Positions 1 to 64,000 of a stretch of DNA of 64,000 nucleotides are shown piece by piece. Where the stretch lies: positions 10,230,001 through 10,294,000 of the forward strand of contig OX485806.1 in assembly GCA_950295325.1 (NCBI GenBank), written 5' to 3'. A program made the translations under genes and the position numbers. Position 1 is the stretch's first letter. Every line of letters begins with the position of its first letter. The notes below the pieces were generated by a model that saw only the letters and a list, made by a program, of their open reading frames with translations, ran no database searches and was not told the origin of the DNA. The stretch comes from Polytrichum commune (lineage: Eukaryota; Streptophyta; Polytrichopsida; Polytrichales; Polytrichaceae).

Positions 1-189
1 GGTCCGTGGGGTATGCGAGCCCTATTCCGTTCCATCTAGAGGATTTCGCGTGTCCCAGTGGGCCGAATATTATATCTCGGTTATGGGGCGAGTTGTATTG
101 CGTGAGTTGAGTGGGGCAGGTGAGTGGGGATGAGTAGTATGAGTGTGTGATGTTAAAGGAGTTTATTAATAGTTTAATGATTTTCAGGT

Positions 190-1267
190 TTAGTGTGTGG
201 TGTTGATTGTTGGGTTGTATGTTTTTGGTTTTTTCTTGGGGAGTATAGTTATCATGGGTAGATCACTCTAAGGCATTTTTGTGCACCACGTGCGGCTGGG
301 GTTTTTTTTTTGTTTTGGGGCTATTTACCTTCAAGGGTTGAATTAAAGCCTCCCTATAATTACTTAAATTTAAAAAATGGCCCATTTGTTTGCACCCTTC
401 CATTACTTATATTGTCCAAGTCACTGCAATTTTTTGTACTCTATATTCCTTTTAAGTAATTTTGGACAGACGGAAATCCCAATTATCATCCATCCCCGTG
501 AGTCCTAAACCCATTTACATACCATATTAAACAAACCTTCTAGGATCCTTATCTTCAGCCCCTATATTAATTTTACAAAAAAATAATGGCCCACGTTTTA
601 CGTCCATCTAACTTACTTATAATGGGATTGTTTACATTTAATGGCCCCTTCATTATTTGGAATTCCTTTATAATTTTTATTTCAAATGATTTTAATCCTC
701 TCTATATTATGCCGCACATCGTTTTTAAAATGCACTAAGTGATCTACCCATGATAGTTATGTATCGTTGTATGACCCACAATATTTTGGTTCCAAACTAT
801 TGTGGTGGGGGTTGTAGGAAGTTGGTGAGTTGTGGGAGGTTGTTGTGAGTGTAGCAGTTCCATAGCCAATGTAGTCTTTTGGTAGTGATAGTGGTTATAT
901 AACATCCGTTTTGGTCATATATGTTGATCTCTAAGTCGTGTATTTGTATGGTTGGTTTATTTGTGAGAATGTCTTTATCCGGGTTATACTCTTGCGCGGA
1001 TAGTTTAAGGTTGGTGGTTTCTAAGGGGGGATGTGTAAATTCGTTGTCCTTTGTTTGGGTATAGTTGAGATAGTTGGTGTAGGTTTGGGTGGTTTTTTTT
1101 CTAGGGCTTTTTTATGGTATTGGGTTATGAAGAGGAGATTGTGGTCGAGTAAGATGTTGTTTGGGTGTAGGAGGTCTTCTTCTGTTCACCATTGTTGTGT
1201 GGTTTCCTGCGTGGTTTGCCATTGGCATAGGTATGTTCTTTTGATGGCTTGTGCTCCCCATTCGTCA
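190..1267 (-). pseudogene. Broken, unidentified protein-coding relic
   Basis: Reading the minus strand from about 1267 down to 190 gives protein-like sequence with several breaks: an in-frame TGA near 1188, a one-base frameshift at a run of six C near 1026, an in-frame TAG near 796, and a 500-bp hAT-type element inserted at 253-752. If the element and one copy of its 8-bp duplication are ignored, the frame continues to a TAA at 190-192. Readable pieces include DEWGAQAIKRTYLCQW, LEINIYDQNGCYITTITTKR and LHWLWNCYTHNN. I do not recognise the family; the aromatic, basic composition would suit the C-terminal part of a transposon protein. The upstream (N-terminal) part is cut off by a repeat starting near 1299. 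Confidence 0.4.
253..752. mobile_element. hAT-type MITE, copy 1 (500 bp)
   Basis: Terminal inverted repeats of about 42 bp begin CATGGGTAGATCACT at the left and appear as the reverse complement at the right. The element is flanked by a perfect 8-bp target-site duplication ATAGTTAT at 245-252 and 753-760. An 8-bp duplication and a CA start are typical of the hAT superfamily. There is no transposase ORF, so it is non-autonomous. A longer relative lies in opposite orientation at 54569-55404. Confidence 0.85.
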
Positions 1268-1298
1268 ACCTATAATCCATTGTATGACATAGGCATAC

Positions 1299-1745
1299 AC
1301 CTTATGTCACACTTGAACATGCTCATGCCAAAAAATTAGTAATAAGTGCACTTGGACGCCAAGACTTGTCATGAGGTGACACTAATGATGAAGTATTTTG
1401 ATCATCAGTGTAACCTAGCATACGCCTCAAATTAGGGTATTCTCGGGGGGTTCACTCCCTCTTATATTTTGCATACACGTGCGTTCGGGACCTATTTATT
1501 GGGGGGGGGGTTATTTACCTTGCAGAAAAGATTATAAGGTGATGGTATTTTACATGTAAACATGTTTCACTATTTTAAAATCCCCTATTTTACATGTACA
1601 TGTTTTACAAAATTTATCTACAATGAATATATTGGACCCTATTTTTTATCGCACGTTGTTCTACGATTTTCGCCAATGAACCCCCCGAGAGGGTATTAAG
1701 TGACACTATTACACATGTGACAGTAAATACCATAAATGGTGTACC
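1299..1745 (+). repeat. Dispersed repeat family R2, interrupted copy
   Basis: The outer parts of this interval (1299-1441 and 1690-1745) together match the sequence at about 30828-31018, sharing the motifs gaacatgctcatgcc, gatcatcagtg and gtgacactatta. The middle is a later insertion (1442-1689). The family is non-coding and unclassified. Confidence 0.6.
1442..1689. mobile_element. G-run-capped hAT-type MITE nested in R2
   Basis: The ends form a terminal inverted repeat CTCGGGGGGTTCA / TGAACCCCCCGAG. The flanks carry an 8-bp duplication AGGGTATT at 1434-1441 and 1690-1697. Removing the 248-bp element and one duplication restores an R2 sequence close to the uninterrupted copy near 30955. Relatives with the same G-run cap are near 49321-49390 (reverse) and 45655-45855. 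No ORF. Confidence 0.75.
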
Positions 1746-2017
1746 AATATGCTTTGAAATTTCCATGTTAACTTCAGCAACACTAGCCCAAGCCTACCCA
1801 AGTTTGCACAGTTGGGGAATACATGTAAGTTTATAGTAGCACCAAATAGTAGTAGGGAATGATGATGGAAGGGGAGACCACAGCCAATGTCCAGGGCATC
1901 AACGTCCCTAAATTGAACAAGTGAAGCTAGTCGTGTAGATGAATGTGCTCAAATTCCTTGACCTAGTTCCAAACATAACATACTCCTACAGCACAACACA
2001 TTCTTGAGTAACCGAAC

Positions 2018-2400
2018 ACTACTGTAGAAGAGCTCACCAAGGCAGTGAATGCTTTAGCTAAAGGTAAGAGTCCCGATGGGGTTTTATGTGTGAGGATGTT
2101 ATACATATGATTAATGAGTTGATCAAACAACTTTCATCTCACTTAAATACATTTTTGGATAATATCCTTCTTACTCGAGAATCCTTAAAGTGGGTAGAAG
2201 AGTCTGAACACAATTATTCTGTTTTCCTGAAACTGGATTTTTGTGAAGCATATGATAGGGTGGCTTGAGATTTCATGTGTAACCCAAGATGGGAATTATT
2301 TTTGATGCCTTACAGATCCCTTCTTTTGGACTAACCCTGCGATGGTTGTTTGTGGCTGTTTTTGGGATTGAATTCATTCGAGTTTCACTGGGGGGGGGGG
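2018..2400 (+). pseudogene. LINE reverse-transcriptase fragment
   Basis: Three short stretches in different frames match the usual order of a plant non-LTR retrotransposon reverse transcriptase. First is VEELTKAVNALAKGKSPDG (the EEIxxAxxxxxxxKSPGxDG region). Next is FLDNILLTRESLKWVEES followed by FLKLDFCEAYDRVA, which is motif A (DFxKAYDRV). Then comes a weak FDALQ...GIEFIRVSLG part. The expected Trp after DRVA is a TGA stop, and about 100 residues are missing between the first two pieces. A run of G at 2391-2402 ends the recognisable part. It is non-functional. Confidence 0.75.
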
Positions 2401-2450
2401 GGATTTTCTTTAAATAAAATAAGATAATTGTTGTGATGAAGGAGTGAAAA

Positions 2451-2629
2451 AATTTCAGCCTTGACATGTGTGTAACTTTGAGGAGCTTGGTTTCAAGGTT
2501 GGTCCCTCTTTTATTGGGTAGAAACATCCCCTTCCAACTCTGATCGGAAAGGCTTAAGAGTTACATTATCCCCCCATAAAACCTTGAAACCAAGCTCCTC
2601 AAAGTTGCACACATGCAAAGGCCGAAATT
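2451..2629. repeat. 50-bp inverted repeat with 79-bp spacer
   Basis: The arms at 2451-2500 and 2580-2629 are reverse complements with only a few mismatches (core gaggagcttggtttcaaggt). The pair could fold into a hairpin or be the remnant of a small foldback element lying against the LINE fragment. Confidence 0.75.
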
Positions 2630-3702
2630 CTTCTCCCCTGGCTTACCAAACTCCGATTCGAAACCGGATCGTTCAAACACATGTGGCGGCCACATGAAAG
2701 TGGTTCTCAAAAATTCCAATCCTCATCAATGTTTTAGCCCCACCACCCGGAAGCCGAACCAGAAGATGCGCTTCACAAAATTCTTCAACTTCAGTTAGCA
2801 ATATTATAACCAGATTTGGACAATTGTCAAGTTCGGGCAACCTGTCCAGTTTTTCCTTGCAGGTACTCCATCATGCCCCTACTAAGTTCAATTATTCTAC
2901 TGAACTCCTTAAAAGCGGAATTTTGGAGGTGTAAAGAGAGTCTTAATGGTGGCGGTGCAATAAGTGGAACTATCAGAAGCCCACCACCATATCGACTTCC
3001 CTAAATTGGAACAGCAGCAAAATTGAAATGCTTTTAGACTTTTAAAAAAAAAAATCTTTGATAAGTTCAACACACAGACTAACTTACCACCACGTACCTG
3101 ATGATATTATACAACTTAAAACTGTACTTAACCTGCCAAATTCATCACCAAGACATTCATCACCAATACACATGTGAAAATGAAACCTTTTATGATCAGG
3201 CTAGTAGGACAGATTGGATTAACAAGTCCTACAAAACAGCTTACCCACCGAGTAAGTTAAGTTAAAACATGTCTGGGAAGATTGAAGTTTCTCAACCTAA
3301 TTCAAGGAGTTTACTTCAAGCTTTGTGATATACAAAGTGATTACTTTTGAGGAGTTCACATCCTCTCGGAGTTTGCTTGCAGAATCTGTCAACTTTCGTG
3401 TTCATTTGCAAAAATTGATCGTCTGACATCTTCTTCACGCTCGTGAATCATGCGGGCAAAAAAACATCTGCACTGATGATGCATGCTTCCACTTGGTGAT
3501 TTAGGGGGTTAGGCTGTTGAGTTGTGAACTTCAGTGGTCTGTTTGTTTCAGTTCTCAATCACCATCGCCAAAATGTCACCAAAATAAATGTGGTGGATGT
3601 GATCATCCTTAAGTTTTTCGCAAGATCATCAGCAATGCAATCCTCCTAGTTGCAAAAATTGTTGTTCAAAGTTTTGGAGGAGTGATGATGGTGATGAGCT
3701 CA
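2630..3702. other. Spacer and 3' flank of the NYN-LOTUS gene
   Basis: I see no convincing gene here. Two open stretches of about 60 codons at 2613-2798 and 2816-3004 have no recognisable motifs. The part nearest 3702 should contain the 3' untranslated region of the minus-strand NYN-LOTUS gene. Confidence 0.5.
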
Positions 3703-6700
3703 CTACTGATTTCTCATTTTGTTGTTTCTCCAATACCGAGATGGTCGTTGAATGACAAGCTCATTCAGCAGCACCGAGGAGCTATGGTGTAGCCGAACAA
3801 GCTTGGACATGGATCCCACAAACTGATGAAGCTTCGAGTATCCAGCCGCCTCGTGGTCCAAATCGTAGTGAAATTTGGCCTTGAAAGCAGATTTCACATG
3901 GCTCAAAGGAAATTTGTCATCCTTTTTGGGAAGAATCTCAGCGAGAAGCAAGTGGAAATCTGCGGTCATCTTAACCCTCGCTTCTCCACACAACTTCACC
4001 GGAAACATGTCAGTTCGATCCTTGCTCGGATGTTTCAATCGAACAAGGTCGGCACAGGTAGCAACAAGTAATTTGGTGAGGCTGGGAAACCCTAACAATT
4101 TCAGGTCAAGCTTCTTCCCTAACCTTGCTTCCATGCTCTTGGCCATCAATGAGATGTCCATTCCGAAGAGACATTTGTCTGAAGCTACAAAACATTCCAA
4201 CCATGACCTCACATCCTCCATCGTAGCCAAATTCTCATCAGAATTTCTTGGTGATGATGTGGTTGTGATTTTGTTTGTGTTTGTAGCAGCAGTTTTATAT
4301 CCTCTTTCTACCAAAGTGACGAGGTTGACACAGGATGATTTCCTGTCACGAGATGCCACATCTTTGTAGGTTAAGCAAGCAGGCATGGAGATTTCTGTTT
4401 CCTGATGAGGCCAGGGGAAACTGAAGACATGAAGAGATGCCTTGGGACCTGGATTGTTGGAAGGATTGTGATGATGATGGTGTGGCATTTGAATTTGCTC
4501 CAAGAATGAGTTCCTGTAATTTGTAAGATGATGATGTGCAGATTCATCATCATAAGTTGTTGATGTAGGATATGGTCCAGACTTTGTGAAAATTGGTGAA
4601 CCAGCAAAAGTTGAAGATGTTGTCATGATAACCACATCATAGGATCTTCGGTACAGTCCACGAATGAGTTTCTGAAAATTCTTGTCTTCTGCAGCACAAA
4701 TTATACGCACTTTCGCTGGAGGGGCGTTGTTGAGCGCCCAGAATAGAAGGTCGACTATCATGGACATGATAGCTACCGAACTTTCTGCACCTGCCAACAA
4801 AAAAAACATTAAATCTACAGAACATCACCTTGTTGCTACATCAACGAGCAACAAATAAATCTCCTATACATGTAATAGCAAAACATCATGTTTAACATCG
4901 ATGAAGGTAGAAGTAGAATCTTGTGACTTATCAACCACCAAGGTAATGATCTCCTTTCCAAAGGTCATGTAGACAAATTTCACAAAATCATGATGTTGTT
5001 ACATGAACCAGCAACAAATGAATCTCCTATACATGCAACAGCATAACCTCATGGTTATCATCGATGAAGCTGGAACTAGAATCTTGTGACTACACTCAAC
5101 CACCAAGGTAATGATCTCCTTACAAAGGTGTACTAGACAATTTTCACAACATCATGATGTTGTTATATCAACGAGCATCAGAAAAACCTCACGTTATCAT
5201 CGAAGGTGGAAGTAGATAGAATCTTGTGACTGTAATCAATCACGAAGATTAATTGACCTCCTTTCCAAAGGCCATGTAGAAAATTTTCACAACATCATGA
5301 TGTTGCGACATCAACGAGCAAGAAATATATGAATCTCCTACACGTGCAACAGCAAAACATCATGTCTATCATCGATGAAGGTGGAAGTTGAATCTCGTGA
5401 CTGCAATCAATCAAGAAGGTAATGATCTCCTTACCGAAGATTATGTGCAAAAATTTCACCACATCATGATGTTGTTACATCAACGAGCAACAAATGAATC
5501 TCCTATACATGTAACAGCAAAACATCATGTTTATCATTGATGAAGGTGGAAGTAGAATCTTGTGACCACCAAGGTTATGATCTCCTTTCCAAAGGTCACG
5601 TAGACAAATTTCACAACACCATGATGTTGTCACATCAACGAGCAACAAATGATTCTCCTACATATGTAACAGCAGAACATCATGTTTACCATCTATGAAG
5701 GTGGAAGTAGAATCTTCTAACTGAAATCAACCACGAAGGTAATTTCCAAAGGCGTAGATAATTCTTCACAAGAGAAGAAAGAAGATGTGGACGATGCACA
5801 TTGCATCAAACAGGTTCCAATAACGTCAGCCCATGAAGAAGAAGCTGCGAGTCTAAAGTCTGAATAATTTCAACCTTTCGACATTCAATTCAATCTCAAC
5901 AAGGTGTATTAATACTAGAGCTGCGATACTTCATTTTCGAGTCTGGATATATACAATCAGAGAGGGCTACTGATTCTTCAACTCTACCCAATGTTTAATT
6001 CTTCAACTCTCCCAAACTCCGAGCATCAAGTACCAGTACTTCTGCAAGATGACCTTACTGACTGAGAAATTGATTGTACAATTTCGGAGAAAGCTCCAAC
6101 TGGTTTAGGAACAATCACCCGGTGGATTCATCAACAGTGAGGTTAATTTTGATGTGAATATGGTTTATCAATTTGTGAGATAAACTGAGTTCCAAATTCC
6201 CAGTACTAATTCTGCATATCCTAAAACCCCTCGAAGGCAATAATCAAAGAACATTAAGCCCACATGATCTTCGGTGAGAAACTAACTTCAAATCCGAATG
6301 TAGCAATTAATTCAAAAACTTACAACTAAAAAGACTTGCCAAGCTCAACTGGAATGATTTCTTACCAGGTACCATGCAGGAAGGCAAGATGCGGCGGTGC
6401 ACATTGATACCGTACATTTGGAGTGCGGCAAGAAGTGGATCTGGGACATCGCCGTTGCCATATCCAATTAGTGTTACAACACTTATATCATCGGAACCAA
6501 GTTTTGGAGCATGACATTGACTCAACCTCAGTTTTTGCACCAGGATGTGTGCTGCAGTGTTCCAATCACTTTGTCCCGCCATGGCCATGGGAAATGGGCA
6601 GCTCTCCATGTCCCACCACACATAGGTCCTGGATGTAATTTCATCTCCATTGTGTTCTGGAGCCCAGATCATGTGTGCGTGATCATTAACCTCCGTTGAA

Positions 6701-6705
6701 TGCAT
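3703..6705 (-). CDS. NYN nuclease-like plus two LOTUS (OST-HTH) domains, limkain-b1/MARF1-like
   Basis: Two coding exons, 6705-6366 and 4790-3703, join at a GT-AG intron (4791-6365) and give 475 residues; the junction restores SCMVPGAESSVAIM. An in-frame stop at 6726-6724 supports the start at 6705. Residues about 27-173 form a NYN (PIN-like) domain: YVWWDMESCPFP with Asp32, IVDLLFWALNNAPPAK with Asp127, and CAAEDKNFQKLI with Asp149. The usual SGDxDF motif here is AEDKNF, so its second Asp is Asn151. A His-rich low-complexity linker follows, then LOTUS domains at about 303-379 (VRSWLECFVASDKCLFGMDI) and 388-457. In animals and plants such NYN/LOTUS proteins bind RNA and some cleave it; RNA control is inferred here, not shown. 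It lies head-to-head with another LOTUS gene at 9123. The leader contains duplicated introns. Confidence 0.85.
4823..5772. repeat. Six tandem copies of a ~160-bp unit inside the NYN-LOTUS intron
   Basis: Units begin with atcatgatgttg near 4823, 4987, 5151, 5294, 5463 and 5618. Spacing is 143-169 bp. Each unit runs through caacgagcaacaaatgaatc and ggtggaagtagaatcttgtg to aaatttcacaac. Copies differ by substitutions and small indels, so the array is not recent. It fills most of the 1575-bp intron and lies wholly within it. Confidence 0.9.
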
Positions 6706-6875
6706 GGACAGATAGAAGATCCCCTACCACTTACAACCAACATCAAATGAAATGTTTTCTGAACCTCCGGAGCGCCGGCAAGCCAAGAAATTAAACGACT
6801 TATTCTGTGGCAAGAAGCGTAATTCCGATCTCCAACCAAAACGAAATCGGAAAAGTAGTTCGAAACGGTTGTGAA

Positions 6876-7309
6876 CTGCAATACATTACACCTAATTCAT
6901 CAAATGTACAAACGAAAACGTGATCATCCGCAACGAGAAGCTCTGTCATCTGTCATGTGCTATTGAATCACTCTCACTATTATTGTCATCATATGAAGAA
7001 TTCATCAAGATTCAAGCTGTCACTTCCTCATTATATTAGATTACTACTTACCTTAGGGCATTTAAAAAAAAATCGTAAACAGTACAGCCGCTTTCTTTTT
7101 TGTAGATTGATCAGGAAATCGTCGTGACCTGCAATACAATAAACCAAATTCATCAAATAAATACACGAATATATGATCATCAGCAACGTGAGGTCTTGCC
7201 ATCTGTGCTATTGAAACACTCTCACTATATATTGTCACCATCATTTGAGGAATTCATGAAGATTCAAGCTGTCACTTCCTACTTATGTAAGACTACTACT
7301 TATACTTAC
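6876..7309 (-). repeat. Tandemly duplicated intron in the 5' leader of the NYN-LOTUS gene
   Basis: On the minus strand two whole introns are similar from donor to acceptor: 7309-7129 (GTAAGTATAAG ... TTGTATTGCAG) and 7051-6876 (GTAAGTAGTAA ... ATGTATTGCAG). They share ggaagtgacagcttgaatct and tagtgagagtg internally. A 77-nt non-coding exon (7128-7052) lies between them. The second intron ends at 6876, 170 nt before the start codon. The leader exon below 6875 also holds an upstream ORF that starts at 6881 by genomic reading and overlaps the main start. Splice sites are predicted from sequence only. Confidence 0.7.
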
Positions 7310-7471
7310 CTTGGGCAGATTTCAAAACCTTTAACCCAGAATCTGCACATGAATGTGGAGCCACTTTCATTTCTGCATGTTGATGAGCATTGAGGACTGC
7401 TGACAGAAACTCAGAATATGTGGACATTGATGAGTGCGTGGATCACAGTGTAGGGATGATGATGATGTTGA

Positions 7472-7651
7472 AGAAGAGGTAATTATAATAAGGCACCAGA
7501 TACTTGAAACACTCTGGACCCATCCCTTGTCTAGTACCAGCGCCGCCAAATGGCAGTACTTAGAAGAGGTAATTATAATAAGGTACCAGGTACTTATACA
7601 CTCTGGATCCATCCCTTGTATAGTACCAGCGCCGCCAAATGGTAGTAGTTA
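7472..7651. repeat. Direct duplication of a ~90-bp segment
   Basis: Segments 7472-7561 and 7563-7651 are nearly identical, both carrying gaagaggtaattataataag and gtaccagcgccgccaaatgg. They lie in the spacer between the two divergent LOTUS genes, close to the presumed transcription start of the minus-strand gene, so they could be duplicated promoter or leader DNA. Confidence 0.8.
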
Positions 7652-9122
7652 TGATGGTATCCTTGTAATAATTTAGACTTGTACCCTTCCTACTACCAGA
7701 TTAACTTTACATGATGATTTTAGTCCTTGTTGGATTGGAGTGTGAACTGGAAACTATTCTTTCAAGAGAGATTCGATAAGCTTGTATCTTAGAAGAGGTC
7801 ATTTTACTAGTTGCAACCTGAATCTCTGAAACTTTGTGCTATGGATCACATATTTAACCTAACAGGGAGGCACTTAGATTGGCTTAATTCAGGGGATACA
7901 TGGTGACTTTGAGGTTTACTTGTTGCCATTATGTAATTTAGGTACAAATCAAACTGTGACTACTTGCAAGTGGTCACCAAAGATGTAAGTTTCAATCCTA
8001 GCTTTCGTTGGCTCCTCAAACCATTGGCCGTAAGTTCCGTAACTGAGCCCCGGCATATGTTCACCATATACATGTAGATATACCTACATATACCATATAC
8101 ATGTAGATATACCTACATATACCATATACATGTAGGTATACCTACATAAGCTGAAATATGAAAGAACAAAGAACCGAGGAAACAGGACTTTTGCAGCCGC
8201 AGAGAAGGTTGGGTTCGAACTTCTTTCGAGAAATCCTCTAGTTGGGTTGAATCAGTCTGTTAAACCATCAAGAATATCATATATAGGGCTTCTTCAGAGA
8301 TTAGGCAGTGGCGTATTTGTCTCAACCCTAAACCCTTCCTGTTCCATTGATGCCTATTTTGCTATAATCCCGCAGTTCCTGCTTGACTTCTCAGCATTAC
8401 ATCATCTTCCCTCACAGATTTGCGAGTCTTCAACTTCAATTTCTGGAATAAGGCAGCAAAGTTATTATACTCTGGGATGCATACATCACTAATTTGTTCG
8501 GACATAGCCCACCCAGAGGTTGATCTCTCTTCGGAACTAGGATTGCTGAAATTCCATAAGTGCCTGCGTCGTCTATCATGATGTTTACTCTGGATTATAT
8601 TCTAACAGTTGCGTAGTAGAATAGCTCGGCAAATCTCGAACGTGCCAGAACATCTCCTTTAATAAGGATGCGCTTGAAATTATCACTTACTTGCATTATC
8701 ACATGTGCCATCGTTATATAGATATAGCCTCTTCAGTTCTTGAATGAATCAAAGTTCAGCCTAATTCCCTTCAGTGCGTTCCTCAATGGAGGATGAGTTT
8801 TGTATACACTGTAGCACTTTGAAAGGGGATGAGCACTTTAGGTTTGCAAATCTTGTGCAAATTCATTTAGCTTGGATTCTTCGGTTCTTTTTACAGCAGT
8901 TAGCCTCATATTAGATGCCCCTTGTTCTTTCCTCGTTCTGACTTCTTTGAGGAATGCGTTCACATGTGATGTGATATAATGATGTCAGAGATGTCGTCTT
9001 CTTTGTGTATCTATGGGACTGTAAGCCTAATTTCATGTTTGCAACGTGATTTGTGATTGTTGTATTGCAGAATTTTATTTTTTTGTTTTTGCAAGTTTTC
9101 TCCATTACATCTCCTGTCTGAG
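7652..9122. other. Divergent promoter region and 5' leader of the UBL-LOTUS gene
   Basis: No gene is seen. The right part (about 8160-9122) looks like a leader: an open stretch at 8247-8492 has no known motif, and a likely acceptor TATTGCAG ends at 9070, 53 nt before the start codon. The left part is plain spacer. A three-copy 29-bp repeat is listed separately. Confidence 0.4.
8063..8149. repeat. 29-bp minisatellite, three copies
   Basis: Three tandem copies start at 8063, 8092 and 8121 with accatatacatgtag followed by tatacctacatat. The units are partly palindromic. Confidence 0.9.
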
Positions 9123-11763
9123 ATGGAGACTTTCGAAATCAAACGAGAGGACGATGAAACCAGCTTGGGCAAATTTAGGGCGAGGCCGCAGGGAAAAATT
9201 GTAGCCGAGGTTCTCAAAAACATGAAGAAGAAATTAGGACACGATGGCATTTTGCTCGACGACACCACGGAGCTTACTGACACTGATCTGCTTACTCCAG
9301 GACGCATTTACAAGTTTCGAGAATCCATACATATTGATGCTCCCTCCGCACCAGGTATGTAAAATCTGACCTTAAACCCTTTGATATGCGGGTGTTGTTC
9401 GGTTAATTTTCTTAATGGGACACCTGTATTCGATTGGTGTGTGGTTAGGTGAGGATCAAAGAACAAACACCATAAAGACACATGTTTAAAAGAGACTGGA
9501 CTACGTCCTCAAATCTTATTAACTACTACACACTCAGTAATCAACACAACTGGCAGGACCTATTTATTCAGTTAAGGAATCAACAAACATGCACTTGCGA
9601 TAACCACACCTAAATCAGGAGAGGTCTGATTTTCAATCCGATTTTTGTGGATGCTTCATCTTAGATTTGATAATGCAACACAAGTTCCGTTGTGTAAATC
9701 TAAGTGGTAGAAGTTGGAGAACATGGAAAACACCTACATACCTTAAACCCTGAACCGTAAACCGCTGCAGATATGTAAACTGATAACTTTAGGTTTTGAT
9801 GATGTTTGTATACAATTATGTGTGCAGATCTTTCAATGTTTTGCAAGCTCCCCCAACAAGTAAAAGAGGTTGCTGATGAGTTTGAGAGTTCCCGGGCTAA
9901 GAAACCGAAGTTATATGATGGAATTGATAACACGAAGCTCCGAGTTCATCATCAGCAAGCTTCTAAATCTTTGACAAGTGATAGGTCCGAACCCAGTGTC
10001 ACTAATTCACTCCAAAACAACTTGCAGAGTCCACCCAGTGTGGGTTTGCCAGTCATGGTTGCAGAATGTAAGGTTTTGGTGGAGGAGTATTTCTTCAAAG
10101 GCATATTTGAGTTCAGAGTGCAAGAGCTCAAGGAGCGCTACAAGATGAGGTTTGGGTACAGGTTGGACGAGAAGGCCAAGGGGTGTGAAGGCATCGACGA
10201 ATTCCTGCAGCACGTGATGCCAGGTCGAGGTCTCCGAAGCGTATATAAAGGAACTGAAAAATTTATAACATGTGATATCAAATGTCTGAATCAAAATTTC
10301 CTGAAGAAACATCCAGGAATTATTACCAAGGAGGAGGTTAGGGCATGGCTGGAGAATCTCGTGTCGAGTGGGCGTGCGTCTTTGGGCATTGATTTGAGTC
10401 ACATTCGCCATGATTTTGAGAATTTGACAGGTAAGCCACTCGACTACAAAAGCTTGCACCACAGGTCCCTCATGAAGTTGCTTTTGGAATTCGGGGATCT
10501 CGTCCGCATCGAGCGCCGCGGATGTCGTACTATGGTTTTTCCCCAACATGGTGTAAAGCTTATGAACAAGAAGCCCCAAGTGAGGGTAGTGAATTATACG
10601 CCAACAATTCAGCAGGTGAATTTTATCAAACCTGTTGGAGTTAATTACATCCGCCCAAGAAAAAACGTGCTCTTGATGAAACGAATTAAGCCAGAAGTTC
10701 CCCCAGTTCCTCCAGGTAATTTTCCAGTCCCCTATAAATTGCAAGTGCCAGTTGAGGACCCCATATGCTCAACCATTGCCATGGCCATCCCCAGAACCTC
10801 AACTCTTGAAGAATCAGTACAGCCTGTGGAGGTTGTTGCAAATTGCAGAAGCTCAGATTCTTCAAGTAAAGGGGCTGCAGCACATCTGAAAGCCCATGAG
10901 TTCAATGGCGGTGAAAAGGTAGCGTTGACAAGTAATCTGACAGATCCAATCCGCTCCATGGCCATGCCCAGAAGCTCAATTCTTGAAGAATTAGTGAAGC
11001 CTATGAAGATTGTTCCAAATTGCAGAATTAGCCCAGACTCGAGTGGTGCACATTTGAAAACCCATGAGAATTGCAGTGAGATTGCAGCCTTGCCAAGTAA
11101 ACTGACTGATCCAATAATACCCTCCATGGCCATGCCCAGCTCACTTGTTGAAGAAACTCTGCAGCTTGTGGATGTTGTTGCAAATTACAGAAGCTCAGAT
11201 TCGAGCAAAGTGGTTGCACATCTGAAAACCCATGAGAATTGCAGTGAGTGGTCAGCCTTGCCAAGTTATCTGAGTGGTGGCCTGAATGTGACAGAATGTC
11301 GAGCTAATGTTGAAGGTATGCCCATTCGCATCCATGAGCCTCAGAATCCTCCATTTTCTCCTCCAATGCCCAACACATTGGAAGTACGAGCTGCGGCTTC
11401 AGCAACGGACAGTTTGAAAGTACTGCGAGAGCGCGAGGATATCAAAAACACCTTACAATCCATTAGCCACGTCCTGACAGTTCTCGATAAAGACAGAGAG
11501 CGTATCCGCCGTCTAAACATCGCAACAAACACAGCCATCAAGAAGTGAGTAATAATATTATTGGCTTGATTATAATTTTAACAACAGTGATCCTACTGAT
11601 ACATGTACATGGCCGATTGACATTATGATTTTTGACAGACATTGCCAACCAAATGTATGTACCTAATGTTGGTTTTATAAATATTTATTGCAGAAGGATG
11701 GCTTCAAGTGGCCTTGCATGTGGAGCTCTCTTGGAGGAAAGTGGAGACCAGGAATTCAAATAA
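9123..11763 (+). CDS. LOTUS-domain protein with a ubiquitin-like N-terminal region
   Basis: Three exons, 9123-9354, 9828-11544 and 11694-11763, join in frame across GT-AG introns to give 672 residues. Residues 1-70 include LKNMKKKLGHDGILLDDTTE and LLTPGRIYKF, which look like a small beta-grasp (ubiquitin-like) fold; this is a weak, visual call. LOTUS domains lie at about 154-226 and 243-317; the second (KEEVRAWLENLVSSGRASLG) closely resembles the first LOTUS of the neighbouring NYN gene. Residues about 389-556 are three tandem repeats of 56-62 residues, each with a MAMP-like start, a VVxNxR block and HLKTHE. The C-terminus is charged and helical (LKVLREREDIKNTLQSISHV). LOTUS domains bind RNA, RNA G-quadruplexes or helicases in other eukaryotes; the role here is unknown. 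It is divergently arranged with the NYN-LOTUS gene, which suggests shared control. Confidence 0.85.
9378..9765 (-). mobile_element. Dispersed MITE family R1, copy in intron 1 of the UBL-LOTUS gene
   Basis: Ends resemble GGTATGTRGGTGTT in inverted orientation, and TTAAACCCT occurs on both sides. The interior (ggtgtgtggttaggtgagg, acatgtttaaaagagactgg) matches the 17125-17508 copy in reverse. It makes up most of the 473-bp intron 9355-9827. The superfamily is unclear. Confidence 0.6.
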
Positions 11764-14148
11764 AAAGTTGAAGCAAGGTGAGAACCATCCACATTTCAAT
11801 GACCAGGAAGTGACCAAGACGCCCAATTAATCTTTACACGATTTCATCTACCTCTATCTCTTATTTTGTTCAAGTAGTAATTCCAGTGAAATTGCATCTT
11901 GCTTGTTTCTTCAAACTACACAATGGAATTGAGTAAATGTAGGATTGTGCATCAATCTACCTACATCCCTTCCAAACCAGTAGAGTTACCCTTTAATTCA
12001 ACTAGAGGTTTTGGTCGGGAGTAAGTTGTTTGGCATACCCAAAAAAAAACGCGTGCAGTAAGTTTCCGGTACATACTTGGAGTCAGTATGGAGGTTTGAA
12101 CAAAGAACATTCCATAGACTATGAATGATTTTCCAACAGTGATGATTCCATACACCTCTCCACTGCTGCGGTTTTTGTTTGCATTGAGAAGCAGGAGTTT
12201 CTTTTGAAATATCTGAAGAGTATCCTACACACATACTGTTATTCTAAACCATGCAAGTGGCATGAACTGCTTGTAAACGCTTGCCATATGTGTATTTGCA
12301 AGCAGTGGTGGTTTTATGTTCTTGAATATTAAGGTCACCGGAAGCTCTCATGCCTTATCGATATTGATAAGATACCTTCAGAAAACACCAAGGTACATGG
12401 CCCTATTTGAAGGCATTTCCCAACTCCACAGACAATTTTTCCATTGGATCAAATTGGGACTTGTCTTATCCGATTATCAATTGTGATGAAGCACACTGAT
12501 TGCCATTTCAAGTTTCAGAATCGGAGTTGAGATGTAAAAGTTCTAGGAGGTCAAAGTGAAGATCTCATTTAGTGATCACATAGGCCATCCCAATTTTGAT
12601 GACAATTGAACCTGGAATGGTTATCAAAATAATTATGAGCACAAAGTTCAATCTCATCGTAACACATGTCATCTTTTTGGTGTCTATTCTTCACTATAAA
12701 CCTACCACCCAAATATAGTAATCCAATTAAGATGAGTGACCCGTGACATAAGGCCCCCACACCTTATGTTTCCTTATTGCATGCCAACACTGGAAGCCAT
12801 GATTCAATTTACTGACAGTTTGAGATTTTAAATTACAGGTAGAGAGGGAGGAAATGACTGAAGACCAACACTCAAAAACTTCAAGACGTAGCACTATCAG
12901 TTCATTGATTCGAAGAGAATGGACTGCAAAGCTTAACTTCTTTTTGAAGTTTTGAAATCCAAAATGCATGCTAAAGAAGTTTGGTTGATAATTTAATTTT
13001 CTAGTTGAAGCAACAACGAGAATGTATCTTGTTTTGTTAAACCTTTGTGACACCATTGACCAATTTGGTGTTTTCCTGCACATTTAAGATGACATGTATC
13101 CACGAATGGTAAATGTCTCAAGTCTTGGCCCTGGCTTGTCTGAACAGCACTTGTTTCACCAGGAAACTGTGTATAATTGTATATACTGCGTTTGAGTATT
13201 CAAAAATAGTAGTGTTGGTTTCATAGGCAAAAGGATTTGCAATGTGAGTGATATGTGCTTGTTGAGGTTTATCCTGGGAAGTTCATAAACAAGTTTCAGA
13301 CATCATCATTCATGGAAATTTTCCATTGTTGTCATCAACTACTAACCAGAAACTCAAGGCACAATGTGTAGATAGAAACTTCAAAATTTGACATGTTTAT
13401 TTTGTGAGGCCCACAGAAGCAAAATAGTAGCTTTCACCTTTTCACCCTCATTCTCCCTAGCATTTCATACTCTATACTTGTATTTTTCCACCTTGCCCAC
13501 TTCTCCTAGGATATGAAACACAATAGTCCACATGGTTCGCAAATTCAAATCAAGGCTGTAACCACTTCCCTCATAAATTTGGAGCTCACTGGAATATTTT
13601 ATTCATTATCAAAGTGAAGATTCTTGTGCTCATTATATGGTCATATAGATCCCCCATATTATTTTGACTCTTGAGCTGAGAATGATTATCATATTTTGAG
13701 CAAGCAGTCCAATCTCCTTTAAACACATCTTTTTGGCATCCATTCTTGGAGCCACACCAAACCACATAACTAGTCAAATATAGGTGTCTTAATAAGAAAA
13801 GTAACCGAATTAGGCACATCTATCTTAGTACACAAATCAGCAAGCAGCTTATATGTAATAGTTATGCCAAAAATAGACATGCCAAATTTTCAAATTACAA
13901 TGTGTAGTCTATTTCAAGTTAAAAAATTCAACCCTTCACACATGCAATTCAGAGTAAATTACACAATTTTCAACTCTTCACAGATCCAGTTCAGTGTAAG
14001 TTACAAGTTCATGACAATTCATACATGGATGCGTAGTCTCTTTCCTATGGGCAGAGCCAACAAATTGAGCGAAAAACCTTTCCGCCAAAGATTATTCAGC
14101 CACCACCAATTTGCAAATGCATCAATATGACAGATTGATGAATACAAA
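11764..14148. other. Convergent spacer with two R1 fragments
   Basis: This lies between the ends of the UBL-LOTUS and methyltransferase genes. Parts at about 12540-12740 and 13500-13830 match family R1 (caaagtgaagat near one end, cttttTggtgtctattctt and aatataggtgtctt near the other). I see nothing coding in the rest. Confidence 0.5.
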
Positions 14149-16860
14149 TCACGACAAACTTTTGAGACCATCTATACCAGCTCTATGTATTCCAGTAAAC
14201 AACTGTACATCCAACACATTTCTCAAAGCAGAGGCCAAAATCCCATCTAAATGTAGACCTGTACCTTTTGCTGGCAATGCAAAAACCACACGATTTACAT
14301 CACCTTCTACAACAGATTCATAAACCTCCTCAAAGACAGAAGACAATGCAGCCACCACCCCACGGTACGCCTTTGCACCAGTGGGCACTACATTCATGGT
14401 AAGCAAACCCCCAGCATGCAAAACAGTTCTGGCTTCTGTCAGAAATTTTTGCTCCAAAAAACTGGACGGGGGGGAGCTCAGCCCAAGCCGTGCATCACCT
14501 TCGTCCACATCGACAACAATAACATGAACCCGAGGATCCGACGCACTGACGCTTGTTTCGTTATTTTTGCACCCTACTAAGCTATTTGCAACTTCCTCAG
14601 CCAAGCTGCTCATGAATTGCAAGGCATCTCCTACTTCAGCTTTCATGTGACTGCTGTTTTGGAGGCCAAAATGTCGGTGGGCAAGGTCAAGGACAACTTT
14701 GTCTACGTCCACGGCCTGCATGCATTCAAACTTGTCACTTTTCTTCATCTAAGTAGATGGGTTTGTTGGCTCTCAGTTTCATTTGCAATTTAAGCCCATA
14801 ACTTTGTCCTTAAGTCAATTGTGTGAGATAACTTCATCGACTCATATGAACACTTTCATTTTAGAATTAAAATGCTGGTATTTCAGGTTCGATCTTTTTA
14901 ATCCACCTGGAAGTCTGCTCTTTGGAGGCCTACAAAGAAACATATAGAATACAACGAAAGATTGTGGAAGCTTGGACAATATTTGATTGAAGGCAACAAT
15001 TTTAGTAGCTTAACCTTGTGTTCCACATGTCATTTATGCCGTACTAACCCAACACTATATAAGCTTAGGGCCAGTTCACATAGGTTCCCAAGTCCTACGT
15101 CCCAAGTCACTTGCAATCCATGCAATCTCAACGGTTGAGAGCATGGAAGTTGGGACTGACCACTTCACACAGGGTCCCAAGTCTTAAGTCCCAAGTATGA
15201 CATGGATGCCTACATGGCAACACTTTTTGGAGGTGAGGCTCGGGACTTGTGTTGAGAGTTGGGTCGAGCAAAAAGCTAGACCCAACTCTCAATGCAAGTC
15301 CCGCATATATTTTTGCTTAAAATAATCAAAATCCGACTTTAATGATAACCAACCATATTTTAATAGTTTCTTGAGGCTCAAAAGTTGGGACTTTGCCTCC
15401 ATGTTGGGACTTGCTAACATAAGTGGGACTTGCTAACTTGAGTGGGACTTGGAACTTGGGACCCATGTGAACCGGTCCTTAAATGAAAACAAGGATCAAC
15501 AGGAGCAATCAAAGCTTTGGAAATAGTTTCAGACAGTAAGATAGACTTGCTATAAGAGTGTAAAAAACAAGGACAAACAGGAATTAAGTTTGGTAATAGT
15601 TTCAGACAATAACACAGATTCGTTGTAAGAGTGCAAAAAAACAAGGACCAGCAGGCGCAATTAAGGTTTGGAAATAATTTCAAGCTGTGTGGAATGTACC
15701 TGGATATGGAATCCAAAATGGTTGTGCAAAAACATGGGAAGGGCACCTCCACCAACACCAAGAGCCAGAATCTTCACATCCTCACACAATCCCATTCTTG
15801 CCTCCATGCATGGAGCTGCAAGCACTAACCCCGCCGCGATCGGTGGTAAATACTTATGCACCAACCAAGTATGATCCACCTGCATTTTAACCCTAAACTC
15901 TTCACAATTAACAAATTTCTCCAGATAATTAGGATATATCCCTTCAACACTCTGGGCATGCGCATCATCGCTGTGGAAGGAGAATTTATCTGAGGGATCG
16001 GCTGCAGGCATGTGTGGGAAGATAAGGGCCACTTCAGTTTGGATCAAATTTGGCATCCGCTTAAACCTTAGACGCCTCCGAAAATGTATTCTATCATTCT
16101 GACATCCTCGAGTTTCATCCCGATCCTCTTGCAATGCAACATCCTCCACAACCATGAAGCCTGTCAAAGCCGAGTAAGCTTCTTCGACAACCACTCGGTG
16201 GATAACTTTGTCCGTATAAACTACAAATGGAACTGCAGGTATGCCATTACGGAAGCAAACCCTCGGGACGAGAGCTACAAAAAGCGGATTCAACCTCCTC
16301 TTCACATCTTCGTCATCTTGCGGATGTAAATTTTTTATGCCATCCTCGAAAACAGAGGAGGAACCATTTCCATTCGATTTACACCTCTTAAGAAACCTTG
16401 CATCCTCCTCCTCCTCTCCCTTGTCATCACCATCGTTAGGGTTTCCCTTTCTTCTTGTTCTCCTCCTCTCATCCTCGCCTCTCCCATGTTGTGATGATGA
16501 ATGGAGCCCTAATCCTAACCCCTGCTTTCGTTGCCAATTTCTTCGCACAATCATCAACCGTAACACGTTGGCGGAGGTTAAGAGCTGCCACTGCCCCCCT
16601 TCCGACTCGTAAATCCAATCTTGTTCTTTCCCCCATGGCACCAACATGGCCGCACACTCCACCTCGCATTCGTCTCCATCATCATCATCTCTATTGGATG
16701 CATCCAACACCGCAATACTGACGCTATTGCAACTCACATCCTGCTCATCCTCAACCGATTCCTCTTGGGAGCCTCGTGGGTTAGTGAAGGGAAATTCGAA
16801 CACAATGCGTCGGCCAGGATGGAAGTGCTCGAATGTATGCGCATCCAAATCCATCATCAA
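14149..16860 (-). CDS. METTL13-like methyltransferase (spermidine-synthase-like fold)
   Basis: Two exons, 16860-15700 and 14715-14149, join in frame across intron 14716-15699 to give 575 residues. The N-terminal region (LDAHTFEHFHPGRR, MLVPWGKEQDWIYESEGGQW) fits plant METTL13-like proteins. A long acidic/basic linker follows. The catalytic region has the SAM-binding loop LALGVGGGALPMFL at about residues 366-379, split by the intron from AVDVDKVVLDLAHRHFG at 388-404. The later acidic motif is HVIVVDVDEGDARLG. Human METTL13 methylates eEF1A; the same substrate here is inferred from family only. The protein is near the usual length of single-catalytic-domain plant homologues. An imperfect copy of the first codons lies about 190 bp upstream. 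Confidence 0.85.
15068..15478. mobile_element. PIF/Harbinger-like MITE in the methyltransferase intron
   Basis: Inverted ends GGGCCAGTTCACATAGG and, at the right, the reverse complement of GGACCGGTTCACATGGG. Both ends continue into CCAAGTCC-rich sequence. The flanks are TTA at 15065-15067 and 15479-15481, the 3-bp duplication expected of this superfamily. A related copy lies at 58240-58792. No ORF. Confidence 0.8.
15488..15690. repeat. ~76-bp tandem repeat, about 2.7 copies, in the methyltransferase intron
   Basis: Units begin acaaggatcaacagg near 15489, acaaggacaaacagg near 15567 and acaaggaccagcagg near 15640. Each continues into tttggaaatagtttcaga-like sequence. The last unit stops about 10-15 nt before the exon boundary at 15700. 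Confidence 0.8.
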
Positions 16861-17041
16861 AACCTCCCCATTCCATTCCTGTGCAAAAGATGTGGTGATT
16901 CTCAGAAGTCACAAAAGTAATCACATACTTCGGCTGAGCTCATTGATTCAAGGGCTTACGTACTTAAAGGTGTAGTGGAAGGAAATTTTCGCACAAAAGC
17001 GATGTTCAAGGTGGAATTGCTCGAGAGTGTGGGCATCTAAA
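16793..17041 (-). repeat. Duplicated start region of the methyltransferase gene
   Basis: The segment holding the first 22 codons (about 16793-16856) has an imperfect copy at about 16984-17041. The upstream copy reads MDLDAHTLEQFHLEHRF on the minus strand, against MDLDAHTFEHFHPGRRI in the gene, and meets a TGA after about 32 codons. It may act as an upstream ORF or be a dead duplicate. Confidence 0.75.
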
Positions 17042-17124
17042 TCCATCACAAACTGATCTCACTCGTTAAGAATGACATGTATTTTGAGATTGCTCTTCCA
17101 GTCTGAAGGAAGGGTTTAGGGTTT

Positions 17125-17508
17125 TTAAACGTATGCGGGTGTTATTCGGTTTGTTTTTCCTTGTAATCCATCTTCTAGTATTGATTAGATTTACGTCTCC
17201 AAATTTTATTTATTTGTATTAGCAAATCTATATTGAAACATAAGCCAAAATCAGATGGAATTCAAGCCTCTCTTGAACTACTTATGGTTATCGGAAGTGC
17301 ATCTTTGTGGATTCCTTTTGTTGATTCCTTAACTGAGTACATAGGTCTTCCCAATTGTGTTGATTAGTGAGTGTGGAGTAATTTGAAGACACAGTCCAAT
17401 CTCTTTCAAACATGTGTCTTTATGGTGTTCGTTCTTAGATCCTCACCAATCAAATGTAGGTGTCTGCTTCAGAAAAAAGAACTGAATAACACACACGTAC
17501 CTTAACCC
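17125..17508 (+). mobile_element. R1 family MITE, nearly complete copy
   Basis: The left end is aaacgtatgcgggtgttatt and the right end is the inverted aataacacacacgtacctt, with TTAA next to both ends. The interior carries agcaaatctat and catgtgtctttatggtgttc, shared with the copy at 17569. It lies just upstream of the methyltransferase gene. Confidence 0.65.
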
Positions 17509-17568
17509 ACACCATGACACTAAACTTTTGAGTTAGTTAGTGTGGCACTAAACACGATTGCTATGTTA

Positions 17569-17938
17569 ATTAAGGTATGTGGATGATGCTCAGTTAGTTT
17601 TTCTTGTTCTCAATCTTCTATTGATCATATTTATCTTACATTTTCAAATTTGTGTTGCATTAGCAAATCTATGATGAAGCCTCAACAAAAACCCAAATAA
17701 AAAATAAGACCTAATGTGATATAGTTATGGTTATTAAAAGTGCACAATTAAGTAGATAGGTCCTCCCAATTGTATTCACTACTGAGCATGAAGCAGTTAA
17801 TAAAATATGAAGACACAATCCAATCTCTCTTAAACATGTGTTTGTATGATGTTTGTTCTTTGATTGTCACCTAACCACACATCAATCAAATATATGTGTG
17901 CGTTCGAGGAAAGTAACCGAAAGACACCCACATACCTT
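17569..17938 (+). mobile_element. R1 family MITE, best-preserved copy
   Basis: Ends ttaaggtatgtggatgatg and agacacccacataccttaa form a clear terminal inverted repeat. TTAA occurs at both outer edges, so the duplication may be TTAA or part of the repeat. The interior aligns along its length with 17125-17508. Confidence 0.7.
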
Positions 17939-19231
17939 AAAGCGGTCTTTGTGATTTTGTTATGTAGCACCAAGTGGTGTATGATATCTTATGCACTTTC
18001 CACGTAGTGATTGCAAGATAACTACAACGTTTATGGTATTTGGTGTCACATACACTATATTTTTGTACATTATGTAATTTAGCCTAGCACATTGGGATAC
18101 AATTTAGCCACTACCTTTTGAGCCGTATTTTTAATGATAAGTTTTGATGATTTCATCTTCATATTCTATACTTAGAGTACTCAACACAATAATAGAACGT
18201 GCAATGAAAAAATATCCAATTTAAATAACACTTTGCTACTACTTCTAGGCTCTTGACCAAAAATATTTATGATTTTATGGTATATTGGAGCACTTCTTCC
18301 GTATACTTGACTGTGACTTGCTCCCCAATACCCAAAAGCATGAATCTTGATAGACCCAAAAATGAACCCTTTGTTTTGACCAAAAAGCAATCCTAGAACT
18401 TAGATGTTGTTTACAAAGATGTAAACAATCAAAATACAAAAATCTGGGGTCGACTTTCGGTTACACCTATAGGCAAAAATTCAACTTATTCACATCGCAT
18501 CCAAATAATAAATCCTTGCTATATACAATGCCACAAGGTGTCGGAATCCCCTTCACGTGCAACGGTAAAGCGGGCCTTATCTTACACCGGATGTCTCTAT
18601 TCGAGTGGTGTGTGGTTAGGTACAGGATGCAAGAAAGAACATGTGCTTAAAAGGAGATTGCATTACATGCTCAAAATATGGTAACCTCTCAACGCTCAAG
18701 AGTTAAACATTTTTTGGGGAGCACCTATATGATGATTTAATCAAACCAAGAATCTTCACTTTGACAAATGGATAAGATATTCAAATGAGCTCCAAAACTA
18801 GAGGTAAACGGCTACAGACATGATTTGGAATTGGCAATTGGCTCTCACTAAACACGTGTTTCACAACCTAGAAGAAGTGGGTGTCCATGTAACACCCACT
18901 AACCTTGACATGAAGCCATTCCAAACAACCAAAAAGTATCCACAAATCGGCTCATGTGAGCCTAGTTTATCAACAAAAACTTTGTGCAATTTACTGATAA
19001 TGCCTCTTTTGTGTACACTTTTGCATAGCTTTGATAATGCCAGCCGACTGTCTACCCTTTACCAAGTACGTGGCTACCTACAATTTCCTCTTTTACTTCT
19101 TGAGTGAAGAACACTCCCCGATTTTCTACAAACCTGTCCACATTAATTTCTTCTACCTTAATGTCACAAGTCTCCCACAAAACTTACTGGAACGACAAGT
19201 TGTGGATGATGATAATGATGAGATGATGATG
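17939..19231. other. Spacer with a further R1 fragment
   Basis: The part at about 18585-18670 (gagtggtgtgtggttaggta) and its continuation to about 18860 match R1 in reverse orientation. An isolated fragment of the R2/R3 type (tatggtatttggtgtcacat) is near 18031. No gene is evident. Confidence 0.5.
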
Positions 19232-20913
19232 TCAGTTGACTTCAATCTCGATAGCATTTTTCTTGGGCTCTTCCTTGCTCTTGGGCATCTCGACGTGTAA
19301 AACACCATTTTTGAGCTCGGCTTTCACAGCGTCATGTTTCACATGGTCAGGCAATGTTAAGCGCGTATGGTAGCTGCCATAACTGCGAGACGACCAGCCA
19401 TGCTCATCTTCCTTTCCTTCAGCATTGTGCTCGCCTTTGATTACGAGATCACCGTCCTCGACTGTCACTTTGACCTAGATCACAAAAATTAATTGGAAAT
19501 GTTGGTCAAGAAGAACATTATTGCCACAGCTTCTCCACAATTTGTGACCATTTCAGACATCATGATCCAAGTCTCCACACACCAAGCAAAGCAGACTCGG
19601 AAGGAAAACTGATAACTCTTGTCCACAACAGATCATAATGTAAAGATCCAAGTCTCCACACACCAAAAACTTAGCAGATCATACTGTGAAGGAGCTCCTT
19701 GAAGGTTAAGAACCAAACCACAGCACCTGAACGGAAACTGATGACACTTCTACACAAAGTATGCATTCCAGACACCAAACAAGTAGATTACAAGGCAGAG
19801 CCTATTTTTCTGGTTAAGAACCATAGCAGAGCTATAGAAAATTCAACTCACCTCCTCCTTGTTCAACCCTGGCATGTCAATTCGGAGCCGGAAAGTATCC
19901 TCATCCTCCATCACATCCCAAGGGCTCCGTAAGCTCGCAGAAATTGGGGGATTGGTAGTCGTAGCAGGTGTGCTAAAAAAGGGCGCCTCAAAAAGACGGT
20001 CCACAGTGTCCAGCATTTGCTTTAAGCTCCTGTTGGAAAAGAATGGGTCCCAAAGATCTGCGCACCAAGGAAAAAAAATAATAGGAATGCTCAGAGCAAA
20101 GTAATTTCATAATTTCCACTTTCTCTCCAGAATGTACGATGCATTCCAGACACCAAAGACTTGGGCAGATGATAATGCGAAGACTCTCTTTGAATGTTAA
20201 GAACCAAACCAAACTACCTGAAGAAAACTGGTGACATTTCTCCACAATGTTCTGTGCATTCCAGACACCAAAAAATAAAGACAGCAGTTCATAATCAAAG
20301 AATTTCTTTGAAGATTGAGAGCCAAATCTGAGAAGCTGAAGAAAACGTAGAACACTTTTCCGCAATGTGTCTATTTCAGACACCAAAAAAGCAAGCAGAT
20401 CATATTGTAAGCAGAGAATTTCTTTGAAGGTTAAGAGTCGAATCAGAGCACCTGAAGAAAAGTGAGGACACTTTTCCATAATGTACTATGATGCATTTCA
20501 GTTAACCAAAAAGAGAAAGAAAATCATAATGTAGAGAAATTCTTTGAAGGCTAACCCCTAACTGTTGGTCAAACTTGAATTCTAACTTGAACATCCAGCG
20601 TTGAATCAACTTTTGTGGCAAATGAGGAAGTCTTACCGAGCACCGATGATAGCTCAGTGGGTCGACGTCTTGCGTAACCGCCTCTACCCAGTCCGGAGGA
20701 AGGACGATACGTGGGAGAGTTGGAAGAATTCTCTCTTCTTGTTCCTTCAATTTGAGTATCCTCCGATGGGGCGTTTTCTCGTGCAGCATAAGCCATGCGT
20801 CGGACGGTGTCATGGCTGGGTGTGGACGATTTCTCTGCATTTATCAGGCCCGAGATGCATGTCTTAGCGGGCTGAGGGAGCATGATGCGGCGAGAAAGGG
20901 TGCGATACGCCAT
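19232..20913 (-). CDS. Organelle-targeted small heat-shock protein (Hsp20/alpha-crystallin)
   Basis: Three exons, 20913-20637, 20057-19852 and 19474-19232, join in frame to give 241 residues. The Arg/Ser-rich, acid-poor first residues (MAYRTLSRRIMLPQPAKTC) look like a mitochondrial or plastid transit peptide. The organelle-type N-terminal block is DLWDPFFSNRSLKQMLDTVD. The alpha-crystallin domain runs from PWDVMEDEDTFRLRIDMPGL through VEDGDLVIKGEH to LKNGVLHVEMPK, with the conserved GVL motif and a C-terminal IEIEV. The QMLDTVDRLF block resembles plastid Hsp21, so plastid is slightly favoured, but mitochondrion is possible. Family role: ATP-independent holdase chaperone forming oligomers. I chose the start at 20913; an in-frame ATG at 20982 would add 23 residues. 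Both introns hold related tandem repeats. Confidence 0.88.
19525..19830. repeat. Degenerate ~116-bp repeat units in intron 2 of the heat-shock gene
   Basis: Motifs ccaagtctccacacacca (near 19567 and 19650), agcagatcatactgtgaagg, ggttaagaaccaaaccacag and gcattccagacaccaaac recur here and match the array in intron 1. Two to three imperfect units can be seen. Confidence 0.7.
20120..20560. repeat. ~116-bp tandem repeat, four copies, in intron 1 of the heat-shock gene
   Basis: Copies are marked by cattccagacacc-like sequence near 20142, 20257, 20372 and 20493, so the period is 115-121 bp. Each is followed by agaatttctttgaagg-like and cctgaagaaaactg-like blocks. The same unit occurs in intron 2. 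Confidence 0.8.
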
Positions 20914-22043
20914 TTCGGTGAAATTGATGGATTGGTAGTATTTGATTACTTGAACCCTCTGTTTCCAGCGCTCTGGATGCACATAAAAGCATTGGGTCAG
21001 TTTCTGTCAATTTTACATGAAACAAATATAAAACCCACCCAACAAGATGCATAACCAGAATCGATCAAAGAACACATAATAAAAAGGAGACAAGCATTTC
21101 GACATGTGGAGAAAGACAGAGAGTTTGAAACAAGCCCAACTTCGGAACAACCAGCATGACAAGAAGTCTCCGCACTTAATTTAGACAACACCCTCAGAAG
21201 TCAAATCCCTCCCCAAAATCTCCTATTGATTAGAAGAAACTCCACAGCGAATTAGCCTCCTAATTCTTTGATATTTTCGTTTTCTGCATTTACATTGATT
21301 TATTTATCAGAAGGTGTCCTGCAAGTCACTATCAATTTCCACACGCACTACCTTCGCAAACCGACCTGACAAGGCCAACATTCACTCACACCCTAGAGAC
21401 ACTACTATCGAATGAATAACTGGTAATCAGTGTGAAATTAGAGCCAGGGAGAAGAAAGATTGCACCAAAACTTGACCCTCAAACTTTCAGGTGATGCCAA
21501 CAGTCATCGCAAAACCCACGCTTGGGAAGGGAAAAATTTGAGCTCAAACCAGCAGATGTACTGTTGAAATGAGAGACCCCTCTAAAAAGCAGTAGAGGGA
21601 AAAATGACTTCTCACCAAATCCTCTTAAACCCTCACTCACATAGCTAAGACACCATGATACAAAAACACAGGACATCAGAAACCGGAGCAAGCAAATCGA
21701 ATGCAAATTGGCAAGAAAGCAACACTAGTTCACAGAATCTCCACTTCGACACAGATTCATTACAAAAAAGAAAAAAACCCATTCAACCAACGTGAGACTC
21801 CCACCACCAACATAGATTCGATGAGAGCAAGCAGCAGCAGCAGGAGCAAGACTTCCAAAACGCAAAAGAAAGACTTGTCACTGTTTGCACCTGTAACGAT
21901 CGGAGGAGCAAGCTATGCAGCGAATGCAGCTGAGAGAGGACGTTGTTAGCTTTAGCTGAAGATTGTGAAATGCAGGAGTGGAATTTGGATTAAGTAGAAA
22001 TGGAGAAGACGGATCGAGAGAGAGAGAGTGAGAGAGAGATGAT
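20914..22043 (-). other. Probable 5' leader and leader intron of the heat-shock gene
   Basis: No coding gene is seen. On the minus strand a CT-rich stretch (about 22040-22015) is followed by a possible donor CAG|GTGCAAAC near 21891 and a possible acceptor TTGACAG near 21000. That would give a spliced leader. A TATA-like TTTTATATTTG near 21027-21037 is an alternative, nearer start. Confidence 0.35.
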
Positions 22044-22072
22044 TCCTGAAGGCATGAAGAAATCTCCAGAAG
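22044..22072 (-). promoter_or_regulatory. Candidate heat-shock elements
   Basis: On the plus strand TTCCTGAA (22044-22051) and GAAATCTCCAGAA (22060-22072) match the nTTCnnGAAn / GAAnnTTCnnGAA pattern, the second with one mismatch. They lie just upstream of the CT-rich tract that may start the small heat-shock transcript. They are more than 1.1 kb from the start codon, so the link needs a spliced leader. Confidence 0.3.
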
Positions 22073-23845
22073 CGCCTGGCGGCGTCCTACGATCTAGATC
22101 CTTCCAGACTGCTCTGTTGTGTGAAGAACGACTTTCATCGACAGAGTACATCCGTCCACCTGGGTCAGTTGGTTGCCTTGCTTGGGCACCAAGACAAGCC
22201 TTATTAAGGACTACTTTAGAGTAACTATGGACACAGTCTACCCTCCATGTTAAAAACGACACTCAATTTATGTATACGACACCTTCACTATATAGCACAT
22301 TGCCCGTCAACCAAACTTTCTAGTGTTAATATACCTCCATACTACGACTACAATGCTCGTAATACGACACTTTCTAGGCCCAGTTTGTCATATAATATAG
22401 GTAGTTAATGTGCAAGTGGTGAGATCCACATGTATTTTAACATTCATATGTGATTCGTATTTTGGAACATGCAGGGGAACGTTGGGGAACGTTGTAAGCA
22501 TTGGGGAACATTGAGAACATTACTGGGATTGGAAACATCATATTATATTGTGAGCACATTTCTTTAATACAAATGATCTTTCATACTTTTGTATTCTCAT
22601 TAAGTATTGAATATGACATTTTACATTGAAATATGTCATTTTTCTTGGAAAAATTTGATAGTGCGACATTTGAGGCCAAAAATGTCATATTGCGGAGAAT
22701 ACAATATGCGGATAATACGACACGTTCTTGTGTGACCAAATATTTCCTAATAAATAAATAGAAAGAATAGTAATGGCATGAACCTATATGTGACGAGCTC
22801 ATAAAGCTTGGAATAAAAATACAAAACAAACCCTCAAGCGAGCAACCAAGAGAGAGAGTTGGGCATTTCTTGAGTAGATCTATGTTTGCTTTCAAGCTTA
22901 GTCATTTCTTAATACATCCTCTTGTTCAGAGGCCACCCATTCTGCTACATATCTATGTACCTTTCAAAACCCGGGAGGGTGGGTGGGACCATCCCTCATG
23001 ACCATATCTTTATACTTTTGTAATTGTCTCATCTCAGTATGCATCTAAATAAGTTAAAACCTTAGACACTCAAACTATTAAGGTTTTATCCTTTGTGCCC
23101 TTGAGTAACGTGTTGCATTCCATATCCAAAGTTTTCAAAGTTCTATCACAAATCAAAACTCCTTAGTATTCCAAAACATCTTGTAGGATATCTAAGCAAC
23201 ATACACATATTATTTCTAAAAGAAGATGATATACAAAACCTAAGGGTGCCATCTAATTTGTGAAGGGTCTGCCTCAAATGTGCCCATGCCACCAACCAAA
23301 TCCACAAAGAGGGTTAGTAATTGTTTAATTTTATCTAAGGTGTTGATCGAAAGCCTTCATGAAGACTTAGGGGAAGACTTGGGGTCTTGAACTCACAAAC
23401 GTTTCACCTTAACTAGAAAATTTATCTAGCACCACCCTCATTATTTCCATGCTAATTCCACCCACACTAATAGGACTATTTAGTGTAGTTAGCTAGATTG
23501 CCACTAATCTAATCCACTTGGCTTCATAATAGCTTAGTTCATACTACTAACATATGACACTCCTCTTCCTCTAGGTTTGAGCATCTCTACTCAACTCACA
23601 AGTAAAACCTATCAACAAAGATAAAACTTATTCAGGAACCCTAAGGAAAAAAAGAATCTATGCAAGTTTCTCTATGCCTCTTGTGTTCATGCGGAATATC
23701 AAGTACAGTCTCACACCCAACAACATGATGTGATAGGCACTCACTTGAGGAGCCACAAAGTCTCAAGAGCACTCTCTTGAGTATCTTAGGTTTTAAATTA
23801 GCTTCAAGCTTTCATGAGTTATGCTCAAGACTCTTAGCATGTGTG
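22073..23845. other. AT-rich spacer, no gene recognised
   Basis: Short motifs recur with 24400-24520 and 28620-28740 (acaaaacaaaccctcaagc; gtagttagctagattgccac), showing dispersed repeats here. I find no ORF with recognisable motifs. Confidence 0.4.
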
Positions 23846-24403
23846 CATGAGATTATCGCAGTTTATTACACAAGAGTAGCATTGTGAGTGCAACTTGGAT
23901 ATTTTATCACAACTGTGTACACAAGTCATTTGTTTGCCAAAGTTATTGTTTTGGTGAAGTAAATGCCAAGTTGGATTTTGAGAGAAATTTTCTTTGTTGA
24001 GATTGGCATGTAACACCAAATTTGATTTTAATTGTCTCATAATAAGAATATAAAGCATGTTCTCAAGCTAGCAACAATGAGGTGTGAAAGAGGAAGAGAG
24101 AGAGAGAGAGAGAGAGAGGAGAAAGCAAGCCAGAGAGACAAATGTTCTCATAGTGGCATGAACCACTCCACCTTAGAGCCATGAGCAAAGTTTTGTTATC
24201 AAGTTCCAAGAAAATTGAAGTCAAATTTGGTGTTGTAGGCCAAATGCCTCATCAAAGAAAAGTTCTCTCAAACCCTCACTTGGTATTAACTTCACCAAAA
24301 CAATAACTTTGGCAAGTAAATGGCTTGTGTGAAATTTGTGATAAAATGACCAAGTTGAACTCACAATTTTACTCTCATGCACTAAAATGTGGTAATCTCA
24401 TAC
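23846..24403. repeat. Long inverted repeat (~190-bp arms) with a GA-microsatellite loop
   Basis: Arms 23846-24037 and 24210-24403 are imperfect reverse complements along their whole length. For example gccaaagttattgttttggt in the left arm pairs with accaaaacaataactttggc in the right. The ~170-bp loop holds a (GA)n tract at 24094-24118. It could be a foldback transposon or a source of hairpin RNA. Confidence 0.85.
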
Positions 24404-25241
24404 TTACATGCCAAGATTATGCAAAATCCATATGATACTAATGTCACGAGTTCACAAAGTTGGGAATGTAAATACAAAACAAATTCTCAAGCTAGCAACA
24501 ATGAGGAGTGAAAGAGTTGCCTTTTTTCAAAGCTTTTTAGACTCAAAGCTTGATCTTCCTCTTTGTAGGGGCCTTTTCCTTTTTATTCTTCATCAAAATG
24601 AAGCAAGGGTGGGTGGGTGGGTGGGATTTTCTTTCATCACAAGTCTATTGCATCACTAAATATAGCATCCAATATTGTAATCATGGATTTAGTGCTATGT
24701 TTAACAAAATTAGTAAGTTGGTTGAAATTTCAACAATGACTATGTATGTTTATCAAAGTAATTAGATACCTTGTTGTATTTCTTTGCTTTCAAATCAAAA
24801 TTTAGTAGCAAAGGTTGGCATAAAGAATAAATTCAAGTACTATAATGTTATGATACCTAAATTGGTATCAAATATCCATCTCTTATGGCGACTATGTTCA
24901 AAAGATAGTCCAACACATGACTATATTGTGCTCAATGATTATTGTTACAACCAAGTAATAAAGCAATGATGTGATATATAGGCTTACATGCTTCATTTGC
25001 TATTTGCTAGAAGGTGTTCTCAATGTCTCAACTACTATTTTGGAATTTATGTATACATCAAATTACTAGTCAAAACAACATAATAACTTTCACTAGTGTA
25101 ATATTTCAAGAGTAAAAGATCATTCAAACATAAGCAATGCATTATTGTTGGTGTTTAAAATGTGAAGAGCCAGCCTCACTTGCACCCATGCCAACCCAAA
25201 CATACATTTGTGTGTTATAAAGGCATGTGTCATGTGTCTTT
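24404..25241. other. AT-rich spacer
   Basis: It contains a (GGGT)n-like stretch near 24608-24626 and an R5-type motif (acaaattctcaagctagcaa) shared with 24060. Nothing coding is recognised. Confidence 0.4.
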
Positions 25242-25251
25242 GGCTAGGCTC

Positions 25252-25892
25252 TCAGGGAGTGCACTATTCATTAAAACCAAGAATCACGTGCGTGCATGCC
25301 CCTTATTAAAACACCCATGTATACATTTTATTTTTGCTAAAATCAAGCAATATACTTACAAATCTCATTGCTTCAAAATACATTTCCATACATATACAAG
25401 GGTCCAAAAACAAATACATAAATTGTATATAACATGTGTACAAATGTTTGGAAATGCAAAAATATGGCCCTATTATATGTATAATATCAAATCATGGATT
25501 TTTAGTTATAAAGTCGTTAAAGACTTTTTCATCACTTGGATGAAGTTCGTACGTGTTTGTTTCAGCATCATACGTCAAATTGGCCAAAGCAATAATTGTA
25601 TCCAATTCTAGCATATTATGCTCTGTGAGATCATAACTCCAAATAAGGTCGTTACTTAGTGGATGAAAAAACGCATGATTCTTGGTCCAGGTCTGACTTG
25701 AACGTGTAAACGCGTAAACCCGTACTTTACATATATTTTTCTATAGCCTTATCTCCAGCCTCATGTATATCTACTTCCTACTTAATAGCAATATGTCTCT
25801 TGTACGTACATTTTGTACATGCTTGTCCTAAATAATACCCCTTTTGTGCACGCACTTGTATATTTACAGTACTTGAACAGTGCACTCCCTGG
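25252..25892. mobile_element. Mutator-like (MULE) non-autonomous element
   Basis: Inverted ends TCAGGGAGTGCACTATTCA and CAGGGAGTGCACTGTTCA extend, with gaps, to about 75 bp (both sides then carry GTGCGTGCA and a CCCC/GGGG block). A perfect 10-bp direct repeat GGCTAGGCTC flanks it at 25242-25251 and 25893-25902. Duplications of 9-11 bp are typical of Mutator-type elements. An open stretch crossing its left edge is not a transposase. Confidence 0.8.
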
Positions 25893-25902
25893 GGCTAGGC
25901 TC

Positions 25903-28428
25903 AATTGCAATCCATGTCACACATTTATCGCACCTGTCAAGTTCATTGAGAGGTTACAAACAATTGCACTCGATACAAAATATTGAGTAAATAAAACTTA
26001 CTCTTTTGCCATATCGTGTAACTTTCTTGAATGGTAAGAACCTCTTGTACACTAGACACCACGTGCTTCGACACTTAGTATGTGTTTATTGAGCCTCAAT
26101 GAGAAAACTAAGCCAAGTATTCTCTCCTCCAAGCATGTAAAAGAGTGTTCACATGGAGGTGTTGAGGAATTAAGTATTAGTTAGTAAGGTGCAGTGGTTG
26201 CCTTAGGTCATGGAAACCCTAAATCATGGAGCGTGGCAACTTCCTTGACCATGATTAGTAAATTCATGGTTAAATATAGTGTAGTATCTAACATTGGTGT
26301 AGAGCCAATTAAACAATCCAAACTTTGTAGGAGGGTTAATCAATTTGCCAAGATCTCCATTTTTTATTATTGAGAGCTGACTAATCTTGTCTTGATTAAA
26401 ACTCTTGTTACAATAGGTCAAGTTAACCTTATTGTAGAGTTATGTTAGGTAAAGTAATTGACAACATACACCCTTGTTATCACAGGGTCTTGTTAATCAC
26501 ATGGTATATAGTATTCAATTTTCATCCTGTGAATCCTTAAGTAAGGACTAGTGTGTTCCTGTATGACTCAAATTGGTATCCATTTTCTCCTGTCTCTCAA
26601 GAGTTTTTTATTGTCAGAGTTGTCACATAATATATAATATATATATGACCAATCCTTGAGTAGCTTGGAAATGAACACTGTTATCTCTTGTCAAGTGTTA
26701 TAACTCCAGCCTTCATCTATTTACTACATACTCATTTTCTTGGAAAAAGAAGTAGAAGATGTGTTTTACTGCTCGCAGGTTTGGTAATTATAACCCCATC
26801 CTCAGACGGTTCCTGAGAGTATGGCTCGTGTGAATCTTACATCTCTTTTTAAAGAACCAGTAATACTTCATTGGTCATTAGTGTTCCTTGGAACTCGTTA
26901 ACCTGATTCTATATCAAAGATCTATCAACGAACTGACTGAGTTCAGATCGTTCCTCATACCCATTTGAAGATTATTTAGTACCAATCTTCCTGCCCATAA
27001 GAATATCCGACATCAGTTCCCGTAATGTTACTAATTCATTCCCAGGTACATGATATTTTTGTGAGAATACTATCTCCTGGCTTTGTAAATATTAATGCAA
27101 TCAATCCTGTTTTACGGATTGTTAGCAGCATTCCTGGGTTTATAAGAGCCCCATTGCATATATGGCAATTAATCCACTTCACACGTAAGGGTGCGTTCTA
27201 TGCCAGAAACGCTATTCGGACTTTATTTTTGCTAAGTAGAAGATATGTAAGGAGTTCACTTCCTTGTGTACTTCTACAAGATCCAGATTATGTACTTATG
27301 AATCATCCTTTCATTTGAACAATCCATTAGATGGAGAGTGTATGTCCCTATAAACCTTCTGTCCTCTTTTTTGCCGGAAAATCAACATTATTCTGTCTAT
27401 TTCTTGAGACACTAGACTATCTGTTGTCTGATTTTCAAGAACTCAAAGGAGTTTTTGACACCCATACAGATCCAGGAGAAAATCTGTAAATCTAACTGAA
27501 AATATTGCAGTATCAATGTGATTTCCTTGTAGTTTTTTTAGAAATCGCACTCTAGTTCGTATGTCCTGATTATAGGACGAAATACAGGAATGAATCAGCT
27601 AGTATAGAGAGGAATATTTTTTGAAAATAGAAACTCAGAATCACTATTCCAGATTTCACAAAGAAAATGCATGGAAAGATGTGGTTGAGTGGACAATTTC
27701 TTCGGATGGTGCACTGCACTTGTAGAAGAGGTCCTCACCTGTGCCCATGCTCCCCAACATTACCAAGAAATAAGTTAGTAGAGCGTACATCAGGTGTAGG
27801 CGGACCTTCTTACTTGTTATCGATGTCAACAAGACAATACTACCTCCTTGGAAATAAGTATAATTCAACATATTCTCCATATTTGCTTTAGAATATATAG
27901 AAAATATAAAGTATATCATATGATTCTTGATTTCAAGAATTTGAATGAGAAGCTGATAGTCCTGAGTAGACAACATTTTCGGGTGTAAACTGTGTAGATT
28001 TATCCACTATGGGATTAACACCTTGAAGTCTTCTTGTGATGCACCATTCTTGGTCATCCTGTTGCTACTACAGGAACTTGGACAGAGTGAATTGTTATAT
28101 TGGATAAGAACTCCTCTGCTCCGTAATCTGGTTGTATCTATACTGCTTTAACTATTTCAGAGAGGCAATCTATATTGAGACGGACTTCTGTATCAGATTT
28201 GTAGGTGTGTAAGTTTCGCTCCGTCTATGGCCTGTGTATGCAGAGGCCGACTCGTGTAGAGCTCTCAAGTCTAACACTCGCACGAAGCTAACTCACAGTG
28301 TCTCGGGTAAGTCTGTCAGAGGTGTTTTCTGAGCCACAACTTTAACCCTTTATATTATTCATTTTTTCTTTTCTTCTTGGGCAGCCCGTCGAATTTTTTC
28401 CGGAGCCCATTCTAGAAGGTGTCAAGAT

Positions 28429-28430
<2 letters not shown>
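25903..28430. other. Spacer of mixed composition without recognisable repeats or genes
   Basis: This stretch lacks the dispersed families seen around it. A 97-codon open stretch at 27025-27318 has no motif I know. TGTTGAGGAATTAAG near 26168 looks like a copia LTR start, but no matching end, primer-binding site or second LTR was found. An old, unclassified insertion or organelle-derived DNA are both possible. Confidence 0.3.

Positions 28431-28470
<40 letters not shown>
28431..28470. repeat. (GA)n microsatellite
   Basis: About 20 uninterrupted AG repeats. The downstream 28620-28740 part matches a stretch near 23480-23560. Confidence 0.95.
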
Positions 28471-28474
<4 letters not shown>

Positions 28475-29489
28475 TAAGTGTGGTATGAAACACCCTTGCC
28501 TTAGAGTCATGAGGAAGGAGACCTCACTTTGCTTTGAAGGTCACCTTGCCATGCAAGCCTTCCTCATGCAAAGTGCTCAACCCCCATGCCACTTGTCCAA
28601 GTTTAGAAGACTGAAAATGAGTTTCAAGTAGTTAGCTAGATTGCCACCAATCCATTTTAATACACTCAACTTCGTAATAGCCTAGTTGAGTTCAGCCATG
28701 AGGGTTCACAATAGCCTAATTCATACTACCAATGCATTACATTATATTTAGCACATCATGTCTTAAGAGGAAGAAACCCATGGTAATTTATGTGAAATGG
28801 CCTTCAAGTTCACTATAAGGTAACGGGGCCTCACTCAGTTACTCATCTTAAACGGACGCCAATATTTGGGTGGTGTATGGCTAAGTGCTACTTAAAAAAA
28901 CTGAACATCATAATACTATGTACTTGGCCAACGTATATATAGCTAACCACCCTAGATGGTAGTTGACAATGGGCATCACTTTGTTAAGGTTCTCATAGCA
29001 TAACAAGTAGGTCATTAAAAGAGAATGGACTAAATGGTCAAAATATGTTAATCATTTTAGGTTCAAATTCAAAGGAAACTACCAGGGACCTACTATCATA
29101 CCTAGACGACAAAAATTATATTATTTCATAACATACCAAAATTTGTAGAGATTTTATGTATAAGAAAATAAAATTGCAACAAGTAGTTTAATAAATATTA
29201 ACAAATGTTTTGAGTTGGAAATAAATGAAATATACCAATCAATTGGACATTATAGGACATAATTGACTTTGCTTGGTAAATTATTACATTCTCAATAAAT
29301 AGTTATAGCACTATTTGGGATAGTCAGTGTAATATGTAGAATTCATAGCTTGATATACATTGCAAGTAATGTGTAAAGCTCTCTACAAGGGCTTGGGATT
29401 CAAGACACCCCATATTGAGGGCCTGATACAAACCTACCCCAATACATTTGTGACTAATTCACTTCAACTTAGTCCCACTTGACTAATGC
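28471..29489. other. AT-rich spacer with an R1 fragment
   Basis: About 28840-28890 (cggacgccaatatttgggtg) is a short piece of family R1. The rest shows nothing I can name. Confidence 0.4.
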
Positions 29490-29750
29490 AAGGTTTTGTA
29501 TTCTAAATAAATAAGTGAATAAATAACCAACGTCAGGCAATCCGATGTGAATTTGAGCTTGTTGGCCCTACCCTGCTCAAGAATCTTCTTGATGCAGGGT
29601 GAGGCTTATTGCCTACCTTGCGGTGGGTGGGCTCTTGGCTTCCTACCTGCCTAGCTAGTTTTTCCCATCAAGTAGAGAGAAAATTTCACAATGAGAATCG
29701 AACCGCCAACCACTCCATTTAGAAATGGGTGCCTCTCCACTATCACCCAG
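29490..29750 (-). mobile_element. tRNA-derived SINE
   Basis: On the minus strand TAGTGGAGAGG (near 29743-29733) fits the pol III A box TRGYNNARNGG exactly, and GTTCGATTC (near 29704-29696) fits the B box GWTCRANNC exactly. The body continues for about 200 bp and ends in an AT-rich tail of TTATTTATTCAC type near 29515. This is the architecture of plant tRNA-SINEs. Target duplications were not resolved. Confidence 0.65.
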
Positions 29751-29817
29751 TAGTTTAGGGTTGTCTCAGATCTTTTGTAAAAATTATTAATAGTAGGTCT
29801 GAGACGACCCTAAACTA
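29751..29817. repeat. Compact hairpin next to the SINE head
   Basis: agtttagggttgtctcaga and its imperfect complement tctgagacgaccctaaact are separated by about 25 nt. The stem of about 21 bp has two mismatches. The left arm touches the SINE's 5' end. Confidence 0.8.
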
Positions 29818-30003
29818 ATATTAATTTCAAATAATAAATGGCACTTAGCATAGTTATTCACAAAGTCTCGGGGTGAAACTCCAAGTAAGTTGGGTTAAAT
29901 GTGAGTTTAAAGAGCTTATCCACACACATAGTCACCCAAATTTCATCAAGACCTAAGTTTACATGCTGGGTCCTAAAAGAATGGGGCTGGTTTTTGAAAA
30001 AAA

Positions 30004-30382
30004 CTACACTAAATATGATATTTAGTGTCCCCAATTCTAATTGTCTTGCTCAATACTAATTGTAAACCGTGGTTAGTGTCACCAACACTAAATGTTATTC
30101 CCACATTATTTGTCATTCCTTGTAAAAAAATTGGGGGATTATAGATTTACAATGTTGTAATTACTGACACTTACCAAGTGGATTTTCATCCAAATTTCAA
30201 TCATCCATAACAATATTTCATCACAAGTTGCTGACAAGAGAAGGTAGGGGTTTTGGCCAACGGATGAACTCATCCATCATCCATGACCGTTTTTGTTCAC
30301 TTCATTCATAAGAAGTGTCATCTGAAAAGTTACCATAGTCACATTAAATACCATATGACACTAAATATCACATGTAGTGTAG
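30004..30382 (+). mobile_element. R3 family MITE, full copy
   Basis: Both ends read CTACACTA..TGATATTTAGTGTC inward as an inverted repeat of about 26 bp. The interior (cttgctcaatactaattgta, atagatttacaatg) recurs at 41861-42117 and 51230-51545. No clear target duplication. Confidence 0.65.
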
Positions 30383-30827
30383 CCTTGCATAGGCCAACCC
30401 GGGATTCAAAATGGCAAGCTTCATGTGTTAGACCCTGTGGTAGATTCTAAAGCCTTCTCAAAGTTTTTTGAATCGAAAAGAGGAGATCTGTGGCATTTTG
30501 CCCATGTAACAAAATCAATAGGATACATTGTTTATGGTATTTAGTGCTACGTACACTACTTGCAAAGGGCCAAACCTAGATGCCCAGAGGTCTCAAAGCG
30601 TCACGCACGCTAATCGTCAACATGATTCCATTCGTCAACATAAAAAACTTCTAGTGAAAAAATATCTACATTATGACATTTAGTGTAGCACGTTGGGATA
30701 CTTGAGATGATAGTCTTGCATTTTGCATTTTAATATGCAAGGGGAAGATATTCTTGAACATACTAATGGCAAGTGTCATTTGTGTACACTTTAGTCAACT
30801 TGTAGGCCATTGTGTATACTAAAATGA

Positions 30828-31018
30828 AGGCACCTCATAACACTATTGAACATACTCATGCCAAGATATTAATAAGTGCGCTTGAACACCAAGTGTCAAA
30901 AGTAACACTTACAGTGAAGTTGTTTGATCATCAATGCAATCTAGCAGATGCCTCAAAATAGGGTAAGTGACACTATTACGCATGTGACACTAAGTACCTT
31001 AAACGGTGTAGTGACAAC
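30828..31018 (+). repeat. R2 family repeat, uninterrupted copy
   Basis: It matches the outer parts of 1299-1745 and shows what that site looked like before the hAT-type element inserted. Non-coding. Confidence 0.6.
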
Positions 31019-32114
31019 ATAAGATGATCCAATGAGCTCTTAATAGGATATTCCTTCATAGAACCACCAAACTCCTTGTACATTTGCTCTTTGAGGGATT
31101 TGGCAGATGAACTCTGAATACCATCAACATTGTAGTATCTACAACATGAATGCATACAAAAAGATGAGACATCTCATGTTGAATTTTCCCACAAAAACGT
31201 CTTAAACTAGACATCAATGAAATCCTTGTCATTCTTTACCGCCCATTTTCCATCAACTAACACTGATTTGTGCAATTAGGTTGCCTCTTTCCTCATGCAG
31301 ATTACCTTGGGTCACAACGCGATCACAGAAACTTATACAACTTTCTTTTTCTTCATCCATATAAGCTTAGCAACCACAAGAAACCAAAAAACAAAATAGA
31401 TATTGTAATTTGCTACTGTGGTCATCAATACTTAAAATAGTGGGGAGTGTTGATAAAATTTGTGTGGGTCAACCTAATTGCACACATCAGAGTAGAATAT
31501 CACTATGTCGTCACTCACGTCTTTTATGATTGTAGTTAGCCTTAAATCTTGTACAAAACTTCACAATATTCAAACACACAACATCAGAGGAAACACGTTT
31601 CGCAGAATTTGTCGAAGAACTGCCTAGTTATGGCATTCAATCAATTCCTGATCAGTCAGCCTCCTGATTTCAACTTGATCAGATTGTGAGATGGGACTAG
31701 GATTGTCGCAAATCAACACAGTTGTGATTGAAAATCGTGAACCCACCAGCCACCTCAGTTGATATATTAAGGTAGTAATTTTACAAGGACACTCAAACTT
31801 CAAAACCTTTGAGTGCTCACTCAGTTCAAGGAGTGCAAAAGGGAACTAGGAAGAACAGAAACTCCTGGTTTTTAGACTTCACAAACCTCGCTTGAACAGA
31901 AGCCACAAAACCACAAACTGTGACTTCTTCAAAAAGTCTCAATTCTCCTTTTCCTCTCTCGATTGCCCGACCTGTGAATGTTTCATGGTGCTAAAATATT
32001 GCTATGCACATACGTACATACATACTATTAGCAGACAAGACTTGGGACAGATTTAATTACTGCGATTAAACGTCCAAGTTCTAGTATTGAAAAAATACTT
32101 CGATTGTCCACCGA
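31019..32114. other. 3' flank of the IQD gene and spacer
   Basis: No gene or clear repeat is seen. The last few hundred bases should include the 3' untranslated region of the minus-strand IQD gene. Confidence 0.4.
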
Positions 32115-35100
32115 TCAGGTTCTCCACCTGCCGTATTTTCCATCCGCAGCCGCGGTGCCTCCAAGAGAATTTCTGCGTGCCGGTGAATCCACGGCTCCGA
32201 TATCTGGCGACTTCTCTTTCAAGTGAGCAACTTTTGGACTCAAAACGCCGCGAGTCTGCAAAACCGAAAACTCCACCTTAGAAAATTAGGTTCGGCTTTA
32301 GTTAGAAATCGCATGAGTATGACCATATACTCGGGGCAAACTATAATTGAAATTCTAGTCAAGTTGAAAGGTGAGCTGTGAAATACGTGCAAAACAATGT
32401 TGGTTTTGATAGGGCAGACCCTTAGCAATAGGGACCTAAAGTTTCCAATCATGTGATGTTTTAATTGAAATGGAAAAACTGTTGATTCAGATTAGTTGAA
32501 TTAGATCCACATTAGGGAAGGTAAGGGCAGATTACTTGCAACAATAAAGGGATATGAAGTTTCAATCATGTGTAGTTCTTAATGTCTGCTCTGTTAGTGA
32601 GAGATTCACAGAGAGATGATGCCAGAAATAGAAATTACTTCAAGTAGACATAGCCCTCGTATGACCATCTAATGAGCACGAGGATCTTCAATTTGATAAT
32701 GAACAAGATTTTCATGTGAGCTCCAAAAGTTATGGGGAAAGTGGTTACGGCCTTGATTTGGATTTTCTAACGATGCAAGACCCATCCTACCTCATCGATC
32801 ACAAAACTCAACTACTGAATATTGGACTTGAGGTGAGACAAAAAGTCAGGACCATTACAGCTATCCTCTAATTCAAGATGAGTTTTGGTCAGGAGTTTCT
32901 TGTTTTGCATACAACACCTTCCATATTCGGTATTTTTTTGACACAGATTTGGAGGTAGTAAATAGTGTGGAGGTTTCATTGAACGAAGAACAGTCTACAT
33001 TGATTCATTTTGAGGTCAAACTCATTTTGGAATGCAATCAAGAGGTGACATGAAAATGAGTTTGGCCCTCAATGAACCTCGTGAAATAGTTTCCTCTTCA
33101 TTCAAATTCACACAATACTACCTCTAAGCAAGCACCATCACAAGTGGAAAGAAAGTAATTTAGTGATCTTGTATGCACAACAACCAAAGGAAATATCATA
33201 GGATATCTGCCAACTTCCCACGGAAAGTCCCATTGAGTTAGAAGGATAAAATCTAATATATGAGGTAAGTAAACTGTATGAATACCGAGTAAGATAAACA
33301 TATGAACTCCAAAAAATTACGAGGAATAAGGCTAAATCCTCGATTTGGATTCGCAAACCATCTCATACTAATCGCGTGTTTCATGTCCTAGGAGACGTGG
33401 GCTAAGTCAGAAAAAAGTAACCGTTTGAGATCCATCTACCTTATTGATTAAAAACTCAGCTACTGAATATTGACCGTGAGGTGTGACAAAAAGTCGTGAG
33501 CATTAGAGTTATTGAGTGCCATTGAATTAGGAAAATAAACTCTATTATATGACATAAAAATATGTGTACCTGGAATGCACTGTTTCGTTGTTGATGTTGT
33601 GTGTTGAGAGCAGTCTTGGGAGAATGATCGGTTCTTGGGGAATGATCGATTTTGGCTTGTTGACCTCCAAGTGAATACCGCTTCGGCTGTTTTCCAGTGG
33701 GCGACTCCACCAAATTTGCACTTCGAGTTTTGGGGTTACTTGAAGATCGGTATTTCGCTTTTGCAGACTCGGTGGGCGCCATGTAACGTGCTTTTGTGGG
33801 TTTCATCATCATCATCCCTGTTGGCAAGGGGCTGGTGTTGTCTCCGTTAAATTCTCCAGCAGCCTTCTCCCCATTTCTGTGCTCCCTGTGACCATTCGAT
33901 GTGTGTGCACTCGTAGAATCTGCGCGTTTTTTATTTTGTTTCCCATTTTTTTCCAGTTGGTGTTAATCAACAGCTAATTTTGCCAAAAGGAAGCGAAAAA
34001 CAGCGGTCTTCAAGGGTTGGTCCTCTAATAGGTGATTCCTTGTGATGTCCGTTTTTGGAATCACAGTTCATTAGAATTAGACTACTTTGAAATAATGGAT
34101 ATAGAAGCAACACCATCATTCAACATGGGTCATTCAACATCTCTTTCGAATAGTCTGCCAATGAACATATACTCATCAAGGGCGGCTTAAACCCAAGGTC
34201 TTAACCTGGATCCCATGGGAACTCCGAGGTTAAGCCACGTAAGGCAGGACTAGTATACTCGGATGGCTTGCCCTTAGGGGGCCCTCTAATTCTCGTGATG
34301 CCCGTTTCAGGACAAAATATAGATTTAGACCAACTCGAAGATGAAGCAACACCGGAATTCACATCGGTTACTGACAACATCAGGGTTCTCATCCTTTGCT
34401 TGAAAGGATTCAAGTGTTGTATATTGCCTAATTGAGGGTTAAACTCAATTTGGCATGCAATCAAGAGGTGCTAAAATGAGTTTGGCCCTCAATGAACCTC
34501 ACCCCCCAAAAAAAGGTTGCGCAACTTCACTCAAATTCAAAAGCTACCTCCAAGCATGCACCGTCACAAGTGGAAAGAAAAGAAATGATTGAAATTGTAT
34601 GCAAAACAACATAATGGGAAGATAATCATAGGGTACCAACTAACTCCTGACAAAAAGTCTCATTGAGATAAAAGAACAAACTCTAGCAATCACAAACAGA
34701 CCTTAGGATTATGATACCATCACAACAACAGCAACAACAACCTCATTGGAAAAGTTAGTTTTTTTTAATCAAACCTGAGGCAGACTGCTTGTGAGTGGTG
34801 GGACTGTTGACTTTAGTATGTCGGTGCAGAACACCATTTGCAGCTGGCGATTTCCTGGGTTTTCTCGACGTCGTGGATTCTGGTAACATAAGATGGTCCA
34901 TGGTGTTCGACAGATCATGATCCTCGCTCAAAAACCTCTCCGGTGGGGTTTCGGGCACGGGAAGTGACGTATCCGAGCCTTGTGGTGAAGGAGGAGCTAA
35001 AGGCAGAGAAGTATCCGAGCTGTGCGTAGGTGAAGAAGAACTCGCCACCGAGAAATTTGAGGATGAAAATTTCTCACTCGCCAGCTTCGCAGCTGAATTT

Positions 35101-38100
35101 GGAAGAGCTTCCGGAGACTCGAAAACTGTTTTTGCTGCAGGCTCCTCATGCTCATCTTGTATGACTTTTTCTTGGGTTTCTTCGTCCTCCTCCTCCCAAG
35201 CTGGATATTGTGCAGGCACTTCAATGGGAGAAGGTTTGATAAGGGAAAAATTATTATTACCGCTCTTTGGCGAAGTCGAAACATTATTATTACCAGCAGC
35301 TGATTCAACTGGAACCGGTAACGGTAACGGTAAAGGTAAAGGGTGGTGGTGTTGCTCAAAATGAGAAACATTGAAATGAGGGTCTTTTCTAGGAGACTGA
35401 GAAAGGGCTCGAGGAGAAATAGAAATATTTATGGCTCGGGGAGACATTGACTTAGCCCTACTACCAACTGGGCTAGATGGAAAGTTGCCAGAGTTATTAG
35501 TAGTAGTAGTTCCCACTGGGCTCATGGAGAAATTACCAGAGTCCCTCTTGTCCAACACAGCTCGGGGAGACGAATTCAAACTAAGGGCTCGGGGTGAATT
35601 GAAAATTGACTTAGTCGTTGCCTTTGTTGGAGTGTTGATGTCATGTGGACTCGTCATTGGGGAGCTAGTACCAAAGTATGACTCCTTCCAAGTGCTCGCA
35701 TCGAGCTCTTCCTTTTTTCCAGTCGTGTATCCTAAATTTTTCTGCATTGAAGTAGGTACAATTTCGTAGTAATTATAGTCTTTTCGGGAATTGGCGGACT
35801 GCTGCTGCTGCTGGGTTACTTCCCATGGCCTTGCGTAAGTCCATCGCTCGAGCCATGTCCAGCCCCAGTGTGGTTGGTCGGGTTCACAGTTGATGTACAG
35901 GGAGTTTTTGGATTGCGTGTTGTTCTTCTTCAGCTACAATATGCAAAAAAAGTTAATGTGTCATCAGAGAAAGTCCCAAGAGAAGAAAAAGAAAATGAGA
36001 AAAAGTTCCTGCAAAAAAGACTTATTATCTAATTCAACAGGACTTTTCGATGGGAGTTCGTACCCAATGATTTCCCATTGGTTGTTTTGCATACAAAATC
36101 AATGATTTCTTTCCACTTGTCGTGCTTGAAATCAAATGAAGAGCAACCTATTTTTGTTCAAACTCATTTTATATTGCCAAGAGGTGCTATGAAAATGAGT
36201 TTGGCCCTCGATTGAATGCTTTCATTCAGACCTCCACACCAACTCCAAGCATGGACCAAAAACTTGCCGAACATGGAAGATGTTTTATGCAAAGCAACTC
36301 CCGACCAAAAGTTAAGTTGAATTAAAGGATAACCTTTAAGTCCACACTAAGTTTAAGAAAAAACCTCCAAGTTGATATAAACATATGTAACTAAACAAAT
36401 CATTCTGAAAAACCGCACAAACTTCAAGCTGAAAGTAACCTAGTAGGTTCTTTGTTACCTGTTGAGAGAAGGCATAAGCCTTTGCGCGCTCTGCTTTACG
36501 GGCGCCGATTTCCCACCTGCTTCTTTCTGCATCTCTATCTTCCACACTGCCTCTGCTTGTATCCCAATGTCCATCCTGCAAAACAACAAAATTGCTCATG
36601 AGAGTATGCTTTAGAAAAAAACAGTCCATAATTTTCCTCAATTGACTAGAATTACTACTAAAAGGAAAAGTTTAACAAGGATACATACTCCAGCTTTGAA
36701 GCTAGGGCGTGATAATCGGAGCTGTCGATGGAGTTTGATGCTCTCCTGAATCGCTTGACCCTCTTTTGACCTCCGAAATTGGTGGCCACGGACGTGAGCT
36801 TGGACGCGTACAAGAGCTTGCATTGCCCGTAATGTTGTTGCAGCTTGTCTCCTCACTCGATGGCCTCGCACCAAAGCTTGCAGTCTTATCAACCCTCCCA
36901 ATGCCTAAGAATAACATCAAGAAGAAGAAAAAGCACCAAAAGTAATTAAGAAGTTGATTAAGGTTGTCGAAGCGGTTATTAGGCTCAAGGCCATCAAATG
37001 CCAGAATTCAAAGGGACTTTTTGTTGGTAAGTATGTTGACAGACAAAGAATTTCAACTTGGCAGTAATAATCTCATGGCACCAGAGTTATGAACAAAAAG
37101 TATGACCATGTAGCAAATTTAGCCATGAAAAAAGTATGGCCATGTAGTTATCTCTAACTCAACATGACTTTTGGTCAGGAGTTAGTTGTTTTGCATACAA
37201 CACTTTCCATGTTCGGTAAGTTTTGGGTGAGTGTTTGGAGGTAGTAGAGTAGAGGTTTGATTGAACAAGGAACATTCTGTATCGGCTCATTGAGGTTCAA
37301 ACCCATTTTGGCATGCGATCAAGAGATGCTAATCAAATGAGTTTGGCACTCAAAAAACCTAACAAAATAGGAACTGCTCTTTGTTCAAATTCAGAAACCA
37401 CACCACCTCCGAGCATGCATCATCACAAATGGAACGAAAGAAAGAAAGAGATTATTGACATTGGATGTAAAACAACCAATGGAAACCAACTTACTCCCAA
37501 CGAAAAGTTCCATCGAGTTGAAACGAAAATTCCACTGCTATAGTTTCAAAAGGTTTAATTGGCAATTGAAAATTTTACCAGGGGACCTTCGAAACGCTGT
37601 TGAATACTTGTGACTGCCGCCTCTGATTCCTCCTCATCCTCTTCACTCACATAATTAATCCTGTAATTGTCTTCACCATGTGCTGATTCAACGCCATTTG
37701 CAACAATTTCTTCTTCTTCTTGTTCGTCTTGTTTGTCTAAAAACGCTTCTTCATCAACCTCAATCACATCATCCCTCCTGATCTCTTCTTCATGATTATG
37801 ATTTTTTTTCTTCTCCAATTCTTCTTCTTCCACCACATCTTCTTCCTCTTCTTCCTCGTCGTTGTAGCCTCTGATTTCTTCTTCCATATGCTCCTCCTCA
37901 TTGAGGGACTGTACAGAATCCGCGAGACTTATCGCCTCCGGTATCGGCAAAGGTTGTTTTTGAGTATCACCATGCTCCGCCTCGTTGAATGTGATAGTTT
38001 CAAACGACGGAAGTGGAAGAGGGGTTGGAACTACATGTGTTGTGGATGATGTGCAGATGTTGCAGCTGGAGGCCGGACCTAATTTCTCATCTGTAACAGC

Positions 38101-38568
38101 TTTCTGCAAACAAAATGCAACAAAAAGAACAGCCATAGAAACGTCGTCAGACACAAACATTCTTCCATTGACAATTGGGATTTGGTCATGGTTATGGTCA
38201 ACAACAAGCACTGCAAACAATTTTGAGAGGTAGTAATTCATCATCAAAACTTCCTGTAATGCATCCACAAATCCAGGTTACCTTCAAGCTGATAGATCTT
38301 CAGATTCAAATCTCACAAAACGTTCAATATCGAACAGAAGGGTTTCTAAATCACTAGTACAGAAACACTTCAAGATGCAAGAAAGTATGTCCAAAAGAAA
38401 TGATCATTAAATTTAGCTGAATGCAGTTCTTTAATTTCCACAGGTGATTGTTTGACTGTAGTCATTCACTCATACCGAATGCCGATGGCTATGCTTCTCC
38501 TTGGACGGAGAGCGAAAGGCTTTCTTCACGGCATTGAACCACTTGGCAGGTTTATTCGATTTCCCCAT
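32115..38568 (-). CDS. IQ67-domain (IQD) calmodulin-binding protein
   Basis: Seven exons join in frame: 38568-38476, 38103-37579, 36904-36689, 36575-36459, 35933-34775, 33919-33570 and 32255-32115, giving 866 residues. The start [20 protein letters not shown] is the classic IQD N-terminus. A long acidic second exon follows. The IQ67 core is in exon 3 ([35 protein letters not shown]). Exon 5 holds the family motif [16 protein letters not shown] and Ser-Pro repeats, and exon 6 the DUF4005 motif [20 protein letters not shown]. The gene ends in [19 protein letters not shown] proteins bind calmodulin through IQ motifs and act as scaffolds on microtubules, membranes or in the nucleus. The first IQ motif is short and unusual ([14 protein letters not shown]). 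A stop read through exon 5 at 34755 is intron sequence. Four introns carry one shared foldback repeat. Confidence 0.88.
32870..33239 (+). repeat. Foldback family F, copy in IQD intron 6
   Basis: Outer arms: ttcaagatgagttttggtca at the left, with its relative ggaaagtcccattgagtt inverted at the right. The core aaactcattttgg ... aaaatgagtttggccctc is itself a small palindrome. It is within intron 32256-33569. Confidence 0.75.
33250..33450. repeat. R1-related fragment in IQD intron 6
   Basis: tgaactccaaaaaattacg and cgatttggattcgcaaacca resemble the middle of R1 copies near 32700 and 18780. It is a partial copy without ends. Confidence 0.4.
34433..34670 (+). repeat. Foldback family F, left-truncated copy in IQD intron 5
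   Basis: It has the core (aactcaatttggcatgcaat, aaaatgagtttggccctcaa) and the right arm (aactcctgacaaaaagtctc), but lacks the left outer arm. Same orientation as the other copies. Within intron 33920-34774. Confidence 0.75.
36031..36323 (+). repeat. Foldback family F, copy in IQD intron 4
   Basis: Arms aattcaacaggacttttcga and, inverted, aagttaagttgaatt. The core aactcattttat ... aaaatgagtttggccctcg is conserved. Within intron 35934-36458. Confidence 0.75.
37155..37519 (+). repeat. Foldback family F, copy in IQD intron 2
   Basis: Arms aactcaacatgacttttggt and, inverted, gaaaagttccatcgagtt; internal gttttgcatacaac pairs with tggatgtaaaacaac. Within intron 36905-37578. Confidence 0.75.
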
Positions 38569-40151
38569 TTCTGTGTGTCTGCAGCTCAAACTTTTAGCCC
38601 TTGGTCGAACACCTGTTGTGTATATCAATCAAATTATTAATCAGACTTCCAAGGTTAGATACTTCAAGCATAGCATATTACCAATTTTTTAACTAATTAA
38701 GCATATTAATGATATTTTACTTGATTGATTGTTCAACAGTGAGATGACGAATATACATCAAACATTACTGACATCCAGTCTACAGTATTCTAGCATACAG
38801 GAATAGTCTTGCACTCAAAATGTGCACAACATCATCAGGTCCTCAACAACCCAAATTTTGGGTGAAATCATGGCACTGGAGGTGTCTAAGCTGAAACCTT
38901 GAATCCCTCAACAAGATGCTCATCATGCAACATAAAATGATGAGCAAGAATGCACACTCTAAATGCGCATAAAACATATTCAGGTCCTCAACACCTCAAA
39001 TTTTTGGGCGAAATCATTGCATTTGAGGTATATAAGTTGGGACCTACAATTCCTCTGCAAGATGCTCACCAAGCAACATGAAATGCTGAGCAAGAATGCA
39101 AACTCAAAATGCACATTAAAACATCATCAGCTCCTCAACACCTCAAAATTATGGGTGAAATCATGGCAGTTGAGGTATCTAAGTTGGGACCCACAATCCC
39201 TCCACAAGATGCTCATCAAGCAACATGAAATGCTGAACAAGAATGCACACTCAAAGTGCACACTAAAACATCATCAGGATTCAGGTCCTCAACACCTCAG
39301 AGTCCACTCAAAAACTTTGGAGTGAAGTCATGGCGGTAGGTTGAAACCCACACAAATTCCTTCAGCAAGATACTTGCTCATAATGCAACATGAAATGCTG
39401 ATGTTTGAGTAATAAGGATGATACATTTTGTGAAAAGTCGTAAGTAAGGGAAAGACTTACAGACGTGCTTACAGAAAACGTACAAATTGTCAAACTGAAG
39501 CACTTGTGCGGACAGACAGTCATTGTACTTCTGAAAATGGAAGAAACTTGAAATACAGCAGGCAGGCAGCAGGTTATATTTACATTTGAGGCTTATTTAT
39601 GTGCAAGCCGATCGGTGCCTATAGTAGCATCTGCACTGCATTATTTCTTTACTAACTTAGTATCTCCAACCGACTGGCATCACCTCCTGCCGAAGAACTG
39701 CACATCCAAAAAAAACAACAACCAAACATGGAAGTTAAATCCTAGGTCCCAAATTTTCAATATCAATATGAAAAATAAGGAACAGACATCAATATATGAG
39801 TACCAAGATTCCCAAAAGCACACAACATGAACCAGTTCAAGTGTGCGTGTGTGCGGTTTCTCCATTTTGTCAGAGTGTAAAAATACAAATAGTCAAATGT
39901 AGGAGACTTGGTCTTTTGAAAGAACAGAAGACCAAGTTTAACAGAACAGAGCAGCAAGCAACGATGTCTGAGAAAAATGTCTGCAAAATGCTGGTAAAAC
40001 GGGAATTTTTTGTTGTTGTCACCACCAGGTAAAGCCAGAGCGGTGACAACTATCTTTGATCCTCTGTTGAAACCTACGAAAACTTTGATCAATGTAGGGC
40101 TTTCAGTGGCATTTGTCTCGGTTCTCTGTAATGTAGAACAAGGCGAGAGCG

Positions 40152-40187
<36 letters not shown>

Positions 40188-41330
40188 CCTCAAACAGATA
40201 GATACAAAGGATTGATGCTTCTTCACCCGGGCAAATCACATCATCACAATGCAACTTAACTCTCAATGGGATAGGCTGAAATTTTCAAAGCAATAGCTCT
40301 GTAGTGTGAAGAATCTGAAGTTGCGAAGGACAGAGGTTGGTGATCCCCGGTTTCAAAGATTGCAGGTTTGGGGTTAACTCTCGCAGAGAGAAACACAAGG
40401 TATAGGCAGTGCAAATGAGAAAAAGAGAAGAGTCAGAGTAGACTATGACACGAAGAAAACAAAACACAACAAAACAAACAGATTCTCCGGTCCCATTTTG
40501 CAATGTCTGAAGAAACAGGCTAGATATTCTCAATTTTTTCCAAAATGATGTTTTTGGAGATTGAGAGGGAAAGCCCTGAGGCTCCGGGAACACAGAAAGT
40601 AACCAGCCAGTTTGTACACAAACAAATTCCGTGTCAATTGCCATCTCTGTTCCTATCCGATCCTCTCTCTCTGTCTCTGTCTCTGGCTCTCTCTATCTCT
40701 CTGTCTCTCTCTCTCTCCGTCTTGCTCTTATCTATTTGTAAACACTTCAACATGAGAATCGAAGGGAGGACAACAACAGAGTAGGTAGTACTACTAGGCT
40801 CAACTATTTCGAATCAAAGCGGAAACCTCCACTTGTTTACCTCCACTAAGACATCATCCTACACACTCAACATTCATTCCTGCTCACAAGATTGAGCTTC
40901 ATGTCAGATGCTCCCCCACCAATCCACCAATACATATAATTTCACTCAGAAATACGATTCATCACAAAGATGTGCACAGCCAAAACCCATCCTTCTCTTT
41001 CCATCTGCACCTAAATCCTAGAACACGCAGGTCCCTGTAATTGGAAACCTCAAGCCTAACCCACACACATACAAGGCAGCAACAGCAACAAAACCACACA
41101 CACCCACACAAAGACACAAAAACACTCACTTCCTCCCAGCTACCCTTCTCAACAACAAGAGAAGATTGAAAAAACAAAAAAAACGTCTTTTTAGATTAGA
41201 AAGAAGACTTCAAAACACACACCACCACCACTGACCTTGATGATCAGCAACAACAACAACAACAACAACAAGCCAAGTGCTTCCTCCTCCTCCTCCCAGC
41301 AGCATCATCATCTCGGTTGAAGCCTTGCAA
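38569..41330 (-). other. Upstream region and probable spliced 5' leader of the IQD gene
   Basis: A likely acceptor (ATACACAACAG) ends near 38613, 45 nt before the start codon, so part of this region should be a leader intron. CT/GA-rich tracts at 40150-40186 and around 40660-40730 and 41250-41300 resemble plant leader sequence. No separate gene is recognised. Confidence 0.4.
38812..39415. repeat. ~147-bp tandem repeat, four copies, upstream of IQD
   Basis: Units are marked by ggtcctcaacacctcaaa-like sequence near 38838, 38983, 39130 and 39284 (period 145-154 bp). Each contains gatgctcatcaagcaacatg and aagaatgcacactcaaaatg. It probably lies in the leader intron. Confidence 0.85.
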
Positions 41331-41374
41331 GGCTCTCATTGCTGGATGGATAAATTAAGTTAACCCACCGACTC

Positions 41375-41436
41375 TTTCCTTCCTTCCTTCCTTCCTTCCT
41401 TCCTTCCTTCTGTCTGTCTGACTGGGATTATGCGAA

Positions 41437-41471
<35 letters not shown>

Positions 41472-41716
41472 GCAATGATGCACTCAGACCATATTCCAGG
41501 CTAAATTTGCAACACACCACCAAGTAAAGCCCCGAGTTCCTCTCACCCGGATCCTGGCATGAGGATGACTCTACTGAATCTGGTAAGTAATGCAATAGTA
41601 TGATGAATCGAGTTCTAAGTATCTTGGACGGAGAGGGATCCGACTCAATCACCTTGAAGACTCACAAACATGTTGATGAATGAATGAATGAATGAATGTA
41701 TGTATGTATGTATGTA
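41375..41716. repeat. Cluster of simple repeats
   Basis: (CTTC)n at about 41375-41411, (CT)n at about 41438-41469, and (ATGA)n followed by (ATGT)n at about 41672-41716. Confidence 0.9.
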
Positions 41717-41739
41717 TCTTACACCGAGTAAGGGTAAGG

Positions 41740-41860
41740 GTGAGGGACTTTACACTTGATGCTTGCATTTGTAATTGCTTCAGCTCTTGCTCTGACACAT
41801 TTAAGTTACCCAAGTAACTCCCAACATCATTATCTGCTGGCTTGCTGGCTTGCCCTGAAA
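41740..41860 (-). pseudogene. Isolated exon-like relic
   Basis: On the minus strand a possible acceptor TTTCAG is followed by a coding-like stretch reading ADNDVGSYLGNLNVSEQELK then QLQMQASSVKS. It is cut at its upstream edge by an R3 element. I do not recognise the protein and see no companion exons. Confidence 0.25.
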
Positions 41861-42117
41861 CTACACTAAATATTGCATTGAGTGTCACCAATTCTGTTTG
41901 TCTTGCTCAATACTGATTGTAGGCTGCCTGTGCAGTGTCACCAACACTACATATAAACCTAACATGATTTGTCATTCCTCGGAAAATCTTCTCTTTTTTT
42001 ATTAAAAATATATAAAAATATAAAAATTGGGGATTGTAGATTTACAATGCTGCAATTATTGTCACTTACTATGTAATTTTTCATCTAAAATTCAAACATC
42101 CATGATGATATTTTAGT
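41861..42117 (+). repeat. R3 family MITE, second copy
   Basis: Begins ctacactaaatattgcattg and shares cttgctcaatactgattgta and tagatttacaatg with 30004-30382. The right inverted end is lost. Confidence 0.6.
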
Positions 42118-43759
42118 GCGGAAATGTTAGGATGCAGAATATGCCAAATTTTGTTACATAATTTGTGGTCTCTTTGTGAACTCATCCATTGGAAAGGTGA
42201 AAACGTAGTGACCCGTTCTGTAGCTTGGAGATTGACTATTCTTTGATGATTTGACGTCGAGAATGATAGCATTAGAGGCTTCAAAGTAATCTAGAGATTT
42301 TTACTTGGAATGAATCGGCCATTGACCGATCTATCGGGGACTTGTTTTTACTAAAGCCCTTTCATCCACGATGAATGAGTTTACATAGACGCCTAAGTAA
42401 GGTAAGGTGCACATGATATTTGCATTTGTAAATGCTTCAACTCTCGCTCTGCCCCATATTAATCTTGTGGACTCCTTTTGGAATGAATTAGCCCTCAACT
42501 TTGTAGGGGACTTGTTTTCCCTAGAACCCCTTCATCCACAATGAATGAGTTTACATAAGTGCCACAAACCCCAACTGTGTACAAGATTTACTTTATAATA
42601 CAGTGTTTTGAAAAGTGGATTTGGACGTACCCTATTATTTATAGTTTTCCATTGACCACATAGCCCCCAACTGAAGAATGGTTTTTCCAACGGACTCGCT
42701 ATATTCATGAAAACGATTGACTTACAATCTTCAATTGGTGTACATCTCTAGAGAAGAGTTGTTGGGAATAATTTGATCTATTCACACAAACAAAGTGAAA
42801 TATAGGAAAAAGTTCAAATTCTCTAAATACTAATTCTCAAAGCATTAAATATGAAAAAATATATAAAGAAATGCAATCATATCATTTTTGTTTCAAATTC
42901 GGTATGTGTATCACTAAGAAGAGTATGTATGCATGATAAAAAAGCTTTAAAACAAAATGTCATCTTTGATGAATTGAATGACAAGTTTTCATGTTATTAA
43001 CAAATGTTGTTCACACACTCTACACATATGGCCGTGTTCTTTATTGCATTTTAATGTGAAACATAAGTTTACATTAGTATGAACATATCTGCAAAATATT
43101 ACATACAAGTTGATGTCATCTCTCCGATTCATGAAGGTTTTCTAAAGTTTTTGCTTTCAAAATGCTTTTATAAAGCTCGTGGCCTTATATTAAACGTCCA
43201 CCATCCTAATGTGTTCTTAGACTTTGTGTCAACAACTTTTCTCCATGAATGTCTTGTACATAACCTTGCAAATCTCACTTGATAACTCATCTCAAGAATC
43301 CATAAAACCTTAGGGATAGTAAGGGTACATGTTATGCATGATACTACAACTATGTGGCACGCATCACGGGGTCTATCTCATGAGGAAACCTTGACACAAA
43401 ATCATAAATCACATTTGATGCTATCAAGGACGTTTTACTTGCTAAAGAGTGGAACTCTTTCCATCTCTCAAGGCAAAAACTAGATTACCTCCACCTCAAG
43501 GAATTTCTCAAATACAAATGTGTATTGTACTTGATGCAACCGTTGACCCCATCACAATGCAAGATCATTCCAGCTTACTACACATCGAATCATAGACTTG
43601 CCATTGAAACTGGATGATGGTCGACTATCCCTATCTCTAGAGTAATAGAGAATCATGATTGGATATGTCATTGGATATGTGCTCTTACAATGCGATTGCA
43701 AATGATTCACACTTTGTGTTGGAGTAGTGCCCCCTACAGTCTCATTAGAGATAAGTTTC
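42118..43759. other. AT-rich spacer with fragments of the 51.6-kb repeat
   Basis: About 42330-42560 contains two inverted pieces (cttcatccacaatgaatgag, ccctcaactttgtaggggac) of the unit that is tandemly arrayed at 51610-53330. Nothing coding is recognised. Confidence 0.45.
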
Positions 43760-44279
43760 CATCACTATTTGAGAACGCAATACCTATTAGGGGAGTATTT
43801 AGAGAGCCTCAAGTCTTTCTTTCAATTGAACCATCAAGTTGACATTAGCCTCAATCTCGCGGAGGCTACCGCACTCCACCACTCGAGGGAATTATCCGGT
43901 TCGAACGCACCATGGAATGCACTCTCAATCCCACATAACATTACGCTACTGATGATGAGTTGTGTTCAACGGCCCTAACTTGAGAGATTCACTCTGAAGC
44001 AGTAGGGAGAGTCCAGCATCCGGAGCATATACTCTCGAATCTACCATTGTACCCATGAACACAGCTCATCAGCTGAGTAATGTTATGCATTAGATTTTCT
44101 GGCTTCCCGGACTTCAAAATCCATTTCATTTTGCAATTGCATTTCAAGGCTTGACATGAGCTGAGTCCACTTGCCTTGCAAGTAAGTTTCATAAAGAAGG
44201 ATCTCTGAGCCTGTCTGTGGGTCCTCCACTCAATAACTTCCCTGTGCTCCCTTCAACTGAATCATCCAGTGTGGTTTCC
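43760..44279 (-). pseudogene. Unidentified gene relic split by a foldback insertion
   Basis: After a good acceptor (TTTCAAACGGCAG ending at 44280) the minus strand reads GKPHWMIQLKGAQGSY, a TGA where TGG (Trp) would fit, then VEDPQTGSEILLYETYLQGK and SSLEMQLQNEMDFEVREARK. The frame is then broken by a foldback at 43934-44087. Further down, REIEANVNLMVQLKERLEAL is readable; a diverged copy of this last part is near 61545-61640. The family is unknown to me; the tail is coiled-coil-like. Probably a captured or dead host gene. Confidence 0.4.
43934..44087. mobile_element. 154-bp foldback MITE
   Basis: Inverted ends CATAACATTACGCTACTGAT and CATAACATTACTCAGCTGAT extend through tgatgaGttgtgttca-like sequence for about 37 bp. 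It interrupts the relic above. No sure target duplication. Confidence 0.7.
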
Positions 44280-44474
44280 CTGCCGTTTGAAACAAGACGA
44301 AAACTTCAATCCCCTCTGACTCCTAGATGTCACCTTGTGCTTGAATAAATATATGCAATAAGGAAGCAAATCAGCTCATCTCCTTAACTTTGCCTGCCGT
44401 TGAATGAGGAGAAGAGTGAGGCGTTACTTCCCATCAATGCCGCATTTAACTTACTTACTGACCTCCTCACCGCT

Positions 44475-44579
44475 TGTCTGTGTCTGTGTCTGTGTCTGTG
44501 TCTGTCTGCAGCAACATGATCTTGACCTTAAGTGAAATCAAATACTCCATCTCAGGAGTTAAGGTGCAAAGTAACAGTA

Positions 44580-44630
<51 letters not shown>
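44475..44630. repeat. (TGTGTC)n and (GT)n microsatellites
   Basis: A six-base TGTGTC-type repeat at about 44475-44508, and (GT)n followed by (GA)n at 44583-44630. Confidence 0.9.
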
Positions 44631-45654
44631 CTCTATTGTGGACTTGGATCAGATCAGGCAGTTGTTTCATCATGTATGTGATTGTGAACCTCGCAGATTG
44701 TCACTTCAAGTTTCATAATCTGAGTTGAGATGCAAAGTTTGATAAGAGACTGAATTTAGGATTCTTCTTTCCTCTTCGAGCGATTAGGTACATAGGCTTT
44801 CATGCAACTGGGTTGATTGTTGGAATTGAAATGGCGTCAATGTTTTCAGCACATAATCCAATGTCATCGTAACACGTGTCTTTTTTTATGTCCGTTCTTA
44901 ACTACAAGCCTTGCCATAAACTACTCAAATATGGGTGTCAGATGAAGAAGAGCAACCACATACATTGGTGTGAGCTTCATGGTATCTCCGTGAAGTCATT
45001 CACCATGAAGGTGAAAATGCAAGTGAATTGCTTTGTAACCTTTACGTGTCTACTTTCACATGATTTGACATTAGAGATCCTAAATTGATGCGTCAGGTTC
45101 CAATTGAAATGAATTGGCCCTTGACATGTGGGGACTAGTTTTTTAAGAGCCATGTCACCCACAATGGATGAGTTTAGGTACTCAAAAGCTTTAACCATGC
45201 AATATATGTACAATAATATATCATTCACATTCATTGTGCCAAAGTATATATGTTTGTAGTTCCAGTAGATGTTTTCATATCCAACTTGGTGTCCCCTTTG
45301 AAAACATGCATACATGCATGTAACAAATACACCTCATAGTTGGTTGGCATCATCATTCTCTATGTAGGTGGTGTTAGCCCTCGCCGAGGGGGGGGCGGTG
45401 CATGTGTATATTGGACCCTCTACTAAAATACCCTACATACAAAATTGCAATGACCAAAAAAAGGAATATACACACACTTAAACCTAAATAATAGTGTCAT
45501 TTATGGATACAACGATTTGAACTCCTAGTGTAAATTGGTTCAACTATGTATACATGCTCTATTTCTAAATGACAAGGGGATGATAAGACAATGCAAACAT
45601 GGGGTTATAAGTTATAATCTAATGAAATAAACTTTCTTTGTCGAGAAGCTTTTT

Positions 45655-45856
45655 TGTGGGGGGGGGGGGGGGTTGGGGTACACTTACCTCTCCTTCAAAA
45701 TTCATACTACTTTCTTTATTTTTGCAAAACTAGGCAGAACAATATCCATTTATATGAATGTTTTTGTTAGACAAGGTCTCATTAAATACTCTTTTGTACA
45801 CCCACGTGGTGTTGTACGGGCTATTGAGTCCCCCCCCCCCCCAATTCCCACAGTGT
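45655..45856. mobile_element. G-run-capped element, probable relative of 1442-1689
   Basis: The left end is TGTGGG plus a run of G, and the right end is a run of C plus AATTCCCACA. The right part (tttgtacacccacgtgg) matches the tgcatacacgtgcg block of the 1442 element in reverse. Confidence 0.45.
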
Positions 45857-48800
45857 GAGAGGTGTTAGGAAGTTAGTAGTGTAGCATGTGTCTTACCTCC
45901 ATAACACTTCTTACTTAATACCACTCGCTTTCATATTTGTATTCATTGTGTGCATGTAGGTATTCACTCGCTTCCTCAGTTTGGCATATTAAGTACCGGC
46001 ACACAACACCCGTGCATATGATTTACGGATTGTGCACGTGGTTGTAGTGTGTTTGCAATGTGGCATGTGTCTTACCTCCATAACACTTTTGTAGTGATCA
46101 TTTAGTTTGGCTATGATTCCTTTCCTCCATATTTGGATTCATTGTGTGTCAATATGTATGTAATCCACTCATTTGGCAAGTGTTGTACCAACACATTAAC
46201 GCTTGTGCGTATGAATGACAAGTTATTCATATGGTTTTTGCAAGTTTGTAGTGTGGCCTTTGTCTTACATGTATGACACCTCTTACAACTATTCTAATGT
46301 GGCTCTTGCACCATGGTGGATAAAATGGGCAATGTCGCCAAATATGTAGGTCGGTGGGTGAGTTAGAGAGTCGGTCGCAACATACAGGTTCAAGCAAGCC
46401 TTACTAGGCTCATTAAGAGATAAACTTTAATATTTCCAAGCTTGGGCTTTGTGGGGTAGAGGTGAACACATGCGTCATAGATGAAGGGGTTGTAGTAAAA
46501 ACAAACCCTATGTAGGTTGAGGATTAAGTACTCTCAAATGGACCTCACCTACTTGATTTGGGGTTTTTGATGTCATTGCTTAAGTTAAATTGGACAAAGA
46601 AGGATTTTTTTTTCATGTTATAAATAATATAGCTCAATGTATTTTCACCTCCCCGCTGACTAGGTTTACCTAGACACCACAAAGAGTCTAGCTAATATTA
46701 TTTCTATGCTACGTATAGACATGACATATGGAGTGATGCCAGTCGTGTATTCCAAGTCCTCATATGTGTGTTGTGACTACGTCTCACTACCATGCTTCTT
46801 CCTCCACGCATGCCTAGACTATAAAAGGAAATGAGTGTACCTTGAGAAACGATACATCTTTAAAACATGACTTGCAGCCACTTTTTGACTTCTTAGACAT
46901 TTCAGTGTTAAAAGTTTTGGACCTTCCTAGTACTTCCACTTAGTACGACTTTAGTTTTATTGTCTTGAGATTGAAAGAACAACAATAACCACACTTTCAT
47001 CGATGCAAGAACATGTTGTTCTTTTTCATATGATCTCGTTTTGATCGATATCAACTTTAGTCCTCCTAATCCCAACAAGGAAATTGAAGATGAACATGCA
47101 AAAAGCCATAGGTGGTGTTTAAGGTGGCTTCCATGTGGTATGCAAAGAATATTAAAGAAATACAAGGTTCTAAGCCACCTCAAAGAGATAGATTGACTAC
47201 TCATATCTGTCCCAATTGATATATGTCGTGAAACGGAAGCGGAGTTGTTTTAGCATGTAGTCTTGTTTCCTAACAAATTTCTTCATGCAATTTCTTTGGT
47301 CATGGTTGCAATGTAAAGTAAAGTTAGACAATGCCCAATGCCAAATTGCCATTATTCATGTCAACCCTCGGTAGGCATCATCTTCCCTCTTTAGATTTGC
47401 AATGCAAAGTGCTCATTACTAGTAAATGTAGCTTTCATCACTTATCATCTTCCTAAGGTCAAAGTGCCTATAATGGACACTTTGGGCAATACAATCCCTT
47501 ACCTAACTTGGATAACTTAATCAATATTTTGATTGGACGAGCAATTATTATGCTTTGAGCACAACAACAATGTGATCGCATAAACCATAACATATCAAAT
47601 TTCTATAGAAATATTTACAAAGAAGCAAATCTTATTTTGACCCTTCTTAGTCACATAAGCGCCCCCCCCCCCCCCCTAAGAAAAAGAAAAAAAAGGGATA
47701 ATGTTGATCGTTGACATTTTCACTCTTTCAACAAATGTGATGCATTTTTAGTCCTTAGAATAATGTAATTATTGTTCATGTTGAAATACATAGTTGCCCA
47801 ATTTGGTGACAAAGTAGGTGTCAAAATTGGGAACAATGCTGGAATTGGTCCTTCTACATTACAACCTTTGAAAGTTCATAAATTATTGCCTACCTAAACC
47901 TTCAAAATTATAGGAAAATAACATGCCTCTTATGTTGCCACCATTGTGAATTGTGGTATGGCTTTGGCTTTGAGTTCATCTAATTTTATGTGTTAAACTA
48001 TTGAACAAACATCTTACCACAATTTTAGCCTTAGATGGCTTAAGCTCAAAGTTTCCATGGGATATGGGCTAAGGCCTTGGTTTAAAGCCAACGCTTTTAC
48101 AACCCACTACATCTTCTTCAACCATGAAAACATTTCAATGAATCTTCATGAGCACAAATGAACCCCACATGAAAGCAGTTGATAATAAATAAATTATACT
48201 CAACACTTGTTATATATGGAGTATATATATGATCAACACTTGTGTATAAGAATTAGCTCAAGTTGTAATTTAAATGATTTGACATAAGTGATTAGCTTTT
48301 GGGACTAATTTTTCTGACACATGTCATTATCTCATGGCTGAGACACTATGGATTTCCACGTGAAAACTACATTTTGGCACTCAAGGTGTTGAATCATTTG
48401 TGTACACATTGATATAGAACTCACCACTAACATGTGACAATAGTCCATGAACGAAGAGGCATTTCATTCATGCTTTTCTTCCACATGAAGCTTGGCATTT
48501 ATATATATCGTGGACACATTTTAGACAAACTTATTGCAAGTCATTGGCACATCCAATAGTGGCTTAATTACTCGACTACTTGCATGTGACTTGTGAGGCA
48601 AGGGTTACCACTCTTTAAATTAAGTTAATGTGTGGGCAATAGTCTTGTGAAGTCCAAATTTTAGGGTAATTGAATGATACTAACGGTCGTGATTATCTCG
48701 ATTGTACTACTATATGCATTGATTATTCCAATATTGATTAGGATTTGTAACAAACATATTGATTACTCACATCATTTCCAAATAGTAAGTGATCTCGAGG

Positions 48801-49320
48801 GCAGGGGTGACTAGCTGAAAAGTAGAAACCTCGTGACAACATCTATAGGGTGCTTCTTATTTATTGGCAAGAAAAATTACATAAACTTTGGATCTACCAT
48901 AGCCTACTTAAATTGTGAAACATGATTACATATAATTTAGCATAAGGGGAAAAGCCCCACTTTAGGTTTGTGGTAGAAAGAAATTAGTATAACAAAAAAT
49001 AATAGAGGGAATTTATTTCTAAATAGAATGAGTATATTCACATATAATACATGCAAAATGGATGAAAATTGAACGATTGGGTTATGATGTGTACACTCTT
49101 CTTTCACCAATATATAACAACGTGGATATACACCATGCCATATTGGAGTCCTAAGTTTGCCTTCGTGTAGAACGAGTGAATCAAAAATTTATAAATAATT
49201 TAGCATCATTTGAAATAGTCTAGGTTTTCTTTTATAATTACCTATGAGGTGCTAAATATTTGGTGAAGTTGTTTTTTCTACTTAAAGGGTTCCCTAAAGT
49301 CGAAATGAGGAGATATATAG

Positions 49321-49390
49321 CCCCCATAAAAATACCTTTTGTATACACGTGGTTACATAACACAAGAGGGAGTGAACCCCCCCCCCCCCA
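49321..49390 (-). repeat. G-run-capped element, end fragment
   Basis: gtatacacgtgg, then agagggagtgaac and a run of C, is the reverse complement of the left end of the element at 1442-1689. The other end was not found. Confidence 0.5.
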
Positions 49391-50574
49391 AGTAAGTGAT
49401 ACTTATATCATAAATATATGTGCCGGCAAAACATTCAAGTTGGGGTTCATTTGACAAGATCCGTTCTACACATGTAATTTAGGACTATTATTATACATTT
49501 ACAATCAAGTTGATTTACATAAAATGTGTGTAATTTTTTTGAGTTGTGCAGAATGCATGGAAATTGGGTCATGTTAAACATTTATTTACATCTTTGGTGT
49601 GTTGTATTGATTGTGGTATTTAATGTCAATTACTATTTGGAGACACGTAGGCTATATATTTTTACCCAGAGTTCTATCAAGTAAAGTATGAATTGTCTCC
49701 TTGTCCTTTGTCTATAAAAACTAAAAACGTGTTAAAGTTGCATGACTTTACATAAAGCAAACATGTCTTATTCAAACATCATCCTTGTTCAAACACCTCA
49801 TATGGGTGCAAAAATGTTCATTATTCCTCTTAAAAAAACACTTAAACTAATGTTTGAAGGATTGATACAACGGCTCACTAGTTGGGATAGCCAAAAAGCT
49901 AAATCTCAACACTCCATGAACACTATTCGCTTTAGGCGTACCTACATAGCCACCTAAAAATATTGTATATATTCTCTTTGAAATTTTGTCACAAAGTGAA
50001 GTTGGGTCAACATGATCTCATTTTACAATTCGTACGATATTTCATAATTAAAAATGTGATGATCCTAGTTTTATTGCACATCACAAGAGGACATTTTTTT
50101 TCAAAATAATCATAATAGGCTTGTGCACATTACCATTCCATGGCATCTAAGGTAGCACCGCCCAATTCCATGAGTGAGCCCAATTTCTAACACTTATTTT
50201 TTCCCCAAAGTGGGCAACTACATACTTTAACATGAACACCAATTGTATTTTTTTCCAAGGACTAAAAACACAACTCATTGGTTGAAGGAGATCAAATGTC
50301 AAGGATCAACATTGTCCACTTTGGGGAGGCCTATGGGACTAGTAAAATATCCTTGCCAATTTCAGGAAATGAGTGGTAAGTGCCACTGCACTACCATCAT
50401 GGATAAGTCACTGCCACATTGGCGTCCACGTCATATCTTGGAGGTGGGTGTAAAATCTAGCTAAGTTACACCACTCTACCATCAAGCTACCATTGGTGTA
50501 ACACTAGGTGCAAAAAGTGCTTAAGAAAGATCAAAATGAGGTTTGTGAATTTGCACGTTTATATAAAACTTATA

Positions 50575-50728
50575 GCCCACCCACACTAACTGGTGTTGGT
50601 CACCAATGAACGAATCCTACCAGCAGGGGCCACTTTTAGAGTTGGTTTAGCCAGTGAGAGTCATTGGATGTAACCAGTGTTGGTAGAAACCATTCATTGG
50701 TGTCCTACACCAGTAAGTGTGGGTGGAC
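50575..50728. mobile_element. Stowaway-like MITE (Tc1/mariner type)
   Basis: Inverted ends of about 36 bp start GCCCACCCACACTAACTGGT and GTCCACCCACACTTACTGGT. A TA dinucleotide flanks both sides (50573-50574 and 50729-50730). 154 bp, no ORF. Confidence 0.8.
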
Positions 50729-51229
50729 TATTAGATGTATTATGGGTCATGTGATCTTAATGTTGTTGTGCTCATAACGAAATTACTAATTCATAGACAA
50801 TATTGAAATTTTTTTTGGGTTAGGTAGTAAAGACATGTAGTTCTCAAAGTGTCCATGATAGGCGCTTCTACTCTACAAAGAAAGGAGGGTAGGAAATTGC
50901 TTACTATTTTGGGCACGAGCTTCGGCCTTATGTCCACACTATTTATGGTTGTTTTGAATCCAATAATTTTGCAGGAAGGGTGGGGTTCACCGTCTTGTTG
51001 TTTCGCGAAGGTGCTCATAAAGTTGCTCACAACCCCGTGAGTATTGAGATGCCTTATTATTGACCAATTCCAAGGAAATCATTTCCCTTTAATTGATGGA
51101 TAAGAGCCTCTTCTTTGGTTCAACGGGATCCTTCCAAATGTCTTTCATCCACCAACTCTTCAAAATCATCTACCGGATACGAGGCAGAACTTGTCAAATA
51201 AGAAAGTTGCAAGTATAAATAAAGCAAGG
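50729..51229. other. Short spacer
   Basis: An open stretch at 50849-51040 has no recognisable motif. Nothing else is seen. Confidence 0.4.
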
Positions 51230-51545
51230 TGCACTAAAACATTGTATTTAATGTCACCAATTATGTTTGTCTTGCTCAATACTAAGTTGTAAACCGCTCG
51301 TGTAGTGTGACCGACACTAAACATAACCGTAACATTGTGCTTTTTATTCTTTGTAAACAAACTTGGGCATCCTAGATTTACAATTTTGCAATGATTGTAA
51401 CTTAATCGACATAAGTTACAATCATTGCTAAGTGTTTTCCATCCAAATGTCAATCATTCGTGACAATATTTGTAAATTCATTCATAAGAAGTGTAATTGG
51501 AAAAGTTACCACAATGACATAAAATACCATGTGATCTAGATACAA
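51230..51545 (+). repeat. R3 family MITE, third copy
   Basis: gcactaaaacattgtattta, cttgctcaatactaagttgt and cctagatttacaat match the R3 copies at 30004 and 41861. Confidence 0.6.
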
Positions 51546-51609
51546 TAATAAAAATACTTTGTGATCTAAGTACTTTAAAAATAGTCAATTCGAGCTATAA
51601 AATTGTTTG

Positions 51610-53330
51610 ATACGATGTCACCTTCTCCATGGATGAGTTAACTTAGACACCATGAACCCCTAACCAAATTCTCGTCCTCTAGTAAAATCAAGTCCACCCA
51701 CAAAGTTAAGGGCCGATTTATTTAATATAGTCCAATTGAACTCCACTAGACTAGAGCTTGAGTCAAATCATCCTAAAATTAATCATTGAGGCTATAGTAT
51801 TGCTCACTACATTTTCACCCTCCAAATGGACGAGTTTATGTACACACCACAAATCCATGCCCTGAAGTCGTAGCTCCATCCCTAGGGTTGGGGCTTGTGG
51901 TGTTTGTGTAAACACATCCATTGTAGATGAAGGGGCTCTAGTAAAAACAAGTCCCTTACAAGGTTGAGGGCCAATTCACACCAAATGGAGTCCACTAGCC
52001 TAGTTAATAGTCTCCGATGCCATTCCAAAGTTAATTGATCTAAGAATAGTGGTAATAGGCTATTAAATAGTTTGTTCCATTTCCACCTTGCTAGTAATGG
52101 ATGAGATTATGTAGACACTGCGAATCCCTACCCCAAAGTTGTAGCCTAATCCCTAGGGCTTGGGGTTTGTGGTGTTTGTGTAAACTCATCCATCGTGGAT
52201 GAAGGGGCTCTAGTAATAAAAATAAATAAAAACTCCTACAAGGTTGAGGGTCGATTCACACCAACTGGAACCCACTAGCCTAATTCATGGTCTCTAATGC
52301 TATTCCAAAGTCGAATGATCTCAAAACCTTTGTTTTCATGCTATTAAATAGTTTGTTGCACTTCCACCTTGCGGATGACAAACGAGTTTACGTAGACACC
52401 ACAAATCTCTACCCCGAAGTTGTAGCCCAATCTCTAAGACTCTAAGTTTTGTGGTGTTTGTGTAAACTCATCCATCGTGGGTGAAGGGGCTCTAGTTTAA
52501 AAAAAACAAGTCTCCTACAAGCTTGAGGGCCGATTCATTCCAACTGGAGTCCACTAGCCTAATTTGGGGTCTATGATGCCATTTCCGAAGTCAAATGATC
52601 TAAAACCAAGCATTCCCAGGCTATAAAAACCAGTTCGTTGCATTTCCACCTTGCTAGTAACGGATGAGTTTACATGGACACCACGAATCCCTAGCCAATT
52701 TCCAGTGACGGATACGTGACATCAAACACGCATACAAAACTTTTACATGGGTTAACACACAATGTTGTGTCCTGCCATATAAACTCATACATCGTGGGTG
52801 AAGGGGCTCTAGTAAACCAACAAGTCCCCTACAAGGTTGAGGGCTTATTCATTCCAACTGGAGTCCACTAGCCTAATTTGGGGTCTCTGATGCCATTTCA
52901 GAAGTCAAATGATCTAATAACAATCATTCCCAGGCTACAAAAACCAGTTCGTTGCGTTTCCACCTTGCCAGTAACGGATGTGCTCACATGGACACCACGA
53001 ATCCCTAGCCAACTTCCAATGACACATACGTGACATCAAACACGAGTTCGTAACTTTTACATGGATAAACTCATCCATCATGGGTGGAGGGGCTCTAGTT
53101 TCAAAAAAACAAGTCTCCTACAAGGTTGAGGGCTGATTCATTCCACGTGGAGTCCACTACCCTAATTCGAGGTCTCTGATGCCATTTCCGAAGTCGAATG
53201 ATCTAAAACCAATCATTCCGAGGCTATAAAAACCAGTTCGTTGCATTTCCACGTTGCTAGTAATGGATGCGTTTACGTAGACACCACGAATCCCTAGCCA
53301 ATTCCCGGTGACGGATACGTGACATCAAAT
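51610..53330 (+). repeat. Tandem array of a ~285-bp unit, about six copies
   Basis: Each unit runs through aactcatccatcgtgg, gaaggggctctagt, tacaaggttgaggg, ggagtccactagcctaat, gatgccattt and ttgcatttccacctt. Copies of the first motif are near 51905, 52178, 52463, 52782 and 53067 (spacing 273-319 bp), with a diverged unit in front. Within each unit gatgagtttacgtagacacc is inverted relative to ggtgtttgtgtaaactcatc, so a small palindrome sits at its centre. Single diverged copies occur at 42.4, 45.1 and 46.5 kb. Confidence 0.85.
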
Positions 53331-53500
53331 GAATGAACGTAATACGTATACGTTTACATGGGTTAACACTCACTGCTGTGTCCTGCCATTTCCATTTCCG
53401 TGTCTTGGGCAGGAAGGGAGCCAGCAAGCTCTCAATGTCTCACGTGCATTTCTGTGCCGGTCTCAGGAGCCGGGCATAATTGTCTCGTGCTGTGTTGTTA

Positions 53501-54004
53501 GGGCCACTTCACACACGAGACTGAGAGCCCGTGACCATTACACTTCAAGCACTCTCATTGGTGGAAATGGCGGAGCCGGTCCAAGTTCGCTGCTTCACAC
53601 TACGCTTGGGGGCACCAACGGAGTATGTGAATGCAATGTGGATGTAAAGTCTACATGGATTCCTACGTGGCATCCAATGGATCATGTTTCATGGTCACTT
53701 GGACTATTTTCAAAAACCACCTCTTGAAGGTAGGTCTATCACAAAACCAGGAGACCATGGCACTCCGAACGCTCACAATCATCGATTTATTCTATTTTAT
53801 CATGTGTGAGGACCCGCAAGAATAAAGATTCATTGGAATAGCATTCGGTTGAGGGCTCGGTCACATATGACTTCACACTACACTTGAGGGTCCGTGACCA
53901 CACTACATGATTGTGGAGATGTGTTGGGACGGCCTTTGGACACTTTCTTTTGGGCTCTCACAAGGTCATGGTCACGGCTCTTGGCTCGTGTGTGAAGTGG
54001 GCCC
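53501..54004. mobile_element. 504-bp MITE with Harbinger-like termini
   Basis: Inverted ends GGGCCACTTCACACACGAG and GGGCCCACTTCACACACGAG continue for about 30 bp. The outermost bases match the elements at 15068 and 58243, but the interior differs. Flanks are TTA and TAA. An open stretch at 53329-53727 crosses the left end and is not a gene. Confidence 0.7.
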
Positions 54005-54568
54005 TAAGTTCGTTACATATGTTTATGCTAGGCTGCTTGCTACTATTACTACTACTACCTGACATTCAAGGCTGCCACTTGCTCCCTCTTCATCATCATC
54101 ACCTGACACACAGCCCTTGCAAATTCACTCCCGCATTTGTATGGTCTTCCAAGCACAGTATGAGGGGTAGGTTACATCATAAGCATGTGGTCTTACAATG
54201 GGTTCTCTTTCACAAGACAATAGATGTTAACCCTTACCTTCGCAAGGCTATGAAAGGGTTGTTTTGAGTGCATTTCCACTCAGTTTTGTTTTCAGACTTT
54301 GCATGGGTAATTTTTGAGTTGAAAACATGATATATGTGTAGGGTCTTGAAACATGGGAGATGAACTATTTTTAGGGGAAGTTTTGGCATGATTTACCCTT
54401 TTGATTTTAGTAATATAAAATTTGAAGAAACGGATGCACATGATAATGTCATGTTTTACCCTCCCAAAACATACCTTTGACCAATTGAAGTCATTTGGGA
54501 AATGTGTGAAATGCATGAGCCATCCACTAGATGGGAACAACTCCATAGTCGAGTACCTCCACAGATTC
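54005..54568. other. Short spacer
   Basis: Nothing recognised apart from generic AT-rich sequence. Confidence 0.4.
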
Positions 54569-55404
54569 CACGGGTAGATCACTTAGTGCATTTTAAAAAC
54601 GACGTGCGGCATAATATAGAGAGGATTAAAATCATTTGAAATAAAAATTATAAAGGAATTCCAAATAATGAAGGGGCCATTAAATGTAGACAATCCCATT
54701 ATAAGTAAGGTAGATGGACATAAAATGTGGGCCATTATTTTTTGTAAAATTAATATAGGGGCTGAAGATAAGGATCCTAGAAGGTATGTTTAGTATGGTA
54801 TGTAAATGGGTCAGCATTTTGTAAACCGCATGTTGTGTTTGTGAACACACGGACACTTTTCCTCTGTTTCCACCCTTACCCTATTTGTGGTGTACTTGGG
54901 GTTATTTTGTACGTGCTGTAACATTGTGGACTCCACCCTAAATTGTAAATTCTAAACCCGCTTTACTATTCTATGTGTTTTTGGTCACTTGCATTGCAAT
55001 GACCGCTATGGTATTTGTGTTGACATCTCCTATGTGTTTTCATCATAACAGTGTTTGCAATGGTATTACTTTGCTATGGTCTCCTATGTGTTTTCTTCAT
55101 AACTCTGTTTGCAATGGTATTATTGTTTGCACCCTTCTTTGTTTTCATGCTTTCCCTCAACACTCGTCAATTGCGTTAGGAAGTAGATTAGCTTTTATTA
55201 CTTAAAAGGAATATAGAGTACAAGAAATTGCAGTGACTTGGACAATATAAGTAATGGAAGGGTGCAAACAAATGGGCCATTTTTGAAATTTAAGTAATTA
55301 TAGGGAGGCTTTAATTCAACCCTTGAAGGTAAATAGCCCCAAAACAAAAAAAAACCCCCAGCCGCACGTGGTGCACAAAAATGCCTTGGAGTGATCTACC
55401 CGTG
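54569..55404. mobile_element. hAT-type MITE, copy 2 (836 bp, reverse orientation to copy 1)
   Basis: Ends CACGGGTAGATCACTTAGTG and CACGGGTAGATCACTCCAAG form a terminal inverted repeat. A perfect 8-bp duplication ACAGATTC lies at 54561-54568 and 55405-55412. Both outer parts align with the element at 253-752. The middle, about 54812-55196, has no counterpart there and includes a short duplicated motif (tcctatgtgttttc). No transposase domain is recognisable in the small ORF at 54975-55205. Confidence 0.85.
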
Positions 55405-56797
55405 ACAGATTCTTGGGCCAAACTGTGCATATCACAATGAGCTAGCCACCTTGCAATTAAAGTATGTAAATTATCCCATGTTTTTAACTACATGTATGCA
55501 ACGAATTTCTTCAAAAATCATAAAGTGTCCAAAACTTCTTAAATGTTGATGTGAATGGTTAATGTGAGCATGAAGGCCATATATACGAGAACGTCAAAGA
55601 ACCTTGTTAAAATAAACACCATTGATGTTCATGCAAAGTTTGCATAGAAGTGGCGATCATTGATTGAAGTCAACACCCTCGCATTAGCTCACAACACAAC
55701 AAAAACATGACCACTTCTCATTTTGATATTTCTTTACACAATCTAATTATCTCCAAATTGCACGTGTCAAGTGTCTATGGGTAGAAAATCATGTTGGCTT
55801 GATGTTTAAAGTATTTCCAATTACGGATGAATGAGTTAGGCGGGGTTAATGTAGGGTAGAAATCATTCATCTACCAAAAAGTGGTTGTCTGGGAAGTTAG
55901 GGGTCAAATCAACACTTATAAATATTGCATCCATCTAAAGTATGTGTGCATATTGTAGGCACTTCCTACTCCGCACACATGTATGAATCGTTGGATTAAT
56001 GAGTTGAAGATCTTGTTAAACTAAATTATCAAAGGAGAAGAATGCCAATATGAAATTTGCCCTTGGGAGTTGTATGTTCATGGGAATCTTTAGTGAAAGT
56101 GCAAATTCCATGCCTTGTAAAGTGGTCGTGGACTCATGGTGGGGGGAGGTGAAGTTCATGTGTGCTTAGCATGGCATAGATATGTGCTTCTTCAAGTGTC
56201 ACATGGTGTTATATTTTAATTCCTCTATCATATTCAAACTAACAAGTGTTATCTTTGAAACTTTCATGACGAGGCACTTGATATGACATAACTAGTATTT
56301 AGGGATTTCTGCACATTTGATGAGTTTGGAAATAAGCAAGCAATTTTGGGAAATGTGAAGACTCGTGCTTCAAGTGTTGTTATTTGCACTCGCCATGTGG
56401 CTAAGGTTATCTAGGTGAATGTATATTAAAAGAACGTGAACATGATGTGCGGAGATATTTGGCACCATAGTGGTTGAGATATTGAAGCGGGCATGCGGAG
56501 GCAATTTAGTCCGGGATTGGTCAAAGAGTCCAAAATTGTTTAAATGCTAGTTACACGCATGGAAGTGGTCTTGACCTGAATACAATATAGGAGCAATCCA
56601 ATGTATCTCGTGACCTTTTACAAATGAGAGCCTATATTTCTTCAACTGCATATTCAAGCATTATGAATGACAATGATTGTTTGTGCAGGAGCTCCGCATG
56701 TGTGCCTAGAATGACATGTTCACAAGTCATACGCACAAAATTAGATTATGGTCAATTCGATTGTGGTTAAAGTCCAAATAACACCTCGAATTTACTA
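55405..56797. other. AT-rich spacer
   Basis: No gene, RNA or repeat I can name. Confidence 0.4.
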
Positions 56798-57216
56798 GCT
56801 ACACTAATTATCCCAATTAGTTAGGGTGAGGGTGCTACTAATTCCCAAAACACACACTATTTAGCCAAATCTCAAAGTTCGCGAGGGTTAGACTTTTTAC
56901 TGAGTGACACTAATTTCACGAACACGTGCTCATTTACCATTTCAAGAAGATTAGTGCGCCTTTAAGGTGTTTGTAGACTGATAAAAATAATCATAGGAAA
57001 ACACATGCTTGTCAATGAATAACGCCAATGCCAATACTATCAATGAATAGTATTGTAATGAATAATATTTTCAATGAATAGTGCTAGAATGAACAATGCT
57101 CCATAAAAAAATTGGGTGGCACTAATATTATAGCATAAAGAAATCTAGTATAACCTTCACTAATTTCCCACGCTCACTATTAGCCCTCCCTCGCTAATTG
57201 GGATAATAAGTGTAGC
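56798..57216. mobile_element. 419-bp MITE with ~45-bp imperfect inverted ends
   Basis: Ends GCTACACTAATTATCCCAAT and GCTACACTTATTATCCCAAT continue into GGGTGAGGG / GCGAGGGAGGG. The interior holds a short repeat of caatgaatagt-like units. Target duplication and superfamily are unclear. Confidence 0.7.
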
Positions 57217-58239
57217 CACACAAGACAAGTCACCACACAAAGCTACATTACGTGCATGTTAGTCATGTACATTATTTGTTTCTTGTACAAATGTCCTTGT
57301 GCCACTTGGCATGTTGTAATTGGCTAAGAATACAATTACATCCTATGTGGTACTTGAAAAAAATTGTTGCATGGGTTTAAGAAACTCGAACCGCAATACA
57401 ACGCAGTATTTACTCGGAGTTGTTGTCTTTTCATCAAAAGTTATCAGTTTCATAGTCTCTGAAAGTCAATGCCAAGTGGCACATCAGAGATGACTCCAAA
57501 TTCATAGACAAAAGTATATAATCTATAGACATAAAAAGAAAATTGACATGGTGACTAGGTCATATCGAGGGTTCAATATGAAGTTCCTTTGCATTCTCCA
57601 ATCATAAATGACTTACACATTCTCCAATACATTCCGTAATAGGTAAAGGTAGTTGGGTCTTAAATGGACTTTCCACTTTACACCCACTTCTTGTAGGATG
57701 TGAAAGCACACAATTAGAGAAAGATGGTTAGCAAATCCAAATCGGGCATGTAGCCGTTTCCCTTGTGATTTTTGGACCTTGTGTGGAAAAAAATAAAAAT
57801 GAATATCATATCGTTCTCTTTACATGATCATATAGGTCTTCCCAATTATGTTGAGTATTGAATCCAAATTCTCATATAGTGCAACCTTTTTTTTTTAAAC
57901 ACATGTCTTTTTTGTCATGTCCGTTCTTAGATATCCACCTAATCACATATCATTCAAACATAGGTGTCCACTGAAGATGACATTTCGAATTAGGTCCGTT
58001 TACCTTCTAGAAGGTTTGACCTCCTTTGATGTGCAATAACTGAACAAGTAGAAGTTTGGCCTATGTTGATGTGCAAATACTAGGTGGTTGAATAAACATC
58101 ATGTTTGAACAAGACATGTCTATCTTAGTATCGACCATATCCGTTTGACCATGTTGGACACAAAAATGAGGCCAGAGGTCCGTGGTATCTTAATAAGTTC
58201 ATCGATTTAGAAGGTGACAATGGAACGGGTTACTACATC
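57217..58239. other. Spacer with an R1 copy
   Basis: About 57700-57985 matches family R1 (aatccaaatcgggcatgta, acacatgtcttttttgtcat, aaacataggtgtcc). A short inverted pair gtgccacttggcat / atgccaagtggcac lies at about 57311 and 57470. Confidence 0.5.
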
Positions 58240-58792
58240 TGAGGGCTACTTCACACAGGGTCCCAAGTCCCAAGTCATGTTAAGTCAATCCATACAAACT
58301 CCACCATTGAGAGCATGAAAGTTAGGACTTACCACTTCACACAAGGATGCCTACATAGGAACAATTTTTTGAAGATGAGGCTTGGAACTTGTGTTGAGAG
58401 TGGGGTCGAGCAAGAAGCTAGACCCGATTCTCAACCAGTGATCGGGGAGATTTTTGGGCATAATTGGTTGAGATCCTAGTGTTTGCAAGTCCAACCAGTT
58501 ACATGTTGACATCCTTCGGGTTTTCTTAATTAAATTGGGGTATATCCTATAAATTACTCTAAAACGATCAGTAATTTTCCTACAATCTTGAATTTCAACC
58601 GGTTATTTCTCAAACTCAACCAATTCATCTGTAACTAGATGTCGATTCACCCCAATCATAGCTCTCAACACAAGTCCCACAAATATTTTCACATCAAAAT
58701 CTCACTTTAACAATGAATCACCATATTCAATGGTTTCTTGAGGCTCAAAAGTTGGTACTTGGGACTTGGGACCCCATGTGAAGTGGCCCTCA
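58240..58792. mobile_element. PIF/Harbinger-like MITE, copy 2, with a nested insertion
   Basis: Ends GGGCTACTTCACACAGGG and GGGCCACTTCACATGGGG. The interior aligns with 15068-15478 (tgagagcatgaaagtt, gggtcgagcaagaagctaga, caatggtttcttgaggctca) on both sides of a 226-bp inserted element. Without that insert its length would be close to the other copy. Confidence 0.8.
58436..58661. mobile_element. 226-bp hAT-type element nested in the Harbinger MITE
   Basis: Ends CAGTGATCGGGG and, inverted, CTATGATTGGGG. Flanks TTCTCAAC (58428-58435) and CTCTCAAC (58662-58669) are an 8-bp duplication with one mismatch. The uninterrupted relative at 15068 shows the continuous sequence at this point. An inverted, truncated relative is near 59698-59912. 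Confidence 0.7.
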
Positions 58793-59697
58793 TCACCTAT
58801 ATATTTGGCTGATATGACTCCTTGAAAAAACGATCAGAAACTCCAATTTAAACAAGAAAATCTTAAAAGTACATGCTGCATGTTGAGAAACAGAAAAGGG
58901 AAACAAAAACGGCGTGCATATCACGATCTATTAACCGAATCGTTCAATTACTAACTTTAGGTATTGAGGTGTGAGACACGGATTTCATGAGTACATTTGC
59001 TCGGGCTACAGATGTCTACTTTTCTTTAGCACACAAGCTTCACATGCATGCCCACATGAGGAAAACTCCACGTTGAGGAGACTTCTTTCTGAGAGCTTTC
59101 ACACTTCGAGAAAATGCTATCTTTATAGGTCAAGGCCCAGGAGCCAGGGCTAAGTCAGGTCAGCCGAAGCAGGCCAAATCAAGTATTACACCCCAAACTC
59201 CGTAATATCAACCCCCATAATGTCACACACTCTCTAATATCCCAAAACCCTAGGGAACGGATGTTCATAGTTCAAATCTCACTCCTTATTGTCACATTTC
59301 TCTTTCTTATATCAATTTTTTTTCATTGATGCAAACTACTCAAGAAATCAACCCACACCCTCGCATTGCGCCATGTGTCAACATGTGGAGTGTCACCTTC
59401 TTATTCTTCTTCTTATGTCAGTTGTTGAATGTTGGTGCATGTGTCCGCCACATCGCCTGAGAAGGCCAAGTGGAGTGGACCACACTAACGTAGGTGGCGG
59501 GAGAACGAATTCAAATGTCCTCACATTTCTTTTGTGCCATTCCATAGTGTCACATGCTACACTAATTCTATAGTATTACGCATCCATGTTAACACTATAA
59601 AAATCTTTTATATCACGTGCATTTTGGTTGCCACATGTGTGATACCATGGAGTTTAGAGTGTATCCCCACAAACTGGAAGGTTTTGGCTGTCATAAC
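58793..59697. other. Spacer
   Basis: Open stretches at 58971-59153 and 59289-59573 carry no known motif. Nothing else is seen. Confidence 0.4.
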
Positions 59698-59912
59698 CAA
59701 TGAATGGGGACAACCGACTGCTAGTTACAGTTGAACCGGTTGAGTTTGAGAAGTAACGGGTTTAAGTTCAAAATTACCGATCGTTTTAAGAGGAATATAT
59801 GGAATATACCTCAATTTCATAAACCAAAACCGACATATCACAACATGTAATTGGTTGAACTTGTAAACACTAGGATTTTGACCAATCATGCCCAAAAATC
59901 TTCCTGGATTTT
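59698..59912 (-). repeat. Truncated copy of the 58436 hAT-type element
   Basis: Begins CAATGAATGGGG, then ctagttacagttgaaccggt, taccgatcgtttta and aattggttgaacttg, all reverse complements of the 58436-58661 element. The far end stops at cccaaaaatcttcc. Confidence 0.6.
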
Positions 59913-62885
59913 GTTTAGAATTTGGCCACTTTCATCGGAGGTTGGTCGTGTCACACAAGGGTCAAGTGTTGCTCTTGATTGACAACATCATGAATCCTTC
60001 TTGATAGGGAGAGTTCATCTCTTTTCAAAATTTGTTGCTACTAGTAAGGATTTTTTTGTCCTACTCACAAAAACCTCGCTAAACTTAATGGACTGCAGTT
60101 GTGCCCGTTCATTTCACGAGATGTATACAAGACATAAGTTCCTATCAAGAGGGAAACTCTCCCATTGTTGTTGGGGCCAGTTGTTGGATTTATTTTGGGT
60201 GTACTATGAATGCATGGGTATCAAACCCTCAACAGTAGGGCATGTTTCACACCAAAGGCATCAAACCATGGCTCTTTAAATGACCATGGTACCCCACTTT
60301 TTGGATGAGTCTTTTCTTGGATCCGGAGCTTAATGTGAACCCATCCTTATATAATTAGCAAATTTAAATGAAGGCTACAACCCATTTTCGTTGGAGTTCA
60401 TATGAATATCGTCTTTATTATCAAAGTGAAGATTCTCTTTCTCCTTCTACGATCTACTATAGCCCCCCCCCCTTTATGTTGACTATTGAAATCAAAACTT
60501 TTGAGAAATTTCTAACACTTAGCCCAATCTCGGTTAAATGTCTTTTTGGTGTCTATTTCTATATACAAATCTAACCACACGCCACCCAAACATAGGTGTC
60601 TCATGAAGACAAGTAATAAAAACTAGGCTCGCTTACTTTATAACTTGTTGTTCTCAAGATACTCTATTCTATTAACAAATTTCAACCATCCTAGCACTTA
60701 AGTTCTATATTTGCCTCTACTTCCTATAGCGATCCCCCTTGACACTATCGCATATATATTTAGAGATAGAATTTATTTACAAGTATCACATCACGAGTTA
60801 AAAATATAAGTACATGCAATCGCCAATGAAAAGAAAGAAGAAAGGAACGTCAAAGTGTTGTTACATGAACATGCGATGTTCATTTGCCATCTCCAACCCA
60901 TGTATGTGTGGGCTTGGGGAGTGGAGATGGTTTAGTGCCTGCGATTTTGTAGTTAGACTAGTGATTAGTTTTACAGTTGATATTATTGTTGTTATTGTTA
61001 CTTATATTAGTATTTGGAGCAGCAATATTATCATACAGTCCCTATATAGTCCAACAAATAACATTTAAATTTGACCTCTCTCCCTTCCATCCTCCTCCTC
61101 CTCCTCCTCCTTGTGTTTTTCTTCTTTTTTCTCCTCCTTTCTACCTTATGCAATCTTTGGGTCATCCCTTGCCTTCATATACATCATGTTCAACATCGCT
61201 CTAGCATAATCTAAAATGTTATTTAGTTGCTTCATGGAAAAAGTAGCAGCATGCAAAAGGAAACCAAAAAATCAAGAAAAATGGAAGACATGTATCTACT
61301 AGTTAACACAAGATATTCTACATTGACGGCATATATTGTTTGAAGCAATTTTCAATTAAGTTTCAATGTTCATCATCGTACAAAAATGTGCACATGACCT
61401 AATAAATCCCGACCCCGATTCTCTCAACATGACTTACCCTTAGCTTTCATACTCCTCATTGCCCTTTGCTCTCATTGCAGGGTGCCCTTTACAACTTCAT
61501 TCTCTGCTATAGGTTTCTTTCTCTACTCTAGAATGTAGTATCAAGAAGTCTCAAGTCTTTCTTCCAGCTAGACCATCAAGTTGATAGTAGCCTTTATCAT
61601 ACAAATGCCACTACACTCCGTCACTATAAGGAATCGACATTTTCGGCACCCCCTTGATATTCTTCTAATCCCCATAAGCCTTTGAGTTCCATGGACTTTA
61701 AAGTCAATTTCATTCCATTGGTTGTTGCTATATAACTTCTAAATACTATAAGAGCACCTCAAGCTAACAACCTCAATAAAATAAACAAGTCACACATATT
61801 TTCGACAATGATTCCGGCCTTCAACCCTCCCCTCCAAAAGGAGAACACAAAAATTTGATCCTGCTCTTGGTCAATGACATAATTGGCCAAATATTGATCG
61901 ATTCAATCTACAAAGGAAAAAGTCCACCAAGACTTGGGGCCAAGTCATGCTTGATTTTTAGGCGTGTGATTGGCTATGACCCTTTCCTCTTGCCACCTTC
62001 ATAGGGGTTGTGCTTTCACTTACCAAAATGTCCTAAACCAACAAAACATGCAATCCTTTAAATATAAATTTTGTGTGTAATGTATAATGTATATAATAAA
62101 GTGTATGTGTCTATTGAATTAAGTTTTATGAATTGACACAAGAAGCATATGGATCCTAGGTAATTATACTATGTTGCTGAAAATTTATTCTACATTCCTC
62201 AAATCATTGCAATTCAGTCATATTAAGAGATTGCATTGATCTTTAACTGATGTAGGATGATTGCCTAGGACTTGTATGCTGAAATTGAGAGTTGATAAAA
62301 TAAATCATTTTGAAACTCAAACACCCCTAGTTTACATTATAATATCAAGTTGAGGTGCATTGGGTCCCACAAATGAAGACCTATGACTTTAATGTTGTGA
62401 TGAGATAAGTTTCATCCTTAATCCATCGCTAAGATTGAAGATTATAACGGTTTGGTCTGAGTACGCTTGCAATCTTGAATGTGTGATTGTGCTTCACTTT
62501 AAGAGAGTGGAAAGGTCTTTCATGTATAACTTACTAGGTATTTCCCAATACTCCGGAAAAGTTGTTAAATGTGGAACATGTGTTTGGTGTTTACTTATAC
62601 ACGGTATAGATATCACCACAAGGATAACATGGTTTCGTCAATGGTTCCACCATTAAGTGGTTACTAAATTTGTCATGAATATGAATAGACCTACTATCGT
62701 CATAGATAGATAGATGCACCAACTTCCAATGGAGACTATCTTCATGGATCATAAATCCATCAAGTGGCCAAGAACCAATGATAGGCCTACTTGGGCCATG
62801 TACATCATCTCCTTGATGTAATGTATGTTTGATATGTACTTCAACAACAAGAACTTGAAGAAATTGTATATGGTTTGGATTTTCT
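59913..62885. other. Gene-poor spacer with an R1 copy and a gene-fragment echo
   Basis: About 60380-60640 matches R1 (tatcaaagtgaagattct, gtctttttggtgtctatttc, aaacataggtgtctc). About 61545-61640 matches part of the relic at 43760-44279. (CTC)n near 61090-61110. Nothing else is recognised. Confidence 0.45.
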
Positions 62886-64000
62886 TAAGAGCATCTCCAC
62901 CATTGGCGCCAATGGGTGCGCCAACGGTCTACACTGAGAATTTTGGGCCGCGTAGACAACCACTGGCGACACGGCAACGGGCAAACTTTGCCCGTTCACG
63001 CCAAAATCACCCCCTTGCCCGCGACCTTCCAGTGAGTACTTCTTCACTCCAAACTCCTAAGATTCTGGGAATCCAATCTGCTTGGACCAATGGTGGTAGG
63101 GAGGAAGAAGCCTGCGCCCAGGGTGGCGGAGGAAGGAGGGCCTGTGTGACCTGGTGTCAAAGGCAAGAATTTCTGCAAGGATGAGGAGGAGCAACTTTGT
63201 AGAAGTGTGTTGCATGTGACACAAGATCGCATTGTTGGTAATCAACAAAGAGTAGGTGTTTTTTGGGATCGGATTACCACTCACTACCAAGAGAATCAGC
63301 CACAGGGACCCCGGCCGCAACGCTCATTGGAGACCAAGTGGGGCATCATCAAACATGACGTCTCCGAGTTCATTGGTGTCTACTCACAGGTAATGCGGTT
63401 GAATCGAAGTGGGACGAGCGCTGCAGATACATTGAGGAGGGCGCATGATCTGTACAAGCAGGAGAATGAGAAGGGGTCGGATTTCGCATTCGAACATTGC
63501 TGGGTATTGCTGAAAGACCACCCGAAGTGGGTAGAGGGTTGGACACAGGTGAAGGTTGTGACGCCGAAGAGGAAGGCACCTTGCAACGAGGAGGAATCCG
63601 ACTGTGTGGATTTGAGCGAGATGGAGCGGGGCGTAGGGGTGGGTTCGGAGGGAGGGGGCGGATCAGCGGAGGGAGGGAGTGTGGCTGCAGAGGCAGCGCG
63701 GTTTTTCAAGGGGCGTCCGGGAGGCGCCAAGCTCGCGAAGGAGGATCAACGCCAAGGCAAGATCCGCGAGGGTCTTCTGTTCGCACACGCCGAGGCCACC
63801 AAGAGCATGGCTGCGGCACACATGCGAAAGGCTGCGCTGCTAGAGGATCAAAACCTCCTCATGTTGATGTCGATGCCATATGCTGATTCGGACGCCAATG
63901 AATACCTGCGCCTCCGAAGACACATGGAGTTGAGGAAGAGGACCGCGATGTGGAGGCTGCTGCTGCTGCGAGCTCGCCCGGAGCCTGGTCACCTGGCGCC
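62886..64000 (+). mobile_element. PIF/Harbinger transposon, left part (runs off the window)
   Basis: TTA followed by AGAGCATCTCCACCATTGG resembles the AGAGCATCTCCA-type end seen on many plant PIF/Harbinger elements, with TTA as the likely target site. From about 62900 GC content rises sharply compared with the AT-rich spacer on the left. The element carries an ORF1-type gene from 63090 onward. The right end and the DDE transposase lie outside the window. Confidence 0.65.
63090..64000 (+). pseudogene. PIF/Harbinger ORF1: SANT/Myb-like, NAM-associated C-terminal protein (one stop; 3' partial)
   Basis: From ATG 63090 the frame reads MVVGRKKPAPRVAEEGGPV, meets a TGA at 63147-63149, then stays open to the end of the window for about 283 codons. 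It contains the trihelix/SANT-like start GKNFCKDEEEQLCRSVLHV, VGVFWDRITTHYQ, SLETKWGIIKHDVSEFIGVY and FAFEHCWVLLKDHPKW. Next come an acidic/Gly-rich linker and the coiled GRPGGAKLAKEDQRQGK region. This is the DNA-binding ORF1 partner of PIF/Harbinger transposase, often annotated as NAM-associated or GST-T3-like. The TGA probably replaces CGA (Arg). The protein could still be made from an in-frame ATG at 63393 or elsewhere, but the SANT part would be lost. Confidence 0.75.

What the first reader, a model, noticed from the sequence alone, without database searches (positions are those of the whole stretch)
32115..38568. Same foldback sequence in four of six IQD coding introns, all in one orientation
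Introns 2, 4, 5 and 6 each hold one copy (37155, 36031, 34433, 32870) of a foldback family that I do not see elsewhere in the 64 kb. All copies share the core aaaatgagtttggccctc and the same orientation. Independent random insertions would rarely land once per intron, in one orientation, in one gene. Local spread between introns, gene conversion, or introner-like behaviour are alternatives.
Basis: partly seen in the sequence, partly recalled or inferred. Interest (0 to 1): 0.75.

Follow-up and report, generated by a model that had tools for sequence, protein, structure and literature searches.

The report
Foldback transposon copies crowding plant introns
Four introns of one plant gene each hold an old copy of a small hairpin-shaped jumping-DNA family that occurs more than a thousand times in this genome and sits in introns unusually often, so the pattern is a mostly ordinary transposon story rather than introns copying themselves.

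Summary
The repeat is real: introns 2, 4, 5 and 6 of an IQD gene (32115-38568, minus strand, 866-aa spliced ORF) each hold one foldback element of a ~358-bp family. Three claims fail. A fifth, partial copy lies outside the gene at 11982-12116. Orientation is not uniform: the arms of the intron-4 copy are reversed, only its apex agrees. The four are not close relatives: 74% identical to each other, 77% to sampled copies elsewhere.

The family is a high-copy MITE: 1,136 apex matches genome-wide, 557 forward, 579 reverse, control 0. The suspected intron enrichment is supported: 20 of 28 sampled copies are bracketed by same-strand coding-like ORFs, against 24% of control positions and 0 of 7 copies of another repeat. 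Clustering is family-wide: 11 neighbour pairs under 10 kb among 127 elements, 0.4 expected. Introner behaviour is not supported: elements lie 53-602 bp from the splice sites (coordinates), and match boundaries in paralogues fit older introns. The target duplication is weak (2-3 bp), so the superfamily stays open.

The parts
32115..38568 (-). IQD gene, seven coding exons (38476-38568, 37579-38103, 36689-36904, 36459-36575, 34775-35933, 33570-33919, 32115-32255), 866 aa
   Evidence: spliced ORF with GT-AG at all six introns; DUF4005 E 4e-8
37147..37525 (+). foldback element c2 in intron 2 (36905-37578), near full length
   Evidence: nhmmer 305 bits, model 5-356; plus orientation
36019..36334 (-). 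foldback element c4 in intron 4 (35934-36458), near full length; arms minus, apex plus (apex flipped relative to arms)
   Evidence: nhmmer 234 bits on minus, model 4-362; arms match c2/c6 on minus, apex 36156-36212 on plus
34414..34676 (+). foldback element c5 in intron 5 (33920-34774), left third missing
   Evidence: nhmmer 182 bits, model 124-357
32858..33246 (+). foldback element c6 in intron 6 (32256-33569), near full length
   Evidence: nhmmer 306 bits, model 3-357; transcribed strand folds 3.9 sd better than shuffles
33504..33544 (+). probable internally deleted remnant of a further copy in intron 6, joined to a diverged duplicate of c6's left flank (33428-33508 against about 32778-32860)
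   Evidence: read by eye; BLAST 80% over 35 bp; flank duplication 82%; not found by nhmmer at E 0.01
11982..12116 (+). partial copy outside the IQD gene (model positions 2-133)
   Evidence: nhmmer 74 bits, E 7e-22; not bracketed by same-strand coding-like ORFs

Best explanation
The four sequences are old, separate insertions of one non-autonomous cut-and-paste DNA transposon family (a MITE). The element is about 358 bp, has no long open frame, folds along its whole length into a hairpin, ends in AGAGTTATCC...GGATAACTCT, and inserted at short A/T-rich sites (WTA/AWT around the ends; 2-3 bp apparently duplicated). A transposase supplied elsewhere (inferred, not sought) spread more than a thousand copies in one or a few bursts, and they have since drifted apart as a star. 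Insertions accumulated in introns because intron DNA is A/T-rich and accessible in active genes and tolerates insertion, while exon hits were removed (inferred). Genes with several large introns therefore collect several copies; this IQD gene, a dynein heavy-chain gene (L023) and a third gene (L004) show it. The elements are spliced out with their introns (inferred).
For: Whole-genome copies: 1,136 apex matches with up to 2 mismatches, 0 in the control pattern; 146 exact 25-mers, control 0; 2172-2792 first-look candidates per query, 40 scored each. Consensus 70% self-complementary, -203 kcal/mol, longest stop-free run 49 codons. Four IQD copies: mean pairwise identity 73.9%, to other sampled copies 77.4%; siblings rank 26-41 of 42; best genome hits of c2, c4, c5 and c6 lie elsewhere. 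Gene bracketing 20 of 28 against 24% (threshold 2), 10 of 28 against 12% (threshold 4); 0 of 7 for another repeat. 8 of 28 ~3.3-kb loci hold at least two copies, one of them (L009) only a fragment at the locus edge; 11 pairs under 10 kb among 127 elements, 0.4 expected. L023: three copies among exons of one dynein gene. L004: two copies in what read as adjacent introns, by ORFs and splice sites.
Against: The target-site duplication is weak: 3-bp AWT exact in 9 of 24 against 4.4 expected; best single positions 14 and 17 of 24 against 9.5 and 10.9, among 132 pairs tried. No autonomous partner was sought. The tree is a star with no well-supported branch. Holding the four IQD copies together does not lose likelihood: it gains 10.3 units over the free search (p-AU 0.71); pairs c6-c2 and c5-c2 gain 12, while four random quartets change by +5.9 to -5.2. 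Looser counts of shared variants are also a little high in the four (p 0.17 and 0.12). So some shared ancestry of the four is possible. Pfam gives a modest contrast: 14 of 28 copy loci (13 without a coiled-coil hit) against 5 of 28 control segments, several hits below Pfam's own cut-off, and only 40 of 76 copy ORFs tested, picked by hand; fitting domains on both sides 5 of 28 against 1 of 28, p 0.19, L004 giving no domain. Secondary copies are bracketed in 4 of 10 only, and the fifth window copy is not.
Confidence: 0.86

Rival explanations
1. Local spread inside the gene: one element entered and its copies hopped to neighbouring introns, or gene conversion passed the sequence between introns.
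For: Four copies in 4.7 kb; clustering is a family-wide habit. A hop made during the original burst would leave little mark in a star phylogeny. Holding the four together gains 10.3 likelihood units over the free tree, more than any of four random quartets.
Against: Siblings are not closer than strangers (73.9% against 77.4%); best relatives of each lie elsewhere; 13 pairs in other clusters are 81.2% identical against 80.2% between loci; the rarest shared variants are not in excess (p 0.46); the free tree scatters the four.
Confidence: 0.1
2. Introner-like element: each insertion made a new intron, so the element and the intron arose together.
For: Strong association with introns; a GRAS gene in L019 has an intron holding a copy (that GRAS genes usually lack introns is recalled).
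Against: In the four IQD introns 209-925 bp is not element, and the element lies 53-323 bp from the donor and 85-602 bp from the acceptor (coordinates; first pass). In L019 the splice sites lie about 255 and 47 bp from the element. Seven other loci each give two separate matches starting near the exon-3 and the exon-5 start, which fits older introns 2 and 4. Introns 1 and 3 exist without a detected element. PMC9860276 (passages seen) reports no introners in land plants.
Confidence: 0.03
3. The hairpins are kept because they do something in the introns, for example as small-RNA precursors or splicing regulators.
For: c6 and c4 fold 3.9 and 5.0 sd better than shuffles as transcribed strand; weak antisense excess, 16 against 8.
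Against: The four copies have drifted by K 0.14-0.23 from the consensus, as expected for sequence without constraint; c5 lost a third. The antisense excess is not significant (p 0.15).
Confidence: 0.05

Closest known systems
BRAMI-1, Stowaway MITE of Brassica (PMC3626606, passages seen)
   Same: short high-copy foldback element with terminal inverted repeats; the 71 genic copies there all lie in introns
   Different: TA duplication is clear there, 2-3 bp and unclear here; only 71 of 697 copies there are genic, while 20 of 28 sampled copies here are bracketed by coding-like ORFs. The sequences were not compared
Carrot and sugar-beet MITEs (PMC8227079; PMC12804786; passages seen)
   Same: MITEs in introns; carrot intronic Stowaways usually spliced out; sugar-beet and rice Stowaways described as relatively enriched in introns
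   Different: in carrot introns hold 1991 of 11674 Stowaway and 1343 of 6308 Mutator-like copies; the share here looks higher, though by a cruder method
MITEs of 207 plant genomes (PMC12550479, passages seen)
   Same: gene-associated MITEs, open chromatin proposed as the cause
   Different: in three flowering-plant families they favour gene flanks first, then spacers and introns
Introners (PMC9860276, passages seen)
   Same: non-autonomous DNA elements associated with introns, some with TIRs and TSDs
   Different: introners make the intron and carry or recruit its splice sites; these elements lie inside introns away from the splice sites

Membership tests
MITE | short (under ~600 bp), many copies, no coding capacity | tested here: met
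   358-bp consensus, longest stop-free run 49 codons; 1,136 apex matches
MITE | terminal inverted repeats | tested here: met
   first 20 bases of the two consensus ends agree at 19; 267 of 382 columns self-complementary
MITE | target-site duplication of 2-11 bp | tested here: inconclusive
   24 complete copies: best agreement at the element ends over 2-3 bp, weak; none of the best offsets listed exceeds 4 bp (lengths 2-10 tried)
MITE | related autonomous transposon supplying transposase | not tested
   no search for an autonomous partner was made
Stowaway / Tc1-mariner MITE | TA duplication | tested here: inconclusive
   TA stands at most ends but cannot be told from part of the inverted repeat
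Stowaway / Tc1-mariner MITE | termini beginning CTCCCTCC (recalled) | tested here: not met
   termini are AGAGTTATCC
Tourist / PIF-Harbinger MITE | 3-bp TWA duplication (recalled) | tested here: inconclusive
   the 3-bp reading is AWT, exact in 9 of 24 against 4.4 expected
Introner | element ends coincide with intron ends or splice sites | tested here: not met
   53-323 bp to donor and 85-602 bp to acceptor in the four introns (coordinates)
Introner | intron absent where element is absent (new intron position) | tested here: inconclusive
   seven other loci show separate matches starting at query residues 16-23 (exon 3 starts at 23) and 129-145 (exon 5 starts at 134), which fits shared intron positions; whether those introns hold an element was not read

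The most novel reading that the evidence does not exclude
This is a DNA transposon that actively seeks introns or transcribed gene bodies: its insertion machinery, not only selection, puts most copies into introns, several per gene, perhaps with a slight preference for the strand antisense to the gene.
Probability: 0.2. Interest if true: 0.6.

Novelty: new member of a known kind. Interest (0 to 1): 0.3.

Why it matters
It shows how a striking regular pattern (one copy per intron) can come from a common intron-biased MITE family plus clustering. The size of the intron bias, in what looks like a non-flowering land plant (inferred from a dynein gene, and recalled knowledge), makes the family a usable case for asking whether such bias comes from where transposons land or from what selection leaves. 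It also weakens a candidate introner in land plants, where PMC9860276 reports none (passages seen).

Tried and rejected
Rejected: introner, recent local spread, gene conversion (see rivals). Rfam and tRNA scans of the window gave nothing. A tree of 43 copies had no well-supported branch and the clade test had no power: four random quartets were not rejected either. A codon score alone was too weak to call exons singly, so it was used only as a both-sides statistic against controls. Literature searches for a moss with seven chromosomes, a Polytrichum genome and dynein in plants gave nothing that I used, apart from one MITE survey listed. Searches were for MITE, introner and intron-enrichment papers; no paper was searched for by this sequence, so I make no claim that the family is unpublished.

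Bias to know: the 28 copy loci are best matches to c2, so less diverged copies are over-represented; the codon score was trained on the window and the 20 random loci, not on the copy loci. The 127 elements were typed from the hit lists with the IQD copies left out and hits within 250 bp merged.

Full report
OBSERVATION. The gene at 32115-38568 is on the minus strand. Its seven exons join into an 866-aa ORF with GT...AG at all six introns. Pfam finds DUF4005 (E 4e-8); the IQ67-like stretch and the name IQD rest on the sequence and on recalled knowledge. Introns: 38104-38475, 36905-37578, 36576-36688, 35934-36458, 33920-34774, 32256-33569. A profile of the family built from 32 copies, the four IQD copies among them, finds elements in introns 2, 4, 5 and 6 and a fifth partial copy at 11982-12116, far outside the gene. 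The same profile found nothing in one mononucleotide shuffle of the same sequences. A ~41-bp remnant at about 33504-33544 was read by eye.

ORIENTATION. Aligned to one reference copy, c6, c5 and c2 are plus and c4 is minus. In c4 the long arms match c2 and c6 on the minus strand, while the apex 36156-36212 matches on plus: the hairpin tip is flipped relative to its arms, as recombination between inverted arms would do (inference). The element is nearly its own reverse complement, so a core match alone is a weak guide to strand.

WHAT IT IS. The consensus is 358 bp, 59% A+T, with termini AGAGTTATCC...GGATAACTCT, 70% self-complementary along its length, -203 kcal/mol when folded, longest stop-free run 49 codons. 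c6 and c4, as transcribed, fold 3.9 and 5.0 sd better than shuffles. In the window's own genome (407.8 Mb, 64 contigs) an apex pattern with up to 2 mismatches matches 557 times forward and 579 times in reverse, with 0 for the reversed-pattern control; an exact 25-mer matches 78 and 68 times, control 0. In 20 random 10-kb regions there were one copy and one fragment, both in L034. This is a high-copy MITE.

TARGET SITE. In 24 complete copies the best flank agreement, over end offsets and lengths of 2-10, is at the element ends over 2-3 bp (AWT exact in 9 of 24 against 4.4 expected); none of the best offsets listed is longer than 4 bp. Single positions agree in 14 and 17 of 24 against 9.5 and 10.9 expected, the best of 132 pairs tried. 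This argues against hAT- and Mutator-type duplications (8 and 9 bp, recalled) but does not decide between Tc1/mariner and PIF/Harbinger.

SEPARATE INSERTIONS. Among 43 copies the six IQD pairs average 73.9% identity, IQD to other copies 77.4%, and all between-locus pairs 80.2%. Each sibling ranks 26th to 41st of 42. In genome searches, with 40 candidates scored each, the best hits of the four lie elsewhere: c2's at 75% on C3, c4's at 73% on C1 with no sibling listed, c6 has 25 hits better than c2, c5's best is at 78% on C1. Divergence from the consensus is K 0.138 (c5), 0.152 (c6), 0.154 (c2), 0.225 (c4). Shared rare variants: p 0.46 at the strictest cut-off, 0.17 and 0.12 at looser ones. The tree is a star without well-supported branches, and the free tree scatters the four. 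Against my reading: held together they gain 10.3 likelihood units over the free search (p-AU 0.71), and the pairs c6-c2, c5-c2 and c6-c5 gain 12.0, 12.2 and 6.8, while four random quartets gain 5.9, 0.3 and 1.0 or lose 5.2. Recent local copying and gene conversion are unlikely; a local hop during the original burst is not excluded.

INTRON ENRICHMENT. For 28 copy loci (best matches to c2 with 1.5-kb flanks) I asked whether ORFs with coding-like codon use lie on both sides on one strand. At threshold 2 this holds for 20 of 28, against 24% of control positions in the 20 random loci; at threshold 4 for 10 of 28 against 12%; resampled p is 0.002 or less at all six thresholds. A second dispersed repeat of this genome gives 0 of 7. 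Secondary copies in the same loci, many near a locus edge, are bracketed in 4 of 10, and the window's fifth copy is not. Pfam at E 0.01, on 40 of 76 selected copy ORFs picked by hand and on all 40 control ORFs: 14 of 28 copy loci (13 without a weak coiled-coil hit) and 5 of 28 control segments have a hit, some below Pfam's own cut-off (p 0.04 for 13 against 5). Hits on both sides that fit one gene: L011 (GAF and HisKA, one gene by inference), L013 (PC-Esterase), L019 (GRAS), L023 (DHC_N2), L029 (kinase), that is 5 of 28; control 1 of 28 (L044, UCH), p 0.19. The bias is clear in the codon test and only suggestive in the Pfam test. In carrot, introns hold 17-25% of the four main MITE groups (from Table 1 of PMC8227079, passages seen).

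CLUSTERING IS A FAMILY HABIT. Eight of the 28 loci, each ~3.3 kb, hold two or more copies, L009 only by a fragment at its edge. Among 127 scored elements outside the IQD gene there are 11 neighbour pairs under 10 kb; 0.4 are expected if uniform. If copies were confined to a fifth of the genome about 2 would be expected (my arithmetic), so some clustering beyond intron bias remains. By contrast, among the 93 exact-core places checked the IQD pair is the only close pair besides one palindrome. In L023 three copies lie among dynein heavy-chain exons (DHC_N2 positions 292-374, 70-165 and 1-68 in ORFs 83-523, 2158-2559 and 2599-3012); a middle exon, read by eye, puts them in two neighbouring introns. 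In L004 two copies in opposite orientation lie in what read as adjacent introns, from ORFs and splice sites without a Pfam hit. Neighbouring copies in clusters have the same orientation in 6 of 10 pairs; against the bracketing gene strand 8 are sense and 16 antisense (p 0.15).

NOT AN INTRONER. With the element ends and the introns, the four introns keep 295, 209, 592 and 925 bp of other sequence, and the elements lie 53, 124, 98 and 323 bp from the donor and 242, 85, 494 and 602 bp from the acceptor (introns 2, 4, 5, 6; one search gave slightly different values from earlier intron ends). Introns 1 and 3 have no detected element. In the genome, seven other loci give two separate matches, one starting at query residue 16-23 (exon 3 starts at 23), one at 129-145 (exon 5 starts at 134), and an eighth gives the latter alone. 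This fits shared, older introns 2 and 4; whether the paralogues' introns hold elements was not read.

VERDICT. A new family of a known kind: an intron-biased, clustered, full-length foldback MITE.

Noticed in passing
38824-39263 (part of a further unit to about 39400): Tandem repeat of about 147 bp, three units, two of them 69% and 88% identical to the third, just upstream (5') of the IQD gene.
   Followed up: no
32660-32775 and 33291-33445; also 13483-13645, 18728-18881, 57646-57773, 60391-60446: A second dispersed repeat (matches of 56-195 bp), with copies in the window and in six of the 20 random regions; none of the 7 testable copies is bracketed by same-strand coding-like ORFs.
   Followed up: partly
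about 32778-32860 against 33428-33508: About 80 bp of intron 6, up to the left end of the foldback element, is duplicated within the intron at 82% identity.
   Followed up: partly
36019-36334: In copy c4 the hairpin tip is inverted relative to the arms, suggesting recombination between the arms of a foldback.
   Followed up: partly
L023:83-3012: A dynein heavy-chain gene (DHC_N2, best E 2e-37). Flowering plants lack dynein heavy chains (recalled), so the genome is probably from a land plant with motile sperm.
   Followed up: no
G000 hits (for example C7:21564080, C2:16426168, C6:22552856): More than ten hits cover the same query stretch with equal or nearly equal scores, and many are paired with the same arm in reverse close by: this looks like a more recently amplified, symmetrical subfamily.
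   Followed up: no
L019:829-2239: A GRAS-domain gene is split by an intron (about 661 bp) holding a copy; GRAS genes usually lack introns (recalled). Splice sites lie away from the element.
   Followed up: partly
copy loci: Copies are antisense to the bracketing gene in 16 of 24 cases, and in three of the four IQD introns by arm orientation; not significant but worth a genome-wide count.
   Followed up: partly
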